A stretch of 64,000 nt of DNA from Sulfitobacter sp. THAF37 (GTDB lineage Bacteria; Pseudomonadota; Alphaproteobacteria; Rhodobacterales; Rhodobacteraceae): the NCBI RefSeq assembly GCF_009363555.1, contig NZ_CP045372.1, positions 868,001-932,000 on the forward strand, read 5' to 3'. Shown here piece by piece: positions 1 through 64,000 of the stretch (positions within the stretch are counted from its first letter, which is position 1; each line of letters starts with the position of its first letter). The notes beneath the pieces were generated by a model. It did no database searches, was not told the DNA's origin, and saw only the letters and a list, made by a program, of their open reading frames with translations. The position numbers were made by a program, and so were the translations under genes.

Positions 1-502
1 CGCCGCCTGCACAGGTAAAGACACGGCCATCCACCGCGAACAGCGTATCCTGCATGATCACGTCGGGCAGCAGCTCCGTCAGGGCCGTTTTGTACTCCCA
101 ATGGGTTGTGACGCGCCTGCCTCCGATCAGCCCTGCGAGCGCCAGCGTGTAGGTCCCCGACGACAACGCGCCGAAATCCATTCCCTTGCGGGTCTGGCGG
201 CGCAGCCAGTCCAATACCGCGCGCGAACTGCCGGCGCCTGCATTCTCACCCGCGCAGACGATCAGCGTTTCGCGCCGGTCCAGATCGACCAGCCCCGCAT
301 CCACCCCGATTTGCACACCATTGTAGGCGGCGACGGCCTCTCCGCTCTCGGACAGAAGCCGCCAGGCATAGAACCTGCGCCCGGAAGGATGGCGATTGGC
401 CAGTGACAGGCAGTCCAGCGCGCAGACGAAACCGAGTGTCGAAAACCCAGGCAGCAGCAGAAAGGCGTAGGATCGGGGCAAAGCGTCATGATCATCTGTC
501 AT
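1..502 (-). CDS. GlxA-family transcriptional regulator, N-terminal part (cut by window edge)
   Basis: The reverse frame is open from an ATG at 502 to the window edge, so about 167 residues are visible and the C-terminus is missing. They read as the DJ-1/PfpI-like amidase-type domain that precedes an AraC helix-turn-helix in GlxA-type regulators: an FLLLPGFSTLGF strand-loop near residue 14, then LIVCAGEN, and GALSSGTYTLALAGLIGGRRVTTHW around residues 120-144. The DNA-binding domain would lie to the left of the window. Family members often control choline, betaine or amino-acid catabolism, but the target here cannot be read. The ATG was chosen because it puts the first conserved strand about 12 residues in. 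An EamA exporter gene lies just upstream in the same direction. Confidence 0.75.
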   Translation of the reverse strand, partial: MTDDHDALPRSYAFLLLPGFSTLGFVCALDCLSLANRHPSGRRFYAWRLLSESGEAVAAYNGVQIGVDAGLVDLDRRETLIVCAGENAGAGSSRAVLDWLRRQTRKGMDFGALSSGTYTLALAGLIGGRRVTTHWEYKTALTELLPDVIMQDTLFAVDGRVFTCAGG

Positions 503-531
503 GGAGCCAATCTGCGCCATCGGCCGCCCTG

Positions 532-1434
532 TTACGCGCCGGTTTTCGCGCCGCCAGCAGCGTTTTCCGACATTTTCTGCCGCGAAATCTGTACCGCCAG
601 GATACCTACGGCAACGATCACCACGCCGACGATGTCACGGGCGCCCAACGGCTCGGACAACAACAGCGCCGCGACCGCCACTCCGACAAACGGATTGAGA
701 AAATGGAAGGTGGCGGCGCGCGTGGCACCCAGCCGGTTGACCAGCCAGAACCAGATCATCGTCGCGGCAAGCCCCGGCACGAAGCAGGTGTAGGTAAAGG
801 CAAAGAACAGCGGCCAGCTGGGGTCCAGGCGCGGCGTTTCGAACAGCAGCGCCGCCAGCGCAAGGGCGACACAGCCCGCCAGCATCTGCAGGCCCACGAT
901 CATCAGGAAGTTTCCGCCAGAGGTCGCGCCACGCACCAGCAGCGTCGCTGCGGTCAGCGCCATGACCCCCAGGCCGCACAGCAGGACTCCGGTCAGGTCC
1001 ACACCGCCGCTCAGCCGGGCGCTCATGATGATGAATACGCCGACCACGCCGGCCAGCAACCCTGCCACCCCAAGCGGTCGCAGCCCTTCGCCCAGAAAGG
1101 CCCAGGCGGCAAAGCCGACCAGCAAAGGCATGGTCGAAGCGATGATCGCGGCCAGTGACGCTTCGACAGTCTGCATGGCAACGAAGTTCAGGCCAAGGTA
1201 TGTCGCATTCTGCAAGATACCGAAAATGATCGTCGCCCGCCATTGCGCGGTGGTCAGCCGCCAACTTTGACCAAGCGCCAGCGCGATCCCGACGCCCAGC
1301 AGGCCCGAAATCAGGTAGCGCACCGAAAGGGTCCAGAGCGGCGATGCATATTCGACGATGATCCGGGCCGACGTGAAGGCCGAGGACCACATGACGACAA
1401 AGACCAAACCGGCCAGAATTGCGCGAATATCCAT
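532..1434 (-). CDS. EamA/DMT-superfamily inner-membrane transporter
   Basis: A 300-residue protein made almost entirely of hydrophobic helices. Ten membrane spans fall into two homologous EamA halves (about residues 5-135 and 150-285), with the conserved FVVMWSSAF in the first helix and FLNPFVGVAVAALLLSEPLG in the second half. Family members export metabolites such as amino acids; the substrate is unknown. The frame is open to 1515, but the ATG at 1434 is preferred because it begins right at the first membrane helix and AGAAGGAG lies about 12 bases upstream. The gene is co-oriented with the GlxA-type regulator downstream, which may control it or share a transcript. Confidence 0.85.
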   Translation of the reverse strand: MDIRAILAGLVFVVMWSSAFTSARIIVEYASPLWTLSVRYLISGLLGVGIALALGQSWRLTTAQWRATIIFGILQNATYLGLNFVAMQTVEASLAAIIASTMPLLVGFAAWAFLGEGLRPLGVAGLLAGVVGVFIIMSARLSGGVDLTGVLLCGLGVMALTAATLLVRGATSGGNFLMIVGLQMLAGCVALALAALLFETPRLDPSWPLFFAFTYTCFVPGLAATMIWFWLVNRLGATRAATFHFLNPFVGVAVAALLLSEPLGARDIVGVVIVAVGILAVQISRQKMSENAAGGAKTGA

Positions 1435-1511
1435 GTTCTGACCCGGCTCCTTCTGCCGCTGAACATCTATCGGATCGGCGGCGCCCACAAGCCCCGCAGA
1501 CCGACATTTCG

Positions 1512-1544
1512 ACAAAGAGAAAGGCCGCCCCGAAAGGCGGCCTT
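1512..1544 (-). terminator. Rho-independent terminator after the HU-type gene
   Basis: AAGGCCGCC and GGCGGCCTT (1521-1529 and 1536-1544) form a perfect 9-bp stem with a CCGAAA loop on the plus strand. Read on the minus strand the stem is followed by TTTCTCTTTGTC. It starts 26 bases after the stop of the HU-type gene and separates it from the EamA gene. Confidence 0.75.
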
Positions 1545-1569
1545 GAATAAATTGAAAGCCCGTTGAGCT

Positions 1570-1860
1570 TTAGCCGTTCACGCTGTCCTTGAGCGCCTTC
1601 GCGATGGTCATCTTCACCACTTTGTCAGCGTCCTTCTTGAACTGCTCGCCGGTCGCGGGGTTGCGGACCATGCGCTCGGGGCGCTCACGGCAGTAGATCT
1701 TGCCGACTCCCGGCAGGGTCACGGCACCGCCTGCGGACACTTCCTTGGTGATCAGGTCGCAGACAGCTTCCAGCGCCGCGCTGGCCGATTTCTTGTCAGA
1801 ACCCATCTCTTCCGCAAGGGCAGCGACGAGCTGAGTCTTTGTCATTGGTTTGGTTGCCAT
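1570..1860 (-). CDS. hup: HU-family DNA-binding protein
   Basis: A 96-residue basic protein of normal HU/IHF length. The diagnostic segment is VTLPGVGKIYCRERPERMVRNPATGEQ: the LPG turn, then the beta arm with the RNPATGE signature whose proline intercalates into bent DNA. The N-terminal helices (MTKTQLVAALAEEMG, then DKKSASAALEAV) form the dimer body. It compacts and bends DNA in the nucleoid. A cysteine in the arm and the extra N-terminal residues make it slightly divergent from the main HU paralogue, so it may be a second copy. It is monocistronic, with its own terminator at 1512-1544. ATAAGAAC with AGGAGATAAG lies directly upstream of the ATG as a strong ribosome-binding site. Confidence 0.9.
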   Translation of the reverse strand: MATKPMTKTQLVAALAEEMGSDKKSASAALEAVCDLITKEVSAGGAVTLPGVGKIYCRERPERMVRNPATGEQFKKDADKVVKMTIAKALKDSVNG

Positions 1861-1988
1861 GTTCTTATCTCCTTAGACTGCCCGTATCTGGGGCCTGTGC
1901 GCAGAATGTAACGGTATGTTGTGGCACAACACAACGCGTTGTAGTCCGATTTTCCTTATTTTCTTCGGTTTTTCGCGGATTTTTGCCC

Positions 1989-3449
1989 TCAGAGAAAGGC
2001 TGTTTCATCGAACGACCGCAATTTCCGGCTGTGAATACGCTCCAGCGGCGTGCTGCGCAGCCGTTCCATGGCGCGAATTCCGATCATGAGATGGCGCGAA
2101 ACCTGCGTCTTGTAGAAGTCTGACGCCATGCCGGGCAGCTTCAACTCGCCGTGCAGCGGCTTGTCCGAGACACACAGAAGCGTGCCATAGGGTACTCTGA
2201 AACGGTAGCCGTTCGCGGCAATCGTCGCACTTTCCATGTCCAGCGCGATGGACCGCGACTGGCTGAGCCGCTGCACCGGGCCGGATTGGTCGCGCAACTC
2301 CCAGTTGCGGTTGTCGATGGTGGCGACAGTGCCGGTCCGCATGATCCGCTTCAACTCATAACCTTCCAGCTGCGTCACCTCGGCCACAGCCTTTTCCAGC
2401 GCGATCTGGATTTCCGCCAGCGCCGGGATCGGCACCCAGATCGGCAGGTCATCGTCCAGCACGTGATCCTCGCGCAGGTAGGCATGCGCCAGCACAAAAT
2501 CGCCCAGCGCCTGCGTGTTGCGCAGCCCGGCGCAATGACCGACCATCAGCCACGCGTGGGGCCGCAGCACCGCGATGTGATCCGTTGCCGTCTTGGCGTT
2601 GGACGGACCGACACCGATGTTCACCAGTGTGATCCCCGACCCGTCCGCCCGCTTGAGGTGGTAGGTTGGCATCTGCGGCGTCTTTATCGTGTCCGGGATT
2701 GGCGTGTCGCCATCCGTGATCTCGACGTTTCCTGTGCTGACAAAGGAGGTATAGCCGCTGTCCGGATCGTTCAGCTGCGCACGGGCAAAGGCTTCAAACT
2801 CGGTCACGTAGAACTGGTAGTTCGTGAACATCACATGAAACTGAAAATGCTCGGCGTCCGTCGCGGTGTAATGCGCCAGCCGCGCCAGCGAATAATCCAC
2901 CCGCTGCGCGGTAAAGGGCGCCAGCGGGCGGACCCCGTCGGTAGCCGTGTAGGTGCCGTTCACGATGTCGTCGTTGGTGGTGCTCAGATCGGGCACGTCA
3001 AAGACGTCGCGGAGGATGAAGTTTCCCGCCCCCTCCTGCGGCAGGTTCACCGCCGTTTCCGACGTCACCGCGAAATGGATCGGAATCGGCGTGTCGGATG
3101 TTCCGATCATGACCGGCTGATCGTGGTTTTCGATCAGCAGGCCGATCTGCTGTATCAGGTAGTTGCGGAACAGGTCGGGCCGCGTGATCGTCGCCGAGAA
3201 CGTCCCCGGCGAGGAAACATGCCCAAAGGACAGGCGGCTGTCCACATGTGCGTGGCTCGACGTGGTAAAGCGGACTTCGGGATAGTACGCACGAATGCGC
3301 GTGCCGTCCTCGGCCGCGGTCTCCACGGACTCGAAACGATCACGCAGAAAGCGCGTGGCCTGGTCGTAAAGCTCCGTCAGCCGGTCGACGGCGGCGGTGG
3401 CATCTGTAAACGTCTCAGCCTTGGGCACGTCCGGTGTGCTAAGTTTCAT
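1989..3449 (-). CDS. amn: AMP nucleosidase
   Basis: 486 residues, the usual length for AMP nucleosidase, which splits AMP into adenine and ribose 5-phosphate in the cytoplasm. The N-terminal regulatory half (about 1-180) precedes a nucleoside-phosphorylase-like catalytic half with ITLVNIGVGPSNAKTATDH, RPHAWLMVGHCAGLRNTQ and, near the C-terminus, SIALDMESATIAANGYRFRVPYGTLLCVSDKPLHGE, where the DMES acidic motif is catalytic in this fold. The ATG at 3449 is preferred over an in-frame start at 3488 because AAGGAA sits five bases upstream. The gene follows adenine deaminase by 66 bases on the same strand, so AMP could be converted through adenine to hypoxanthine by one transcript. Confidence 0.93.
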   Translation of the reverse strand: MKLSTPDVPKAETFTDATAAVDRLTELYDQATRFLRDRFESVETAAEDGTRIRAYYPEVRFTTSSHAHVDSRLSFGHVSSPGTFSATITRPDLFRNYLIQQIGLLIENHDQPVMIGTSDTPIPIHFAVTSETAVNLPQEGAGNFILRDVFDVPDLSTTNDDIVNGTYTATDGVRPLAPFTAQRVDYSLARLAHYTATDAEHFQFHVMFTNYQFYVTEFEAFARAQLNDPDSGYTSFVSTGNVEITDGDTPIPDTIKTPQMPTYHLKRADGSGITLVNIGVGPSNAKTATDHIAVLRPHAWLMVGHCAGLRNTQALGDFVLAHAYLREDHVLDDDLPIWVPIPALAEIQIALEKAVAEVTQLEGYELKRIMRTGTVATIDNRNWELRDQSGPVQRLSQSRSIALDMESATIAANGYRFRVPYGTLLCVSDKPLHGELKLPGMASDFYKTQVSRHLMIGIRAMERLRSTPLERIHSRKLRSFDETAFL

Positions 3450-3515
3450 ATCGGTTCCTTCTTTTGTTTTTGGGGCGGTCCTGCCCACGGTTTTGCGTGT
3501 GATACGGGGCCTTTG

Positions 3516-5312
3516 TTACGGCACGATCACATCGGTGAATTCGAATGTGCGCACATCCACCAGACCCAGGTCGGAGATCCGCAACTCGGGGATCACCACC
3601 AGCGCAAGGAGTGAATGCTGCATATAGGCGTTGTTCAGGGTGCAGCCGCAATCGCGCATGGCCTGCATCATTGCCTGGGTCGCCGCGGCGACATCTGCTG
3701 CGGGGCTGTCGGACATCAGACCGGCGATGGGCAGGTCGATGCGCGCCAGTTCCTCTCCGTCGCGAAAGATCACGATGCCGCCGCCCACGCCGCGCAACCG
3801 GTTCGCCGCCAGTGCCATCTGGTCGGCATCGGTGCCGACAACGATCATATGATGGCTGTCATGCGCCACGGTTGAGGCCATCGCCATCCGTCCTTTGTAG
3901 CCGAAGCCTGAGACAAAGGCATTGACCACGCCGCCCGTCGCGCGATGTCGTTCGACCAGCGCGATCTGACAGACCTCGCCGGTGGCCTGAACCCGGCCTT
4001 CCGTCACCGGCAGTTCAAATTGCAGCGCCTTGGTCGGCGCCTGGTTTTCCACAACACCGATCACGTTGGCGGTCACACCGTTGGCACCCTCGGGGGCGGC
4101 TATGGTGAAATCATCGGCCTTCAGGTCGCGCGCCATCCTGACCGTCTGACGCGCCCGCGCGGGCCAGTCGTAGTGCGGGCAGTCCACCAGACAGACGCCG
4201 TCTTCGGCCACGACCTGCCCCCGGGCAATCACTGTTTCGATCGGCAGCGCCTTCAGGTCCGACGTGAGGATCACATCCGCCCGGCGCCCCGGTGTGATCG
4301 ACCCGATCTCGCGCTCAAGCCCGAAATGGGTTGCGGTGTTGATCGTCGCCATCTGCAGCGCCACCAGCGGGTCGCAGCCGCAGTCGATGGCATGGCGCAC
4401 CACCCGGTTCATATGTCCATCGTTGACCAGCGTGCCAGAGTGGCAATCATCGGTGCACAGGATCATGTTGCGCGAATCCAGCCCCTTTTCAGTGACGGCG
4501 GTGATCTGGCTTTCCACATCGTACCACGCGCTGCCCAGCCGGATCATCGACCGCATCCCCTGACGCATCCGCGCCACCGCGTCCGCCTCGCAGGTCCCTT
4601 CGTGATCGTCCGCAGGACCGCCCGCGACATAGGCGGCGAAGGCGGGACCAAGATCGGGCGAGGCATAGTGCCCGCCGACCGTCTTGCCCGCCCGCTGGGT
4701 CGCGGCGATCTCGGCCAGCATCTGCGGGTCGGCGTTCGACACGCCGGGAAAGTTCATCATCTCGCCCAGCCCGATGATACCCGGCCAGGCCATCGCCTCT
4801 CCAACATCCTCGGCGCTGATCTCAAAGCCCGTGGTTTCCATTCCCGGTGCCGAGGGCGCGCAGGACGGCATCTGTGTGAAAATGTTCACCGGCTGCATCA
4901 GCGCCTCGTCGTGCATCATTCGCACCCCATCGAGTCCAAGGACATTCGCGATCTCATGCGGGTCGGTGAACATCGACGTGGTGCCATGCGGGATCACCGC
5001 GCGAGCGAACTCCGCAGGGGTCAGCATCCCGGATTCGATATGCATATGGGCGTCGCACAGGCCGGGGATCATATAGCGGCCTTCGGCTTCGATGATCCGC
5101 GTCTCCGCGCCTCGGCAATGCCCCGCATCCGGCCCGACAAAAGCAATCCGTCCGGCGACGATAGCGATGTCATGATCCGGCAGGGCTTCGCGTGTATGGA
5201 CGTTGACCCAGATGCCGCCGCGGATGATCGTATCGGCGGGGGCGCGACCGGCAGCGACATTGACCAGCTGCGCGGCGCTGTCGGGCCATGAGGGAAAAGT
5301 ATCTTGCGTCAT
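3516..5312 (-). CDS. ade: adenine deaminase
   Basis: 598 residues, typical of the amidohydrolase-family adenine deaminase, which converts adenine to hypoxanthine and ammonia. The metal-binding HxH is at H89/H91 in GLCDAHMHIESGML, and further conserved stretches include FTDPHEIANVLG, GHYASPDLG and LCTDDCHSG. The C-terminal domain ends with the family pattern around CTLNNAYMQHSLLALVVIPELRISDLGLVD. The ATG at 5312 fits the family N-terminus; the longer open frame to 5414 overlaps the region upstream of the VOC gene. It is the upstream partner of amn. The start region is divergent from the VOC protein gene, leaving a promoter region of about 140 bases. Confidence 0.93.
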   Translation of the reverse strand: MTQDTFPSWPDSAAQLVNVAAGRAPADTIIRGGIWVNVHTREALPDHDIAIVAGRIAFVGPDAGHCRGAETRIIEAEGRYMIPGLCDAHMHIESGMLTPAEFARAVIPHGTTSMFTDPHEIANVLGLDGVRMMHDEALMQPVNIFTQMPSCAPSAPGMETTGFEISAEDVGEAMAWPGIIGLGEMMNFPGVSNADPQMLAEIAATQRAGKTVGGHYASPDLGPAFAAYVAGGPADDHEGTCEADAVARMRQGMRSMIRLGSAWYDVESQITAVTEKGLDSRNMILCTDDCHSGTLVNDGHMNRVVRHAIDCGCDPLVALQMATINTATHFGLEREIGSITPGRRADVILTSDLKALPIETVIARGQVVAEDGVCLVDCPHYDWPARARQTVRMARDLKADDFTIAAPEGANGVTANVIGVVENQAPTKALQFELPVTEGRVQATGEVCQIALVERHRATGGVVNAFVSGFGYKGRMAMASTVAHDSHHMIVVGTDADQMALAANRLRGVGGGIVIFRDGEELARIDLPIAGLMSDSPAADVAAATQAMMQAMRDCGCTLNNAYMQHSLLALVVIPELRISDLGLVDVRTFEFTDVIVP

Positions 5313-5453
5313 GGCGTAATGGATCAAGAATCGCGGGCGCGTGCAAGGGGCGACACCGGGATTCTTGAACTCCGGGCCGACAGCCGCCCACAGCGCGATG
5401 GACGAAGGAACCATCCGTTTCTAATCTGCGTGCGGTGGAACAGCGGGGGCGCC

Positions 5454-5876
5454 ATGAACTACGACGACACAACACCCGAGGCTTTCGGCGGGTCACTTAG
5501 GGGAATCGGACTGAACCTGCTGGTGCGCGACGTGGCACGGCAGATCGCCTTTCTGGAAACCGTGTTCGGGATGAAAGCCTTTCAGCCCACTGCGGACTTC
5601 GCGATCATGACATACGGTGATCAGGTCTTCCAACTGCACAGCGACGGCACCTACCACAGCAATCCGTTGCTGGGTCTGCTGCCTGAAACGCCGCCGCGCG
5701 GCGCGGGGATCGAGATCAGGCTGTATGACACGGACCCCGACGCCGCCTGCCGACAGGCGGAGACAGAGGGCGCAACGGTGCTGCAAGGCCCCACCGACAA
5801 ACCCCACGGCCTGCGCGAAGCCTACCTGATGTGCGAGAACGGTTATGCCTGGGTGCCAAGTCGCCCCCTGATCTGA
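5454..5876 (+). CDS. VOC/glyoxalase-fold protein
   Basis: 140 residues matching one vicinal-oxygen-chelate unit: beta-alpha-beta-beta-beta modules with GLNLLVRDVARQIAFLETVFGMKAF at the start and a terminal ENGYAWVPS. Members bind a divalent metal and act on small molecules or bind antibiotics. The sequence alone does not give the substrate. Start ATG at 5454 follows a GGGGG stretch; the open frame extends upstream to 5304 but that part overlaps the ade leader and does not look like protein. It is divergent from ade and possibly on one transcript with the following aldolase gene, 111 bases downstream. Confidence 0.7.
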   Translation: MNYDDTTPEAFGGSLRGIGLNLLVRDVARQIAFLETVFGMKAFQPTADFAIMTYGDQVFQLHSDGTYHSNPLLGLLPETPPRGAGIEIRLYDTDPDAACRQAETEGATVLQGPTDKPHGLREAYLMCENGYAWVPSRPLI

Positions 5877-5987
5877 CCACATGGTCCGCCCTAATTTGAG
5901 GCGCGCAACACAATCGACCTGACCATTCGGGCCGGACCCTTGGAAATTCTGTGTCATCGTCTAGTGTCGGCCCAAAGGAGCCGCATC

Positions 5988-6743
5988 ATGACCATCACCC
6001 GCATGAAACCCAACATGGACCACTGGCCCGAACGCGTGGACCTGGCCGCCGCCTTTCGCTGGACGGCCCGGCTGAACATGCACGAGGGGGTCGCAAACCA
6101 CTTTTCGCTCGCCGTGAACGATGCAGGCACGCAGTTCCTGATGAACCCGAACCAGGTGCATTTCTCGCGGATCAGGGCCAGCGACCTGCTGTTGATCGAC
6201 GCCAACGACACCGAGACACTCAGCGGGCCCAATGCGCCTGACCCGACAGCATGGGGCCTTCACGGCGGCGTTCACCGCGCCTGCCCGCACGCGCGGTGCG
6301 TGATGCATGTCCATTCCATCCATGCGACCGTGCTGGCGTGTCTCCAGGACAGCCGCCTGCCGCCCATCGACCAGAACTGCTGTACCTTCTACAACCGCAT
6401 CGTGATTGACGAAGACTACGGCGGTCTCGCTTTCGAGGACGAGGGCGACCGCTGCGCCGCGCTGCTGACCGACCCGAAACAGAAGGTCATGATCATGGGC
6501 TCGCACGGTGTCATGGTCATCGGTGACACAGTGGCCGAGACGTTCAATCGCCTTTATTACTTCGAGCGTGCGGCGGAGACGTATATCAAAGCCCTCCAGA
6601 CCGGCATGCCGCTGCGTCGCATCCCGGACGATGTGGCAGAGAAAACGGCGCGGGAACTGGAAAACTACCCTGAACAGGACGCGCGCCACCTGGCCGAGCT
6701 CAAAGCCATTCTCGACGATGAAGAGTCCGATTATGCCGCCTGA
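5988..6743 (+). CDS. class II aldolase/adducin-family protein
   Basis: 251 residues with the class II aldolase (AraD/FucA) fold. NHFSLAV near residue 38 corresponds to the substrate-binding SGN(F/H)S region. HVHSIHATVLA contains two histidines of the zinc site, and MGSHGVMVIGDTVAETFNRLYYFERAAE is the conserved C-terminal block with the third zinc histidine. Proteins of this type cleave or epimerise phosphorylated or free sugars and hydroxy acids; many bacterial relatives in this length class have no assigned substrate. AAAGGAG lies seven bases before the ATG at 5988. Its last 11 bases overlap the DUF1810 gene, indicating translational coupling. Confidence 0.85.
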   Translation: MTITRMKPNMDHWPERVDLAAAFRWTARLNMHEGVANHFSLAVNDAGTQFLMNPNQVHFSRIRASDLLLIDANDTETLSGPNAPDPTAWGLHGGVHRACPHARCVMHVHSIHATVLACLQDSRLPPIDQNCCTFYNRIVIDEDYGGLAFEDEGDRCAALLTDPKQKVMIMGSHGVMVIGDTVAETFNRLYYFERAAETYIKALQTGMPLRRIPDDVAEKTARELENYPEQDARHLAELKAILDDEESDYAA

Positions 6744-7176
6744 GCCGGACGACTGGGAAGAAGACGAGGACGAATTCGACCATTTCACCGATGCGCAGGA
6801 TGCGATCTGGGACTCGGTGATCGAAGAACTGCAGCAGGGCAGGAAGGCATCGCATTGGATGTGGTTCGTCTTTCCCGTGCTCGAAGGGGTCGGAGACTCA
6901 CCCACCGCATTGTTCTTTGCCCTGCGGGACATGGAAGAAACGCGCGAATACCTGGCCCATCCGATCCTGGGGCCGCGTCTGTCGCGCTGCATGGATCTGA
7001 TCGCGCAACATGACGACAAGTCGGCGGCAGCCATCCTCGGCAATACAGATGCCTACAAGCTGCACAATTGCGCCACGCTGTTCGCGCGCGCGGCAGAAGA
7101 GCCAACTCCGTTCCAGCGGGTCCTCGACGTGTTCTTCGAGGGCAAGCCAGCCCCGCGCACGCTCGAACTGCTTTGA
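6733..7176 (+). CDS. DUF1810 domain protein
   Basis: 147 residues containing nearly only a DUF1810 domain: HFTDAQDAIWDSVIEELQQGRKASHWMWFVFP, then HPILGPRLSRCMDLI and FQRVLDVFFEG. No biochemical function is established for the family that I can assert. The start at 6733 lies inside the end of the aldolase gene and is preceded by GAAGAG at seven bases; an earlier in-frame ATG at 6718 is possible. The first 15 residues are strongly acidic. Confidence 0.85.
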   Translation: MPPEPDDWEEDEDEFDHFTDAQDAIWDSVIEELQQGRKASHWMWFVFPVLEGVGDSPTALFFALRDMEETREYLAHPILGPRLSRCMDLIAQHDDKSAAAILGNTDAYKLHNCATLFARAAEEPTPFQRVLDVFFEGKPAPRTLELL

Positions 7177-7334
7177 CGGGGCGTCGGGATCGGGAATCGC
7201 TGATTGCGCATTCTTGAAATCCAATCAGGACCGCGCCTGAGCCGGAGGCAGGGGCAAAATCGACGAGTGCCTGCGTTGCCAAGTCCGCCCCGCTTTGGTT
7301 ATCTGCCGCAAATCCGCGCTGACAGGGCCAGCAC

Positions 7335-8597
7335 ATGAACATTCTTTTTGTCCATCAGAACATGCCGGGCCAGTACCGCGAATTGGTCCAGTGGCTCGCC
7401 GCGACAAAACAACATCGCATTTACTTTCTGACACAACGGAAAAACCCGCCGAACCTGCCCGGCGTGGAAACGCGCAAGTATCAGACTCACCGCACACCGG
7501 CAAAAGACGCCTATGGTCTTTCCCGCGTTTGGGAAGAAGCGACAGGTGCGGGTTTCGGTGCAGCGGTTGCCGCCAAACGTCTGGAAGTGCAGGAGAGCTT
7601 TCGGCCTGACATCGTTGTCGGCCATGTCGGCTGGGGCGAGTTGACGTTCTTCAAGCAGATATGGGCCGATGTGCCGATTATCGGTTTTTTCGAATACTAC
7701 TACAACATCACCGGCGGCTCTGTCGGCTTCGATCCCGAAGAACCTGTGTCGGACCATGCGCCATTCCTCATGCAGGCGCGCAATGCCGTGCCGTTGGCCA
7801 ATATCGAAACCGTCGACATGGGCCATTGCCCCACCTATTGGCAGCGGGACCGTTTCCCGCACAGCTTTCATGACCGGATGTACGTCTGCCACGACGGTAT
7901 CCGCACCGACATACTGCAGCCCAATCCGCATGTAAGCCTCGAACTGGGGCGGCTGAACCGTCAACTGACCCGCGAAGATGAAATTCTGACCTATGTTTCG
8001 CGCAACCTGGAACGGACCCGCGGCTTTCACATCTTCATGCGGGCGCTGCCACGCATCCTGCGCGAACGCCCTGAAGCGCGGGTGCTGATCGTCGGTGGCA
8101 ACGACGTGTCTTACGGCGGCAAAAGCAAGTACCCTGGCGGCCTGCGCGCCGAGATGGAAGACGAGGTCGGCGAAGCGGTCGATTGGGACCGCGTGCATTT
8201 CCTGGGCAATATCCCCTATCCGCAATATCAGAAGCTTGTCCAGATCAGCCGCTGTCACATCTACCTCACCATGCCTTTCGTGCTGTCATGGTCGCTGTTG
8301 GAATCCATGTCCATGGGCGCGACCATCGTCGCCTCCGACGTAGAACCGGTACGCGAAGCGATCACTCATGGCGAAACCGGTCTGTTGGTGGACTTTTTCG
8401 ACGCCGATGCGCTCGCGGCGCAGGCGATAGAGGTGCTGGCAAAGCCCCAGGATTTTGCCCATCTCGGCAGGGCCGCACGGGCCCATGTGGTGAAGGAATA
8501 CGATTTCCTGACCAGATGCCTGCCCGAACATATCGCCCAGATCAACAAGCTGGTCCCGGCAGACAAGCGGATAGAGATGCCGGGACTGAACACCTAG
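7335..8597 (+). CDS. glycosyltransferase family 4 protein
   Basis: 420 residues with two Rossmann-like halves of a GT-B glycosyltransferase. The N-terminal half begins MNILFVHQNMPGQYREL and carries VVGHVGWGELTFFKQIWAD. The C-terminal half has LTYVSRNLERTRGFHIFMRALPRIL, the VLIVGGNDVSYGG nucleotide-binding strand, and LSWSLLESMSMGATIVASDVEPVREAI with the E-x7-E donor-binding motif of GT4. It presumably transfers a sugar from a nucleotide sugar to a cell-surface acceptor. The gene stands alone and runs tail to tail, with a 4-base overlap, into the methyltransferase gene. 158 bases separate it from the DUF1810 gene. Confidence 0.85.
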   Translation: MNILFVHQNMPGQYRELVQWLAATKQHRIYFLTQRKNPPNLPGVETRKYQTHRTPAKDAYGLSRVWEEATGAGFGAAVAAKRLEVQESFRPDIVVGHVGWGELTFFKQIWADVPIIGFFEYYYNITGGSVGFDPEEPVSDHAPFLMQARNAVPLANIETVDMGHCPTYWQRDRFPHSFHDRMYVCHDGIRTDILQPNPHVSLELGRLNRQLTREDEILTYVSRNLERTRGFHIFMRALPRILRERPEARVLIVGGNDVSYGGKSKYPGGLRAEMEDEVGEAVDWDRVHFLGNIPYPQYQKLVQISRCHIYLTMPFVLSWSLLESMSMGATIVASDVEPVREAITHGETGLLVDFFDADALAAQAIEVLAKPQDFAHLGRAARAHVVKEYDFLTRCLPEHIAQINKLVPADKRIEMPGLNT

Positions 8598-9220
8598 CGT
8601 TTGCGAAAGATCGCGATCTGCGCCCTGTCGTCGCGGTGCGGCGCCGCGGCCTTGCTGCCATATATGTTGACTTCCCGGTGCTCCAGCTCTGCGACCATCG
8701 GCGCCAGCGCCCGGAACTTCGCGGCAAACCCGCGCGCCTCGAAATGTTCCGCGTTGATGGTCAGCACGAAAAGGGCGCCGGGACGGGCAATGCGGATCAC
8801 TTCGTCCAGCGCATCGGGCCCCACGTGACCGTGGGTGAAGGTGCCCGCGCTGACCACGGCGTCATAGGTTGCATCGGCGATGTCCAGCGGTTTGGTCAAA
8901 TCGGCCGCGATCGTCTGTCTGTAGTGCCCCTTGGCCGCTGCCGTCTCAAGCATCTGCGGAGAGATATCCAGCGCGTCGATATCAAAGGTTCCGCGCATCA
9001 GCATGTGGTCCGCGACCAACCCCGTGCCCGCGCCCAGATCCAGCACCGGACCGGCCCCCTGATAGATCTCTGCCAGCACCAGCGCCACCAGCCGGGGCAA
9101 CTGGTAATCCATGTCGGCGGCGAAACCGCTGTCGTAGCTTGCCGCCCAATCCGCGTAGAGCTTGCGGTTATCATCGGGCGTCTGCAGCGCATAGGCTTTG
9201 TCGAGGTCGGGATCGGTCAT
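8594..9220 (-). CDS. class I SAM-dependent methyltransferase
   Basis: 208 residues with the SAM-binding motif I VLDLGAGTG at residues 59-67, an acidic motif II (DIDALDISPQML) and a DAVVSAGTFTHGHVGPDAL motif IV region. The N-terminal YADWAASYDSGF is typical of the Williams-Beuren/WBSCR27-like small-molecule methyltransferases. The substrate is unknown. GGAG lies seven bases before the ATG at 9220, favouring it over the longer frame to 9268. It overlaps the convergent glycosyltransferase gene by four bases and lies 28 bases downstream of the glutathione peroxidase gene on the same strand. Confidence 0.82.
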   Translation of the reverse strand: MTDPDLDKAYALQTPDDNRKLYADWAASYDSGFAADMDYQLPRLVALVLAEIYQGAGPVLDLGAGTGLVADHMLMRGTFDIDALDISPQMLETAAAKGHYRQTIAADLTKPLDIADATYDAVVSAGTFTHGHVGPDALDEVIRIARPGALFVLTINAEHFEARGFAAKFRALAPMVAELEHREVNIYGSKAAAPHRDDRAQIAIFRKR

Positions 9221-9248
9221 GAATGCTCCTTTTGCCGCAAGCTTATCG

Positions 9249-9761
9249 TCACCGCAGCAATGGCTCAATCGCCCCGACGATAGCGGTCGAGCCCGGCTTG
9301 ACCGGCGCGCCCCAAGTGCCGACGACCCGACCGTCCGGGCCGATCAGCACCTTGTTGAAATTCCAGCGCGGCTCGAACCCGGTCTCGACCTTCACCGCCC
9401 GGTAGAATGGATGCGCCTTGCTGCCCCTGACATGGGTAATGTCGGTCATCGGCAGGTCGAGACCAAATGACACCTCGCAGAATTCCTTGACCTCGGCCGC
9501 GCTGCCCAGTTCCTGGTTGAAATCGTCCGACGGCACTGCCAGCACCACCAGCCCGCGCGCCTTAAAGCGATCGTACAGCGCCTGTAGCCCCTCGTACTGG
9601 CCGGTATAGCCGCATTGCGAGGCCGTGTTCACGACGAGCACAGGTTGCCCGGCCCATTGACTGAACCGGTGCTCGCCCCCGTCGATGTTGGAAAACACCA
9701 CCTCGCGCGGGGCGGCCTGCGCCATTGTCACACTCAGTACCAATGCCATAATCCAGCGCAT
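9249..9761 (-). CDS. exported glutathione peroxidase-family protein
   Basis: 170 residues: a 16-residue cleavable signal peptide ending AQA, then a thioredoxin-like peroxidase. The peroxidatic cysteine is C50 in VNTASQCGYTGQYEGL, followed by AVPSDDFNQE (the catalytic glutamine-region variant) and RWNFNKVLIGPDG (catalytic Trp and Asn). It reduces peroxides using a thiol donor, here in the periplasm. AGGAGG six bases upstream fixes the start at 9761; the open frame runs further to 9935 but crosses the divergent promoter region. It is divergent from msrB-msrA, so the locus groups peroxide and methionine-sulfoxide repair. Confidence 0.87.
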   Translation of the reverse strand: MRWIMALVLSVTMAQAAPREVVFSNIDGGEHRFSQWAGQPVLVVNTASQCGYTGQYEGLQALYDRFKARGLVVLAVPSDDFNQELGSAAEVKEFCEVSFGLDLPMTDITHVRGSKAHPFYRAVKVETGFEPRWNFNKVLIGPDGRVVGTWGAPVKPGSTAIVGAIEPLLR

Positions 9762-9895
9762 CCCACGCCTCCTGCTGCTGATCCGTTCCACCAGACACGT
9801 TGTGGCATCACATTGAGTTGCATGGGGCATGCAGGCCCTTTCATTCCAGCGTGAAAACACCATCTTATACGACAAGAGTTTCACGGAGGGATTGC

Positions 9896-10339
9896 ATGCC
9901 AACCTATACCAAAGACCCCGACGCCATTGCGGCACTTAGCCCGGAAGAATTCTATGTCACGCAGGAAAGCGGTACCGAACGCCCCGGAACCGGCAAGCTT
10001 CTGAGCAACAAGGAGCCGGGCATCTACGTCGATATCGTATCGGGTGAGCCGCTGTTCGCCAGCGCCGACAAATATGAGAGCGGCTGCGGCTGGCCCAGCT
10101 TTACCAAACCCATCGACAACGTGACCGAACACCGCGACGCCTCGCTTGGCATGGTCCGGACCGAGGTGCGGTCGAAACATGGCGACAGCCACCTGGGCCA
10201 CGTGTTTCCCGATGGCCCGCCCGACCGGGGCGGATTGCGATACTGCATCAACTCGGCCTCCCTGCGGTTCGTGCACCGCGACGACATGGAGGCCGAAGGA
10301 TACGGCGACTACATAGATCAGGTGGAGGACGTAGCATGA
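9896..10339 (+). CDS. msrB: peptide-methionine (R)-S-oxide reductase
   Basis: 147 residues, a complete MsrB domain that reduces methionine-R-sulfoxide in proteins. The catalytic cysteine is C117 in [14 protein letters not shown] and a resolving cysteine is present at C64 in [21 protein letters not shown] supplies the active-site histidines. The two CxxC zinc pairs found in many MsrBs are absent, so this is the zinc-free type. ACGGAGGG lies five bases before the ATG at 9896. Its last four bases (ATGA) overlap msrA, so the two are co-translated. No signal peptide is seen. Confidence 0.93.
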
Positions 10340-10845
10340 GCACTGAACGCGCAGTACTGGCTGGTGGATGTTTCTGGGGTATGCAGGATCTGATCCGAAA
10401 ACGCCCCGGCGTGGTATCGACCCGCGTGGGGTATACCGGGGGCGACGTGCCCAATGCCACCTACGGCAATCACGGCACCCACGCCGAGGGGATCGAGATC
10501 ATCTTCGACCCGGAAAAGACCTCGTACCGTGAACTGCTGGAATTCTTCTTTCAGATCCACGACCCCACCACGCTCAATCGGCAAGGCAACGACCGTGGGA
10601 TGAGCTATCGCTCGGCGATCTACTATGTCGATGAAGCGCAGAAGAACACCGCACTGGACACGATCGCGGATGTGGAGGCATCCGGCCTGTGGCCCGGCAA
10701 GGTTGTGACGGAGGTGGAGGCGGTTGGCGACTTCTGGGACGCGGAGCCCGAGCATCAGGATTATCTGGAGCGCGTGCCCAACGGCTATACCTGCCACTTC
10801 CCACGTGCCGACTGGGTCCTGCCCAAGCGTGCAGCCGCGGAATAG
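10336..10845 (+). CDS. msrA: peptide-methionine (S)-S-oxide reductase
   Basis: 169 residues with the MsrA active-site motif GGCFWG; the catalytic cysteine is C12. The conserved [26 protein letters not shown] and YRSAIYY stretches follow in order. It reduces the S-epimer of methionine sulfoxide, complementing MsrB, whose stop codon overlaps its start. An imperfect inverted repeat begins four bases after the stop and probably ends the transcript. Confidence 0.94.
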
Positions 10846-10848
10846 AAA

Positions 10849-10881
10849 TATGGGGCCAGAAGCAAATGTTCTGACCCCATA
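10849..10881 (+). terminator. inverted repeat after msrA, possible terminator
   Basis: TATGGGGCCAGAA and TTCTGACCCCATA pair over 13 bases with one mismatch around an 8-base loop. It starts immediately after the msrA stop. There is no clean T run after it (AGCATCTTATTC), so termination is likely but not certain. Confidence 0.45.
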
Positions 10882-11118
10882 GCATCTTATTCGTAGATAG
10901 GAGTGCTACCACTCGTGCCGCGAACAAGGTTGATACCAGAAATGGCATCAGATTTGTTGTGATACGATTCTGCAGAATCCGCTACAATATGATGGTTTGC
11001 AGCTTTCAAATTCCAGCGCCATTGCGCGAAGGCGTCTTTGTAGAGCGTAAAGTACATTTTCTGTACTCCTACATTGACCGACTACATCGGCCTGATTACG
11101 CCCCGCCGCGCTTTGCTA

Positions 11119-11147
11119 TTGACCAACTTCCAGAACCTTGCGATTCT
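11119..11147 (+). promoter_or_regulatory. sigma70-type promoter candidate
   Basis: TTGACC, a 17-base spacer and GATTCT fit the housekeeping consensus. No ORF with a ribosome site follows. Instead, two hairpins begin about 23 bases after the -10 element, which suggests a short non-coding transcript. Confidence 0.35.
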
Positions 11148-11152
11148 TAGAC

Positions 11153-11228
11153 GTGTTTAGCGACACGGTCCGTTGCTTTGCAACGGCAAGGCACCCAAGG
11201 GAATCCTTGGGTGCCTTCATTTTATCCA
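11153..11228 (+). ncRNA. candidate small RNA of about 70 nt between msrA and the hydantoinase gene
   Basis: The stretch 10846-11314 has no convincing gene. Within it, the TTGACC/GATTCT promoter at 11119-11147 is followed by a short hairpin CCGTTGC-TTT-GCAACGG (11170-11186) and a perfect 13-bp hairpin AAGGCACCCAAGG-GAAT-CCTTGGGTGCCTT (11188-11217) trailed by CATTTTAT. This order is the architecture of a short independent sRNA ending in an intrinsic terminator. I recognise no known RNA family. The second hairpin could instead simply insulate msrBA from the opposing gene. Confidence 0.3.
11188..11225 (+). terminator. intrinsic terminator, perfect 13-bp stem
   Basis: AAGGCACCCAAGG pairs perfectly with CCTTGGGTGCCTT around a GAAT loop, and the plus strand continues CATTTTAT. 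The U-rich side is on the plus strand only, so it ends rightward transcription and not the leftward hydantoinase transcript. Confidence 0.65.
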
Positions 11229-11314
11229 CAGGTCATATTCGAGTCGACTCATTTCCTATGGGTAAACACAACCTATTGCTATCATAGGTCCCGACAATAC
11301 TGTAAATCGTGTTA

Positions 11315-13324
11315 TTACCCGCCTGCCACGCGCGGCCGGCCTGCTGCCTCGACTGTTATGACCGCCTCGATGAAGACCTCTCGGGCCTCGACACCGGCAG
11401 TTCGGATGTCACGGTCCACGCGGACCTGAATATCCACCGCTCCCGCCGCCAGCGCATCCGCCGTCGCCTGTGCCCGCAGGGCATCCTCCAGTCGTTCCAG
11501 CGCGCTGGTCCGATCTGCAAAATCCTCAGGTCCCTCTGGCAGGTGCACCCGGAACTTTCCCTCGCTCGGTGCCGTTACGGTGCCACTCTGGCGCATCATC
11601 ACCCGGCCCACGACGGCCCCGATGGCGTTGGCGACGCCGGCGTGATCGGGCAGAACCATCTCGCACCCCAGCCGATCGCCCACCGCCGGGTAATAGCTGG
11701 CAGCAGACGCGCCCAGCCCGATCACCGGCACGTCCAGACCCGTCTGCAGGCGTACAAGCCCCCTGTGCCCGGCCATGCCGCGCTGCATCAGGACATGCCG
11801 CGCAAGCACATCCGGTGCGACCCCGAATGACACATCTTCTTCGGCAAAGGCGGTTTCGAGCAAAGCGAGACAGGTCTGTTTCGTCAATTGATCGACGATC
11901 ATCTGCGCCACATCCTCGGCGATGTTGGAAAGCACGTTGCCCGCCCCGGTGCGCCTGCGTCCAAAAAGCTGCAAGGCCTTGCGCGCGGCGCCGCTGTCCC
12001 ATTCCAGCACCCGCCCCAAAACGTGACTGGCGTCCGACGGCGTGACACCCGCGATCTGCACCAGCCCCCGCTCCACCAGCCGTTTCAGGGCACCCTGTTC
12101 AATCCGGGCGCGCAGCACATCGCCCAAAGGCTGCACGCCGCCGGTGCCAAGACGTTCGAGCAACGCCGCCTCACGCGCAGACAGCCCCACCACAGACTGG
12201 CCGGGCACAGCACGGACAAAGCGTCCGTCATGTTCACCCGGCGCCACCGACCGCAGCTGCGCGTCCAGCGCGGCGTGAACCACGTCCGGCGCATCGACCG
12301 CCAGCAGTGACACCGGAAGAAGGCGTCGCGGCCCCAAGGTGACGCCGCCTCGCAATCCTTCCGCGATGAAATGAACCTCGCTGTCGCCGCCCAGACCGGT
12401 GGTCCGCATGGCGACTGCCTCGACCATCGTGCGGTAGGGACCCACCTGTGCGCCCGCCGGGTCGATCATCGGGCGTCCCCCCCGCAGCAGGGCCACATCG
12501 GTGGTGGTTCCGCCGATGTCACTGACAAGTGCCAGCTCCGCCCCGGTCATCCACCGCGCCCCGACGATGGAAGCGGCAGGCCCGCTCAGGATCGTCTCTA
12601 TCGGGCGCGCTCGGGCCTGCGCACTGGAGATCAGCGCGCCGTCACCCCGCACCACCATCATCGGGGCGGCGATCCCGAGATCCTGCAATCGGTCCTCTGC
12701 CCGACCGATCAGCCGGTCGATCATGCCGATCAGGCGCGCGTTCAGTACGGCTGTCATCGCCCGCCGGGGGCCGTTCAGCTTGGCTGACAGCTGATGCGAG
12801 GCCGAAACCGGCAGCCCCGTCACCTGCGCCACCAACTGCGCCGCGCGCAGCTCGTGCGCCGGGTTGCGGGTGGCGAACTGGGCCGCGACGGCAAAGCCGC
12901 TGACATCACGTCCGTGAGCGCGGAGAAAGGCATTCAATCCTGCCTCGTCTAGGGGCCGAACCTCTGCACCGGAATGGTCATGCCCGCCGTCCAGCACGAT
13001 GGCCGGGTCCCCTTTCAAAGCCTCGGACAAGCCATGTGTTTCCAGATCGCTGTCCCGGAAACCGATGTAGATCAGCGCGACGCGCCCGCCCTGCCCTTCG
13101 ACCAGCGCGTTGGTGGCCAACGTGGTTGAAAGCGAGGCCAATGAGATATCCGACGGTGCCACCGCGGCAGAGACAAGCACCGCCTGCACAGCGGCGCCGA
13201 TCCCTTCGGCCAGATCATGTCGGGTGGTCAGCGATTTGGCCGCCGCGACCACCGTTTCGTCGTCTCGGACCAGCACCGCATCGGTGTAGGTTCCGCCCGT
13301 GTCCACCCCCAACAGCAAGGCCAT
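11315..13324 (-). CDS. hydantoinase/oxoprolinase family protein (HyuA/OplA-like subunit)
   Basis: 669 residues with the ASKHA-type nucleotide-binding blocks of the HyuA family: GVDTGGTYTDAVLV at the N-terminus, VSDIGGTTTDVALLRGG in the middle and GLGASAASYYPAVG near residue 550. Members hydrolyse hydantoins or 5-oxoproline with ATP, normally with a HyuB partner. No hyuB is adjacent, so the protein may be one of the stand-alone forms. GAGGAG six bases upstream supports the ATG at 13324. It follows queG by 63 bases on the same strand. Confidence 0.85.
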   Translation of the reverse strand: MALLLGVDTGGTYTDAVLVRDDETVVAAAKSLTTRHDLAEGIGAAVQAVLVSAAVAPSDISLASLSTTLATNALVEGQGGRVALIYIGFRDSDLETHGLSEALKGDPAIVLDGGHDHSGAEVRPLDEAGLNAFLRAHGRDVSGFAVAAQFATRNPAHELRAAQLVAQVTGLPVSASHQLSAKLNGPRRAMTAVLNARLIGMIDRLIGRAEDRLQDLGIAAPMMVVRGDGALISSAQARARPIETILSGPAASIVGARWMTGAELALVSDIGGTTTDVALLRGGRPMIDPAGAQVGPYRTMVEAVAMRTTGLGGDSEVHFIAEGLRGGVTLGPRRLLPVSLLAVDAPDVVHAALDAQLRSVAPGEHDGRFVRAVPGQSVVGLSAREAALLERLGTGGVQPLGDVLRARIEQGALKRLVERGLVQIAGVTPSDASHVLGRVLEWDSGAARKALQLFGRRRTGAGNVLSNIAEDVAQMIVDQLTKQTCLALLETAFAEEDVSFGVAPDVLARHVLMQRGMAGHRGLVRLQTGLDVPVIGLGASAASYYPAVGDRLGCEMVLPDHAGVANAIGAVVGRVMMRQSGTVTAPSEGKFRVHLPEGPEDFADRTSALERLEDALRAQATADALAAGAVDIQVRVDRDIRTAGVEAREVFIEAVITVEAAGRPRVAGG

Positions 13325-13387
13325 ATCAATCTCCTCGTTGCGCCACAGCCGGTGTAGCGCGCCCCGCATCCGGGTCCATCCCCTTTG

Positions 13388-14413
13388 TCAGGCCGACAGA
13401 CGCGCGACCGCCCATCGTGCCGCATCCGCCACTGTCGGATCAGGGTCTTCGCACAGCGCCTGGGCCGCAGGGCGCAGCCCGGACAGGCCGGAGTTTCCAA
13501 TCGCATAGAGCACATTCCGCACAAAGCGGTCTCGTCCGATACGCTTTATCGGGGACCCGGCATATCTGGCGCGGAACGCGGCATCGTCCAGCGCGGCCAG
13601 CTCGGCCAGATCGGCGGCCCGCGCCGCCGGCCCGTGGTAGCGCATATCGCTTGCAGCCACGGCAAACTTGTTCCACGGGCAGATCGCGAGGCAGTCATCG
13701 CAGCCATAGATGCGGTTGCCCATCAGCGCGCGCAGGTCCTCGTCCACCGGACCCTTGTGTTCGATCGTCAGGTAAGAAATGCAGCGCCGCGGATCCAGGC
13801 GAAAGGGCGCGGGAAAAGCGTTGGTCGGGCAGATGTCCAGACAGGCCCGGCATGAACCGCAATGCTCCGCCTGGGGGGGATCGACAGGCAATTCCAGCGT
13901 CGTGAAAATCGCGCCGAGAAACGCCCAGTTGCCCCAGTCCCGGCTCAGCAGGTTGGTGTGCTTGCCCTGCCAGCCCAGCCCGGCCGCCTGTGCCAGCGCC
14001 TTTTCCGGAACAGGCGCGGTATCGACGAACACTTTCACCTCACCCCCGCCCTCGGCGATCAGCCAGCGGGCCAGCCGCTTGAGCCGTTTCTTGACGATGT
14101 CGTGGTAGTCGCGGCCCTGCGCATAGACAGATATCGCGCCCTTTTCGGGATGGTCCAGTACCGTCAGCGGGTCGTGGTCGGGGGTGTAGCTTTCGGCCAG
14201 CATGATGACCGACCGCGCCTCGGGCCAGAGCGCGGCCGGATTGCCACGCCAGTGCATCCGCTCGGCCATCCAGCCCATTTGCCCGTGATACCCCGCCTCG
14301 ACAAAGGCGGCGAGCCGGTCCGGCACCTCGGGCACCGCGTCCGGCCTGCAGATCCGCGCAGCCACGAACCCTTCGCGCAACGCCTCTGCCACCAGCCTTG
14401 GCTTTAGCTCCAT
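13388..14413 (-). CDS. queG: tRNA epoxyqueuosine(34) reductase
   Basis: 341 residues. QueG reduces epoxyqueuosine to queuosine at the wobble base of tRNAs with GUN anticodons, using cobalamin and two [4Fe-4S] clusters. The cluster cysteines are C185, C188, C191 and C195 ([16 protein letters not shown]), then C238, C241 and C245 ([13 protein letters not shown]). [12 protein letters not shown] at about 130-141 holds the catalytic aspartate (D131), and [11 protein letters not shown] follows. The C-terminal part after 270 resembles one or two HEAT-like repeats, usual for the family. It is 60 bases downstream of the GST gene. Confidence 0.93.
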
Positions 14414-14473
14414 CCTTTTACCGGCCTCGCTTGTCCTCGGGGACCGGGCGCCGGGATGCCGCCGGCACCGGGT

Positions 14474-15139
14474 TCAGAAATCCAGATTGTTGTAGTGCTT
14501 GGGTGGCGGGAAACCTGGCACCTGATCGGCCAGCAAGGCGCGGAACGCGGGGCGCGACTTGATCTTGGCGTACCAGTCCTTGACCGTTTCGCTGCGGTTC
14601 CAGTCCACGTCCGAGATATAGTCCAGCGACGAAAGATGCGCCGCGGCCGCAAAATCCGCCAGCGTCATGACGTCCCCCGCCAGCCAGCGGCGATGGTCCA
14701 GCAACCAGGCCATATAGTCGAGGTGATACTTGATGGCTTTCGCCCCGGCCTTGACGTTCGAGCTGTCGGGATAGCCTTGCTTCATCACCTTCTTGTTGAC
14801 CCGTTCGTACAGCAGTCTGGACGTCACTTCGCGATGGAACTTGTCGTCGAACCATCCCACAAGGCGGCGCACCTCAAGCCGTTCGGCGGGGTCGCGGGGC
14901 AGCAGCATGGGTTCCGGCCGGGTTTCCTCGATGTATTCGCAGATCGCCGCACTTTCGGCCATCATGATCCCGTCGAGCCGCAGCACCGGAACCTTGCCCG
15001 CAGGATTGCGCCGCATGAAATCGGCGTCCTGTTCCCAGTACCGTTCCTCCACCAGCTCCACTTCGATCTTTTTCTCGGCAAGGCTCAGACGCACCTTGCG
15101 GCAAAAAGGCGACAGCGGGACATGAAACAGGCGGGCCAT
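14474..15139 (-). CDS. glutathione S-transferase family protein
   Basis: 221 residues with a thioredoxin-like N-terminal domain (SPFCRKVRLSLAEK, then NPAGKVPVLRLDG and the glutathione-contacting MMAESAAICEYIEE) and an all-helical C-terminal domain with WLAGDVMTLADFAAAAHLSSLDY. The substrate is unknown. The start at 15139 matches the family N-terminus; the frame is open far upstream because of high GC, but that part overlaps mtgA. Located 58 bases after mtgA and before queG, same strand. Confidence 0.88.
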   Translation of the reverse strand: MARLFHVPLSPFCRKVRLSLAEKKIEVELVEERYWEQDADFMRRNPAGKVPVLRLDGIMMAESAAICEYIEETRPEPMLLPRDPAERLEVRRLVGWFDDKFHREVTSRLLYERVNKKVMKQGYPDSSNVKAGAKAIKYHLDYMAWLLDHRRWLAGDVMTLADFAAAAHLSSLDYISDVDWNRSETVKDWYAKIKSRPAFRALLADQVPGFPPPKHYNNLDF

Positions 15140-15197
15140 AGTCAGCTTTCGAAAAGGGATGAAGTGGGGGTATCCATGCCCCTTATCCCGGCGGGTT

Positions 15198-15929
15198 TCA
15201 ACTCTCGAAACAGGCGGCGCGCCCGTCGTTGCGGATCGTTGCCGCTCCGTCGCGTATCTGTCGCGCCCGCCTGACCACGAAATCGCCGGGCCGAGACGCA
15301 GACCTTTTCTTGGGCGATGGCAGGATCGCCGCAAGGCGTGCTGCCTGGGTCGCGGACAAGTCCGCCGCCGATACCCCGAAGTAATGCCGCGCCGCCGCTT
15401 CGACCCCAAAGACACCCTCGTCGAACTCGGCGATATTCAGGTAGACCTCGACGATACGCCGCTTGGGCCAGATCGCCTCGACCACCGGGGTGATCAACGC
15501 CTCCAGCGCCTTGCGCACCCAGGTCCGACCATGCCAGAGGTACACGTTCTTGACCGTCTGCTGGCTGATCGTGGAGGCGCCACGGTTCGACCCCGCTTCG
15601 ATCGCCTCGCGGATCGCGACCATGTCAAAGCCCCAATGCTGGCAGAAATTGGCGTCTTCCGCTGCCACGGCGGCCCGGGCCATCACAGGCGCGATACGCT
15701 CCATCGGAACCCAGATCTGCTGAACCCCGCCAAGGCGGCGGCCTTCCGAGAACATGTAGGCGGTGGTTGGCGGGTTGAAGACGGCGCCCAGCACTACGAG
15801 AAACACCATCAGCAGGACCGCGGCAAATCCCCCCCGCAGTATCACTCTGAACAGCCATCGCCGGAAGGATCGCCGGACCGGCGGCTTGGAGGTGGTCTTT
15901 TTAAGGGTTGTTTTCGATGCGCGGGCCAT
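15198..15929 (-). CDS. mtgA: monofunctional biosynthetic peptidoglycan transglycosylase
   Basis: 243 residues: a basic N-terminus, one membrane helix at about 29-50, and a GT51 domain that polymerises lipid II in the periplasm. The catalytic glutamate is E91 in AAEDANFCQHWGFD. GASTISQQTVKNVYLW, KRRIVEVYLNIAEFDEGVFG and SATQAARLAAILPSPKK are the further GT51 motifs. There is no transpeptidase domain, so the protein is monofunctional. The ATG at 15929 was chosen over 15980 because the longer form would begin inside the upstream GDSL gene. Confidence 0.92.
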   Translation of the reverse strand: MARASKTTLKKTTSKPPVRRSFRRWLFRVILRGGFAAVLLMVFLVVLGAVFNPPTTAYMFSEGRRLGGVQQIWVPMERIAPVMARAAVAAEDANFCQHWGFDMVAIREAIEAGSNRGASTISQQTVKNVYLWHGRTWVRKALEALITPVVEAIWPKRRIVEVYLNIAEFDEGVFGVEAAARHYFGVSAADLSATQAARLAAILPSPKKRSASRPGDFVVRRARQIRDGAATIRNDGRAACFES

Positions 15930-15948
15930 CCCCCAGCTATAGGGTGGC

Positions 15949-16650
15949 TCAGGGGTTTTGTGAACGCCCCGCTTCAGCAATCCCCCGCGCGAGGTAGCTT
16001 CCGATCAAAGCCGAGGCGCGCGGTGACGGATGGGTGTTGTCGGCTGCGAACATCGCCGGATCGGTCGGGTCGATCACATCTTCGGAATCGATAAAATAGA
16101 CCGCCGACCGCGTGGCAGCGAAGCGGGCGATGCGCGTTTCCATCCGAACCAGATCGTCGCGGCACCCCTGAAACGATCCCTTGCCGTTGCCCTTGTAGTA
16201 TCCCATCCAGATGATGCGGGCACCTGTTTCCTGCTGTAGACGGTCGATAAAGTCCGGCACCGATCCAGATCGGGCATCCGGCCCGATCAACCCGTCCACC
16301 ACCGCCCCGCAGGCACCGCAGCCGCAGTCCGAGCCGAGGTCATTTGCCCCGCCGTTCAGCACGATCCAGTTCCAGCGCCCGCCGGGGAACTGCCGCCTTA
16401 TGTCAAAGCCCACGGCCCCTGCCAGCCCGGAACCGTTGTCAAACTGCGCGCCCGGCACCGCCTTGCTGACGACCTTGCGGCCCAGCGCCGTCTGCATCGC
16501 ATCCGGGATGGCCGCGTCGCTGCCGCCGTTCCACGCCATCACGGAATCGCCCAGCACAAGGATGTCACCCCCGCCCCGTGGGGCGGGATCGGTGCAGGCG
16601 CCCATCAGCGCACCACTCAGAAGCAGAACAAGGATCATTCGAAATGTCAT
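15949..16650 (-). CDS. SGNH/GDSL-type hydrolase lipoprotein
   Basis: 233 residues. A signal peptide ends in a lipobox (LMGAC, lipidated Cys19). The SGNH motifs follow: LVLGDSVMAWNGG with the nucleophile S36, VLNGGANDLG, and DNTHPS near the C-terminus with the catalytic Asp/His. It is probably a periplasmic esterase or lipase-like hydrolase tethered to a membrane. A cysteine-rich CGCGACG segment follows block III, which is unusual. It precedes mtgA on the same strand by 19 bases. Confidence 0.82.
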   Translation of the reverse strand: MTFRMILVLLLSGALMGACTDPAPRGGGDILVLGDSVMAWNGGSDAAIPDAMQTALGRKVVSKAVPGAQFDNGSGLAGAVGFDIRRQFPGGRWNWIVLNGGANDLGSDCGCGACGAVVDGLIGPDARSGSVPDFIDRLQQETGARIIWMGYYKGNGKGSFQGCRDDLVRMETRIARFAATRSAVYFIDSEDVIDPTDPAMFAADNTHPSPRASALIGSYLARGIAEAGRSQNP

Positions 16651-16956
16651 GGGACGGAAGTAGTCGATTTGGGCCGCAGGTAAAGGACTGGCGAGCGGGC
16701 GGCCACCACCTGCGCACGGCAACTCCGACCGCCGCGGTCAAGCTGCCTTGAAAACAGCGCCAAAAGTTCGTGCCGGGCCGCTGTTTCGCCGACAGCGAAG
16801 GCCTGCGCGAAAAGGCAGCTTTCCGTTGGCACCCCTTGGTCCTGGTAGAGTTCCGCGCAGCGTCCTGGCCTTAGTATGATCGAATTTGAACGGAATATGT
16901 CGAGAACAGGTATCGTGCGCCCCGTTTTGTCAGGGGCGCACGGTAACTTTCATGGG
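16651..16956. other. 306-bp intergenic stretch with an inverted repeat after gltB
   Basis: No gene is convincing here. CGTGCGCCCC (16914-16923) and GGGGCGCACG (16933-16942) form a perfect 10-bp stem 15 bases past the gltB stop. It is probably the gltB transcript end, although it lacks a T run on the minus strand. Confidence 0.45.
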
Positions 16957-19900
16957 TCACTCGGCTGGCATCGCCGCCTCGTCGACACTTAGGGGCGCGG
17001 CCAGGTGCGGCAGCATTTCCTTGGGGCAGACCTGAATGAAGTTGTGCTTCTCGGTCTCCCAGTGCTGCAGCAATTCCTCTGCCTTGCGGCTGTGGGTCTC
17101 CAACTGATGGCGTTCAAGAAGCGTCTTCAGCTCGTCCAGCCAGTGATCCACCGTGACGCTGCAGGTGACGATGGTTTCCTTGTTCATCAGCACCTCGGCC
17201 GTCTTGTCGGGGTCATAGAGATAGGCCATGCCCCCGGTCATACCGGCCCCGAAATTCGCACCGATCTCACCCAGGATCACGGCGACGCCACCGGTCATGT
17301 ACTCGCACCCGTTGCTGCCGCAGCCTTCGATCACCACATGTGCGCCTGAGTTGCGCACTGCAAAGCGTTCCCCGGCACGGCCAGCGGCAAAAAGGAAGCC
17401 CGATGTCGCACCGTAAAGGACGGTGTTCCCGATGATCGTGTTCTCTGAAGCAGTGATCGGGCTGGCCATGTTGGGCCGCACCACGATGGTGCCGCCCGAC
17501 AGCCCCTTGCCAACATAATCGTTGCCGTCGCCCGAGACTTCCAGCTTGAGCCCCCTGGCCGCAAAGGCGCCCAGCGACTGTCCGGCAGAGCCGGTCAGCT
17601 TGACCGTCAGGTGGTCGGCCTGAAGCGAATTGCGCATGCCGAACTTCTTGATGATGTGGCTGGATACCCGCGTGCCCACGGTGCGATGCGTGTTCTGCAC
17701 CGCATAGGACAGCTGCATCTTCTCACCATCCTCAAGGAAGCGTGCCGCATCCCGCACGATCTGGGCATCCAGCGTGTCCAGCACCGGCTGTCGCGGCTTG
17801 TCGCGGTCGTAGACGTTGTTCTGGGCGCCATCCACCGCGATCAACAGAGGGTTGAGGTCCAGATCGTCCAGATGCGCCGATCCGCGGCTGACCTGTGCCA
17901 GCAGGTCGGCCCGGCCGATCACCTCGTCCAGACTGCGCGCGCCGAGACCTGCGAGGATCTCGCGCACTTCCTGGGCATAGAAGGTGATGAGATTCACCAC
18001 CTTGTCCGCATTGCCGGTAAACTTGCCACGCAGCGACTCGTCCTGCGTGCACACGCCCACCGGGCAGGTGTTGGACTGGCACTGGCGGACCATGATGCAG
18101 CCCATGGCAATCAACGCCGCCGTCCCGATGCCGTATTCCTCGGCCCCCATCATAGCGGCCATGACGATGTCGCGCCCGGTGCGCAGCCCGCCGTCGGTCC
18201 GCAAGGTCACACGGTCGCGCAGGTTGTTCATCGACAGCACCTGATGCGCCTCGGTCAGGCCCATTTCCCAGGGCAGGCCCGCATATTTGATACTGGTCGC
18301 GGGGCTGGCCCCGGTGCCGCCATTGTGCCCCGAGATCAGGATGATGTCGGCCTTGGCCTTGGCCACACCGGCGGCAATAGTCCCGACACCCGAGGACGCG
18401 ACCAGCTTGACCGTCACCTTGCAGCGCGGGTTGATCTGCTTGAGGTCGTAGATCAGCTGCGCCAGGTCCTCGATCGAATAGATGTCGTGGTGCGGCGGCG
18501 GAGAAATCAGCGTCACCCCCTTGGTCGAATGGCGCAGCCGCGCAATCAGGTCTGTGACTTTCATGCCCGGAAGCTGCCCACCTTCGCCAGGCTTGGCACC
18601 TTGGGCGACTTTGATCTCAAGCTCTTCGCACTGGTTGAGATATTCCGCCGTCACGCCGAAGCGGCCCGACGCGACCTGCTTGATCTTGGCCGAGGGGTTG
18701 TCACCGTTGGCTTCCGGCACGAAATGCGCCGGGTCTTCGCCACCCTCGCCGCTGTCGGACTTGGCGCCGATGCGGTTCATCGCCACGTTCAATGTCTTGT
18801 GCGCCTCGGGGCTCAGTGCGCCCAGCGACATGCCCGGCGTCACGAACCGCTTGCGGATCGACGTAATGCTCTCCACCTCTTCCAGCGGCACGGGGTTGCC
18901 CATCGGCTTGATGTCCAGAAGATCGCGCAGATGGATCGGCGGGTTCGATTTCATCTTGGCCGAATACTGCTGCCACATCTGATAGGAAGCCCGGTTGCAG
19001 GCCATCTGCAACATATGCATCGACGATGCCTCCCAGGCGTGGGTCTCGCCCGATTTACGCGCCTTGTAGAAGCCGCCGATGGGCAGAACGGTGCCGTCGC
19101 CCTGCCAGCCTTTGGCGTGGACCTCTTCGGCCTTGCGCTGGATGCCGGTGACGCCGATACCGCTGATGCGGCTGATCATGCCGGGGAAGTATTCCGCGCA
19201 CATGGCGCGGGACAGGCCCACCGCCTCGAAGTTCAGGCCGCCACGGTAGGAAGACACCACGCTGATGCCCATCTTTGCCATGATCTTGAGCAAACCCTGG
19301 TCAATCGCCGTCCGGTAGCGCGAGATCGCGGTGGTCAGCGACACATCCAGCAGCCCGCGGTCGATCCGGTCCGCGATGGAATCCTCCGCCAGGTAGGCGT
19401 TCACCACGGTCGCGCCACAGCCGATCAGCACGGCGAAGTAATGCGGGTCAACACATTCCGCCGACCGCACATTGAGAGAGGTGAAGGTCCTGAGTCCATT
19501 GCGGGTGAGATGGCTGTGCACCGCCGAAGTCGCCAGGATCATCGGCATCGCCACCTTGTCCTTGCCGCTCAGATGGTCGGACAGCACCAGGTGCCCCGCG
19601 CCGGAGCGCACGGCGTCTTCCGCCTCGGCACGGATGCGCTTGAGGCCCGCGCTCAGCGCGCCCTCGCCCGGAGCGAAAGAGCAGTCGATCGTGACCACAT
19701 CCGCGTTGAAGTGGCTGAACAACGCGTCGAACTGGGCGTTGCCGACAAAGGGGCTGTCGAGCACCAGAATTTCAGTCTGGCTGCTGTCTTCATCCAGAAC
19801 GTTCTTGAGGTTTCCAAACCGCGTCTTGAGGCTCATCACCCGGAACTCGCGCAAGGAGTCGATGGGCGGGTTGGTGACCTGGCTGAAGTTCTGGCGGAAG

Positions 19901-21486
19901 AAATGGCTCAGCGGGCGGTACTGGTTCGACAGCACGGCAGAGGGCGTATCGTCACCCATCGACGCCAGCGCCTCCTTCCCGTCTTCGGCCATCGGAGCCA
20001 GGATCTGTTCAAGGTCCTCGATCGAATAGCCTGCCGCGACCTGGCGGCGACGCAGTTCGTTGCCTGAGAACACAGGTTTTTCAGTGACCTTCGCCAGCGG
20101 CTCGTCCAGCTCCACGATCTTGCCGACCCAATCACCGAAGGGCAGCGCACCCGCCATTTTATCCTTGATCTGGGCATCGCCATAAAGCTTGCCCTTCTTC
20201 ATATCGACCGAGATCAGCTGGCCCGGCCCCAGCGCGCCTTTTCGGACCACATTGGATTCATCAAGCGGAACCATCCCCGCCTCGGAACCGGCGATCAGCA
20301 TTCCGTCCCCGGTGACCACGTAGCGCATCGGGCGCAGGCCGTTCCGGTCCAACCCGGCGCAGACCCAGCGCCCGTCAGTCATCGCCAGGGCGGCGGGACC
20401 GTCCCAGGGTTCCATGACGGAGTTGCAGTAGGAATACATGTCGCGCCAGGCCTGCGGCAGTTCAACCGCCTGCTTGGACCAGCTTTCCGGCACCAGCATC
20501 GTCTTGGCCATAGGTGCGGAACGGCCTGCCCGCACCAGTGCCTCGAAAACCGAATCCAGAGCCGCGCTGTCGCTCGACCCCGCGGCGACGATCGGCTTGA
20601 TATCGTCTGCCATCTCGCCGAAAGCGGCCGAGGCCATCCGGATCTCGTGGCTTTTCATCCAGTTCAGGTTCCCCTTCAGCGTGTTGATCTCGCCGTTGTG
20701 GGCGAGCATCCGGAAGGGTTGCGCCAGCCACCACTGCGGGAAGGTGTTGGTCGAGTAACGCTGGTGGTAGATCGCAAAGGCGGAAATAAAGCGTTCGTCT
20801 TTTAGGTCGGGATAGAATTCCGCCACCTGTTCAGCCAGCATCATGCCCTTGTAGATGATGCTGCGGCAGGACATGGACGCGATGTAAAAATTCGGGACCT
20901 GCGCCGCAATCACGGCCTTTTCCACCCGGCGACGGATCACATAGAGTTCGCGCTCGAAGGTTTCCTCGTCCACGCCCTTGGCATTGGAAATCAGGATCTG
21001 CTCGATCTCGGGGCGGGTCGCGTTCGCCTTTTCGCCCAGAACCGAGATGTCGACCGGCACGTGCCGCCAGCCGTAGATGTAGTGGCCCATGCGCAGCACT
21101 TCGGCTTCAACGATGGTACGGCATGTCTCCTGCGCACCGAAGTTGGTGCGCGGAAGGAACACCTGGCCCACCGCGATCAGTTCGTCCTCGCGCGGGGTGT
21201 GACCGGTGCGCTGCACCTGATCATAGAAAAAGGGCACCGGGATCTGCACGTGTATGCCCGCGCCGTCCCCTGTCATCCCGTCCGCGTCGACAGCCCCGCG
21301 GTGCCAGATCGCCTTGAGCGCCTTGATCCCGTTTTCGACAACCTCACGCGACTTGGACCCGTCGATATTGACCACCAGGCCGACCCCGCAGGAGGAGTGT
21401 TCCTCGGATTCATCGTAAAGGCCATTCTCGGCCAGGTAAGCCCGCTTTGCGGCCATGTCCTCGGCCCATTTTTCGTCATAGATCAT
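16957..21486 (-). CDS. gltB: glutamate synthase (NADPH) large subunit
   Basis: 1509 residues, full GOGAT alpha-subunit length. The N-terminal amidotransferase becomes active after removal of a 32-residue propeptide, exposing C33 in HSSCGVGLV. A central domain is followed by the FMN-binding synthase domain (SGHNGGTGASPATSIKYAGLPWE, then the 3Fe-4S cysteines in CIMVRQCQSNTCPVGVC). A C-terminal GXGXG beta-helix completes it (GNTVLYGATSGFLFAAGRAGERFAVRNSGA). The enzyme makes two glutamates from glutamine and 2-oxoglutarate and forms a complex with GltD. AAGGAT eight bases before the ATG at 21486 favours it over 21504. Three small genes separate it from gltD. Confidence 0.97.
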   Translation of the reverse strand: MIYDEKWAEDMAAKRAYLAENGLYDESEEHSSCGVGLVVNIDGSKSREVVENGIKALKAIWHRGAVDADGMTGDGAGIHVQIPVPFFYDQVQRTGHTPREDELIAVGQVFLPRTNFGAQETCRTIVEAEVLRMGHYIYGWRHVPVDISVLGEKANATRPEIEQILISNAKGVDEETFERELYVIRRRVEKAVIAAQVPNFYIASMSCRSIIYKGMMLAEQVAEFYPDLKDERFISAFAIYHQRYSTNTFPQWWLAQPFRMLAHNGEINTLKGNLNWMKSHEIRMASAAFGEMADDIKPIVAAGSSDSAALDSVFEALVRAGRSAPMAKTMLVPESWSKQAVELPQAWRDMYSYCNSVMEPWDGPAALAMTDGRWVCAGLDRNGLRPMRYVVTGDGMLIAGSEAGMVPLDESNVVRKGALGPGQLISVDMKKGKLYGDAQIKDKMAGALPFGDWVGKIVELDEPLAKVTEKPVFSGNELRRRQVAAGYSIEDLEQILAPMAEDGKEALASMGDDTPSAVLSNQYRPLSHFFRQNFSQVTNPPIDSLREFRVMSLKTRFGNLKNVLDEDSSQTEILVLDSPFVGNAQFDALFSHFNADVVTIDCSFAPGEGALSAGLKRIRAEAEDAVRSGAGHLVLSDHLSGKDKVAMPMILATSAVHSHLTRNGLRTFTSLNVRSAECVDPHYFAVLIGCGATVVNAYLAEDSIADRIDRGLLDVSLTTAISRYRTAIDQGLLKIMAKMGISVVSSYRGGLNFEAVGLSRAMCAEYFPGMISRISGIGVTGIQRKAEEVHAKGWQGDGTVLPIGGFYKARKSGETHAWEASSMHMLQMACNRASYQMWQQYSAKMKSNPPIHLRDLLDIKPMGNPVPLEEVESITSIRKRFVTPGMSLGALSPEAHKTLNVAMNRIGAKSDSGEGGEDPAHFVPEANGDNPSAKIKQVASGRFGVTAEYLNQCEELEIKVAQGAKPGEGGQLPGMKVTDLIARLRHSTKGVTLISPPPHHDIYSIEDLAQLIYDLKQINPRCKVTVKLVASSGVGTIAAGVAKAKADIILISGHNGGTGASPATSIKYAGLPWEMGLTEAHQVLSMNNLRDRVTLRTDGGLRTGRDIVMAAMMGAEEYGIGTAALIAMGCIMVRQCQSNTCPVGVCTQDESLRGKFTGNADKVVNLITFYAQEVREILAGLGARSLDEVIGRADLLAQVSRGSAHLDDLDLNPLLIAVDGAQNNVYDRDKPRQPVLDTLDAQIVRDAARFLEDGEKMQLSYAVQNTHRTVGTRVSSHIIKKFGMRNSLQADHLTVKLTGSAGQSLGAFAARGLKLEVSGDGNDYVGKGLSGGTIVVRPNMASPITASENTIIGNTVLYGATSGFLFAAGRAGERFAVRNSGAHVVIEGCGSNGCEYMTGGVAVILGEIGANFGAGMTGGMAYLYDPDKTAEVLMNKETIVTCSVTVDHWLDELKTLLERHQLETHSRKAEELLQHWETEKHNFIQVCPKEMLPHLAAPLSVDEAAMPAE

Positions 21487-21500
21487 TGTAACGGATCCTT

Positions 21501-22172
21501 TCATTCGGTCACGTAGCTGGCCGCCAGCGCGTCACAGCCGTAAAGGGGGGTGTCGGACAGAAAACCGCTCTGGCCGGGATAGATGAAATCGACAGGTCTG
21601 CTGTCGTAGGAAAAGGTTTCGTCAGGGCGGGTCACGTCCCCGGTGCCCGAAAAGAACCGGCCATGGGTTTCCGACACGTACTCCGATCCCTCGGCCTCGT
21701 AGATCATCGTGCCATCGGCCCGCGTCTTGCGAATGGAGTATTCCGTGCGAAGCAACCGCTCGCCGTCAATCGTCACGTCCCGTTCCGCGATGCGGTCAAA
21801 GCCGACCACGCGGTGCGGGCCGTCAGCCGTATCGAGGCTGAAGTCATAGGTATCGAGCCCGGATTGCAACAATGTGCTGAAGCTGGCCGGGTCCGCGGCT
21901 GGCGTGATCAGCGCCTCACGCTCCCCGCTGATCAGGAAATACGATTGAATCCACTGCGCCTCCGCGTCGATCTGCCCGACGTAGACCAGCCCGCGCCTGT
22001 CGATCTCGCCGCGCCATTGCAGACCCGGCGCGTCGGCGGCGCAGGTCCACAGATGCTCTACGATGCAGCTTCGGTTCTGAACGGTCAGAAAGGCGGTACA
22101 GCCCTGCGGCGGGGTAAAGGTCCCCGCCGCGGCGGGACCGACGGTCAGGGCAAGCACGACGGCGCGCATCAT
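21501..22172 (-). CDS. exported protein of unknown function in the glt cluster
   Basis: 223 residues starting with a short hydrophobic signal peptide (MMRAVVLALTVGPAAAG). The mature part holds five cysteines (including one in QGCTAF, one in NRSCIVEHLWTC and one in LYGCDAL) that could form periplasmic disulfides, and strands rich in aromatic residues. I do not recognise the family. The start overlaps the stop of the upstream GFA gene (ATGA) and the stop lies 14 bases before gltB, so it is translationally embedded in the glt operon. Confidence 0.75.
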   Translation of the reverse strand: MMRAVVLALTVGPAAAGTFTPPQGCTAFLTVQNRSCIVEHLWTCAADAPGLQWRGEIDRRGLVYVGQIDAEAQWIQSYFLISGEREALITPAADPASFSTLLQSGLDTYDFSLDTADGPHRVVGFDRIAERDVTIDGERLLRTEYSIRKTRADGTMIYEAEGSEYVSETHGRFFSGTGDVTRPDETFSYDSRPVDFIYPGQSGFLSDTPLYGCDALAASYVTE

Positions 22173-22585
22173 TCCGCACCCCCGGCAAACATCGCGATGG
22201 TTTCATCGGTGGTCAGGCGCCTGTGATCCCCTGCCAGCCGGTAGCCCTGCGGACACTTATCGGCAAAAAACTCCATCTTGAGCGGCGCGCCCCCGCCGTC
22301 TTCAAACAGTCCGGCTGCCAGGTTGCGGCGGCCGTCATGGATGGTCTCGTACCACAGGGTCGAACCGCATGTGCCGCAAAACCCGCGCTGCGCCCATTCG
22401 GAAGACCGGTACGTCATCGCGTCGCCGGTCACAATGACGCTGCCCGGTACCGTTTCGATTGAAAAGAACGCGCCGGAGGTGTGCCTGCGGCACATCTCGC
22501 AATGACAGGCCCTCAGAATCGGGTTGTCCGTCTGCGCCGTGACACGGACGGCACCGCAAAGGCATTGGCCGCTAATCTCAGACAT
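22169..22585 (-). CDS. GFA/CENP-V-domain protein
   Basis: 138 residues forming one GFA domain. Zinc-binding cysteines are in GQCLCGAVRV, CHCEMCRRHTSGAF and GFCGTCGSTLWYE. Family members include glutathione-dependent formaldehyde-activating enzymes, but most are uncharacterised. The gene overlaps its GFA neighbour by eight bases at its start and the unknown exported gene by four at its end. The pair looks like a tandem duplication that has diverged strongly. Confidence 0.88.
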   Translation of the reverse strand: MSEISGQCLCGAVRVTAQTDNPILRACHCEMCRRHTSGAFFSIETVPGSVIVTGDAMTYRSSEWAQRGFCGTCGSTLWYETIHDGRRNLAAGLFEDGGGAPLKMEFFADKCPQGYRLAGDHRRLTTDETIAMFAGGAE

Positions 22586-23018
22586 CGTCGATTACCTCCT
22601 GCGCGCGGGGATACTTCTTGCGATACTGGTCCGCCGTGGCCTTGGGATGGTCGCCGGCAAGCGCAAAGGCTACCGGTGCCTCGTCGCAGTAGATTTCACT
22701 GCGCAGCGGCCAGTCTTTCGTCGCGTCGAAGAGGCCCGGCATCAGGTCGAAATCGGCAGTATCATCTCTGTCGCGCATCCAAAGATGCGACCCGCAGTCG
22801 CCGCAGAAAGCACGTTCCGCCAGACTGGACGATGCATGGATCTTGACCGGACCACTTATCGCGACTGTTTCGGGTGCGGCGGGGAAACAGGCAAAGACCG
22901 ATCCGCTCCAACGACGGCACATGGCGCAATGGCAAACACCAACCCAGCCGACCGGGTCGGTCACGGTGATCCGCACAGCCCCACACAGGCACTTACCGAT
23001 TGCCTCGGCTGTTGGCAT
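22578..23018 (-). CDS. GFA/CENP-V-domain protein (second copy)
   Basis: 146 residues with the same zinc ligand pattern: GKCLCGAVRI, CHCAMCRRWSGSVF and AFCGDCGSHLWMRD. GGGGAG seven bases upstream sets the ATG at 23018. The C-terminus (AGDHPKATADQYRKKYP) matches its neighbour's AGDHRRLTTDE, supporting paralogy. It lies 90 bases after gltD. Confidence 0.88.
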   Translation of the reverse strand: MPTAEAIGKCLCGAVRITVTDPVGWVGVCHCAMCRRWSGSVFACFPAAPETVAISGPVKIHASSSLAERAFCGDCGSHLWMRDRDDTADFDLMPGLFDATKDWPLRSEIYCDEAPVAFALAGDHPKATADQYRKKYPRAQEVIDDV

Positions 23019-23108
23019 TTTCCGTCTCCCCATTTCCAAGTCAGGTCTGACCCAGCATGTGTTCGTGTCATTCTGGACGCGCGAAAAGCAGTCGGCCCAT
23101 CCGCCTGA

Positions 23109-24545
23109 TTATTCTGCGGCGATGGCGTTGGTGTCGGCATCCAGCCGTCGCAGGATCGCCTCGGCACAATCGCGACCGTCCTTGATCGCCCAGACCACCA
23201 GGCTGGCACCGCGCACGATGTCACCCACCGCGTAAACGCCATCCAGTGCAGTCTGGCCTGAAATGTAGTCGGCCTTGATCGTTCCCCAGCGGTTCACCGG
23301 CAATTCGGTTTCACCCCAGAGAGTCGGCAGATCCTCCGGCTCGAACCCCAGCGCCATGATCACAAGGTCCGCCTCTTCGACGTAATCGGACCCTTCGATC
23401 AACTCAGGCGCCTGGCGGCCCGTCGCGTCGGGCTGACCCAGGCGCATCTTCTGAACCATCACACCTGTCACCGGATCGCCGACAAAACCCTTGGGCGCTG
23501 AGAGCCATTCGAAAACGACGCCTTCCTCCTCGGCGTTGGCGACCTCGCGCTGGCTGCCCGGCATGTTGGCGCGGTCCCTGCGGTAAAGACATTTGACCGA
23601 TGTCGCACCCTGCCGGATCGACGTGCGCACACAGTCCATGGCCGTATCACCGCCCCCGATCACCACAACCCGCTTGCCGTTGGCATTAAGCCGCCCGCTA
23701 TCGAATTCTTCGACCGTGTCGCCAAAGCTCTTGCGGTTGCTGGCTGTCAGAAAGTCGATCGCACGTTCCAGCCCCGGCACACCCACGCCGGGGGCCTGAA
23801 TCTCGCGCGTTTTGTAGACGCCGGTGGCGATGATCACCGCATCATGCTTTGCGCGGATATCGGCGAATGAGATGTCGACGCCCACGTCGCAGTTCAGCTC
23901 AAAGGTCACGCCACCCTGCGCCAGCTGGTCGTTGCGGCGCATCACCACCTCTTTTTCCAGCTTGAAGCCCGGAATACCATAAGTCAGCAAACCGCCCGCG
24001 CGGTCGTACCGGTCATAGATCGTGACCTGCACTCCGGCGCGCCGCAACACATCCGCCGCCGCCAGCCCGCCGGGCCCCGCACCGATGATACCGACGCTTT
24101 CCTCGCGCTCCGCCGAAGGGTTGATCGGCTGCACCCAGCCTTTTTCCCATGCGGTATCGGTGATGTATTTCTCAACCGCGCCGATGGTGACGGTGCCGTG
24201 GCCCGACTGTTCGATGACGCAGTTGCCTTCGCACAGGCGGTCCTGCGGGCAGATACGGCCGCAGATTTCCGGAAAGGTGTTGGTCGCCTGACTGACATCA
24301 TAGGCTTCCTGCAAACGGCCCTCCGCAGTCAGGCGCAGCCAGTCGGGGATGTTGTTGTGCAGCGGGCAATGTGACTGGCAATAGGGCACGCCACACTGGC
24401 TGCACCGGCTAGATTGTTCCTTGGCCTTGGCATCGGCATATTCCGCGTAAATTTCATGAAAATCCGAACGGCGCAGATCCGGCGGACGCTTTTCGGGCAT
24501 GTCCCGTTCGATGTTCACGAATTTCAGCATCGGCTGCTCTGCCAT
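23109..24545 (-). CDS. gltD: glutamate synthase (NADPH) small subunit
   Basis: 478 residues. The N-terminal cluster-binding region holds CSQCGVPYCQSHCP and CPQDRLCEGNC; a FAD site follows (GIIGAGPGGLAAADVLRRAG), then an NADPH site (VVVIGGGDTAMDCVR), and the C-terminal GVYAVGDIVRGASLVVWAI contacts FAD. It feeds electrons from NADPH to GltB. The ATG at 24545 is preferred over 24551 because GGAAAGGC sits seven bases before it and only one before the other. Confidence 0.96.
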   Translation of the reverse strand: MAEQPMLKFVNIERDMPEKRPPDLRRSDFHEIYAEYADAKAKEQSSRCSQCGVPYCQSHCPLHNNIPDWLRLTAEGRLQEAYDVSQATNTFPEICGRICPQDRLCEGNCVIEQSGHGTVTIGAVEKYITDTAWEKGWVQPINPSAEREESVGIIGAGPGGLAAADVLRRAGVQVTIYDRYDRAGGLLTYGIPGFKLEKEVVMRRNDQLAQGGVTFELNCDVGVDISFADIRAKHDAVIIATGVYKTREIQAPGVGVPGLERAIDFLTASNRKSFGDTVEEFDSGRLNANGKRVVVIGGGDTAMDCVRTSIRQGATSVKCLYRRDRANMPGSQREVANAEEEGVVFEWLSAPKGFVGDPVTGVMVQKMRLGQPDATGRQAPELIEGSDYVEEADLVIMALGFEPEDLPTLWGETELPVNRWGTIKADYISGQTALDGVYAVGDIVRGASLVVWAIKDGRDCAEAILRRLDADTNAIAAE

Positions 24546-24680
24546 GATCATGCCTTTCCAGAATTACAATCAGGCACCCATCTACATCAGGTCGAAACGG
24601 AAATAAAGGCAGCAGTGCTGACCTATATGCGCATATTATTCACCCGGATAACGGGGTATCTGCGCGACTTTCAGGGAATT

Positions 24681-24697
24681 AGGTCCGAACCGGACCT
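24681..24697 (-). terminator. short hairpin after uppP, possible terminator
   Basis: AGGTCCG-AAC-CGGACCT is a perfect 7-bp stem five bases beyond the uppP stop. On the minus strand it is followed by AATTCCC, so there is no U run and termination is uncertain. Confidence 0.35.
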
Positions 24698-24702
24698 TAT
24701 TG

Positions 24703-25503
24703 TCAGTAGCCCGCCGATAACGCGATGATTGCGACCAACCCGACAACGATTCGCCACCAGCCGAACAGCGCATAGCCATGCTGACTGACGTAATCCAGCA
24801 ACCAGCGCACAACCAAGACAGCCGCAATAAATGCCGTCACAAAACCGACAGCGATCTCGCCCAGGGCCGAGGCATCCAGAACATCGCGATTCTTGAACAG
24901 ATCGTAGGCAAACGCCCCCGCCATAGTCGGCATGGACAGAAAGAACGAGAACTCCGCCGCAGCACGCTTGCTGGCGCCCAGCATCAGCGCCCCCACAATG
25001 GTCGCGCCGGAGCGTGACGTGCCGGGGATCATGGCGAGGCACTGGATGAAACCGATCTTCAGCGACATGGATAAAGGAAACGCCATTGCATCCTCGTGCC
25101 GCGGGGTTGGCGCGATCCGGTCGACAAACAGCAGGACAATGCCCCCGACCACCAGCATGACGGCAATCAGCATCGGTGTTTCGAACAGAACGGTCTTGAT
25201 GAAGTCATGGGCGATCACGCCGATCACGACCGCGGGCAGGAACGCCACCAGAACCGACAGGATAAACCGCCGTGCCGCCGGATCATGCGGAGCGGCGGCG
25301 AAGACAGCATAAAGTCGCGCGGCATATAAGGACAGAATGGCAAACACGGCGCCAAGCTGGATGACCACCTCAAAGGTTTTTCCGGCGCTTTCAAAACCCA
25401 GGAAATGCCCCGCCAACAGCAGATGGCCCGTCGAGGAAACAGGTATGAACTCTGTCAGCCCCTCCAACAGGCCCAGAATACCCGCGACGATGGTGGTATC
25501 CAT
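24703..25503 (-). CDS. uppP: undecaprenyl-diphosphatase
   Basis: 266 residues, seven to eight membrane helices. The two family active-site blocks are present: [22 protein letters not shown] near the N-terminus and [21 protein letters not shown] around residue 165. The enzyme recycles undecaprenyl diphosphate for cell-wall synthesis and confers basal bacitracin resistance. Its ATG overlaps the stop of the NDUFA9-like gene, so the two are coupled. Confidence 0.95.
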
Positions 25504-26489
25504 CAGCTGTTACGCAGGTTGCGGGCGGATTCCTTGATCGCGTCGTACTGGCCGGAAGGCCGGAACCGCCACAGATAGTCGGGCAGCACCGATGCCATGG
25601 ACACAGGTTTGATCCCCAGGTCGTCAAATGTCTTGCTTCCTGCTGACACAACATTGTCAGTGCCCAGGTTCGTCACCTGATCGCGGGTCAGCATGCGGTT
25701 GACGAAGAGCCCGAAGGTGACGGACTGCAGCGTGTCAAAGCCCCAGGCCATGATCCGCGCGATCCAGGTGGGCATGTTCATGATCAGACGGCGCCGGTGG
25801 ATCACATCCAGCATTCGGCCCATCAGGCCACGAAAGGTGTCAACCTCGGGCCCGCCCAATTCATAAATACCGCCTTCGGCCTTGCCCAGGACGGCCGCAA
25901 CCGCGGCCTGCGCCACATCGTCCACATAGACCGGCTGGAACCGGGTGTTCTGGCCCACGACAGGCAGAACCGGGCTGTTCCGCGCCATGCCGGCGAACCG
26001 GTTAAAGAAGTCGTCCTCGGGTCCGAAGATAATCGAAGGGCGCAGGATCACGGCGTCCGGCATGTATTTCTGAACCGCGACCTCGCCCTCGCCCTTGCTG
26101 GCGGCATAATCGCTGTCGGAATCGATATCCGCCCCGATGGCGGAAATCTGCACCATCCGCGCCACGCCTTCTTCGGCCGCGAGCCGGGCGACCCGGGCTG
26201 CACCCTCGGCCTGCACCGCGTCGAAACGGTTGCGGCCCTGTTCGACCAGGATGCCCACGCAGTTCACGACGGCGTCCGCCCCCTGCATCGCGGTGCGCAC
26301 GGATTCGTCGTTGCGAATGTTGCACAGGATCGGCTCTACCTGGCCGACAACGCCATAGGGGCGCACGAAAATCGCCTCGTTCGGGTTACGCACCGCAACG
26401 CGGACACGCCAACCAGCCTTGGCCATACGGCGTGCGATATAGCGCCCGACAAAGCCGGAACCGCCGTAGATCGTTACCAGCCTGGACAT
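25503..26489 (-). CDS. NDUFA9-like complex I accessory/assembly protein (atypical SDR)
   Basis: 328 residues. A Rossmann fold begins [45 protein letters not shown] and [21 protein letters not shown] are typical of the complex I NDUFA9 subfamily of extended SDRs. The catalytic YxxxK is represented by [10 protein letters not shown]. Alphaproteobacterial members are annotated as NADH-quinone oxidoreductase accessory proteins. GAGGAG upstream supports the start at 26489. Confidence 0.87.
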
Positions 26490-26660
26490 GATAAAGCTCC
26501 TCGCGCGATGGAATTCACACTGTCGGTTTAACGGCCCACCCCAACGCAAACAAGGCCAATCACCTGCCAGCAGCGGTTGAAACGATCAAAGTCAAAATTC
26601 GCGACAGAATGTAATTGACACTCCGTCGCTCCCCCTCTAAATGCAGCCCTCACGTGACCT

Positions 26661-26746
26661 GCCCAGGTGGCGGAATGGTAGACGCGCTAGCTTCAGGTGC
26701 TAGTACTGGCAACGGTGTGGAGGTTCGAGTCCTCTCCTGGGCACCA
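26661..26746 (+). tRNA. tRNA-Leu, anticodon CAG
   Basis: An 86-nt class II tRNA with the CCA encoded. Acceptor strands GCCCAGG and CCTGGGC pair fully. The anticodon stem CTAGC/GCTAG encloses loop TTCAGGT (anticodon CAG, reading CUG). There is a long variable arm and the T arm GAGG-TTCGAGT-CCTC. Its last 18 bases are duplicated at 38058-38075, marking it as the integration site of the following island. Confidence 0.95.
26729..26746 (+). repeat. attL: 3' end of tRNA-Leu
   Basis: GTCCTCTCCTGGGCACCA forms the 3' T-stem, acceptor and CCA of the tRNA and is identical to 38058-38075. Tyrosine recombinases of tRNA-targeting islands commonly use this part as the core site. Confidence 0.85.
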
Positions 26747-26806
26747 ATCCATCCCAACTAAGTCACTGATAGTGATAGGCTTTTTCGGATCGGCGGCCTT
26801 GTGAGG

Positions 26807-26824
26807 TCCATAATCAGGTCCACA
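26807..26824 (+). repeat. left copy of an 18-bp direct repeat near the island ends
   Basis: TCCATAATCAGGTCCACA recurs with one change (TCCACAATCAGGTCCACA) at 37983-38000. The two copies lie 61 and 58 bp inside the respective att repeats. Each contains a sub-repeat (GTCCAYA). Position and pairing suggest integrase arm-type binding sites. Confidence 0.5.
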
Positions 26825-26830
26825 TTGCCA

Positions 26831-27141
26831 ATGACTAGAAGCTTCGTGTCCAAACATATTCGCACTGACAGAAACGGCACTCGGAAGTATCGCCGCAGAG
26901 TCCCCAAAGCTCTTCAGCCAGTTCAGGGAAAACGAGAGATCGTTAAAGTCCTTGGCAAAAGCGAGCTTGAGGCGATGCGGAACTACCCTGCCGTTCACGA
27001 GCACGTTGAACAGCTTCTAAGGTCTGCACATAGCTCTTCAGATGCCGGTGAATTGGCAACGATCAAGGACAACATAGAAGCTCAATTTGCCGAATTGGGA
27101 GCCGAACCATATTCGCGCGGCCAGAACGAAGACGAAAGGAC
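26831..27141 (+). pseudogene. tyrosine-type integrase, N-terminal fragment cut by an IS3-family element
   Basis: About 104 residues remain, starting MTRSFVSKHIRTDRNGTRKY. The lysine/arginine-rich opening with RKYRRRVPKALQPVQGKREIVKVLG resembles the beta-strand arm-binding start of integrases of tRNA-targeting islands. The following helix-rich part (EAMRNYPAVHEHVEQLL) resembles the core-binding domain. The frame runs into the IS at 27142 and ends artificially at 27175. The catalytic half with R...HxxR...Y is not found right of the IS. Position directly beside the tRNA and the attL core supports the identification more than the sequence does. Confidence 0.65.
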
Positions 27142-27291
27142 TGAGCTACCCCCCGAATTTCGGACACTGACATAAGCTACGATTTGCAGTCTGCTGATCT
27201 TCGACGAGAAGGAGATCAGAGATGTCGAAACGGAAGCAGCACGCGCCCGCGTTCAAGGCCAAGGTCGCGCTGGAAGCCCTGAAAGGCGAGG

Positions 27292-27340
27292 GTTGGAGGG
27301 ACCGTCGCGCCAGTGGCGCGGCGTAAGCCCGAACAACGCC
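27292..27340 (+). repeat. palindromic insertion element 1 inside orfA
   Basis: Framework GTTGGARGGAYC...CCAGTGR...CCGAMCAACGCC shared with 27393-27442. Here the core is CGCGCC-AGT-GGCGCG (27306-27320). The stem differs from that of the other copy but the loop CCAGTG and the edges are the same. Confidence 0.6.
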
Positions 27341-27392
27341 GCTGAGCTGGCGAGCCGGTTCGGAGTGCATCCGACGATGATCCATCAATGGA

Positions 27393-27442
27393 GTTGGAAG
27401 GATCAGAAAACGATCCAGTGAATCGTTTTCCCGACCAACGCC
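27393..27442 (+). repeat. palindromic insertion element 2 inside orfA
   Basis: Perfect 9-bp stem GAAAACGAT/ATCGTTTTC around the loop CCAGTGA (27406-27430), bounded by GTTGGAAGGATC and CCGACCAACGCC. Removal of the segment would rejoin the conserved IHQW and ALLEGASGVFE parts of OrfA. Confidence 0.6.
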
Positions 27443-27606
27443 CTGCTCGAAGGCGCGTCCGGCGTGTTCGAGTGCGGGGGCCGTAAGAAGCCCGAGATTG
27501 ACGAGGAGCAGGTGAAGGAGCTCCACGCCAAGATCGGGGAGCTGGCGGTGGCCAACTCTTTTTTGGAACGAAAGCTGAAGCCCTGGGGCGGGAAGTGAGG
27601 CGCGGC

Positions 27607-28476
27607 ATGATCGAGCCGGACCACCCGGATCTGTCGATCGCGCGCTCGTCTTTCTACTACACGCCCAAGGGCGAGACCGAACAGAACCTCGGCCTGATGC
27701 GGCGGATCGACGAGCGTCCTGCGGACCTAGAGACGCCGTTCTTCGGCGTTCGACAGATGACCTGGCACCTGCGCAACGACGGGCATCTCGTAAACGAGAA
27801 GCGGATACGCCGGCTGATGCGCCTGATGGGGCTCATGCCGATTTACCAAAAGCCCAACACAAGCAGGCCGACGAAGGGGCACAAGACCTATCCCTACCTG
27901 CTGAGAGGTCTGCGTGTGGAACGCCCGAACCAGGTCTGGTGCTCGGATATCACCTATCTGCCCATGCGGCGTGGGTTCCTCTACCTCGTGGCGATCATGG
28001 ACTGGCATACCCGCAAAGTTCTGTCCTGGCGGATCTCGAACACGCTGGAGGCCGACTTCTGCGTCGAAGCGCTGACCGAGGCCATCCACAAGTTCGGCCC
28101 ACCTGAGATCATGAATACGGACCAGGGATCCCAGTTCACGTCCTTCGCCTGGACGGACCGGCTCCGCCGATCGGGCGTGCGGATCTCCCCCTCTCATGCA
28201 TGTAAACATGCACTGCCGGGGCAGTGGATGGATGGGAAAGGCCGGTTCCTCGACAACATCTTCATCGAAAGGTTGTGGCGCACCCTGAAATACGAGTGTG
28301 TCTACTTGCATGCTTGGGAGACAGGATCGGAGACGAAGGAGGCGATCCAGAAATGGATGACCTTCTACAACCACCAGCGCCCTCACTCAGCCCTCGGCGG
28401 CAAGCCACCGGCGCTGGTCTATTGGCAAAGAAATGATATCAACCAACCCGATCAGCAGGTGCAACGAGTAGCTTAA
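27607..28476 (+). CDS. IS3-family transposase OrfB with 13-residue insertion
   Basis: 289 residues of a DDE integrase-core transposase: QVWCSDITYLP carries the first catalytic Asp, NTDQGSQFTSFAW the second, and NIFIERLWRTLKYE the Glu. Between the last two, 13 residues PSHACKHALPGQW interrupt the usual ISMDGKGRFLDN, so the D-E spacing is 48 rather than 35. The N-terminus also seems shortened before ARSSFYYTPKGETEQN. The frame is open, but catalytic activity is doubtful. The ATG at 27607 follows the orfA stop; normally the product is made by -1 frameshifting from orfA. Confidence 0.85.
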   Translation: MIEPDHPDLSIARSSFYYTPKGETEQNLGLMRRIDERPADLETPFFGVRQMTWHLRNDGHLVNEKRIRRLMRLMGLMPIYQKPNTSRPTKGHKTYPYLLRGLRVERPNQVWCSDITYLPMRRGFLYLVAIMDWHTRKVLSWRISNTLEADFCVEALTEAIHKFGPPEIMNTDQGSQFTSFAWTDRLRRSGVRISPSHACKHALPGQWMDGKGRFLDNIFIERLWRTLKYECVYLHAWETGSETKEAIQKWMTFYNHQRPHSALGGKPPALVYWQRNDINQPDQQVQRVA

Positions 28477-28575
28477 ATTACGCCAGATCCTGTCCAACGA
28501 TCAGGGAGTAGCTCAGTAACAAGGGCTGAGCTAAAAGCTCACGCTGACGACGGAGCCCGATTGGTCAGTCAAGCC

Positions 28576-29400
28576 ATGGGTATCTATAAGCCAGCTTACA
28601 CCGACATCGCTTTGAGCGTCAGGCAGACCTTAAACAGTCCTTATGCGAACAAAGAGGTTGTCCATCGTGCGGACGGCAGTTGGCTTTATCCCTATTTCCA
28701 AGAGAACCCAGTCCCCAATCAAAGAGACAAAGAAGCTACTAATCGTGGTTTGGTAAAGTGTATGGAGGATGGCGTTCCCATAGCCGTCCTAATTCAAACA
28801 AGGCCGAAGCCAGGGGTTGAGTAACAAGTCTTAGGGCTTGCAAGAGTTCGGAGTTGGTCGAATGGGTACTTCTACCTAGAAGGCTCTAAGGCGGTAGGGG
28901 ACCTGCTATCTGTGGATGATGTCGAAGACGCTGCTTGGGATCGTATAACAGTTGAGACACTCCCAAATGACGAGGTTTCCTTCGACCCCAAGGAAGATGA
29001 TGACCAAAGGGTAAGAGCTATAGCCGAAGTTGTCCGGAGACGAGGTCAGACCAAGTTTAGGAGGCAGTTGTTGGAGGCTTATTCGAATACCTGCGCTGTA
29101 ACAGGATGTGACGCTTTCGAGGCCTTGGAGGCAGCACACATAACCCCATACCTCGGAGAATAGACTAACCATCCTCCGAATGGAATTCTTCTCAGAGCTG
29201 ATATTCATTCTCTCTTTGACTTAGGGTTAATCTCAATCGACCCAGAGACGTTGGAGGTGGTTTTATCGCCTTCCTTAGAGAGCACCAGTTATGGAAGTCT
29301 CTCCGGCGTAAGAATAGCTAGTGTTCGGGATGCAAGATCTAGCCTCAGCACAGAAGCTCTTCGGCAGCATTTCAAATGGAGCGGACTCGCTTCTGTATGA
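28576..29400 (+). pseudogene. SRA-like/HNH endonuclease gene with two in-frame stop codons
   Basis: One reading frame runs from about 28519 to the TGA at 29398-29400, broken only by TAA at 28822 and TAG at 29161. Before the first stop, GSWLYPYFQENP and DGVPIAVLIQTRPKPGVE match the N-terminal base-sensing (SRA-like) part of modification-dependent HNH nucleases. After it, VLGLARVRSWSNGYFYLEG continues that domain. The HNH part is RRQLLEAYSNTCAVTGCD, EAAHITPYLGE-stop-TNHPPNGILLRADIHSLFDLGL. The stops sit where relatives usually have Tyr and Gln. It is probably a decayed restriction-type defence gene. The left flank is the IS, so the original start may be lost. Confidence 0.75.
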
Positions 29401-29767
29401 ACGCTAATCAAAAGAACTGAAAAGCAATTCCCACCAGGATTCCGCTCAGCGTAAAAGCATATCTGACGCTCATCCAGGGTGTGCTTTGGCCGGTCAATGG
29501 CTGAAAGGTACAGTATGGCAGCGAGGGACAGCTTCCCGCCTTGCACGCAAACAAACGCGAACGGCCGCTCTCGCGAGGAGGCCAAAAACTTGCCAGGGTC
29601 ATATGGGTTTGCCTGGGGGTTCTGTCCCGGCCAACCTTCTTTAGACGCAAGCACCGTTAGGGAAGGCCAGAACTGACTGATATCGGTCGAGTGCGAACTA
29701 CACAATATCTTGTGGCCACGCTCTTTGCCATCGTCGCTGGCTTGAAAAAGTTATTACGAAAAAATGG
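29401..29767. other. 367-bp AT-rich stretch without a recognisable gene
   Basis: Nothing with a ribosome site and protein-like composition is seen on either strand. A minus-strand open frame (29289-29705) runs antisense into the nuclease pseudogene and does not look coding. Confidence 0.4.
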
Positions 29768-30142
29768 TTATGACACGAATTCCGACTTGCAGTCAGTTAT
29801 CAATTCTAAATTGCTCGCTGCACCTGCATCTCGCTGAACGGCCTCTGTAACATCCAAGCAATAAGAAACTTTCCTAACTCTTGTTACTATTTCAGCGATT
29901 TGCGTTGGAAGCTCTTCAAATTCTTGTGGGTCGTAGATACGTATGTTGAGAAAAATCTGAGGATCGAGCGGATATGCGGCTGCAACGCTGCAAAAGGTAA
30001 ACTCTGACGGAATTGTCCTATCTAAGCGACAACTTACAGAGAATGATTGGCTATCATTCTTCGGTATAAAGAGTAGATGATTCATAGCGTGAAGCGATGC
30101 CGACTTCACCGAGTAGCCTTCCAGGGTCAAGGCATCTGGCAA
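29768..30142 (-). CDS. small protein of unknown function
   Basis: Up to 124 residues from a TTG at 30142; the frame is open eight more codons upstream but offers no ATG. The sequence contains alternating hydrophobic stretches (HAMNHLLFIP, SEFTFCSVAAAYPLDPQIFLNIRIYD) and a helical part rich in charged residues, without a signal peptide. I recognise no family. It follows the 99-residue exported protein by 21 bases on the same strand and may be co-expressed with it. The N-terminus is uncertain. Confidence 0.45.
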   Translation of the reverse strand: MPDALTLEGYSVKSASLHAMNHLLFIPKNDSQSFSVSCRLDRTIPSEFTFCSVAAAYPLDPQIFLNIRIYDPQEFEELPTQIAEIVTRVRKVSYCLDVTEAVQRDAGAASNLELITDCKSEFVS

Positions 30143-30163
30143 GGAAACCTCATAATCGAAAAT

Positions 30164-30463
30164 TTAACCAGGCCCAGGAAATCTCCACAGGTGATCTGCT
30201 GGGTCGTTTAGAACTTTGATCTGAATAACTAAATTCTTCAAGAGAGGGTCGTCTTTCAGGTACTCTCCAAGCCAAGGTATTCGGTTAAGAGGAATAAAAT
30301 CAGGATCGCGACGTAGTGAGACCGGATCAACCCCCTCATCGAATACTCGCGAATTCATGGGGATAAGACCAAGGCGACTTTCATCAGCATGAAGAGGTCG
30401 GTCAGTTTGCACTAGACAAACAACCGACACTAGAATTAACGATAGGATTAATCTGCCGAACAT
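30164..30463 (-). CDS. small exported protein of unknown function
   Basis: 99 residues: a hydrophobic signal sequence (about 1-26, ending HADES) and a mature part with short Pro-containing segments (DFIPLNRIPWLGEYLKDDPLLKN). No family recognised. ATG at 30463; the ribosome site is weak. Divergent from the truncated ORF at 30506 with 42 bases between them. Confidence 0.5.
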   Translation of the reverse strand: MFGRLILSLILVSVVCLVQTDRPLHADESRLGLIPMNSRVFDEGVDPVSLRRDPDFIPLNRIPWLGEYLKDDPLLKNLVIQIKVLNDPADHLWRFPGPG

Positions 30464-30505
30464 GTCGCTTCGACGTGACCAGAAATTAACAGAGAAGGTA
30501 ATTCA

Positions 30506-30560
30506 ATGTATCTCCTGACACAAGACCAAGTCAATCAACTCGATGCCGTGGCTGGAGACC
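30506..30560 (+). pseudogene. short ORF truncated by IS3-family copy 2
   Basis: GAAGG seven bases before an ATG opens MYLLTQDQVNQLDAVAGD, after which the frame enters the IS at 30561 and stops at 30596-30598. The opening resembles the leader of double-glycine-type bacteriocins (L-x-x-x-E/Q-x-x-x-V/L-x-G), but only 18 native residues survive, so this is a weak resemblance. The rest of the gene is not seen on the far side of the IS. Confidence 0.35.
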
Positions 30561-31440
30561 TGAGCTACTCCCTGATCGTTGGACAGGATCTGGCGTAATT
30601 TAAGCTACTCGTTGCACCTGCTGATCGGGTTGGTTGATACCATTTCTTTGCCAATAGACCAGCGCCGGTGGCTTGCCGCCGAGGGCTGAGTGAGGGCGCT
30701 GGTGGTTGTAGAAGGTCATCCATTTCTGGATCGCCTCCTTCGTCTCCGATCCTGTCTCCCAAGCATGCAAGTAGACACACTCGTATTTCAGGGTGCGCCA
30801 CAACCTTTCGATGAAGATGTTGTCGAGGAACCGGCCTTTCCCATCCATCCACTGCCCCGGCAGTGCATGTTTACATGCATGAGAGGGGGAGATCCGCACG
30901 CCCGATCGGCGGAGCCGGTCCGTCCAGGCGAAGGACGTGAACTGGGATCCCTGGTCCGTATTCATGATCTCAGGTGGGCCGAACTTGTGGATGGCCTCGG
31001 TCAGCGCTTCGACGCAGAAGTCGGCCTCCAGCGTGTTCGAGATCCGCCAGGACAGAACTTTGCGGGTATGCCAGTCCATGATCGCCACGAGGTAGAGGAA
31101 CCCACGCCGCATGGGCAGATAGGTGATATCCGAGCACCAGACCTGGTTCGGGCGTTCCACACGCAGACCTCTCAGCAGGTAGGGATAGGTCTTGTGCCCC
31201 TTCGTCGGCCTGCTTGTGTTGGGCTTTTGGTAAATCGGCATGAGCCCCATCAGGCGCATCAGCCGGCGTATCCGCTTCTCGTTTACGAGATGCCCGTCGT
31301 TGCGCAGGTGCCAGGTCATCTGTCGAACGCCGAAGAACGGCGTCTCTAGGTCCGCAGGACGCTCGTCGATCCGCCGCATCAGGCCGAGGTTCTGTTCGGT
31401 CTCGCCCTTGGGCTCGTAGTAATAGGATGCCCAACAATAA
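30561..31440 (-). mobile_element. IS3-family insertion sequence, copy 2, 5'-truncated
   Basis: Inverted relative to copy 1. The right end (TGAGCTACTCCCTGATCGTT at 30561) and most of orfB match copy 1 closely; one visible coding change is Asp to Gly near the orfB end. Identity stops near 31413, where the codons before PKGETEQN differ (YYYE against FYYT). No orfA, no left inverted repeat. Confidence 0.82.
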
Positions 31441-31490
31441 CAATCAACAATAACCCCCGTTTTTTGAAGTCGGTTTCTTAGACCCCCCAC
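30600..31490 (-). pseudogene. IS3-family orfB, copy 2, with a foreign 5' end
   Basis: The last roughly 270 codons equal copy 1 orfB, including the 13-residue insertion PSHACKHALPGQW between the catalytic Asp and Glu. The first 26 codons (31413-31490) are unrelated except for SYYYEP next to PKGETEQN, which looks like the corresponding segment of another IS3 relative. Without orfA and the left end it cannot move by itself. Confidence 0.75.
31465..31477 (+). repeat. 13-bp direct repeat, first copy
   Basis: TGAAGTCGGTTTC occurs here and at 31605-31617, 140 bp apart, between the truncated IS and the serine recombinase gene. Confidence 0.45.
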
Positions 31491-31604
31491 CCCTTCTCCA
31501 GCTGGTCAAAAGCTATTGGCTCGTTACCAGCCCAGCGCGCAAAGGCCCTGCCAATAGACCTTGCCCTAGTGTCAGCCCCAGACCGTGGCGCGATTGCCTG
31601 TCAG

Positions 31605-31617
31605 TGAAGTCGGTTTC
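31605..31617 (+). repeat. 13-bp direct repeat, second copy
   Basis: Second copy of TGAAGTCGGTTTC, 64 bp before the recombinase start. Either a remnant of a recombinase site or a duplication scar. Confidence 0.45.
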
Positions 31618-31681
31618 GGCTTTTGGCAGACACACTGTCGCAACTTCATAGACATCAATGGCAGACAAGGAGGGCAATCAG

Positions 31682-32231
31682 ATGCTCATCGGATACGCAC
31701 GTACATCAACCCTGGAACAGAAGGCCAGCATAGAGGCTCAAAATGAGTCCTTGAGGGCCCTTGGCTGTGAAAGGTTGGGGGGAGCAAACGAGCTCTGTTG
31801 GCGCCAGAGAGGCTCTCAGGGGCGCTGTGAGCTTCTGTCGGGAAGGAGATACCCTTGCGGTCACAAAGCTGGACCGTTTGGCTAGGTCCGTAAGGCACCT
31901 CGGAGAGATCGTTGACGAGCTCGAAGGTAATGGCGCTGGGCTTCGCATTTTGGACCTTGGGCTCGACACTTCAAATGCCACGGGGAAACTTATGCTCAAT
32001 GTCCTGGGCTCAGTGGCTCAGTTCGAACGAGAGATGATGCTGGAGCGTCAGCGTGAAGGCATTGCCAAGGCGAAGGCGCTGGGCAAGTACAAGGGCAGAA
32101 CTCCGAAGGCCCGTCAGAAGGCCTCGGAGATGCAGGAACTGCTGGCTCAAGGTGCCAGCAAACGTGAGATCGCAAAGCAGCTTGGATTGTCCGAAAGGTC
32201 TGTCTATCGGGTGCTTGCAAATTGTTGTTAA
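31682..32231 (+). pseudogene. serine recombinase (resolvase/invertase), frameshifted
   Basis: AAGGAGGGCAATCAG precedes the ATG at 31682. The first frame gives MLIGYARTSTLEQKASIEAQ with catalytic Ser9, up to about 31777. The second frame (one base shifted) continues EQTSSVGAREALRGAVSF, KLDRLARSVRHLGEIVDEL, GSVAQFEREMMLERQREGIAKAKALGKYKGR and a C-terminal helix-turn-helix GASKREIAKQLGLSERSVYRVL. The shift is at a run of six G (31777-31782). Adding or removing one base restores a normal Pin/TnpR-length protein of about 182 residues. Confidence 0.85.
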
Positions 32232-32374
32232 GCTTTGCTGTTCTTGTCGTTTGGCCGTCAACTTCGGCGGCCAGAAAGTCTGGTTCGGCAATCGGCCCGA
32301 AGCCGACTTTGAATACAGTGAATACAGTTTTTGAATGCTGCGACAGCAATTCGCATTGCTGCCATTCGGTATCG

Positions 32375-34549
32375 TCAATCTTCACCGGCGTCGCGTCGTT
32401 CCCATGCAACCAGAAACCGGCTGATGGTAGACTTTTGCTGCTCGTCGAGGCCATCGCTTCCAAGGGCCTCATTCAACCGCCGTCTGAACTCGTCCACATC
32501 AAGCAGTCGGTCAATTCCATCGACTTGTGCGCGGTCGTTTTCCCGTTGCACGAGATCGCCTGGTGCGCCACCGAAACCTCCCATGCCATGACTGTATGAT
32601 TTCCCCAGGAAAGCTGAAGCGAGTTGGCAGAGCTTCGTGTCGTCCCCTAAAGCACGAGTTATGTAGTTCATGACCTCAACTGCCCCATCAGGCTGCAATC
32701 TGTCCCAATCATAGAGAAGGCGGGCAGGGGTTTTGGCAGAGAGGATGGTGTCACTCGCTGCGGCGGCACGAAGCAGTTCCAGTGATCGTGCTTGCAGCCG
32801 CTCAGCCGCCACATGGGTCGTTAGTGTTTCAGCTTCCGAAGAAGGTTCGCTGTCGGGATTGCTTGGATGGTAGTCTTGCCAAGCGTCATTGCTGATATCG
32901 AGGTGCCATTGCAGGGTCGCGCCCTCAATTGATCTGGTAAGTATCTCCGTTCTTTCATGGAGAGTTGTCCGGTCCAAAAGGATTGATCGGAGCAGCCAAT
33001 GCAACCTAAGCCTGTTGTTGCCGAATGATGCGAAACCGCGCCCCTCATCTTGTTCCAAGAATAATTCGTCGGCCATACCAAACAATGCCGACAACAGCTT
33101 CTCCCCCTGATCAAGGGAGATATTGAGTCCATGGGCGGTTAACTCATCAAGGATATAGGAGGCTTTGGTCCGCCCTTCAGCTTGAGTGATCGAAACTGCC
33201 TCCCGAACACGATCTTGAATCTCTTTGACTGTTCGAGTGTCGTCGATGAGGTAGTCGAGTTCTGCCTTTGGAATCGTCTTGGGGGAGACAGAAAATCGGA
33301 AGTAGGTGTCAAAGTGCTCGGCAGAACAAACTCGCCTTTGACGAGCCCATTCTCTGGTGCCGGAATACGACATGTTCGCGAAGACGTTCTGCAACTGAGG
33401 GAACAGTCTCATGAGTGCATCCCGAAGATGCTCATGATCCTCCTCAGACTCACTGCGAAGAAGCATCGATGTGTATTGTGCAGAACGGGTCTCACGCTGA
33501 TCATACCTATCGTTCTGACCAGCGTTAAGGATGGCTGATTTGTTCTGTCGTATGGCCCTATAGACCGCTGGACGGAAGACTCGCAGAGTTTCAAGACTCA
33601 CAAAATCTGGAAAAAAGACATCCGATTTGATCGGGGTGATCGTGATCGAAATCGTATTGGCCAACCGAAATACATCCCGTGGCGTCTTCAATTCTGGCGC
33701 CACGATGGAATGGAACAAGTTGCCAAACTCGACTGGGTCAATTTCAGGCAGATCAGCGGCCAACCCATTCAGCACCTCACCCATCATGACGTTCAGATGT
33801 GATTGATCGGGTTGAGGAAGCTCGAACCCCGCTTGGATAATCTTCTCAAGATAATGCGCACCTTCGGATGGAAACCGACGTGCAACGGCCTGCTCGGTGG
33901 CCTCGCGGTCGTAGGCCAAGAGGTACATAACGTTTGGAAGCCGTCCTACCGACTTGACCAGCCGGAAAATGACCAGCGCCTCCTCTGGTGAAAGGCGATC
34001 CAAATCGTCAATAACGACGAGAAACTTCTTCCCTGCTTCACGAAGGGCATCGGCCAGGGTTGCCTGTAGGTCCTCCGCAGCTTCGCCCTGCTCTATGAAA
34101 CCACCGAGGGCGTCGAGGGTTGCAGTCGTTGCTTTCTCTCCCACCGACCCTGCAAACAAGCCGACGGCCATTCCCGCCAAGCTGCTTGCGCCTGCAAGGT
34201 TGGCCCCCAACTTGCGCAGTGCCCCGGCGGCCTTCGTCTGGTCCGACAGGACGGGTGAGAGCCCAGCATAGAGTTCCTTGAAGAACCCTACAGCCAGGGC
34301 GTCTTCGGTTCGATACATCCACGCCGGAAAGTTGATCACATCAAGATCGGGTGCGTCCTTCGCAAGATGGTGCCGGACCAGATTGATAACGCTGCTCTTG
34401 CCAGAGCCCCAAGGGCCATAGATTGCCGCGACGCTGCCAAGCGGGTTTTCGATACTACGAATGCAATCGCTTATGGCACTGGCGAACGGATCAAAGCCAA
34501 ATCGATCACTGTCGGGGCTGGTGATTGGAATGTCGTCAAAATTACCCAT
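32375..34549 (-). CDS. KAP-family P-loop NTPase
   Basis: 724 residues. Walker A YGPWGSGKSS is at 44-53 and Walker B KKFLVVIDDLDRLSPEEA at about 174-190, with ALVIFRLVKSVGRLPNVMYLLAYDRE as the sensor region, the typical KAP order. Between Walker A and B lies a hydrophobic stretch (119-137, GASSLAGMAVGLFAG) where KAP proteins carry membrane segments. The C-terminal half (400-724) is helical without a recognised domain. The family is named after Kidins220/ARMS and PifA; F-plasmid PifA blocks phage T7. ATG at 34549 has GAGG six bases upstream. The gene lies 73 bases after the membrane-protein gene, same strand, and is intact in a decayed island. Confidence 0.88.
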   Translation of the reverse strand: MGNFDDIPITSPDSDRFGFDPFASAISDCIRSIENPLGSVAAIYGPWGSGKSSVINLVRHHLAKDAPDLDVINFPAWMYRTEDALAVGFFKELYAGLSPVLSDQTKAAGALRKLGANLAGASSLAGMAVGLFAGSVGEKATTATLDALGGFIEQGEAAEDLQATLADALREAGKKFLVVIDDLDRLSPEEALVIFRLVKSVGRLPNVMYLLAYDREATEQAVARRFPSEGAHYLEKIIQAGFELPQPDQSHLNVMMGEVLNGLAADLPEIDPVEFGNLFHSIVAPELKTPRDVFRLANTISITITPIKSDVFFPDFVSLETLRVFRPAVYRAIRQNKSAILNAGQNDRYDQRETRSAQYTSMLLRSESEEDHEHLRDALMRLFPQLQNVFANMSYSGTREWARQRRVCSAEHFDTYFRFSVSPKTIPKAELDYLIDDTRTVKEIQDRVREAVSITQAEGRTKASYILDELTAHGLNISLDQGEKLLSALFGMADELFLEQDEGRGFASFGNNRLRLHWLLRSILLDRTTLHERTEILTRSIEGATLQWHLDISNDAWQDYHPSNPDSEPSSEAETLTTHVAAERLQARSLELLRAAAASDTILSAKTPARLLYDWDRLQPDGAVEVMNYITRALGDDTKLCQLASAFLGKSYSHGMGGFGGAPGDLVQRENDRAQVDGIDRLLDVDEFRRRLNEALGSDGLDEQQKSTISRFLVAWERRDAGED

Positions 34550-34622
34550 CAACTACCTCGTGTAGGTTTGCCCCAAGGAAGGACCATTTGCAGAAAAACG
34601 AAGTCCATGCGCTTGTTTGTGC

Positions 34623-35933
34623 TCATCGTGACAAAGTCAGAAACGCTTCAAAGCCCCTGTTGCTTGGATATCGTTCACCCCAAGCCCTTATCGTCGTGCC
34701 ATCAATGATCATTTCATTTTCAAAGACTTCGGAGCTTGGAATGAGTGAATCAATTGCGATATCTAAATTCTCGACAGCTTTTTCGCAAAGCAATGCACCA
34801 ATGACTCTGAACTTCTGGACTGCTTCGCCGCTGTCGAAGTCATCCATGAATTTTCCAGTCAGTTTGAGCGTAGTAACGACGCCCTCTTGTCCTTCGATGT
34901 AGAAGGCAGCTTTGCTCGGAAGGACATGGCTATCAAGGTCGACATATTCTGAACTGGCCCAGTATTCATCGTAGCCCTTGTGGTAGTCGTTTGTCCTCAA
35001 TCCCTTCTCTCTAAGGAACTCTCTGGCTTCAAAAGGGCTCCAGCCCTTCGTCGGGTCCACGTTTGGTGGAGCTTCTTCGTCTCTTTCGTAGTTGAGTATG
35101 TCGGTGATGATCTGGTCCACATCTGCATTGGTTTTTGCAGGGAGCGTGTGGAATTGGCGTGTTGCCCGCCGTAGAAGCCAGGGCCGCAACGGGAAGATCA
35201 GAAAGAAGCGTTTACGAGCATATTTTTTCAGTTCGTCAGACTGAAAGGCCTTTTGATCAATCTGAATACGGGCTTGTTCGACGTGCGAGCAGCAAAACAG
35301 TAGGTAGAAAACTGGGATGCTTCCGACGGTCATTAGGATCGGCAGGACAAAGTTGCGCCCCGTATCTGTTGTTAAGAACTGGTCTGGCTGTGACCAAATC
35401 GACGACACGGAGTTCCAGACCAAAACGGTTGCAAATGTTGCAAGGATTAATTCCAGCAGGACCTTTGCCTTCGCATACTCTGGTTTTGTTGCTGCAAAGG
35501 CCAGCGTGACCGCCAAGGAGAAGAGGATAGGGACCAAGACCAACTCGGTTACGAGGCTGAAACTGTAGGCAACCACGATGAACTCAAAGATGCCGCCGAG
35601 TTTTAAGCTGCCGCGAAACAGGTTGCGGAAATACTGATCATCTTCCTTCGATTGCAGTGCTCGTCCAGCAAAGACACATCCCCCCATCACGAACCACAAA
35701 ACTGTAGGTGGAAGCTGGGACTTCGACCAAAATCCTAACTCTGCCATTAGCCAGCACAGAACTGTCACGTTTAGGGCTACTATGCCGAAGAATAGTAAGA
35801 GCTTTGGAGCGATCAGTGTCTTTGCAACGCTCCAAAGACTGCTTCGGAGGTCTGCCCTGGATAGACAAAACAGGATGCCAAGGATGATCCACAGGCCAGC
35901 GGCAATTTCACGATTGTTGAAGGTTTCCTGCAA
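34623..35933 (-). CDS. multi-spanning membrane protein paired with the KAP NTPase
   Basis: 436 residues. About six hydrophobic segments occupy the first 215 (around 10-25, 42-65, 76-92, 112-140, 155-175, 192-212). The remaining half is hydrophilic and probably cytosolic: basic ARKRFFLIFPLRPWLLRR, then KGWSPFEAREFLREKGL and a beta-rich end. No family recognised. It is the upstream gene of a two-gene unit with the KAP NTPase. The start is odd: the frame opens after a TAA with AAAGGG and then ATC-AAT-ATC-GAA, with no ATG or GTG; the first usual start is the TTG at 35933, which has no ribosome site. Confidence 0.75.
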   Translation of the reverse strand: MQETFNNREIAAGLWIILGILFCLSRADLRSSLWSVAKTLIAPKLLLFFGIVALNVTVLCWLMAELGFWSKSQLPPTVLWFVMGGCVFAGRALQSKEDDQYFRNLFRGSLKLGGIFEFIVVAYSFSLVTELVLVPILFSLAVTLAFAATKPEYAKAKVLLELILATFATVLVWNSVSSIWSQPDQFLTTDTGRNFVLPILMTVGSIPVFYLLFCCSHVEQARIQIDQKAFQSDELKKYARKRFFLIFPLRPWLLRRATRQFHTLPAKTNADVDQIITDILNYERDEEAPPNVDPTKGWSPFEAREFLREKGLRTNDYHKGYDEYWASSEYVDLDSHVLPSKAAFYIEGQEGVVTTLKLTGKFMDDFDSGEAVQKFRVIGALLCEKAVENLDIAIDSLIPSSEVFENEMIIDGTTIRAWGERYPSNRGFEAFLTLSR

Positions 35934-36128
35934 CCAAGTGAGAAACTGTTCGATATTGATATCCCTTTAACTCGCAAAGTTAGGCATTCAACGGCATCGT
36001 AACTATGACCTGCATCTTGGCTCGAAGAATTTTCCACCGTGGCAAGGTGCGGACGGGGAAAGAGACAAATGTCCGCTCCCAGGACCGTCAACATAAGCTT
36101 TTCGCACGCGCAGCTAAAGACCGTTTTC

Positions 36129-37674
36129 GGCCCATTCTGTGGAAAAACACCCGTTCGCGAGCGCAGAATTCTGGCATCCGAAAGCGGCGCAAGCGCCTTA
36201 CCTGTCAGGCTGTCCGCACTTGCTGCGGTGCAGGAAATATCTTGGCCAGTTTCCTGAGGTTTTGGGCGGTGGCGGCGAGGAGGAATTCGTCCTTTGCCCC
36301 GCATGGACCACGTAATCGGAGCCTGTTCAGGCCGAGGATGCGCTTGAGGTGGGCGAATAGCATTTCGACCTTCTTCCTCAGCTTCATCGAGATCACGTAT
36401 TGCTCGGTTTTCGCAATGTCGCGGGCAACCTGGCGGGCGTCTTCATGTTCCTCGCGGGTGATCGACCGGAAGTCCATGTTGGGACAGCAACGCGACTTCG
36501 AGGGGCAGGCCTGGCAGGTGTGCTTCAGGCACCGGTATTTGGCGACGCCCTTGCCGGTCGGCCCGCGGTTCGGATCGGAGTAGTTCCGGCGGAATTGCTT
36601 CAGTTCGTGGCCTTCCGGGCAGATGTATTGATTGTTCTCGGCATCCCACTCAAAGTCGGCCCGGGTCCAGGTCCCGTCGCTGCGCCCCGACTTGTCGAAG
36701 ACAGGGATGTGCGGGGCAATTTTGCGGTCAACCAGCCATCCTAACATCGGCGCGGTGCCATAGGCCGTGTCCGCGATCAGGCGCTCTGGGTGCAAGTCGA
36801 ACTTGGCCTTCACCCGCTCAAGCATGGTCTTCGTCGATCCGACCTCGGCCTGACGGATCGACCTCGTGGCCTCCACGTCCACAATCACGCCATGGTCCGT
36901 ATCGATCAGGTAATTGTCGGAATAGCTGAAGAAAGCCGGACCTTTACGGGCCGCCGTCCACTGGCTGGCCGGGTCGGAATGCGAGGTAAACTTGGGCTGC
37001 ACCTCGCTGGCCGCGCCAAAGGCGACTTCGTCCAGGGTCTCCAGATACTCACGGACGGCCCGGGGCGCGTCGGCAGGGTCGATCTGCCCGGCGTCCCAAT
37101 CCTCTTTCGGCGTCGAGTTCTGCTTGTTGGCATCCGCTTCGATCAGACTTGCGTCGACCGCCATGCGCTGCCCGCTGACCAGGCCCTCAGCGATGCACCG
37201 TGCGACCGTCACCTCGAACAGATGGCGCAGCAACTCGCTGTCCCGGAACCGCCCGTGTCTATTCTTGGAAAATGTCGAGTGATCGGGAACTCGGTCGGCG
37301 AGGTCGAGGCGGCAAAACCAGCGATATGCCAGGTTCAAATGCACCTCTTCGCACAGCCGCCGCTCCGACCGGATGCCGAAGCAATAGCCGACCAGCAGCA
37401 TCCGGATCAGCAACTCGGGATCGACCGAGGGGCGGCCCGTGTGACTGTAGAACTCTGCAAGATGGGCACGGATACTGCTCAGGTCGACGAAGCGGTCGAT
37501 GGACCGAAGCAGGTGATCTTGCGGGACGTGATCTTCCAGCGAGAACTCGTAGAACAACGCCGGCTGCGCTTCCTGCCTCGGTCCCATCATCGCCATTCCT
37601 CCCGCCCAATGTCGGAATTGAATCAGCAGGATGCCCATCGATCAAGCGTGAGTTTTTCAACAAAATACGCCCTT
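36129..37674 (-). mobile_element. IS1182-family insertion sequence (about 1.55 kb)
   Basis: Imperfect terminal inverted repeats: the left end reads GGCCCATTCTGTGGAAAAAC and the right end, inward, GGGCGTATTTTGTTGAAAAA. It holds one transposase gene. GC is higher than in the island around it. Exact outer ends are uncertain by a few bases and no target duplication was established. Confidence 0.75.
36205..37590 (-). CDS. IS1182-family transposase
   Basis: 461 residues. The N-terminal part has FYEFSLEDHVPQDHLLRSID and RPSVDPELLIRMLLVGYCFGIRSER; DHSTFSKNR precedes the DDE domain, with MAVDASLIEADAN (first Asp), LIADTAYGTAPMLGW (second Asp) and KVEMLFAHLKRILGL (Glu region). A cysteine-rich segment CQACPSKSRCCPN matches the family zinc-like insertion. 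GGGAGGA six bases before the ATG at 37590 sets the start. Apparently intact. Confidence 0.9.
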   Translation of the reverse strand: MMGPRQEAQPALFYEFSLEDHVPQDHLLRSIDRFVDLSSIRAHLAEFYSHTGRPSVDPELLIRMLLVGYCFGIRSERRLCEEVHLNLAYRWFCRLDLADRVPDHSTFSKNRHGRFRDSELLRHLFEVTVARCIAEGLVSGQRMAVDASLIEADANKQNSTPKEDWDAGQIDPADAPRAVREYLETLDEVAFGAASEVQPKFTSHSDPASQWTAARKGPAFFSYSDNYLIDTDHGVIVDVEATRSIRQAEVGSTKTMLERVKAKFDLHPERLIADTAYGTAPMLGWLVDRKIAPHIPVFDKSGRSDGTWTRADFEWDAENNQYICPEGHELKQFRRNYSDPNRGPTGKGVAKYRCLKHTCQACPSKSRCCPNMDFRSITREEHEDARQVARDIAKTEQYVISMKLRKKVEMLFAHLKRILGLNRLRLRGPCGAKDEFLLAATAQNLRKLAKIFPAPQQVRTA

Positions 37675-37982
37675 TCGGTAATTCTCCTCCCAGAAATCGC
37701 GCCGCAAAGCTGTACAAAGGCCGAGGTGACACTCACGACACCTTTTCAATGCGTTCTTGTGGCCCACGAATTTCATCGAGAAGAAGAGCGTAGTGGAACC
37801 GAAAGACTCGTAAACAGACTGAAATTCTTGCTGGTAGCTTTTAGATGTGGCTGATGTGTGTGGTAGACGCGTGTAGTTTTTCACACTGGCATCAAGAGTT
37901 CACATCAAAAATCAACATTTTGGGCGACTTTTTGCTTGTTGAAGGAGGCTCAGGGATGCTCCGTCGCGTCTTAAAGCGTGAG

Positions 37983-38000
37983 TCCACAATCAGGTCCACA
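37983..38000 (+). repeat. right copy of the 18-bp direct repeat near the island ends
   Basis: TCCACAATCAGGTCCACA, one base different from 26807-26824, 58 bp inside attR. Confidence 0.5.
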
Positions 38001-38057
38001 CATTCGATTTACACCTATTTACCTTGTTGATATCATTAAAATTATAATTGCACATAG

Positions 38058-38075
38058 GTCCTCTCCTGGGCACCA
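38058..38075 (+). repeat. attR: duplicated tRNA-Leu 3' end
   Basis: GTCCTCTCCTGGGCACCA, identical to 26729-26746. The bases before it (TTGCACATAG) cannot form the rest of a tRNA, so it is only the target duplication at the island's right end. Confidence 0.85.
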
Positions 38076-38140
38076 CTTCCCTCAGAAATAGTCATGTAGA
38101 TCATCTTGATATTCATAGAGCCGAACCCGCGGCTCACCAT

Positions 38141-39418
38141 TTAATCCACTTCTGGTTCCAACCGTTTCGAACCCGTTTCCTCTAAAGCCAATAGTGCAGC
38201 AAGAGATGCTGGAAGCTGGTATGCATCATTCATTCTGTCAAATTCCTGCCCGTACTCCAGGTAGATATCCAAAAACTTCGAATTAAGCTGAGGATTTACA
38301 TATGTATGGACCTTGTCCGCCCATGGTTCGTACCAATGCTGCGGTATATAGAGCCTTTGCTTCGGCAAATGACCTCGCTGCGACAGTAGGAAAATGCAAT
38401 GTCTCATTTCGCGTACAATGACTTCCCTATTATTTCGAAAGCCAAACTGTCGCTCTTCGTTTTTTCGATTTGCTCTCACAAACCGCCTTACGAGCGACTT
38501 GAACAATTCTGTAGAGCAATGATCAGTGTAATCAATTCCATGAATCGCTTTGATCAGCGAGATGTGCAGGTTCTTTTCCTTGGGAGCATCCTTTTCTGTA
38601 CTGTATTGACCCCGGTATAGATCGGGATATCGCTCAGACAGGATCCGCTGAGTAATGTTATACGGGAGTACGGATTGAGGTGCGTGAAGCTCCGTCGAAG
38701 TACCCAAGGACTTGAGCAAAGCGTTGAGGCGTTTGAGAGCGAAGGGTGACCCGTACGAAGAATATCGGTGCAAGGGGCGGTTTAGATGCGCCTCTCCCAA
38801 CCCACTTCCATGATAGATATTGTTTGGTAATTCCATCATGGCGGGCAGCATTCTCGACGTGAGGCGTTTACCAATCGTCTCGATCGACCGGACATTCTGC
38901 AGGCCCTCAATCAGCCTCGATGAATTTGCGCTAACGATTTTTGGCGAAAGCCCAAGCTCTCTCAAAGTTCCGAGCATCAAACGGCTGTCTTTGCCTCCTC
39001 CCATCGTAACTATGTTGCCACCCAGTGAGGTGTCGAAGTTCAATTCGGTTCTTTCGGTTGTTACTCTGATATCAAAACCGAGTTGCGGTCCTATTGCTTC
39101 AAAATACGCGGCAACCCTATCTGAAACCGCAAAATCGAAAGAAAACTCAACCAAACCAGAGAATTTACCAAAGACTGGTCCGCCTATGTTGGTCAACTCA
39201 AGAAGAGGGTATAGTCCATCCCAAATCGGATGATGTTTGATGGCACCAGCCGGATCTTGGAATCCGAAAGTGTAGTCTTCCGACCCTTGTTCCCAGCTCA
39301 CGTTCGCAAGAAATTTGTAGGTATCAGGCGTTTTCCGAGGCTTATGAACAAAGACTTTGACGGTAGCGCTTGGGTCAATCGGAACAGATCTTTTCTGCTG
39401 GTTGATCGCATTTCGCAT
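38141..39418 (-). CDS. orphan PP-loop ATPase-like protein
   Basis: 425 residues. IVTMGGGKDSRLMLGTLRELGLSPK near residue 140 is a PP-loop (SGGxDS-type) AMP-forming nucleotide site, preceded by about 130 residues of unknown fold and followed by a long helical part. AAAGG six bases upstream supports the ATG at 39418. PP-loop enzymes adenylate substrates (QueC, TilS, asparagine synthetase); the size and the GGGKDS form also recall MurL-type UDP-MurNAc-peptide epimerases, but I cannot confirm this. GC is clearly lower than in the tad genes beside it, which suggests transfer. It lies just outside attR, so it is not part of the tRNA-Leu island as now delimited. Confidence 0.55.
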   Translation of the reverse strand: MRNAINQQKRSVPIDPSATVKVFVHKPRKTPDTYKFLANVSWEQGSEDYTFGFQDPAGAIKHHPIWDGLYPLLELTNIGGPVFGKFSGLVEFSFDFAVSDRVAAYFEAIGPQLGFDIRVTTERTELNFDTSLGGNIVTMGGGKDSRLMLGTLRELGLSPKIVSANSSRLIEGLQNVRSIETIGKRLTSRMLPAMMELPNNIYHGSGLGEAHLNRPLHRYSSYGSPFALKRLNALLKSLGTSTELHAPQSVLPYNITQRILSERYPDLYRGQYSTEKDAPKEKNLHISLIKAIHGIDYTDHCSTELFKSLVRRFVRANRKNEERQFGFRNNREVIVREMRHCIFLLSQRGHLPKQRLYIPQHWYEPWADKVHTYVNPQLNSKFLDIYLEYGQEFDRMNDAYQLPASLAALLALEETGSKRLEPEVD

Positions 39419-39706
39419 TTCTGGCCTTTCGTTTCCTAAGGTCTCAAGAGAGGCAATACCGTAAATGATCCGCGTTTCCCCCTAGGCCGCAGCCTTCACC
39501 TTCCCACGTCACATAGAACATGATAGCCGCGATGTCTTGTATCGGAGCGGACAACAAACCAAAAAATAGGGTACTCAACCTCTTGGTCGACATAGCTCTG
39601 ACTGGCTGTGCCTGAAAGGCTATGTAAGAAAACGATCCTTTCAGAGGCACGGCCTCAGCACGTCCGCAGATATGTCTGGCGGGACATCCCGCTCGTGCCG
39701 GCGCGA

Positions 39707-40210
39707 TCAGGTGGCAAAGGCCTGTGCGATGCTTTCCCCGAAGGCGACAAAGGCCAGCCCCGCCATGCCGATGCTCAGGCCCAGTGGGTACCGGCTGTGG
39801 TCGCGCAGGCTGCGCCAGCGGGTGCGGGTCCGGTCGGTCAAGGCACGCAGCACCATCAGCATCACGACGCCCAGAACGATCCCGACAGAGAAAAGCAGCC
39901 CGAAGACTGGCAAGGTCGAGGTCGGAATCAGCAGGGTAAGCGCCGCCATCAGTTTTACATCGCCACCGCCCATGAGGCGCGCCGCGAAGAGCGCCAGTCC
40001 GGCTGCAAAAACGACAGACGCCGCCAGCATGCGCCACAGGATCTCGGGCAGCGGCTCTGTCAGCGCCAGTGTCACCCCGGCAACCACCAGGAACAGCCCC
40101 ACCAGCACATTCGGTATCCGCATCAGACGCAGGTCATACAGGATGACCGCAACCAGAAGGGGCATCACCAGCCAGGCGACCGGAACGGCGATTTGGGAAA
40201 TCCCGGTCAC
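39707..40210 (-). CDS. cpaA: Flp/Tad prepilin peptidase
   Basis: 167 residues, four to five membrane helices, the compact A24-type prepilin peptidase without the N-terminal methylase domain. The two catalytic aspartates are in YDLRLMRIPN (near 26) and MGGGDVKLMAAL (near 83). It cleaves Flp and the TadE/F pseudopilins behind the glycine. It starts with GTG overlapping the stop of the LuxR gene. About 57 bases beyond its stop, GTGCCT-GAAAGG (39608-39619) and CCTTTCAGAGGCAC (39637-39650) form a bulged hairpin that may end the transcript. Confidence 0.9.
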   Translation of the reverse strand: MTGISQIAVPVAWLVMPLLVAVILYDLRLMRIPNVLVGLFLVVAGVTLALTEPLPEILWRMLAASVVFAAGLALFAARLMGGGDVKLMAALTLLIPTSTLPVFGLLFSVGIVLGVVMLMVLRALTDRTRTRWRSLRDHSRYPLGLSIGMAGLAFVAFGESIAQAFAT

Positions 40211-41058
40211 GCAACCATGCCGTCAGGGTCGTTGATCAGGGCGATCAGCTCTACCTGACCGGCGGTCTGCGTCTTGGAATAGATGTTTCCCAGATGGGTG
40301 CGGACCGTCGTCACGGACAGGTTGAGCTCTTCGGCGATGTCCTTGGCCTTTTGTCCGGCGACAAGCAGATGGCAGACGCGCTGCTCGGCCCGACTCAGGC
40401 CGCAGGGGTTGTTGCTGCTGAGGATGCCGGAGGACGGCACCTGCGACCCAGAGCTGCGGCTTCTGATATTTGACAGGGTGATCCGGGTGATCAGGCCGGG
40501 CGCCCGCATTTTCCAGGCCTCCGCCAGGGCCGCGCTGACCAGAACGGGCGGTATATCCGGATTCAGGCTGGGCACAGTGTCGAATATCATCTCGATGATA
40601 TCCAGCTCACCCGACCGGTCGGCGAGCACGATCAGGACGACGTTCAGGATGTCATCGCGCGGACCCCACTCTGCGGCGGCATCGCTGTCGGCGAAACCGT
40701 CTTCCTTTCGCAGATCGCTGAGGCTCATCATGGTGCCGGGAAAAATCTCTTCGCTTCGGGTGGCCCGAAGATACATGGCCAGCGTGCCCCTGCTTTTTTC
40801 CGGTGCAAAGCTCTCGCCGCGTCTGGCGGCGGCGGCGATATGAACGGACCGGCCGTCCTTGTAGCGATAGAACGAGATGTTGCGCGCCGAGGTCTGTCGC
40901 GTGAAAATGTTGATCACGTCGTCCAGCGGGGCATGACCTGCGATCGCCGCGTGCCAGTCATTCAGAAGTGCAAAGCACCGCGCGATCCGGTTGTGCGTGT
41001 CCGTTGAGTTCGGGAACGGGACGACATCCGTGCGGTCTCTGACAACATGCCTTCGCAT
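40207..41058 (-). CDS. LuxR-type transcriptional regulator at the tad locus
   Basis: 283 residues. The C-terminal 65 form a LuxR/GerE helix-turn-helix: LSRAEQRVCHLLVAGQKAKDIAEELNLSVTTVRTHLGNIYSKT. The N-terminal 200 residues are of mixed alpha/beta composition with no phosphorylatable receiver motif, and may bind a ligand or be constitutive. Translationally coupled to cpaA (4-base overlap) and divergent from flp, so it probably regulates the pilus genes across the shared intergenic region. Confidence 0.82.
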   Translation of the reverse strand: MRRHVVRDRTDVVPFPNSTDTHNRIARCFALLNDWHAAIAGHAPLDDVINIFTRQTSARNISFYRYKDGRSVHIAAAARRGESFAPEKSRGTLAMYLRATRSEEIFPGTMMSLSDLRKEDGFADSDAAAEWGPRDDILNVVLIVLADRSGELDIIEMIFDTVPSLNPDIPPVLVSAALAEAWKMRAPGLITRITLSNIRSRSSGSQVPSSGILSSNNPCGLSRAEQRVCHLLVAGQKAKDIAEELNLSVTTVRTHLGNIYSKTQTAGQVELIALINDPDGMVA

Positions 41059-41393
41059 TGTTTGATCTCCGATTCTTCGACTGGCTCCGACATGCAGAAC
41101 CTTTCATCCCATGGACCACCCAAATATGGCGAAAATGGGGAGCCCAAGCTGCAAGTACAGTCGAACCCGGGTCGTTATATATGATGTGGCCTTCTTGCAC
41201 GCCCGGCCACAAACGGAACGTCGCATCGCCACATTCCGGACCGAACCGCCCTGAAATGGCCCCTAACGCTCATCATGCTGAACGATGTGTTACCAAATCT
41301 CTCGCGGTAAATTTCATTTCATCAGCGGCCCAGAACGACAGCGGGTCATAAAGATTACGGTCTGGTTAGGCCAACATACAAGGAACTGAATAC
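41059..41393. promoter_or_regulatory. divergent promoter region between the LuxR gene and flp
   Basis: 335 bp without a gene, separating the two divergent tad transcripts. It is expected to hold both promoters and the regulator's operator; no clear -35/-10 pair or dyad could be fixed by eye. CAAGGAA lies eight bases before the flp ATG. Confidence 0.5.
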
Positions 41394-41594
41394 ATGACGA
41401 AGACACTGAAGAAACTGATCACCCGCCTGCAAAGCTGTGATGAGGGCGCGACACTCGTCGAATACGGTATCGCACTGGGCATTGCCGTCAGCGTTGGCGC
41501 CGGCGCCCTGCTGACCCTGGGTGGCGACGTCAATACAAAGTTCACCGACGCCAAGGATGCCGTCAACCAGACTGCGCCGGCCGAAGGCGGATAA
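41394..41594 (+). CDS. flp: Flp-type pilin
   Basis: 66 residues with the Flp prepilin signature: a short basic leader, cleavage after G18 (DEG|ATLVEYGIAL), Glu at +5 and Tyr at +6, then one hydrophobic helix and a small Gly/Ala-rich end. It is the major subunit of the Tad pilus. A stem-loop 31 bases after its stop separates it from tadG. Confidence 0.93.
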   Translation: MTKTLKKLITRLQSCDEGATLVEYGIALGIAVSVGAGALLTLGGDVNTKFTDAKDAVNQTAPAEGG

Positions 41595-41625
41595 TACCGC
41601 GCGGCATATTTTCAGATTGTGAGAC

Positions 41626-41662
41626 GCGCCAATCGGCACCTGTTGGTGTGGCCGGTTGGCGC
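41626..41662 (+). promoter_or_regulatory. intercistronic stem-loop after flp
   Basis: GCGCCAATCGGC pairs with GCCGGTTGGCGC over 12 bp (one T-G wobble) with no T run behind it. Such hairpins after pilin genes stabilise the pilin mRNA or partly terminate transcription, giving more pilin than assembly proteins. Confidence 0.55.
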
Positions 41663-41711
41663 TGCTCGCCCCTCCGCAAGGAATGTTTAACGATTTAGTA
41701 CAGGTATCCCA

Positions 41712-43172
41712 ATGCTTCCCACAGCGGCACTCAATGATTTCGGCAAGGACGAGCATGGCGGTGTCCTTCTGCTCTGGGCCGCTTGCGTGGTCATGGTTCT
41801 GGGATTTTTCGGCCTGATCTTTGATACGGGTCGCATGGCTGCCACACAGTCTGAGCTGCAATCCTACGCCGACAGCGTCAGCCTGGCCGCCGCGGCAGAG
41901 CTTGACGGCAAATCCGACTCGATCAACCGGGCGACCTCTGCCGCCGCGGGGTTGATCACCGATTCACAAACATTTGCCGATGGCGCGCGGGCGCTCGATT
42001 TCGCCAACGATGTGACACTGGTGTTCTACAAGCCCGACTCCGACGGTAAATTTCGGCGCGCCGCCGCACTGGAAACCACCAACAGCCACGCGGCCCGTTT
42101 CGTCGAGACACGCATCCGCGACCGCGATGTCAGGGCCGCCGTGACGGCCGCATTCAGCTCCCTTACCGGCGAAGAGACCCCGGACAGCACTGTGTCTGCC
42201 AGCGCCGTTTCGGGCTTCTCGCTTGAGGCCTGCAATGTGGCACCGGTGGCCATGTGCCTGCCCTCGGTCGACTTCGACGCCGCGTCGAACATCGGCAAGA
42301 CGCTGGAGCTCAAGCTGGACGTGAACCTCAGCCAGCTGATCCCCGGACAACTGCGTGCCGTCCATACCCTGACCGATTCTCTGGATGGGCTGGAAGTATG
42401 CGCGGGCCTTCTGGGCCGCAGCCTGAACGCTTGCCTTCTGGCCGCGCGTCAGCCCGAAACCGCCTGCGCCGGTGGCGGCGGACTGCACCTTACTGCCGAT
42501 GTCTCGGGCAGCGACCTGAGCAACGCCATCAACACACGCTTTGGCAAATTTCGCGGGATCGCCTCGGGCTTTGCCAACAACCCCGACTTCAGCGCCGCAC
42601 CGAACATCCTCACCGGCCTTCTGGGCGCCACCGGCCTTTGCCTGCCGATTGGCGACCTGCTGAACCTGGGCAATGACGAAATCGGCCTGCCCACAGACGA
42701 CTGCTTGGTCAGCGGCGGCTGTTCGGTCAAGGGAAATGGCGTGTGGGAAGCCGGTCGCGCCGCCTATATCGAGGCGCATTACGACGGCGAAGACCCGCAC
42801 CCCGAGGCGCGGACCCGCTTTGAATTTTATCAGGCCGAGATCGACGCCGCCATCGCGGCCGAATCTGAACCCCTGCTGGGTGCCGTAGGCGGCCTGCTGG
42901 GTGGTGTCGTTTCCGAACCGGCGATGTGCGCGCCTCAGCCCAACAAGGACATCAAGCGCCGCCTGATGGTGGTTGCCGGGATCGACTGCCTGTCGGCTGA
43001 ACTGGATGCCGCCGTCACCGTGCCCCCGGTACAGCAGTTCTTTGAAGTGTTTACCCTAGGCCCTGCCGAGAATGGCCTGCTGAACGTAGAGATTACCGCC
43101 TGTCTCGGCGGCGACTGCGGCGGCGGCAACCTGGATACGGAAGTGGTGGATGTGGTGAGGTTGGTCGAATGA
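41712..43172 (+). CDS. tadG: TadG-like pilus assembly protein
   Basis: 486 residues. The N-terminal TadG/TadE-like membrane segment (GGVLLLWAACVVMVLGFFGLIFDTGRMAATQSELQSYADSVSLAAAAEL) is the Tad Flp-assembly N-domain that replaces a classic pilin signal. The long periplasmic part has many cysteines (for example CLLAARQPETACAGGGG, CLVSGGCSVKG, CLGGDCGGG), pointing to disulfides; I see no von Willebrand MIDAS motif. Its stop overlaps tadE by four bases. Confidence 0.82.
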   Translation: MLPTAALNDFGKDEHGGVLLLWAACVVMVLGFFGLIFDTGRMAATQSELQSYADSVSLAAAAELDGKSDSINRATSAAAGLITDSQTFADGARALDFANDVTLVFYKPDSDGKFRRAAALETTNSHAARFVETRIRDRDVRAAVTAAFSSLTGEETPDSTVSASAVSGFSLEACNVAPVAMCLPSVDFDAASNIGKTLELKLDVNLSQLIPGQLRAVHTLTDSLDGLEVCAGLLGRSLNACLLAARQPETACAGGGGLHLTADVSGSDLSNAINTRFGKFRGIASGFANNPDFSAAPNILTGLLGATGLCLPIGDLLNLGNDEIGLPTDDCLVSGGCSVKGNGVWEAGRAAYIEAHYDGEDPHPEARTRFEFYQAEIDAAIAAESEPLLGAVGGLLGGVVSEPAMCAPQPNKDIKRRLMVVAGIDCLSAELDAAVTVPPVQQFFEVFTLGPAENGLLNVEITACLGGDCGGGNLDTEVVDVVRLVE

Positions 43173-43654
43173 CAGCCCGATCGCTCATCTTCTGGCGGGA
43201 CGAAAGCGGCGCGGCGCTGGTAGAATTCGGCATGCTTCTCCCGACGCTGCTGCTCTTTGTCGGGCTTTGCGTCGAAGGCACCCGGACCTACTGGTCCTAC
43301 CAGACCACCATTACGGGTGTCCGGGACGCCACCCGTTATCTCAGCCGGGTTGTGGACCGCGACATCTGCCAGAACGGCGGGTCGGTCACTGTCTGGAACG
43401 ACAAGTTGACCGAGATTGTCCGCACCAGCCAGTCAGGCGAGGGCGTTTTTCCGCGCGCCGTGTCGGTCAGCGGTGTCAGCGCCAGCCTGTCCTGCCGCAA
43501 TTCCGGTCTGCGCGGCGGGGCTACCGGCGTGGCCACCGTAAGCGCCAGCCTGCAGATCGGGGTGCCCTTCGCATCGCTGTTCAGCCTGGCGGGCGTCGAT
43601 GCGACCTCCGTCAGCACGAATGTGACCGACAGCACGAGGATTCTGGGCCTGTGA
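43169..43654 (+). CDS. tadE: TadE-like minor pseudopilin
   Basis: 161 residues with a pseudopilin-type N-terminus: ESG|AALVEFGMLLPTLLLFVGL, Glu at +5. The periplasmic part has two cysteines (DICQNGG, LSCRNSG). It would be processed by CpaA and take part in pilus assembly. Its stop overlaps the GTG start of the next gene. Confidence 0.88.
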   Translation: MTARSLIFWRDESGAALVEFGMLLPTLLLFVGLCVEGTRTYWSYQTTITGVRDATRYLSRVVDRDICQNGGSVTVWNDKLTEIVRTSQSGEGVFPRAVSVSGVSASLSCRNSGLRGGATGVATVSASLQIGVPFASLFSLAGVDATSVSTNVTDSTRILGL

Positions 43655-44277
43655 AACGCCGTGCATGCATAAACCTGCCCCGGTTCGCCCGAGATGAGGA
43701 TGGCGCGACGCTGGTCGAATTCGCCGTGGTGCTCAGCATCTTCATTTTCATGATCTTCACGCTGATCGACTTTGCCCGCCTGGGGTTTTCGAATGTGATG
43801 GCGGAAAAGGCGACGGAAAAAGCCGTCAGGATGGCTGTCGTGCGCGCACCCGCCTGCCCTGACGTGGCGCGCGTCAACCAGCGCGGCCTGATCGGGGTCG
43901 TCTCGCTGGACCTGCCGAACGGTACCTCCTGCGAGGCAAGAAACGGCCTGTGTCAGGACGTTGGTGTCGTGTCCTGCACAGGCACGACCGACAATGCCAC
44001 CGCCGCCTTCATCTGGGACCGCGTCCGCCCGCTGCTGCCGAACACCGCCCGCCCGGAAAACCTGCGGTTTTCCTATAGCTTCGATCAAAGCCTGAACCGC
44101 GTCGCCGCCGCATATGTGCCGGTCGTGACCGTGGAGCTCGTGTCGTTGCGTTTCGATTTCATCTCCCCTCTCGGTGCGCTGGCGGATTTCGCCAGCAACT
44201 CAAAGGGCAGCACACTGGGCGAAGGGTTCACCTTTCCCGCCATGAGCGCCTCGTTGCCTGCCGAAACCATCAACTAG
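43651..44277 (+). CDS. TadE/TadF-like minor pseudopilin
   Basis: 208 residues from a GTG at 43651 (GTGA overlap with tadE). The pseudopilin helix follows EDG|ATLVEFAVVLSIFIFMIFTLIDFARLG. Four cysteines (APACPDV, TSCEARNGLC, VVSCTG) resemble those of the TadF group. The open frame extends far upstream, but those codons are antiparallel reading of tadE. Confidence 0.85.
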   Translation: MKRRACINLPRFARDEDGATLVEFAVVLSIFIFMIFTLIDFARLGFSNVMAEKATEKAVRMAVVRAPACPDVARVNQRGLIGVVSLDLPNGTSCEARNGLCQDVGVVSCTGTTDNATAAFIWDRVRPLLPNTARPENLRFSYSFDQSLNRVAAAYVPVVTVELVSLRFDFISPLGALADFASNSKGSTLGEGFTFPAMSASLPAETIN

Positions 44278-44286
44278 GACATCCGC

Positions 44287-45567
44287 ATGACCATTGCCCT
44301 TCAAGACATAGAAAAGCAGGTTGCCGCGGCGATCGCGGCGCAGGACCGCCGGGATACGGCCCCGCGCACCAATGTCATCATCGCGGTACAGAACCCCGAG
44401 CTTGGCCGCCATCTGAGTGACGAAATGGGCCAGGACCCCAGCGTCGCGGGGACAGTGGTACACGGCCCGCTGGCAGACGTGCTGATGTCCGACGACCTGG
44501 AACTGGACCGGATCGACATCATCGCCTTCGAGGTCGGCACTGACGCCGAAGCCGACTTTGCAGCCCTGAAACGGGTCGAGGACATGCTGACCTGTCCGCA
44601 GTTCATCGCCGTTTCAACCCGCCCTCTGCCCGACGACATCCGCAACGCGATGCTGGACTGCGGCGTGCATGACATGCTGGTGGTGAAACCGGGGCAGTCC
44701 GCAGACCATGCAGAACGCGCACCGCAGGAACCGCCGCGCGACATCCCGTCACCCGCGACCGGCCCGGAAACGACCCTGCCGGAAGAGATCCGCAACGACG
44801 GCGACATGGTCGCCGCAGGCCACGGCGATGTGACAGTGATGCTGCGGGCGCGCGGCGGTGCAGGTGCCTCCACCGTGGCCGTGAACCTGGCCGCAGCGAT
44901 CGCGCAGGAGTCGAAACCGGGCAGCACCGCCCTGGTCGATCTGGATATTCAGAACGGCGCCATTGCCCTGATGCTGGACCTGCCGGATTCGGACCAGGCG
45001 ACCCGCTTCGTCCGGGGCGACGTGATCCCCGATGCAGCCTTTCTCGACGACGCCATGGCGCGACACGCCAGCGGTTTGGACGTCCTGACCGCGCCGGATG
45101 TGTTTGCGCCCCTGTCCGCGATTTCACCCCAGGACATGGTCACGCTGATCTCCGCGCTCAAAACGCGCTACGACAACATCGTCATCGACATGCCCCAGAC
45201 CATCGTGGATTGGATGGACCCGGTGCTGGCCAATGCATCGCGGGTCCTGGTGGTCAGCGACATGTCGTTGCCGTCCGTCCGGCGGACGCGGCGGCTGATC
45301 GACCTGATCGCCGAAGAGCACATGACATTGCCGATCAAGGTTGTAATGAACTTCGAAAAGAAACCCCTGGTCACGACAGAGGCCCACAAGGAGGCGGCCC
45401 AGCTCATCGGTCGTCCGCTGATCCATTGGATCCCGGCAGATGCACGGGCGACGAAACGCGCGGTCGACCTTGGCAGGCCGGTGATCATCAGCGGCAAAAG
45501 GTCGGGCCCGGCGCGCGCAATGGTTGCGCTGAAAAAGACACTCTTTGCCAGCGCAGCGAGAGGGTAA
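44287..45567 (+). CDS. cpaE: CpaE/TadZ pilus localisation ATPase
   Basis: 426 residues. The N-terminal 150 form a receiver-like domain without phosphorylation motif; a ParA/MinD-like domain follows with a deviant Walker A (ARGGAGASTVAVNLAAAI), LVDLDIQNGAIALML and NIVIDMPQTIVDWM. TadZ/CpaE places the Tad machine at the cell pole. Nine bases after the previous gene. Confidence 0.9.
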   Translation: MTIALQDIEKQVAAAIAAQDRRDTAPRTNVIIAVQNPELGRHLSDEMGQDPSVAGTVVHGPLADVLMSDDLELDRIDIIAFEVGTDAEADFAALKRVEDMLTCPQFIAVSTRPLPDDIRNAMLDCGVHDMLVVKPGQSADHAERAPQEPPRDIPSPATGPETTLPEEIRNDGDMVAAGHGDVTVMLRARGGAGASTVAVNLAAAIAQESKPGSTALVDLDIQNGAIALMLDLPDSDQATRFVRGDVIPDAAFLDDAMARHASGLDVLTAPDVFAPLSAISPQDMVTLISALKTRYDNIVIDMPQTIVDWMDPVLANASRVLVVSDMSLPSVRRTRRLIDLIAEEHMTLPIKVVMNFEKKPLVTTEAHKEAAQLIGRPLIHWIPADARATKRAVDLGRPVIISGKRSGPARAMVALKKTLFASAARG

Positions 45568-45571
45568 GCGT

Positions 45572-46975
45572 ATGTTCAAGTCCTTCAACGCCAACAGACC
45601 CGCAAGAACGGTGCCCGCCCCGGCACAAACCACTGTGCAGGAGCATCCCGGACATCGCCCCGCGCCGAAGCCCGAAGCGCCGCCCGCTGCCTCGCCTGCC
45701 GGTGGTCCCGATAGCAGCCTGAAAAGCGAACTTCACACCCTGTTGCTGGAACAGTTGAACCTGACGGTCCTGGAAAAGGTCAGCAAGGAAGATCTGCGGC
45801 GCGAGATTGCCACACTTGCCGCGCAGTATTTTCAGGACCGGGGCCAGCAGCTGCCGTCGGTCGTGTTCCAGACGCTGATGGACGAACTGCTGGACGAAGT
45901 GCTGGGTCTTGGCCCGCTGGAACCGCTGCTCGCGGACCCCACGATCAGCGATATTCTGGTGAACGGCACCGACAAGGTCTTTGTCGAGCGCCGCGGTTTG
46001 CTGGAGCGGACGAATGTTCATTTCCGCGACGAACGCCACCTGCTGCGCATCATCGACAAGATCGTGTCGAGCGTCGGTCGCCGCATCGACGAAAGCCAGC
46101 CCTGGGTCGATGCCCGGCTTGAGGACGGCAGCCGTGTGAACGCGATCATCCGCCCCTGCGCCATCGACGGGCCCAGCCTGTCGATCCGAAAATTCTCGCG
46201 CACCCCGCTGCACATGGATAAGCTGCTGGAGCATAACGCCCTGTCCAAACCCGCGGCGAAGTTTCTCGAAGCGGCGGTGAGGGGCCGGATGAACATCCTG
46301 ATTTCCGGCGGCACCGGGTCCGGCAAGACAACCATGTTGAACGCATTGTCAGCCTTCATCGACCCCCGACACCGCATGGTCACGATCGAGGACGCCGCCG
46401 AGCTTCAGCTGCAGCAAGAGCACGTCGTCCGGCTTGAAACGCGCCCGGCAAATGCCGAAGGCAAGGGCCGCATCACCCAGCGCGACCTGCTGATCAACGC
46501 TCTGCGGATGCGCCCCGACCGGATCATGGTGGGCGAAGTACGCGGCAACGAAGCCTTTGACATGTTGCAGGCGATGAACACCGGTCACGACGGGTCCATG
46601 ACCACGATCCACGCCAATACCGCCCGCGACGCGATCAGCCGCCTGGAACAGATGGTCACGATGATCGGCGGGGATTTCCCTATGCAGGCGGTCCGCTCGC
46701 AGGTGGCCGCGGGCCTGCAACTGGTGCTGCAGCTCAACCGCCTGTCGGACGGGCGCCGCAAAGTGACCAGCATTTCGGAGATCGTCGGCCTGGAAGGCGA
46801 CACCGTGATGATGCAGGACATCTTCGTATTCAAGAAGATGGGCGTCGACGACGACGGCAATGTCAGGGGCCGGATGATGGCCACCGGCATACGCCCACAC
46901 TGCTTCGAGGCGTTGATGTCGTCAGGGGTCGATCTGGCCAGCGACGCGTTCTCGATGATGGAAGAAGTCGCCTGA
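45572..46975 (+). CDS. cpaF: Tad secretion ATPase CpaF/TadA
   Basis: 467 residues of a PilT/VirB11-type hexameric ATPase. A helical N-terminal domain ([26 protein letters not shown]) precedes Walker [13 protein letters not shown], the Asp box [14 protein letters not shown], Walker [20 protein letters not shown] and the His box [13 protein letters not shown]. It powers pilin extrusion and retraction. The ATG at 45572 has GAGAGGG upstream. Confidence 0.95.
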
Positions 46976-47937
46976 TGCCCAGCGACACGTCCCTTTCCCT
47001 GATCTGGTTTCTCGCGGGCGCGGGCTTGCTGATGCTCGCGGTCGTGGCAATCCGGATGATCTTCGCTCCGGAAAACCGGCAGGAACGGACAGCGGCCAAG
47101 CGGCTGAAGGGGATGCGACCGCAGACCGGCCACGGCATTGCAGAGGCAATGGTGCGCAAGCAGGTTCAGAGGGCGACAGGTCTCAGGGTGCCCTTTGTCG
47201 GCGACCCGGCCCTTCTGGTGCGTCGCGCCGGATTCCAAGGCAGAGAGCCGCTGATCCTCCTGACCGTGGCCCTGCTCGCCCTCGGTCTTGGGATAGCGAT
47301 TTCCTTGCGGATTAGCCCGATGATCGCCTATCCGGCAGGCGTCGTCATCGCAGTCTGGCTGGTGAAATCCTTCCTCCAGAAGCGCCATGCCAAAAGGGTA
47401 GATGCGCTGACCCAACAGCTGCCCGACGCGCTGGACCTGATGATGCGGGGCCTGCGCATCGGCCACCCTGTCAGCGCCACGATCTCCAACGTGGGACGCA
47501 CAATGGCGGACCCGATCGGCGCCGAGTTTCGCCAGCTGGCAGAGCAGATCAGTCACGGTGATTACCTGACCGACGCCTTCACCGATTTCGCGGATCGGGT
47601 GGGCCAGGAGGATGTCGAGTATCTGGCCGTGTCCATCCGCATCCAGCACGGCACTGGCGGCAATCTGGCCGACATGCTGGGGACGTTGTCCAAGGTGGTG
47701 CGCGACCGGATCGTCATGCGGCGACGGGTGCGGGCGATTTCGTCCGAAGGGCGCATGTCGGCTTACGTGCTCTCCGCACTTCCGGTGCTGATTTACGTGA
47801 TCACGTCATACACCGCGCCGGACTACTACGGCGCAATCAGCGATGACCCGATGTACCAGCCCATCGCGATCACGATCATCCTGCTGATCGTGGCTAATTT
47901 CCTTGCCCTGCGCAAGCTTGTAACCTTCAAGATCTAG
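46975..47937 (+). CDS. tadB: Tad inner-membrane protein TadB
   Basis: 320 residues, T2SSF-domain protein with an N-terminal helix, two helices around 95-135, a cytoplasmic T2SSF core (QLPDALDLMMRGLRIGHPVSATISNVGRTMADP, then GTGGNLADMLGTLSKVVRDR) and two C-terminal helices. Forms the platform with TadC. Start overlaps the cpaF stop (TGATG). Confidence 0.93.
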   Translation: MPSDTSLSLIWFLAGAGLLMLAVVAIRMIFAPENRQERTAAKRLKGMRPQTGHGIAEAMVRKQVQRATGLRVPFVGDPALLVRRAGFQGREPLILLTVALLALGLGIAISLRISPMIAYPAGVVIAVWLVKSFLQKRHAKRVDALTQQLPDALDLMMRGLRIGHPVSATISNVGRTMADPIGAEFRQLAEQISHGDYLTDAFTDFADRVGQEDVEYLAVSIRIQHGTGGNLADMLGTLSKVVRDRIVMRRRVRAISSEGRMSAYVLSALPVLIYVITSYTAPDYYGAISDDPMYQPIAITIILLIVANFLALRKLVTFKI

Positions 47938-47945
47938 GGCTCTCC

Positions 47946-48929
47946 ATGCATTCCGCCTCTCTTCTCACTGACGCCACGCTCTATGCCTCGCCGCAGACGC
48001 TGATCCTGTTTGCGGCGCTGGCGGCCTTTGCGATGCTGCTCTTCGCCGCTGTGGGTTTCGTGCAGACCCGCGACCATTCCGCTTCCCGGATGCGCGCATT
48101 GTCCGTCGCGATGAACGACGGTCGATCGACCCTGACAAAGGGCCGCGAATCCGCCCCTCGCGGGTTGAAGAAGGCGCTGATCCCGGAGGACCCGTCGGAG
48201 CGCGCGCAGATCCGGTTTCAGCTGGCCAAGGCGGGCTTTGACCGCGCCGATTCGGTCGAGATCTTTTTTCTCGTGCGACTGTGCCTGGCGCTTTTTCCGC
48301 CGTTGGCGGTTTTCTCCGCAGTCTTTCTGGCACAGGCTGGCCTGCTGCCCGCGATCCTCGCCGATAAGGTCGAAGCCACGTCCAGACTGCGCCTGCTTCA
48401 GATCGCGGCCATCGGTGCCGGTATTGGGTTCTACGGGCCGGGCTTCTGGCTCTACTCCAGGATCAAAGCGCGCAAGGACAAGATTTCCAAGGCATTTCCG
48501 AACGCGCTTGACCTCGTGCAGATCTCCGTCGAAGCCGGTCTGGGATTTGACGCCGCGATCAACCGGGTTGGAAACGAGCTGGGCCGGGTGACGCCGGAAA
48601 TCGCATATGAGTTCCTTTTGCTGCAACTGGAAATCCAGGCCGGACGCGACCGCGAAAGCGCCCTGTTCGACATGGCTGAACGGATGGGCATCGACGAGGC
48701 GCGTTCCTTTGCCCTCGTCATCGCCCAGTCCTTGCAGTTCGGCACCAGCCTGACAGTCGCGCTCAAGACCTATGCCATCGAGATGCGGCAGATGCGCGAA
48801 CTTGCAGCGCAGGAAAAGGCCAACAAGCTGCCGGTGCAGATGTCCGGCGTGATGTCGGTGCTGATGCTGCCCGCGCTGTTCCTGATCACCCTGACGCCGA
48901 TCATCATCCGCTATATGGCGATCTACTGA
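47946..48929 (+). CDS. tadC: Tad inner-membrane protein TadC
   Basis: 327 residues, the second T2SSF-domain platform protein. NALDLVQISVEAGLGFDAAINRVGNELG and FALVIAQSLQFGTSLTVALKTYAIEMRQMRE are the diagnostic parts. Last gene of the tad operon; it converges with gspD with 18 bases between the stops. Confidence 0.93.
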   Translation: MHSASLLTDATLYASPQTLILFAALAAFAMLLFAAVGFVQTRDHSASRMRALSVAMNDGRSTLTKGRESAPRGLKKALIPEDPSERAQIRFQLAKAGFDRADSVEIFFLVRLCLALFPPLAVFSAVFLAQAGLLPAILADKVEATSRLRLLQIAAIGAGIGFYGPGFWLYSRIKARKDKISKAFPNALDLVQISVEAGLGFDAAINRVGNELGRVTPEIAYEFLLLQLEIQAGRDRESALFDMAERMGIDEARSFALVIAQSLQFGTSLTVALKTYAIEMRQMRELAAQEKANKLPVQMSGVMSVLMLPALFLITLTPIIIRYMAIY

Positions 48930-48947
48930 TCCGCCAGCGCCGTAACT

Positions 48948-50894
48948 TCAGTAAAGTCCCTCGATCTCCAGCGGCAGCTGGCGGACCTTCTGCTGCTTGA
49001 GGATGGTCTTGGGCGGTTCGGTCACATCCGCGGACTTCAGCCGTTGATACCGGCTTTGCGCGGCAGTCTGCACATCGTGCTTGTTGCGCAGGATGGTGGG
49101 GCGCAGGAACACGAACAAGGTGCGCTGCGTGTTGCGGGCGTTGCGCGATTTGAACAATTCCCCGACCACGGGAATGTCCCCCAAACCCGGCACCTTGCTG
49201 GTGCCGTTGGTACGGTCGTCAGTGATCAACCCGCCCAGTACAACAGTACCGCGATTGTCCGCCATGACGGTCGTGTTGATCACACGGCGGTTCGTGATCA
49301 GGTCGGCGGCCCCTTCCACGTTGGTGCCGAGAAGGTTCGATATCTCTTGCTCGATGGTCAGCTGCACCACGCCACCGGCGGTGATGCGTGGCACCACGTT
49401 CATGGTGATGCCCACATCCCGCCGTTCAATGGTGGTGAAGGGACTGACCGTGTTGCCATCGGTTGCGAATGTGCCTGTCCGGAAAGGCACGTTCTGCCCC
49501 ACAACGATGGTTGCCGGTTCGTTGTCCAGCGTCGTGACCGATGGGGTGGACAACAATCGCGCGCGGGTCGACTGGGCCAATGCCTGCACCAATATGCCGA
49601 AGTCATTGCCGCCCGCGCCGATCGACAATCCTGTCGACAGGGCAGACCCCTGCGGCACGCCGACCGCCGACAGGATCGCGCCCAGCGACGCGCCGCCGCC
49701 ATTGTTGAAGGATGTCGCCGCGATGCCGCCGCTGGGAATGTTCGGCCCAAGACCCAGCTGCACGCCCAACCGCTCGGCAACCTCGCCCGAGACCTCGACG
49801 ATGGCCGCCTCGATCATGACCTGCGGGCGCCGCACATCGAGCGCCTTGATCAGCTGCCCGACCTCCTGCACCTGACGGGCCGTCCCGCGCACGATGATGG
49901 AATTCGTTTCGACCGATGCGGTAATGGTCACGGGCTCGGGGTCGGACGCGCGGTCCAGCGCCACGAACCGGCCACCGGCGACCTCTTCGGCCTCGCCCTG
50001 ATCCTCGGCAACCGGGTTTGTCACATCGGTCACTTCGGTTACGTCGCCCAGGCTGCCCTTGACGATCTCGGTGATGATCGCCGCATCGCCGTACTGCAAA
50101 TTGAACACGGTGGTCGCGACGCTTGCACGCGGATCGTTCCGCGGTGTCACATCCATGGCCATCGCCAGATCGCGGATCTCCGCGATGTCAGAGGGTGTGC
50201 CGCGGACCAGAAGCAGGTTCGACCCGGTATCAACCGACAGCCGCGCACCGGTGCCGGCGGGTCCCAGCACTTCGAGAATGGCATTGCCCACCGTTCCCGC
50301 ATCGGCAGAACGAAAGCGGATCACCTCGGCCCGCACCTGAACGTCGCCGTCAAAGCTTTGTGCAATGGCGGTGATACGGTCCACGTTGGCGCGGGTATCG
50401 GTGATCACGACCGCGTTCGGGTCCTCCACCGCCTCGATATAGCCGCTCTCGGCGATCAGCGGTCGCAGCACCCGGACCGCCTCTGCCGAGGGCAGCCGGT
50501 TGAGCCGTAGCATCACGGTGACGAAATCCTGCTCTCCGGCAGACGGGGTTTCCTCCTGAGTCGGGCCGCTGACGGTGCGTGCCTCTCCTTCCGGCACGAC
50601 CTGCCAGATCGTTCCTGCCTGCACGGCGACGAACCCCCGCACCCGAAGGATGGACTGGAACAGCGACCAGACCCCTTCTCGGTCGAGCGCCTCTGCCGAG
50701 ACGACGGTGACGTCTCCGGTCAGGCCCGGGTCCAGAACCAGCGTCCGACCCGTGATCTCGGAGATCTGTTCGACAAGGACCGAAATCTCGGCGTCCCGCA
50801 GGTTGATCACAAAGGTTTCGTCATCCTGCGCGCGGGCAGGAAGCGCCAGAAGCAGCGTCAGCGCAAAGACGATCAGGGGGCGCAAGACTGTCAT
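48948..50894 (-). CDS. gspD: type II secretion outer-membrane secretin
   Basis: 648 residues with a signal peptide ending ARA. The N0 domain (VINLRDAEISVLVEQISEITGRTLVLDP) is followed by three N1-N3 repeats and the secretin barrel: VEVSGEVAERLGVQLGLG, LLSTPSVTTLDNEPATIVVGQNVPF, and VVPRITAGGVVQLTIEQEISNLLG with VVLGGLITDDR. It forms the outer-membrane channel. It overlaps gspC by four bases. No pilotin gene is adjacent. Confidence 0.95.
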   Translation of the reverse strand: MTVLRPLIVFALTLLLALPARAQDDETFVINLRDAEISVLVEQISEITGRTLVLDPGLTGDVTVVSAEALDREGVWSLFQSILRVRGFVAVQAGTIWQVVPEGEARTVSGPTQEETPSAGEQDFVTVMLRLNRLPSAEAVRVLRPLIAESGYIEAVEDPNAVVITDTRANVDRITAIAQSFDGDVQVRAEVIRFRSADAGTVGNAILEVLGPAGTGARLSVDTGSNLLLVRGTPSDIAEIRDLAMAMDVTPRNDPRASVATTVFNLQYGDAAIITEIVKGSLGDVTEVTDVTNPVAEDQGEAEEVAGGRFVALDRASDPEPVTITASVETNSIIVRGTARQVQEVGQLIKALDVRRPQVMIEAAIVEVSGEVAERLGVQLGLGPNIPSGGIAATSFNNGGGASLGAILSAVGVPQGSALSTGLSIGAGGNDFGILVQALAQSTRARLLSTPSVTTLDNEPATIVVGQNVPFRTGTFATDGNTVSPFTTIERRDVGITMNVVPRITAGGVVQLTIEQEISNLLGTNVEGAADLITNRRVINTTVMADNRGTVVLGGLITDDRTNGTSKVPGLGDIPVVGELFKSRNARNTQRTLFVFLRPTILRNKHDVQTAAQSRYQRLKSADVTEPPKTILKQQKVRQLPLEIEGLY

Positions 50895-51748
50895 TCCAGT
50901 GGAAACGACATCACGATAGTTCGGCCGTTCCTCTGGACTTCGATGCGGGCGACACCGGATGCGGCCACCGCATCATACAGCGCGCGGTCCTTTTCCACAT
51001 CTCCGATGGACTGCCCATTCACACTTGTCACAACATCTCCCGCCTGCAGACCCGCGCGATTGACGCCCGTGTCATGCTCTTCCGCGATCCTATACCCGTT
51101 TGGCGTCGGCACCAGACCTATTGTCTCAAGCACCTGAGCCGGGTTCGCCCTGATGCGATCCCGCCACAGGTCGATGTAGTCCTGCGTCGTAACCGGTTCG
51201 GCCTTTGCAGCCGCATCCACCCGTTCGCTGATGGTTCCCCCCTGACCGGAGGTCATCAGCGCCGCGAGCCTTTCCGCCCCGGTGGGCATCCGATCTTCTT
51301 CGGGACGTTCCGCGCCCTCGAACGTCAGGATGCGCGGCGTGCCCGACACATTCACCGTCACCCGATCCGAAGCGACGGAAATCAGGGTCGCATCCTCCCC
51401 CAGCTCATCCCCGGGGCGGTAGTTCGCCTCCTGCCCCTGCACGTCGATCAGGGCAAGCGACCGCGCGGGATCGTCGCGCACGATGACGCCCAGGAGGGTC
51501 ATCTGAAGCGCGGGCTGCGGCGCGGGTGCCTCCGCTTCGGGCACCGCCGCGCTGCCAAAGGGGGCAAAGGCCAGCGTCTGCCCCAGGTCCAGCGGCGGCC
51601 TGGCCGGTACGTCGGGCTGAAGCGGGGGGGACTGTGCGGGAATGACCGCGTGGTGTCCCCGAAGATGCCAGAACACGGGCGCCGCCGCCACGGCCACGCT
51701 TGAGATCAGCAGCACGGCCAGTGCCATTCGCAGATGGGTCAGCTTCAT
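50891..51748 (-). CDS. gspC: type II secretion protein C
   Basis: 285 residues: one N-terminal membrane helix (9-28), a homology region (LQMTLLGVIVRDDPARSLALIDVQGQE) that binds GspD, and a C-terminal PDZ domain (GYRIAEEHDTGVNRAGLQAGDVVTSVNGQSIGD). It links the inner platform to the secretin. Confidence 0.9.
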   Translation of the reverse strand: MKLTHLRMALAVLLISSVAVAAAPVFWHLRGHHAVIPAQSPPLQPDVPARPPLDLGQTLAFAPFGSAAVPEAEAPAPQPALQMTLLGVIVRDDPARSLALIDVQGQEANYRPGDELGEDATLISVASDRVTVNVSGTPRILTFEGAERPEEDRMPTGAERLAALMTSGQGGTISERVDAAAKAEPVTTQDYIDLWRDRIRANPAQVLETIGLVPTPNGYRIAEEHDTGVNRAGLQAGDVVTSVNGQSIGDVEKDRALYDAVAASGVARIEVQRNGRTIVMSFPLE

Positions 51749-52119
51749 GGCAACACCCCCACATCCAGATAACCGTCGAGCACTGCCAGTACCGCATCCG
51801 TATCCTCCCGCCCTGCCCGCAGGGTGACACGCTGCAAATCGGGGTCCGAGGTTTCGGACCGTTCGGTCCGGACAAAGAACCTGATGCCGTAAACAGTAAG
51901 CTCCGCCCGTTCCTCCGCTGCGGCGGTACCCAGCCGCAACCCGGCCAGATGATATTCCGCCGCCCAGCGCGCGGCAACGCGGTCGGTCACATCGCTGATC
52001 CGCGCCGTGTGGCTTTCGGCGGCACCAAGCAACGATACGGCCCCCAGGGCCAGCACCGCCATCGCCACCAGCGCCTCGATCAGGGTAAAGCCCCGGTCAG
52101 CCATCCCCGGGCCGCTCAT
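51745..52119 (-). CDS. gspI: type II secretion minor pseudopilin I
   Basis: 124 residues, prepilin-type start cleaved at G10|FTLIEALVAMAVLALGAVSLLGA with Glu at +5. The short C-domain and the conserved RVTL strand suit GspI. An alternative ATG lies at 52104. Overlaps gspC and gspH by four bases each. Confidence 0.85.
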   Translation of the reverse strand: MSGPGMADRGFTLIEALVAMAVLALGAVSLLGAAESHTARISDVTDRVAARWAAEYHLAGLRLGTAAAEERAELTVYGIRFFVRTERSETSDPDLQRVTLRAGREDTDAVLAVLDGYLDVGVLP

Positions 52120-52592
52120 GGCGTGGTCACGCGACGGGCGGTGATGCCGTCGAACAGGATTGCCCCCCGCGCGCCGCCTGCAACCTCCAGCGCCACAAGG
52201 GCCGGACCGCCCGCCTGCAGCAACAGATCGGGCGTCACCACCAGACTGCCCCGCCCTTCTTCACCGATACGCATCTCCATGCGGGCGGGCAGCCGGTGCG
52301 GGTGTGCCAGCACCGGCACAGGGTGCGGCACCCAGTCGTCGCCTTCGCGCACCTGAAAAGCATAGCCGTCATCCCGCCAGACCAGCGCCGCGCTGGTCCC
52401 GCGCAGCACGACTTCGTCCGCCAGGCGGTTCAGGCGGGATATCAGCAAATCCCCCTCGCGTGCCAAAACGTCGTTGCGACCGCCCGCTCCGACGCTGAGC
52501 GCTACAGCACTCGCCACCACGCCGATCAGCACAAGGACCACCAGCACCTCTACCAGGGTCACGCCCGTATCAGAGGGGCGCGGGCCAGTCAA
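52116..52592 (-). CDS. gspH: type II secretion minor pseudopilin H
   Basis: 158 residues from a TTG start that overlaps the gspG stop (TTGA). Prepilin site TG|VTLVEVLVVLVLIGVVAS with Glu at +5, then LISRLNRLADEVVLRGTSAALVWRDDGYAF, typical of GspH. Confidence 0.85.
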   Translation of the reverse strand: MTGPRPSDTGVTLVEVLVVLVLIGVVASAVALSVGAGGRNDVLAREGDLLISRLNRLADEVVLRGTSAALVWRDDGYAFQVREGDDWVPHPVPVLAHPHRLPARMEMRIGEEGRGSLVVTPDLLLQAGGPALVALEVAGGARGAILFDGITARRVTTP

Positions 52593-53080
52593 TTCGTCGC
52601 CTGCCGCTGACCGTGCACAATGTCTGCGGCAGTCCCGTCACCCCCCGGCGCCCCGTCAGAGCCGAGCGACACCAGATCGAAGCCGCCTGTATCACCCGGC
52701 GACCGGTAGACATAGCCGTTTCCCCAAGGATCGACAGGAACCGAGGGCAGGTAGCCGTCCGCCACCCAGTTCCGCGGTTCCGGCGGCGTGGTGGGTCGTT
52801 CTGCAAGTGCTTCCAGTCCCTGCGCGGTGGTCGGGTAATTCTGGTTGTCCAGGCGATAGAGTTCCAGCGCGGAGGCGATGGCCCGAATATCGGTCTGGGC
52901 AACTGTAACGCGTGCTTCATCCGGCCGGCCCACGACATTGGGCACGATGATCGCCGCGACCAGCGCAATGATCACCAGAACCACCATCATCTCGATCAGT
53001 GTGACACCCGCATCCGGCGGCGCGGCGGATGGTCCAACGCGGCGCCGGGTACGCAGTCTGCCGAAATGCTTGCTCATCAT
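52589..53080 (-). CDS. gspG: type II secretion major pseudopilin
   Basis: 163 residues. An unusually long basic leader of 25 residues precedes DAG|VTLIEMMVVLVIIALVAAIIVPN. The C-domain has the GspG pattern TDIRAIASALELYRLDNQNYPTTAQGLEAL and PVDPWGNGYVYRSPG, whose calcium-site region follows. Main building block of the pseudopilus. First gene of the leftward gsp arm, divergent from gspL across 76 bases. Confidence 0.95.
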   Translation of the reverse strand: MMSKHFGRLRTRRRVGPSAAPPDAGVTLIEMMVVLVIIALVAAIIVPNVVGRPDEARVTVAQTDIRAIASALELYRLDNQNYPTTAQGLEALAERPTTPPEPRNWVADGYLPSVPVDPWGNGYVYRSPGDTGGFDLVSLGSDGAPGGDGTAADIVHGQRQATN

Positions 53081-53156
53081 GAAACTGTTTGCCTTCTGAT
53101 TGCGTGGCTTTCACGATAGTATCTCAATAGCGGGAACCTTTAAAAGGCAAAAATTC

Positions 53157-54287
53157 GTGACTAATCAGGATATTAGCATCGACAACACCGCCTCCGGGCG
53201 ACCTGCGGTGCTGCCTGATCACGATACGGACGACACCCCCCGGATCGCCATCGGACCAAAGCTGCAGCAACGTGCCGCAACCGCGCAATCGCGGGGCGGG
53301 CCGATCAGGTTGCTGCCGACGGAATTGGTCGGCGTGCATCTGGTCCGCCTGCCGAAATCCCGGGCCCGGCAGCGTCCCGCGCTCCTGACATTCGCGGTGG
53401 AAGAACGAATTGGCGTGCCGATCGACCGCGTGCGCGTGATCGAGGGGCCGCATGACACAAAGGATGGTCAGGCCCTTGCGATGGTCTGCGACCGCCAGAT
53501 CCTTGACCGGCAGGCGGGGCAGCGGCTGCTGCCGGATTTTCTGCTAATCCCCCGGCCACGGGAAACAGACTGGGCGGTCTGGCAAGAGGACGAACGCGCC
53601 ATCGTCCGCACGTCAGAGGGTGCCGGTTTCGCAGTTGCCGCATCCGCGTTGCCGCTACTGTGGCGTCGCGCGGGACGGCCCTCCGTCACCTCGTTGCATG
53701 ATCCTGTACCGGAGGAAATGGACGCTCGCGATGTGTCATCTGCACCGCCCCCGCCGGATGCCGCCGATCTTGCCTTCAGCTTCGACCAGCAAAACCGCAA
53801 ACGGACACAGCTGCGCCGATTGGGCGTGTCCGCCGCGGCGATCTGCATCCTCGCGGCGCTGAGCCATCTGGTCTTCCTCGCCGCCGATACCTGGGCGTTG
53901 CGGAACCTTGCCGCAGAGGCGCAGCAGCGCGCGCAGGCGGCAGTGGCAGAGCGGCTGCCCGGCGTCACCTTGACCGCTGATGCCGGGCCGATACTGGCCC
54001 GCCTTTCGCCCCGCGCGCAGGCCCCGGAACGAGGCACCTTTCTGCCCCTGCTCACCCGCATCACCGCTGCACTGGCGGAAACCGACAAACCGCTGAGCTT
54101 TCGCAGGCTGGCGTGGAGCACGCAGAACGACGAAATGGTTGTCCTCGTGCAAAGCAGTGGGTTGACCGACCTCCAAGCCGTTCAACAGAACCTGGAGGCG
54201 CAGGGTTTTACCGTGCGCAGCGGTGCCGCCAGCGCCAGCGATGGCGGGGCCGAGGCGGAGCTTCGGATCAGTGAGGGGGCATCATGA
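53157..54287 (+). CDS. gspL: type II secretion protein L
   Basis: 376 residues. A cytoplasmic actin-like N-domain (VCDRQILDRQAGQRLLPDFLLIPRP, AGFAVAASALPLLWRR) is followed by one membrane helix near 225-245 and a periplasmic ferredoxin-like domain. It recruits GspE to the membrane. The GTG at 53157 has AAAAGG nine bases upstream; the longer frame from 53100 overlaps the divergent promoter. Overlaps gspM by four bases. Confidence 0.88.
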   Translation: MTNQDISIDNTASGRPAVLPDHDTDDTPRIAIGPKLQQRAATAQSRGGPIRLLPTELVGVHLVRLPKSRARQRPALLTFAVEERIGVPIDRVRVIEGPHDTKDGQALAMVCDRQILDRQAGQRLLPDFLLIPRPRETDWAVWQEDERAIVRTSEGAGFAVAASALPLLWRRAGRPSVTSLHDPVPEEMDARDVSSAPPPPDAADLAFSFDQQNRKRTQLRRLGVSAAAICILAALSHLVFLAADTWALRNLAAEAQQRAQAAVAERLPGVTLTADAGPILARLSPRAQAPERGTFLPLLTRITAALAETDKPLSFRRLAWSTQNDEMVVLVQSSGLTDLQAVQQNLEAQGFTVRSGAASASDGGAEAELRISEGAS

Positions 54288-54739
54288 AAGCGGGTTTCGA
54301 AAAGCTATCTGCTCGGGAGCAGGTTTTGATCCTTACGGTCCTGCCCCTCGCCCTTGTGGTGGCAACCTGGCATTTCGCCTGGAAACCGCTGTCGGCGACA
54401 AGAGACCGGCTGACAAATGACATCGCGACGTATCAGCTGGTCGCGGACACCGCCGCCATGACGGTGGCGGTACCGGACCGACCGCCCTCCACCGACCAGA
54501 CGCCAATCGCGACCCGTATCACCGATGCCGCCGCCGATGCCGGTCTGCCCCTTCGCCGTCTCGAACCCGAAGGCAACGGCATGCGGATCAGCGTCGATGA
54601 CGTGCCCTTTGCCACGGTGCTGCTGTGGCTGGCCGACCTCGAGGCGACGCATGGTGTCATCGTGACCGCGACCGAATTCAACCGCAGACCTGAGCCCGGC
54701 ATCGTATCGGCCCGGATGCTGCTGGAGACACTGAATTGA
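54284..54739 (+). CDS. gspM: type II secretion protein M
   Basis: 151 residues: a short cytoplasmic start, one membrane helix (LSAREQVLILTVLPLALVVATWHF) and a small periplasmic domain with LPLRRLEPEGNGMRISVDDVPFATVLLWLADLE, the usual GspM pattern. Partner of GspL. Its stop overlaps the TTG start of gspE. Confidence 0.87.
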   Translation: MKAGFEKLSAREQVLILTVLPLALVVATWHFAWKPLSATRDRLTNDIATYQLVADTAAMTVAVPDRPPSTDQTPIATRITDAAADAGLPLRRLEPEGNGMRISVDDVPFATVLLWLADLEATHGVIVTATEFNRRPEPGIVSARMLLETLN

Positions 54740-56235
54740 CAGCCGAACAGCCCCTGCCCCGTCTCGCCTATGGCTTTGCCCAATCACAGGGCGTCGTCCT
54801 CGCCGCCGAAACGGATGGGCCGGTCTGCCGCTACCGCGCCGATGCCCCGGTCGAGGCTCTGGTCGAAGCGCAGCGCGTCATCGGCAGGCATCTGAAATTC
54901 GAGGAAGTTTCGGCCAGCGAATTCGAAGACGCGCTTGGCGGCATCTACCGCGACTCGGCGACCGAGGCCGCCCAGGTGGCCGCTGACGCGGACGACAACC
55001 TCGCCGCGCTTGCAGATACCGCCGCCTCGGTCGATGACCTATTGGCCCAGAACGATGACGCACCCGTCGTCCGCCTGATCAACGCGCTGCTGCTCGAAGC
55101 CGTAAAGGAAGGAGCGTCGGATGTTCATATCGAGACGGAAGAGCGCAGGCTGCTGGTCCGCTTCCGTATCGACGGCGTTTTGCGTGAAGTGATCCGCCCC
55201 AAGCGCGCGCTTGCTCCGCTGCTTGTCAGCAGGATCAAGGTAATGGGCAAGCTCGACATCGCGGAAAAGCGCATGCCGCAGGACGGGCGCGTGTCCCTGC
55301 GGGTGGGGGGATACGATCTGGATGTGCGGATCTCCACTATTCCATCGCAATTCGGCGAAAGGGTCGTTCTGCGTCTGCTGGACCGCGGCCAGACTCTGCG
55401 CGGCATCGACCACCTGGGCCTGAGCGAGAGGGACAATGCCGCGCTGAAACGCATCCTGACCCGGCCCGACGGCATGGTGCTGGTGACGGGCCCGACCGGT
55501 TCGGGCAAGACGACGACACTTTATGCCGGACTGGACATGCTGAACGATCGTCAACGCAACATCATGACCGTCGAGGACCCCATCGAATACACGATGGACG
55601 GCGTCGGTCAGATGCAGGTCAATGCCAAGACCGACCTGACCTTTGCCCGTGGTTTGCGCGCCATCCTGCGCCAAGACCCCGATGTGATCATGGTGGGCGA
55701 GATCCGAGACCGCGAAACCGCACAGATTGCGGTGGAAAGTGCAATGACCGGTCATTTGCTGATCTCTACCCTGCACACCAACACCGCCATCGGTGCCGTG
55801 GCGCGGCTTGTGGAAATGGGGGTCGAGCGTTTTCTGCTGGCGCCCATGTTGCGCGGTCTGATCGCGCAGCGGCTGGTCAGACGCAACTGCCCGGACTGCA
55901 GCGCCGACCATACGGTAACAGAGGCGGAAAGCGATCTGCTGTCGGGCCAGTTGGACGCCGGCACGGTCATCGCAAGAAGCGCCGGCTGCGACAACTGTCA
56001 TGACACCGGCTTTCGCGGTCGGATGCCGCTCTACGAGGTGATCGAGATCGACACCGCGCTTGAACGGATGATCCACGAAGGCCGATCCGAGGCCGAGCTG
56101 ATCGCCGCCGCCCGCGCCCGCGGACCGGGCATCCTGGCCGACGGGATCGAGAAGATCCTCGCCGGACAATCCACGCCGCAGGAGGTCGCCCGCGCTGTTC
56201 ACGAAGACGCCATTGCATCGGAAGGCGCGGCCTGA
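54736..56235 (+). CDS. gspE: type II secretion ATPase
   Basis: 499 residues from a TTG coupled to gspM. The N1 region is followed by the ATPase core: DVHIETEERRLLVRFRIDGVLRE, Walker A GPTGSGKTTTLYAGL, Asp box TVEDPIEY, Walker B DPDVIMVGEIRDRETA and His box GHLLISTLHTNTA. The zinc domain has CPDC and CDNC. It energises pseudopilus growth. Confidence 0.95.
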   Translation: MTAEQPLPRLAYGFAQSQGVVLAAETDGPVCRYRADAPVEALVEAQRVIGRHLKFEEVSASEFEDALGGIYRDSATEAAQVAADADDNLAALADTAASVDDLLAQNDDAPVVRLINALLLEAVKEGASDVHIETEERRLLVRFRIDGVLREVIRPKRALAPLLVSRIKVMGKLDIAEKRMPQDGRVSLRVGGYDLDVRISTIPSQFGERVVLRLLDRGQTLRGIDHLGLSERDNAALKRILTRPDGMVLVTGPTGSGKTTTLYAGLDMLNDRQRNIMTVEDPIEYTMDGVGQMQVNAKTDLTFARGLRAILRQDPDVIMVGEIRDRETAQIAVESAMTGHLLISTLHTNTAIGAVARLVEMGVERFLLAPMLRGLIAQRLVRRNCPDCSADHTVTEAESDLLSGQLDAGTVIARSAGCDNCHDTGFRGRMPLYEVIEIDTALERMIHEGRSEAELIAAARARGPGILADGIEKILAGQSTPQEVARAVHEDAIASEGAA

Positions 56236-57458
56236 TGCCCGCCTTTGCCTACCAGGCGCTGGACCCGCAAGGGAAAACTGCCAAGGGCGTGATCGAGGCT
56301 GCCAGCGCGTCGGGTGCGCGCAGCGCATTGCGGGCAAGAGGGCTTTCGCCGCTTTCCGTCGATGCGACGCATCAGAAAAAGGTGGCAGGTCAGCAAGCCG
56401 CCACGCCGATCTTTTTGCGCAACCGGGTGTCGGGCCGGGCCCTGACCCTCCTCACCCGGCAGCTTGCCACGCTCATCGCCTCCGGGATCGGGGTGGAACA
56501 GGCCCTCAAGACCGTCGCGGACCAGACCCGGCAACCGGTGGTCTCTTCGTTGCTGCTGAACCTGCGGGCCGCGGTGCTGGAAGGGCGCAGCTTTGCCCAG
56601 GCGCTGGGCGATTACCCCCAGACCTTCGGCGACTACTACCGCGCCTCCGTGGCGGCGGGAGAAACCTCCGGCCAGTTGGGTCAGGTGATGGAGCATCTGT
56701 CCGGCTTCGTCGAAACACAGGCAAAGAACCGGCAGACGGTAAAACTCGCTCTGCTCTACCCGGCGATACTGGCGGTGGTTTCTCTGGCGGTGATTATCGC
56801 CTTGCTGACCTTTGTCGTGCCCGACATCGTCCGCGTCTTTACCTCGCGCGGGGCCGAATTGCCTTGGCTCACACGGTCACTGATCGCAGTCAGCGATTTC
56901 GTGAACCGGTGGGGCCTGGTGGCGGCGGCAGTTATGGTCGGCGCGGTTATTGCGGGCGCTGCACTGTTGCGGCAACCTGCGATCCGTCTGCGCTGGCACC
57001 GGCTGCTGGCGACATCGCGGCTGACGCGCGGCTTCACGCTCAAGTCGAACGCGGTTCAATTCTCAGGCACGCTGGCCACACTGACGGTCAGCCGCGTGCC
57101 GCTGGTCGATGCCCTGACCGCCGCGGCGCAGACCGCGCCGAACCTGCACATCCGCGCCAGGGTGAGCGAAGCGGCAAGCCGGGTAAAGGAGGGCACGGCG
57201 CTGTCTCGCGCTCTGGACGATGCGCGGGTTTTTCCGCCGATGCTGATCGCGATGGTCGCCAGCGGAGAGGCGGGGGGCGTGCTGGGCGCGACGCTGACCC
57301 GCGCCGCCGAAGATCAGGCCCACGACATGAACGCGCTTGTGTCGACATTGGTCGCCCTGGTCGAACCCGCGGTACTGCTGATCATGGGCGGAATCGTGAT
57401 GGTACTTGTGCTGTCGATCCTGCTGCCGATCGTGAACCTCAACAACCTGGTCGGATAG
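56235..57458 (+). CDS. gspF: type II secretion platform protein F
   Basis: 407 residues with two T2SSF repeats (TRQLATLIASGIGVEQALKTVADQTRQPV and FSGTLATLTVSRVPLVDALTAAAQ) and three membrane helices, ending VMVLVLSILLPIVNLNNLVG as usual. Starts in the gspE stop. Polytopic platform of the pump. Confidence 0.95.
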   Translation: MPAFAYQALDPQGKTAKGVIEAASASGARSALRARGLSPLSVDATHQKKVAGQQAATPIFLRNRVSGRALTLLTRQLATLIASGIGVEQALKTVADQTRQPVVSSLLLNLRAAVLEGRSFAQALGDYPQTFGDYYRASVAAGETSGQLGQVMEHLSGFVETQAKNRQTVKLALLYPAILAVVSLAVIIALLTFVVPDIVRVFTSRGAELPWLTRSLIAVSDFVNRWGLVAAAVMVGAVIAGAALLRQPAIRLRWHRLLATSRLTRGFTLKSNAVQFSGTLATLTVSRVPLVDALTAAAQTAPNLHIRARVSEAASRVKEGTALSRALDDARVFPPMLIAMVASGEAGGVLGATLTRAAEDQAHDMNALVSTLVALVEPAVLLIMGGIVMVLVLSILLPIVNLNNLVG

Positions 57459-57469
57459 GTTTCAGGGCG

Positions 57470-58216
57470 TCAGAACAGGTATTCGACGATGACCGGGCCA
57501 GATGTCGGCATACCGGGAATCAATGTCGCGCCTTCCGGTTCGACCCTGAGAATGAGCCGCCTGTCGCCCGCGATGGTGATCTGCCCCAGTTCGCCGTCCC
57601 GGTCCGATACAACCGCCCGTGCGTCATCGCCTTGGGTGCTGAGATCGACCGTCATCTGCGGTATCGTCATATCGCGTCCCAGCATGTCCTTGCACTGCCC
57701 ACCGTCGACCTGGATCACTCCGCTGGCCGCGGCTGCACTGCGCGATATCGACACCTCCTGGATGTCCACCACGGCACGCGAGGTGCAGTCGCTGATCAGC
57801 GGCTCCGGTATCAGCGCCAGCAGGCCGGGACCCGCCCGGCCCGAGACCGACCTGGCCGACAGGCTGGCAAACCCGCCAACGACCTGCGCTTCCAGCCGTG
57901 TGTCGGGACCTTCGAGCGTCACATCCGCCAGTGCCCGCAGGCGCCAGAGCTCGGATTCGCGCAGATCCCAGTCCAGCGTATATCCGCCTGCCAGCGTTGC
58001 CCGTCCGGCACGGATATTGCCATATAACCCTGTAACTTGAGCAGGGACTGTGGCAACCTCACGAAGCGCGGAGGCGGGCAAGGTCACGATCAGGGCAACC
58101 ACAAAAACGAGGACGAAAAGGCATGCTGCACCCAGAATTCTCGCAATCCAACCGGCAACGGACCACGAATGGGTCGCTGTCGCGGCGGCGTCTGTTGCAG
58201 ATACTGGGCGGGTCAT
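57470..58216 (-). CDS. gspN: type II secretion protein N-like
   Basis: 248 residues with one membrane helix (about 24-46, ARILGAACLFVLVFVVALIVTLPASA) and a beta-rich periplasmic part containing GNIRAGRATLAGGYTLDWDL, RLEAQVVGGFASL and a Cys pair, a GspN-like composition. It is opposed to the rest of the right gsp arm. Its ATG at 58216 lies inside the plus-strand LpoA-like gene, so the two 5' ends overlap by 94 bases; no later start would keep the membrane helix. Confidence 0.72.
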   Translation of the reverse strand: MTRPVSATDAAATATHSWSVAGWIARILGAACLFVLVFVVALIVTLPASALREVATVPAQVTGLYGNIRAGRATLAGGYTLDWDLRESELWRLRALADVTLEGPDTRLEAQVVGGFASLSARSVSGRAGPGLLALIPEPLISDCTSRAVVDIQEVSISRSAAAASGVIQVDGGQCKDMLGRDMTIPQMTVDLSTQGDDARAVVSDRDGELGQITIAGDRRLILRVEPEGATLIPGMPTSGPVIVEYLF

Positions 58217-59262
58217 CGGCGCTTTTCGGTCTGGGGGCCTGTGACGGCGGATTTTCGTTGGGCGGCGGCAGCGACCTGCCGCCAGCAGGGGCAATCGGTC
58301 AGGCGGCGCTGCTGGCCCCCCTGTCGGGGAGTCGCGCTTCAATAGGTCAGATCATGGCCGCAACTGCAAGCCTTGGCGGTCAGCCCACCAACCTTGGCGC
58401 CGAGGTCGCGGTGGTGGATGCGGGCGACGATGCCGCCACCGCCGTCACCGCGGCAACGACAGCTGTCGCTTCGGGCGCAAAGATGATACTTGGCCCGCTG
58501 TTCTCGGCGCAGGCGCGGGCAGTTGCGGCTGCCGTCGGACGCAACGTACCTGTCGTGTCGCTGTCGAACGACAGTTCGATCGCGGGTGGAAACCTGTTCG
58601 TTTTCGGCCTTACCCCGCAGCAATCAGCCCGCGCCGTGATCGGCTTCGCCGCCACGAGAGGCAAGAGAAATATCGCGGTCGTGGTCCCGCCCGGCGCCTT
58701 TGGCCAACTGGCCGCAAGCGCCGCGCAAACTTCCGCACGCGCCTTTGGCGTCACCATGCCCGCCCCGCTGACGCTGGCCTCTGCCGATGGGGTTGTCGCG
58801 CGACTGAAAGAGGCCAACAGCGGCAAACTGCCCGATGCCGTCTACCTGCCGGTTGTCGGCGGCCCGTTCGAAGCACAGGCGGGCGCGCTTAAGGCGGCTG
58901 GAGTACAATTGCTCGGCTCGGAGCAATGGGGTGCCATCGCGCCGTTCCGGGTTCCCGCCCTGATCGGGGGATGGTTTGCCGCGCCGGACCCGGTCCGGTT
59001 CGAAGCCTTCGCCACCGCCCTGGAAAGCGAGGCCGGCAGCGAAGCGGGGATCGTTGCAGGGCTGACTTTCGACGCTGTGGAAATGGCGCGTATCCTGGGC
59101 CGGCTGGACAGACAATCCCGCAGCGGCTTGCTGCGCGAGGCTGGTTTTGACGGGGTTCTCGGCCCCTACCGCTTTACCAAGGACGGGCAATGCGAACGGG
59201 GCCTTGCGGTGCTGAGCGTGGTGCAAGGGGCCACGACGTTGATCGGCGCTTCCGCCGCATGA
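58123..59262 (+). CDS. LpoA-like (penicillin-binding protein activator) Tat lipoprotein in the gsp operon
   Basis: 379 residues. SRRRLLQILGGSSALFGLGAC carries a twin-arginine motif and a lipobox (LGAC, near residue 40), so it is probably exported folded and lipidated. The rest is a type I periplasmic-binding fold like alphaproteobacterial LpoA/LppC proteins: QAALLAPLSG, SGAKMILGPLFSAQARAVA, NVPVVSLSNDSSIAGGNLFVFGLTP and RGKRNIAVVVPPG. LpoA activates peptidoglycan synthases. Here the gene lies between gspF and gspJ and overlaps gspJ by four bases, so a role in letting the secretion machine through the wall is an attractive inference. Confidence 0.75.
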   Translation: MLHPEFSQSNRQRTTNGSLSRRRLLQILGGSSALFGLGACDGGFSLGGGSDLPPAGAIGQAALLAPLSGSRASIGQIMAATASLGGQPTNLGAEVAVVDAGDDAATAVTAATTAVASGAKMILGPLFSAQARAVAAAVGRNVPVVSLSNDSSIAGGNLFVFGLTPQQSARAVIGFAATRGKRNIAVVVPPGAFGQLAASAAQTSARAFGVTMPAPLTLASADGVVARLKEANSGKLPDAVYLPVVGGPFEAQAGALKAAGVQLLGSEQWGAIAPFRVPALIGGWFAAPDPVRFEAFATALESEAGSEAGIVAGLTFDAVEMARILGRLDRQSRSGLLREAGFDGVLGPYRFTKDGQCERGLAVLSVVQGATTLIGASAA

Positions 59263-59792
59263 CCCACCGCCCGGCCCCGCGCGATGCCGGGATAACGCTG
59301 ATAGAGATGCTGGTGGCACTGGCCATCTTCGCCCTGGTGGGCCTTGCCTCTTTCACCACGCTGGACACGATCCTGAAGGTGCGGGACAGAACCGACAACA
59401 GGCTGGAACGGCTGGCCCAGATCGACCGGGCGCTTGTCGTCTTCTCCCGCGATCTGCAACAGGCCGATCCGCTTGGCCTGACGCTTCAGGACGGCGTCCT
59501 GCGCACGGAAATGTCGCAAGGCCTGCGGTATCGCGCCTACCGATCCATGGACGGCGCGCTGGTGCGTGAAACGGGTGCGCGGTTCGACGATGCACCAAAG
59601 CAGCAGACGCTCTTCGCCCCGCTGCAGGCGGCTTCCTTTCGGGTTCTGTCCGCCTCAGGCACCTGGTCGGACATCTGGCCGGTGGAGAACGGCATCTACC
59701 CCAAGGGGGTTGAACTGACTTTGACCGTGGAGCGGGAGCCTGAACGCACGGTCCTGCGTCTGGTTGCGCTGCCCCAGGTCGTGCTGCCATGA
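59259..59792 (+). CDS. gspJ: type II secretion minor pseudopilin J
   Basis: 177 residues. Prepilin site DAG|ITLIEMLVALAIFALVGLASF with Glu at +5; ERLAQIDRALVVFSRDLQQADP and the C-terminal GVELTLTVERE fit GspJ. ATG overlaps the LpoA-like stop; its stop overlaps gspK. Confidence 0.92.
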   Translation: MTHRPAPRDAGITLIEMLVALAIFALVGLASFTTLDTILKVRDRTDNRLERLAQIDRALVVFSRDLQQADPLGLTLQDGVLRTEMSQGLRYRAYRSMDGALVRETGARFDDAPKQQTLFAPLQAASFRVLSASGTWSDIWPVENGIYPKGVELTLTVEREPERTVLRLVALPQVVLP

Positions 59793-60652
59793 CTGATGAT
59801 CGCGGTGTGATACTGATCAACGTGCTGGTGGCTCTCGCGCTGGGGGCAACCGTTGTGGTGCTGATGTTCACCTCGCAGGAAACGCTGCTGGACCGGACCC
59901 GCCGCGCGGCCAACGCGTCACAGGCCGAGGCGCTGGCCCTCGGGGCCGAAACCTCTGCCGTCACCGCCCTGCGACGCGACGCGATCGAGGCACCGGATAC
60001 CGACCATTACGCAGAGAGCTGGACCATTGCCGCGCAGGAGGAAGTCGCGATTTCCGCCGGGCTTTTTTCCGTCAGGATTGAAGATGCGCAATCAAGGTTC
60101 AATGTGAACCTCCTTGCGGCACCGGGTGTGGCCCCCCAGCTTGTGCTGCGCCGTCTGCTCGCCGTCCTGGAATTGCCGGAAACGGCGGCAGATACGATGA
60201 TTGCCCATCTTGCCCGCAACGGCCCGCAGACAAGCCTGGACCATTTCACCGACCTTCCCGATGACGTCCGGGCGGTCCTGGCACCGCATGTGGCTTTTCT
60301 GCCGCGAGGCGGGACCGTGAATGTGAATACGGCAGGCCTGCCGGTGCTGGCAGCCGTAACAGGCAGCGCCACGACAGCGCGGCAATTGCTGAAGAAAAGG
60401 GAACGCAGCGGCTTTCTGACCAAAGAAGATCTGCTCGATGCGGGTGTCATCGCGCTGACGAACGCCGGTTTCACTTCGGACGTTTATGATGTCACCGTCA
60501 AGGCCGAGGTGGACGGGACCGAAGTCATCCTGCGCAGCCGTATCCTGCGCGCCGAGGTGGCAGGCCAACCCGTGGCGCGCGTCATCTCGCGACGGTTCGG
60601 AGTCGAAGCCCGGTCGTCGGATGCAGACTTCACCCGCCCGGATGGGTTCTAG
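59789..60652 (+). CDS. gspK: type II secretion minor pseudopilin K
   Basis: 287 residues. Prepilin site DRG|VILINVLVALALGATVVVLM lacks Glu at +5 (Asn), as is normal for the tip protein GspK. FSVRIEDAQSRFNVNLLA and GTVNVNTAGLPVLAAVTG, followed by helix-hairpin-helix-like repeats, are typical. Caps the pseudopilus with GspI and GspJ. Last gene of the arm. Confidence 0.93.
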   Translation: MTDDRGVILINVLVALALGATVVVLMFTSQETLLDRTRRAANASQAEALALGAETSAVTALRRDAIEAPDTDHYAESWTIAAQEEVAISAGLFSVRIEDAQSRFNVNLLAAPGVAPQLVLRRLLAVLELPETAADTMIAHLARNGPQTSLDHFTDLPDDVRAVLAPHVAFLPRGGTVNVNTAGLPVLAAVTGSATTARQLLKKRERSGFLTKEDLLDAGVIALTNAGFTSDVYDVTVKAEVDGTEVILRSRILRAEVAGQPVARVISRRFGVEARSSDADFTRPDGF

Positions 60653-60678
60653 GGATAGGGCCAGTTCACATAACGAAC

Positions 60679-60704
60679 GCGGCCGCCCGGGGGGGGGCGG
60701 CCGC
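60679..60704 (+). terminator. GC-rich hairpin after gspK
   Basis: GCGGCCGCCC/GGGCGGCCGC, perfect 10-bp stem with a G6 loop (part of a run of nine G), 26 bases after the gspK stop and between convergent genes. No U run. Confidence 0.45.
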
Positions 60705-60741
60705 GAATGGTCAGGTGTCATCCCGCCGAAGCGGGCGTCGA

Positions 60742-60942
60742 TCACGGATTGAACGGTTCACGCTCTGGGGTCAGCACAAGCGCAATGTTGTCCAGCGAGA
60801 TCGGCGTGTCGTTCCGATCCTGCTGGAACGCGCGGTTGAAGTCGCCACCCAGAAGGGCAAGCCCGTTGGCGATACCGCCGCCGCCGCCACAGGCGACGAG
60901 AACTGCCGCGCAGACCGCAAGGATCGAGATATTCTTTAACAT
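60742..60942 (-). CDS. small lipoprotein downstream of the DUF4331 gene
   Basis: 66 residues. Signal with lipobox LVAC (Cys18) and a glycine run behind it, then NGLALLGGDFNRAFQQDRNDTPISL. AAAGGAG lies six to seven bases before the ATG at 60942. It starts 24 bases after the DUF4331 stop, so the two form an operon. Function unknown. Confidence 0.7.
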   Translation of the reverse strand: MLKNISILAVCAAVLVACGGGGGIANGLALLGGDFNRAFQQDRNDTPISLDNIALVLTPEREPFNP

Positions 60943-60966
60943 CTAAAGTCTCCTTTAAGTTGCGGT

Positions 60967-62577
60967 TTAATTGTTCGGCGAACCGGGGATCGGTGTCCGC
61001 AGGTAGGGGAAGCTATCTGCCAGATCCATCGAGGACAGCGGCGCACCGTCGGTCAGGGCGACCGTGCCAGCTGGTGCGTCTTCCGGAGCACAAAGGCCCA
61101 AGTTGATGTTGTCCTGATCGGCACCGAGTTCGTCACCCAGCGGGACATCGTGGCACAGACGGCCCATGACCACGCGAAGGGCGATATCCACCGTGTCGTC
61201 ACCGGGGCGACGGCCATTGGGGAAACCTGCGAGATCCTCGCCCACGACACCAAAGGTGCTCTGGTTGGCGCGGAGTGTCGGCGGGACCGCAGTATTCAGC
61301 CGCATCATCTCGGATGCATTGGCCGGATCGAAGTCAGCCGGTTGGTTCAGCCCTGGAAAACCGGTCAAGAACGCCGTCACAAGGTCATTCCGCGGAAAGT
61401 TCGAAGGCGCAATGTTGTCGGTCCCGAATTCGCCGTTGGGATTGAACAGGGCATTGATGAGCGCCGGAAGCGTCGGGTTGGTCACGTAGACCGCCAGTGC
61501 GCTGTCCTGCGTCGGTTCGGCGGCGTTGAACAGATCCTTGTCCGGAAGGCCGATGACCACTTCGTTGACAAGCGGGTTGGACAGACGGGATTGCTGGACC
61601 CAGGCACCGCCATAGACGGAGGTTGCCTCGTAGGTCGGCGAGGGGTCTTCCAGTTCGGCCTGCGGCAGGCTTGCCGTGGTCCATGCACCGATGACGGGGT
61701 CGTCACCTTCGGTCAGGCAGGAGATCGGCACTTCCAAAGCCAGCGAAGTGACGTTGGCCTTGCCCACGAGGTCGTCGTTGGCCCGGTCCTGCGTGATGCC
61801 ACCCGGAAACGGATCGGCGACATTGTACTGTGGCCACTCGGCACTGGGCTCACCCTGGATCGGAACCAGGTTCACAAGGTCGAAGATCTCGCCAAGGTTG
61901 ACGGCAAAGGCTTCCGAACGCTGACCCACAAACACCTTGGCGCTGCCATCGCAGCCCGGGATCGTGACGTCATCATAGATGTAATTGTTGGCGTACTGCT
62001 CATAGTCCGGCAGCGTCTTGTTACCGATGTTATCCACCGGCTTTGTGAACGTTGTGCCTGCACCGGGCGCGGACAGAGCTTCTGCGGTGCCGCTGCGACG
62101 GTCGCCGCGCACGACGTTAACCGTGTACTGCTCCGTTTCGCCAAGGTTCGCTGTCGGGCTATCTGCGGTGATTCCGCCTGCCGCACGCAACGGGATCGCA
62201 ACCATTTCGCCATTGATGTTCAACTGCGCGCCGGTGCCGTTTACCAAGCTGTTGTCGAACTGGAACTGGAAGGTAATTTCTTCCATCGCATCGCCATCAT
62301 TGTCGATGTGAATTTCATACAGCGCATCAGGGTCCATGGTGAAGTAGTTCGGACCGCCATAAGGCGCCTGAAGCGGAACATAGTTCGCGATCAACGTCAC
62401 ATAGTCTTCGCGGCCCGGTTCGTAGCTGCGGAAAACATAGAAATCCGTTGCATCCACTTTCGGCTGCTCCGTGATCCCGGGCGCCTCTCGGTGCGAAGAC
62501 GCACCTACCATCGTTGCCGAGACGCAGGCGACCACCGCCGACGACCCTAGCAGGAATTTTCTGATTGGTGTCTTCAT
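60967..62577 (-). CDS. DUF4331 exported protein
   Basis: 536 residues with a signal peptide (residues 1-26 ending VGA). The mature start SSHREAPGITEQPKVDATDFYVFRSYEPG is the hallmark of DUF4331. Further family stretches include YEIHIDNDGDAMEEITFQFQF, NPLVNEVVIGLPDKDLFNA and GRRPGDDTVDIALRV. Many Asp/Asn residues suggest calcium binding. No enzymatic role is known to me. It lies beside the gsp genes and could be a secreted client, which is only inference. Confidence 0.9.
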   Translation of the reverse strand: MKTPIRKFLLGSSAVVACVSATMVGASSHREAPGITEQPKVDATDFYVFRSYEPGREDYVTLIANYVPLQAPYGGPNYFTMDPDALYEIHIDNDGDAMEEITFQFQFDNSLVNGTGAQLNINGEMVAIPLRAAGGITADSPTANLGETEQYTVNVVRGDRRSGTAEALSAPGAGTTFTKPVDNIGNKTLPDYEQYANNYIYDDVTIPGCDGSAKVFVGQRSEAFAVNLGEIFDLVNLVPIQGEPSAEWPQYNVADPFPGGITQDRANDDLVGKANVTSLALEVPISCLTEGDDPVIGAWTTASLPQAELEDPSPTYEATSVYGGAWVQQSRLSNPLVNEVVIGLPDKDLFNAAEPTQDSALAVYVTNPTLPALINALFNPNGEFGTDNIAPSNFPRNDLVTAFLTGFPGLNQPADFDPANASEMMRLNTAVPPTLRANQSTFGVVGEDLAGFPNGRRPGDDTVDIALRVVMGRLCHDVPLGDELGADQDNINLGLCAPEDAPAGTVALTDGAPLSSMDLADSFPYLRTPIPGSPNN

Positions 62578-62787
62578 GTCACTCTCCCTAAAGTGTTCAA
62601 ATTATTCATTTATCCACCTCCGCGAAGGCGGGGCACTTGGCAGCGGCCCAATACGCACGCAATAAATCACTGCGCTGGCCAACTGCCAATCAGCGTAGCC
62701 ACGGCAGCGCGAAAGGAAAGTTTCAGAAAAAGTTAACGACTGTCGCGATTGCTTGGCTCAGGTCCGATACACCGCTGGGCCTAGCGG

Positions 62788-63354
62788 TCAGCGCAGGCCT
62801 TCACGGGCGATGAGCCGGGCAAGATCCAGAATCAGCTGGCCCCGCGCGGCTGCAATCGCGCCGACACCGCCTTCGGGGTCGAAGGGCACGCTGAGATCGA
62901 AAAGCCCCGACCGTTCCCGCCGCCCATCCGTTACGGCGACAAAATACTGACCGGACGCCCGAAAGTCCCCAGCAGACCGAGCGACCAGTTCGGCAAAGCG
63001 AACTTCGAGCCGCGCATCCGGGAACGCCTCGAACGGCCAAGGTTCCGAAGCCACCCGCCGTCCGGTCAACCGCGCGAGGTTCTGGCTCAATTCAAGGGCG
63101 ACGGCCCGCTCGGGCGCGTCCGCCCACAGGATATCCGAAGAACTGGTCAGCGTCCCGTCCGCGGCCTGTATGGCGATTTCTTCCGACGCCGCGTAGCTGG
63201 GCAAGGAGACGTCGCGCACTTCGACAGCGCCGAAAGCGATCCGCTCGCTCTGGGTCACGGACGGCGTGGTGACGGCAAAACGGGTCGCAGTGCCGCCACA
63301 GGCCGCGAGCATCAGGATCAGGCCAAGGCCCAGTGCGCGGTGTGCTAGTGTCAT
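62788..63354 (-). CDS. PqiC-like ABC-type transport auxiliary lipoprotein
   Basis: 188 residues. Lipobox LAAC (Cys19) after a short signal, then the PqiC/DUF330 pattern: RIAFGAVEVRDVSLPSYAASEEIAIQ, DILWADAPERAVALELSQNLARLTG and a beta-strand-rich end. It forms the outer-membrane partner of MlaD/PqiB-type lipid transport. Starts three bases after the stop of the MlaD-type gene. Confidence 0.85.
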   Translation of the reverse strand: MTLAHRALGLGLILMLAACGGTATRFAVTTPSVTQSERIAFGAVEVRDVSLPSYAASEEIAIQAADGTLTSSSDILWADAPERAVALELSQNLARLTGRRVASEPWPFEAFPDARLEVRFAELVARSAGDFRASGQYFVAVTDGRRERSGLFDLSVPFDPEGGVGAIAAARGQLILDLARLIAREGLR

Positions 63355-63357
63355 GTC

Positions 63358-64000
63358 TTACCTTCCCAGCAAAAGAGAATTGGGGTTTCGCTCGATGGTT
63401 CGAGCAAGAGAAGTCAACGCATCAGCGGCTTTCTGGATGTCGCGCAGCGTGTCCTGCGCAGTTCGGCTCAACTGATCGCCCTTGTCGTAGCCCTGTATCG
63501 TCTGACTTGCCTGCGCAAAGAGCCGCGTCAACCGTTCCACGATTTGCGGCAGATCACGCGCCGTGACGGCGATATTGTCCGCAGCATTGCGCGCCGACGC
63601 CAGGGTCTGGTTCACATTGTTGATCGCGCCGCCCTCACGCAGTTCCTGCAGCGTATAGTTCACCTCGTCCAGGGCACGCTTCAGCGACCCCGGCAACGCC
63701 TTGGCGTCCTCGGTGCCGATCAATTCGTCCGCAGTCCGTGTCAGCTGCGTGAGTTCTGCCAGCAGTTCTTCGACCTCCAGCGACTCCGCCTTGTTTGCCA
63801 CCGCTTCGAAGCGTGCGATCAGCTGCGGCACGCCTGCAACAGAAGAGTTGACCGTATCGACAGCCGTCGCAGCATCGTCCAGCACACGGCTGATCCGCGC
63901 CGATATCTCGGGCAGGTCATCCGTTGCGGTCGCGATATTGGCTGCGGCCTGTCGAGCGGATGCCAGGGTCTGGTTGATGTCACGAACCGCACCGCCATCG
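63358..64000 (-). CDS. MlaD/PqiB-type lipid transport protein, C-terminal part (cut by window edge)
   Basis: About 214 C-terminal residues are visible; the frame is open to the window edge. They form a long coiled, helical repeat region (NQTLASARNAADNIAVTARDLPQIVERL occurs in closely similar form twice), as in the C-terminal tube of MlaD-family MCE proteins. The MCE domain itself is outside the window. With the PqiC-like lipoprotein it would belong to an ABC-type lipid trafficking system. Confidence 0.8.
   Translation of the reverse strand, partial: DGGAVRDINQTLASARQAAANIATATDDLPEISARISRVLDDAATAVDTVNSSVAGVPQLIARFEAVANKAESLEVEELLAELTQLTRTADELIGTEDAKALPGSLKRALDEVNYTLQELREGGAINNVNQTLASARNAADNIAVTARDLPQIVERLTRLFAQASQTIQGYDKGDQLSRTAQDTLRDIQKAADALTSLARTIERNPNSLLLGR

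What the first reader, a model, noticed from the sequence alone, without database searches (positions are those of the whole stretch)
32375..35933. Intact KAP NTPase plus membrane protein in a decayed tRNA island: candidate anti-phage system
Seen: a 724-residue KAP P-loop NTPase with intact Walker A and B and a co-oriented 436-residue multi-spanning protein with a cytosolic tail. All other long cargo genes of the island are broken (integrase cut, nuclease with two stops, recombinase frameshifted). Known: the KAP family includes F-plasmid PifA, which excludes phage T7, and KAP ATPases occur in defence systems such as Qat. Inferred: the pair was kept by selection and acts at the membrane, perhaps as a two-component abortive-infection or exclusion system. 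I know of no described system with exactly this pair.
Basis: partly seen in the sequence, partly recalled or inferred. Interest (0 to 1): 0.78.

Follow-up and report, generated by a model that had tools for sequence, protein, structure and literature searches.

The report
PifA-like NTPase with swappable membrane partner
Next to a relative of the F-plasmid phage-exclusion protein PifA sits an undescribed membrane protein whose relatives pair with several different ATP-driven proteins, so it may be a shared membrane part of several bacterial antiphage systems; this is inferred from gene neighbourhoods and has not been tested.

Summary
The two genes are real and open, and both evolve under purifying selection. 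The NTPase is a divergent full-length member of the known PifA family (PADLOC PifA profile 376.9 bits, residues 6-709; 25% identical to F-plasmid PifA). So half of the pair is already described. The partner is not: a predicted 7-TM protein with a roughly 210-residue cytosolic domain, with no hit in Pfam, NCBIfam, PADLOC, PHROGs or PDB sequences and no significant fold match, but 181 homologues.

Six of seven close loci with both flanks visible carry the pair. Most share an end upstream of the membrane gene in otherwise unrelated flanks. Three relatives carry a PD-Lambda-4 gene after the NTPase; the window and one relative lack it there.

In more distant loci the membrane protein sits beside other P-loop proteins: an SF1 helicase (four loci), AAA_13 ATPases (two) and a UvrD-like helicase (one). 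In 12 of 25 loci it has no such neighbour, including two phage-like contigs. PifA relatives are also often without it.

Best reading: a mobile abortive-infection cassette with the NTPase as sensor/switch and the 7-TM protein as an exchangeable membrane effector. Co-carried, independent defences remain a serious rival. Caveat: the N-terminal extension of the window's membrane gene, open in relatives, holds a stop.

The parts
32375..34552 (-). PifA-like KAP P-loop NTPase; ORF from TTG 34552, probable start ATG 34549 (724 aa)
   Evidence: Pfam KAP_NTPase 137.5 bits; PADLOC PifA 376.9 bits over 6-709; 25% identity over 719 columns to F PifA; dN/dS 0.08-0.12 against L009-L012
34623..35933 (-). 7-TM membrane protein of an unnamed family, N-out/C-in predicted, cytosolic C-terminal domain about residues 227-436
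   Evidence: AF2 pLDDT 85.2, C-terminal domain alone 90.9; hydropathy and charge; 181 homologues; no hit in Pfam, PADLOC, NCBIfam, PDB sequences or PHROGs
35934..36133 (-). conserved leader region and shared outer end of the cassette
   Evidence: homology with L008, L009, L011, L012, L013, L027 begins at window 36126-36140 while flanks beyond differ; L010 begins only at 35997
35934..35987 (-). 18-codon N-terminal extension of the membrane gene, open in L009-L013 and L027 but with an in-frame stop here and in L008
32292..32374 (-). shared right end of the cassette; in L009 and in part in L012 the same end follows a PD-Lambda-4 gene instead of PifA
   Evidence: blastn window 32292-32370 = L009 15596-15665; 32334-32369 in L012; L008 matches from 32293
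32294..32310 (+). short sequence that resembles, inverted, the opposite end (about 36113-36132, -); possible terminal inverted repeat, weak in the window
   Evidence: by eye; with a pattern made from these ends, both ends are found within 2 mismatches only in L009, and only the right end in the window and L008; pattern without mismatch in 2 of 31 genomes, once in each, own included
26661..26746 (+). tRNA-Leu(cag), island attachment site (repeat 26729-26746)
38058..38075 (+). 18-bp direct repeat of the tRNA 3' end, right end of the island
26801..27175 (+). truncated integrase-like frame
   Evidence: weak DUF6538 match below its cut-off
31761..32231 (+). serine resolvase fragment without its N-terminus
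   Evidence: PF00239 matched from position 45
36205..37638 (-). transposase of the DUF772/DDE type upstream of the cassette

Best explanation
The two genes form a small mobile antiphage cassette. The PifA-like KAP NTPase (shown: family, motifs, selection) senses a phage component or an infection state and changes state with ATP (inferred from F PifA, which responds to T7 gp1.2/gp10). The 7-TM protein (shown: predicted topology, conserved family, repeated adjacency to different P-loop NTPases) is the membrane-acting partner: its cytosolic domain receives the signal and the TM part depolarises or permeabilises the inner membrane, stopping the infected cell before progeny are made (inferred). The membrane protein is a module that has been combined several times with different NTPase sensors: PifA here, SF1 helicase, UvrD-like helicase or AAA_13 ATPase elsewhere. 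Likelihoods by step: defence-associated mobile cassette about 0.85; the two proteins work together about 0.55; the 7-TM protein as the membrane-lesion effector about 0.45.
For: PifA homology over the full length. Same gene order in the window and L008-L012; the PifA label fits one gain and one loss on the tree. Seven exact contig-length coincidences between the membrane-protein and PifA homologue lists, two of them the contigs of L008 and L012, so five further (same contig, not proof of adjacency). Common cassette ends in unrelated flanks. Both genes purifying, also across the recent window-L008 split (PifA 7 N/11 S, p 0.0008; membrane gene 7 N/7 S, p 0.025). Recurrent pairing: SF1 helicase + membrane gene in L019, L020, L021, L026 with 4-bp overlaps, and a 5.5-kb block 86% identical between an Oleiagrimonas (L020) and a Chachezhania (L026) locus of different proteobacterial classes (classes recalled). 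AAA_13 + membrane gene in L022 and in a 25%-identical Arcobacter plasmid homologue. Walker-A neighbour (400+ aa, same strand, within 150 bp) for 11 of 24 membrane genes against 9 of 130 control ORFs. Passages in PMC8594841 and PMC9311878 describe F PifA as causing depolarisation, or as membrane-associated with ATP loss.
Against: Twelve of 25 loci (window included) have no P-loop neighbour by this rule. L013 keeps the membrane gene without PifA (an AAA_14/DUF4143 gene lies about 240 bp upstream, beyond the limit), and L010 keeps it with a shortened PifA. None of 15 PifA-like viral loci has the partner and none is annotated beside pifA of the F plasmid, so PifA proteins can act without it. Collapsed to lineages the association is weak (4 of 16, p 0.02). 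The control ORFs are mechanical, some probably not genes, which lowers their rate. The L026 membrane gene is frameshifted. The window copy may start poorly. No pore-like fold was recognised.
Confidence: 0.5

Rival explanations
1. Two independent defence genes travel together. The PifA-like NTPase excludes phages by itself, as F PifA does, and the 7-TM protein is a separate superinfection-exclusion protein. Neighbours differ because cargo accumulates behind a common cassette end.
For: Each gene occurs without the other: membrane gene in L013, L014, L016, L017 and in two phage-like contigs near terminase/portal (L041) or tail genes (L042); PifA-like genes without it in 15 of 15 viral loci examined and in L040 by profile, and in F and L031 by annotation. 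The cassette carries PD-Lambda-4 behind the same end in L009 and L012.
Against: 4-bp overlaps with SF1 helicase and AAA_13 partners, the helicase pair conserved between two proteobacterial classes, and AAA_13 pairing at two distant points of the tree suggest more than chance co-carriage.
Confidence: 0.32
2. The membrane protein is a restraint or anchor rather than an effector: it keeps the NTPase inactive at the membrane, and the NTPase itself causes the lesion.
For: F PifA is reported to be membrane-associated (passage in PMC9311878) and has no such partner annotated beside it. The large cytosolic domain fits a docking role.
Against: The membrane gene persists without any NTPase next to it in several loci.
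Confidence: 0.1
3. Not antiphage: the cassette serves plasmid or conjugative-element exclusion, or is neutral cargo.
For: Distant membrane-gene homologues lie on plasmids. PMC8594841 itself raises other primary roles for RexAB and PifA (passage).
Against: Neighbouring PD-Lambda-4, Lamassu-like, ThsB-TIR and Mrr-like genes in relatives; purifying selection.
Confidence: 0.08

Closest known systems
PifA (F-plasmid T7 exclusion)
   Same: Full-length homologue of the NTPase: PADLOC PifA profile residues 6-709, 25% identity to F PifA, shared Walker A/B.
   Different: F pifA lies next to pifC and no 7-TM neighbour is annotated. Here the neighbour is a 7-TM protein, and no PifC-like gene was noticed beside it (not searched by profile).
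Tmn (KAP NTPase with transmembrane segments)
   Same: A KAP NTPase and membrane segments act in one system (passage in PMC11846954).
   Different: In Tmn both are in one polypeptide. Here the NTPase has no 19-residue segment at hydropathy 1.6 or more (best 1.55) and the TM part is a separate gene.
RexAB of lambda (works-like comparison; the RexA sensor/RexB channel roles are recalled)
   Same: A soluble sensor plus a multi-TM protein, with depolarisation of infected cells (PMC8594841 passage, groups RexAB and PifA).
   Different: No sequence relation was tested; the sensor here is a KAP NTPase.
Mokosh (for the SF1-helicase relatives L019, L020, L021, L026)
   Same: The helicase part of L019 and L020 matches MkoC at 235 and 229 bits.
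   Different: No PLD domain was found in the two scanned (E<=0.01); a 7-TM gene follows instead. PLD in Mokosh types I and II is from a passage of PMC10952713.
Qat (QatA KAP ATPase)
   Same: KAP NTPase domain.
   Different: 56 bits against the 600-bit QatA cut-off.

Membership tests
PifA | KAP P-loop NTPase domain with Walker A and B | tested here: met
   PF07693 137.5 bits; motifs, invariant in 24 aligned sequences including F PifA
PifA | homology along the whole PifA profile, not the P-loop alone | tested here: met
   376.9 bits, protein 6-709, profile 7-707 of 720; F PifA itself 963 bits
PifA | exclusion of T7-like phages triggered by phage proteins, with a membrane lesion | not testable with these tools
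   activity described for F PifA (passages)
Qat system | QatA equivalog | tested here: not met
   56 bits, cut-off 600
Tmn | transmembrane segments inside the KAP protein | tested here: inconclusive
   best 19-residue hydropathy 1.55 at 119-137, by Kyte-Doolittle only
RexAB | sequence homology of the membrane protein to RexB | not tested
   -
Mokosh (the SF1-helicase relatives, not the window) | PLD domain together with the helicase | tested here: not met
   no PLD match at E<=0.01 in the L019 and L020 helicases, although MkoC matches their helicase part
7-TM family as a described family | match to a curated profile (Pfam, NCBIfam, PADLOC, PHROGs) | tested here: not met
   0 families for the window protein

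The most novel reading that the evidence does not exclude
The 7-TM protein is the common membrane effector of a modular class of two-gene abortive-infection systems, in which unrelated P-loop NTPase sensors (PifA/KAP, SF1 helicase, UvrD-like helicase, AAA_13) are exchanged beside one membrane-permeabilising module.
Probability: 0.33. Interest if true: 0.8.

Novelty: new variant of a known kind. Interest (0 to 1): 0.57.

Why it matters
How PifA, which has no obvious membrane-spanning part, makes infected cells leak is, as far as I know, unresolved (recalled). A PifA lineage encoded with a dedicated 7-TM partner offers a two-gene handle on that question. If the 7-TM family is a shared effector, it links several NTPase-based defence modules that are now filed separately, and it gives a search handle for new systems that profile libraries miss.

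Tried and rejected
Qat membership was rejected on the score. Gene 38141-39418 (PP-loop-like by eye) was not pursued: it lies outside the right attachment repeat. A fold for the 7-TM protein or for its C-terminal domain alone: Foldseek against PDB gave no match at E<=0.001 for either, nor against viral models for the whole protein. VIA-align Z stayed at 6.7 or below and 6.1 or below. Phage tail-terminator/neck proteins recur in the weak rows, tied with tRNA-synthetase folds, so nothing is claimed. A transposon: the ends resemble a short inverted repeat, but both ends pass a 2-mismatch pattern (made after seeing them) only in L009, I saw no target-site duplication by eye, and L008 and L013 (by eye) hold further copies of the motif nearby, so recombination at dispersed repeats is equally possible. 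Widening: the phages collection and E. coli genomes with the Salmonella homologue gave no match, and plasmids only the Salmonella and Arcobacter records already seen. A second protein search by profile gave 175 proteins, mostly the same. Genome draws found 6 of 390 (order, single-protein query, one of them weak and partial), 3 of 385 (class), 4 of 398 (phylum) and 5 of 295 (family), the own genome counted in each. PifA at E<=1e-40 in the same order draw: 2 of 390, own included. L018, L027, L028, L045, L046 and L047 were left out of neighbour counts because the gene or a flank is cut or the match is partial. Ten answered paper searches, seen as listings, showed no title or abstract describing this pair or the 7-TM family; the library is open-licence only. 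PMC9519451 was searched for PD-Lambda-4 and gave no passage.
Full report
WHAT IS THERE. The two ORFs are as described: 32375-34552 (-), a KAP NTPase, and 34623-35933 (-), a multi-spanning protein, about 70 bp apart on one strand. They sit in an 11.3-kb island between tRNA-Leu and an exact 18-bp copy of its 3' end at 38058-38075. GC per kilobase is 0.49-0.59 inside the island and stays low to about 40 kb; elsewhere in the window it is mostly 0.58-0.69. Integrase-like, HNH-like and resolvase frames are truncated or interrupted. In the genus draw 20 of 21 genomes, own included, match the left flank. In seven of them fetched with 1.5 kb past the tRNA, no window sequence from beyond the tRNA was found. 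That fits an acquisition in this lineage, although the right side of an empty site was not seen.

THE NTPASE IS A PIFA RELATIVE. The PADLOC PifA profile matches residues 6-709 at 376.9 bits; F-plasmid PifA itself scores 963 and is 25% identical over 719 columns. Walker A and B residues are invariant in 24 aligned sequences. There are 1562 homologues at E<=0.001 among the 7999 candidates scored. This half is a new member of a known family.

THE MEMBRANE PROTEIN IS AN UNDESCRIBED FAMILY. No Pfam, PADLOC, NCBIfam, PDB-sequence or PHROGs match, but 181 homologues at E<=0.001, with distant ones on Salmonella and Arcobacter plasmids at about 25%. AlphaFold2 gives mean pLDDT 85.2; model and charge pattern fit seven membrane helices (N-out, C-in) and an alpha/beta cytosolic domain (domain alone pLDDT 90.9). 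Fold searches gave nothing significant.

A SMALL MOBILE CASSETTE. Of 21 genome loci, six are at 81% identity or more with both flanks visible (L008-L013); L027 is cut. With the window that makes seven: six have the NTPase next (window, L008-L012, shortened in L010), and L013 has the membrane gene without it. Homology begins at nearly the same point about 200 bp upstream of the membrane gene in L008, L009, L011, L012, L013 and L027, while sequences beyond it differ; L010 begins later. In L009, L011 and L012 a PD-Lambda-4_A gene follows PifA (2028.6 bits in L009, the one scanned; the others by nucleotide similarity). The window and L008 lack it at that place, yet share the far end found after PD-Lambda-4 in L009 and, in part, in L012; no PD-Lambda-4 similarity was found in the window. 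L009 and L012 share a 7.9-kb block with the same two ends. The ends resemble a short inverted repeat by eye, but within two mismatches both ends are found only in L009; in the window and L008 only the right end is. The exact pattern occurs in 2 of 31 genomes, once in each, the own one included. L012 has TnsB- and TniQ-like genes upstream, and L009 has Lamassu-like and ThsB-TIR genes.

PARTNER SWAPPING. More distant membrane genes sit beside other P-loop proteins: an SF1 helicase with MkoC similarity in L019, L020, L021 and L026 (profile scans for L019 and L020 only; L021 and L026 are 86-87% identical to L020 and to each other); an AAA_13/PDC-S06 ATPase in L022 and Arcobacter L030; and a UvrD-like helicase in L015. 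Junctions overlap by 4 bp in L019-L022 and L026. L020 (Oleiagrimonas) and L026 (Chachezhania), of different proteobacterial classes (classes recalled, families), share 5.5 kb at 86% nucleotide identity covering both genes, although the L026 membrane gene is frameshifted. Counted by strict Walker A motif, 11 of 24 loci (window not among them) have such a neighbour against 9 of 130 control ORFs from the same loci; the Pfam-identified UvrD partner of L015 would make 12. The control ORFs are mechanical, and the rows are related: collapsed to 16 lineages (my grouping plus L023 and L025), 4 of 16 remain, p 0.02. In the p 0.0036 printed the UvrD lineage was counted although it fails the strict motif, so I do not use it. 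On a tree of 23 membrane proteins the six labels (one of them 'none') need 8 changes; PifA needs two, which fits one gain and one loss. Deep branches are long and their places unsure.

AGAINST THE PAIR AS A UNIT. The other 12 of 25 loci (window included) have no P-loop neighbour by this rule: L013, L014, L016, L017, L023, L024, L025, L029, L041, L042 (an Mrr-like gene follows), L043 and L044. In L013 an AAA_14/DUF4143 gene lies about 240 bp upstream, beyond the 150-bp limit. L041 and L042 are phage-like contigs with terminase and portal or tail genes. PifA relatives are also often without the partner: 0 of 15 viral loci examined, of 19 fetched, has the membrane family within 4 kb or the contig end. 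One of them, L063, has a 271-aa frame with six hydrophobic segments 22 bp downstream.

SELECTION. Against L009-L013 dN/dS is 0.09-0.18 for the membrane gene; against L009-L012 it is 0.08-0.12 for the NTPase. The recent window-L008 comparison gives 0.30 and 0.20, with fewer amino-acid changes than neutral for both (p 0.025 and 0.0008). The window and L008 share a stop in the 18-codon N-terminal extension that is open in six relatives; since both genes still look constrained, translation from the TTG at 35933 or a dispensable extension is plausible but untested.

HOW IT MAY WORK. F PifA is described as membrane-associated, activated by T7 gp1.2 and gp10, with depolarisation or ATP loss (passages in PMC8594841 and PMC9311878). 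By analogy the NTPase would be the sensor/switch and the 7-TM protein the membrane effector. This is inference: nothing here measures phage protection, interaction or ion flow.

VERDICT.

Noticed in passing
window 38141-39418 (-): 425-aa frame with a GGKDS PP-loop-like motif (by eye) just outside the right attachment repeat, in low-GC sequence; no Pfam or PADLOC match, MurL-type NCBIfam match far below its cut-off.
   Followed up: no
window 28477-29400 (+): HNH-like endonuclease frame (by eye) interrupted by two in-frame stops.
   Followed up: partly
window 27595-28476 (+) and 30600-31490 (-): Two nearly identical IS3-type transposase frames in opposite orientation inside the island.
   Followed up: no
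L042:7935-10414 and L041:7968-9311: Membrane-family genes placed against the direction of neighbouring structural genes in phage-like contigs, one followed by an Mrr-like nuclease gene.
   Followed up: partly
L063:1247-4328: PifA-like gene followed 22 bp downstream by a 271-aa frame with six hydrophobic segments that the membrane-family profile does not match: possibly another membrane partner of PifA.
   Followed up: no
[not shown]
   Followed up: no
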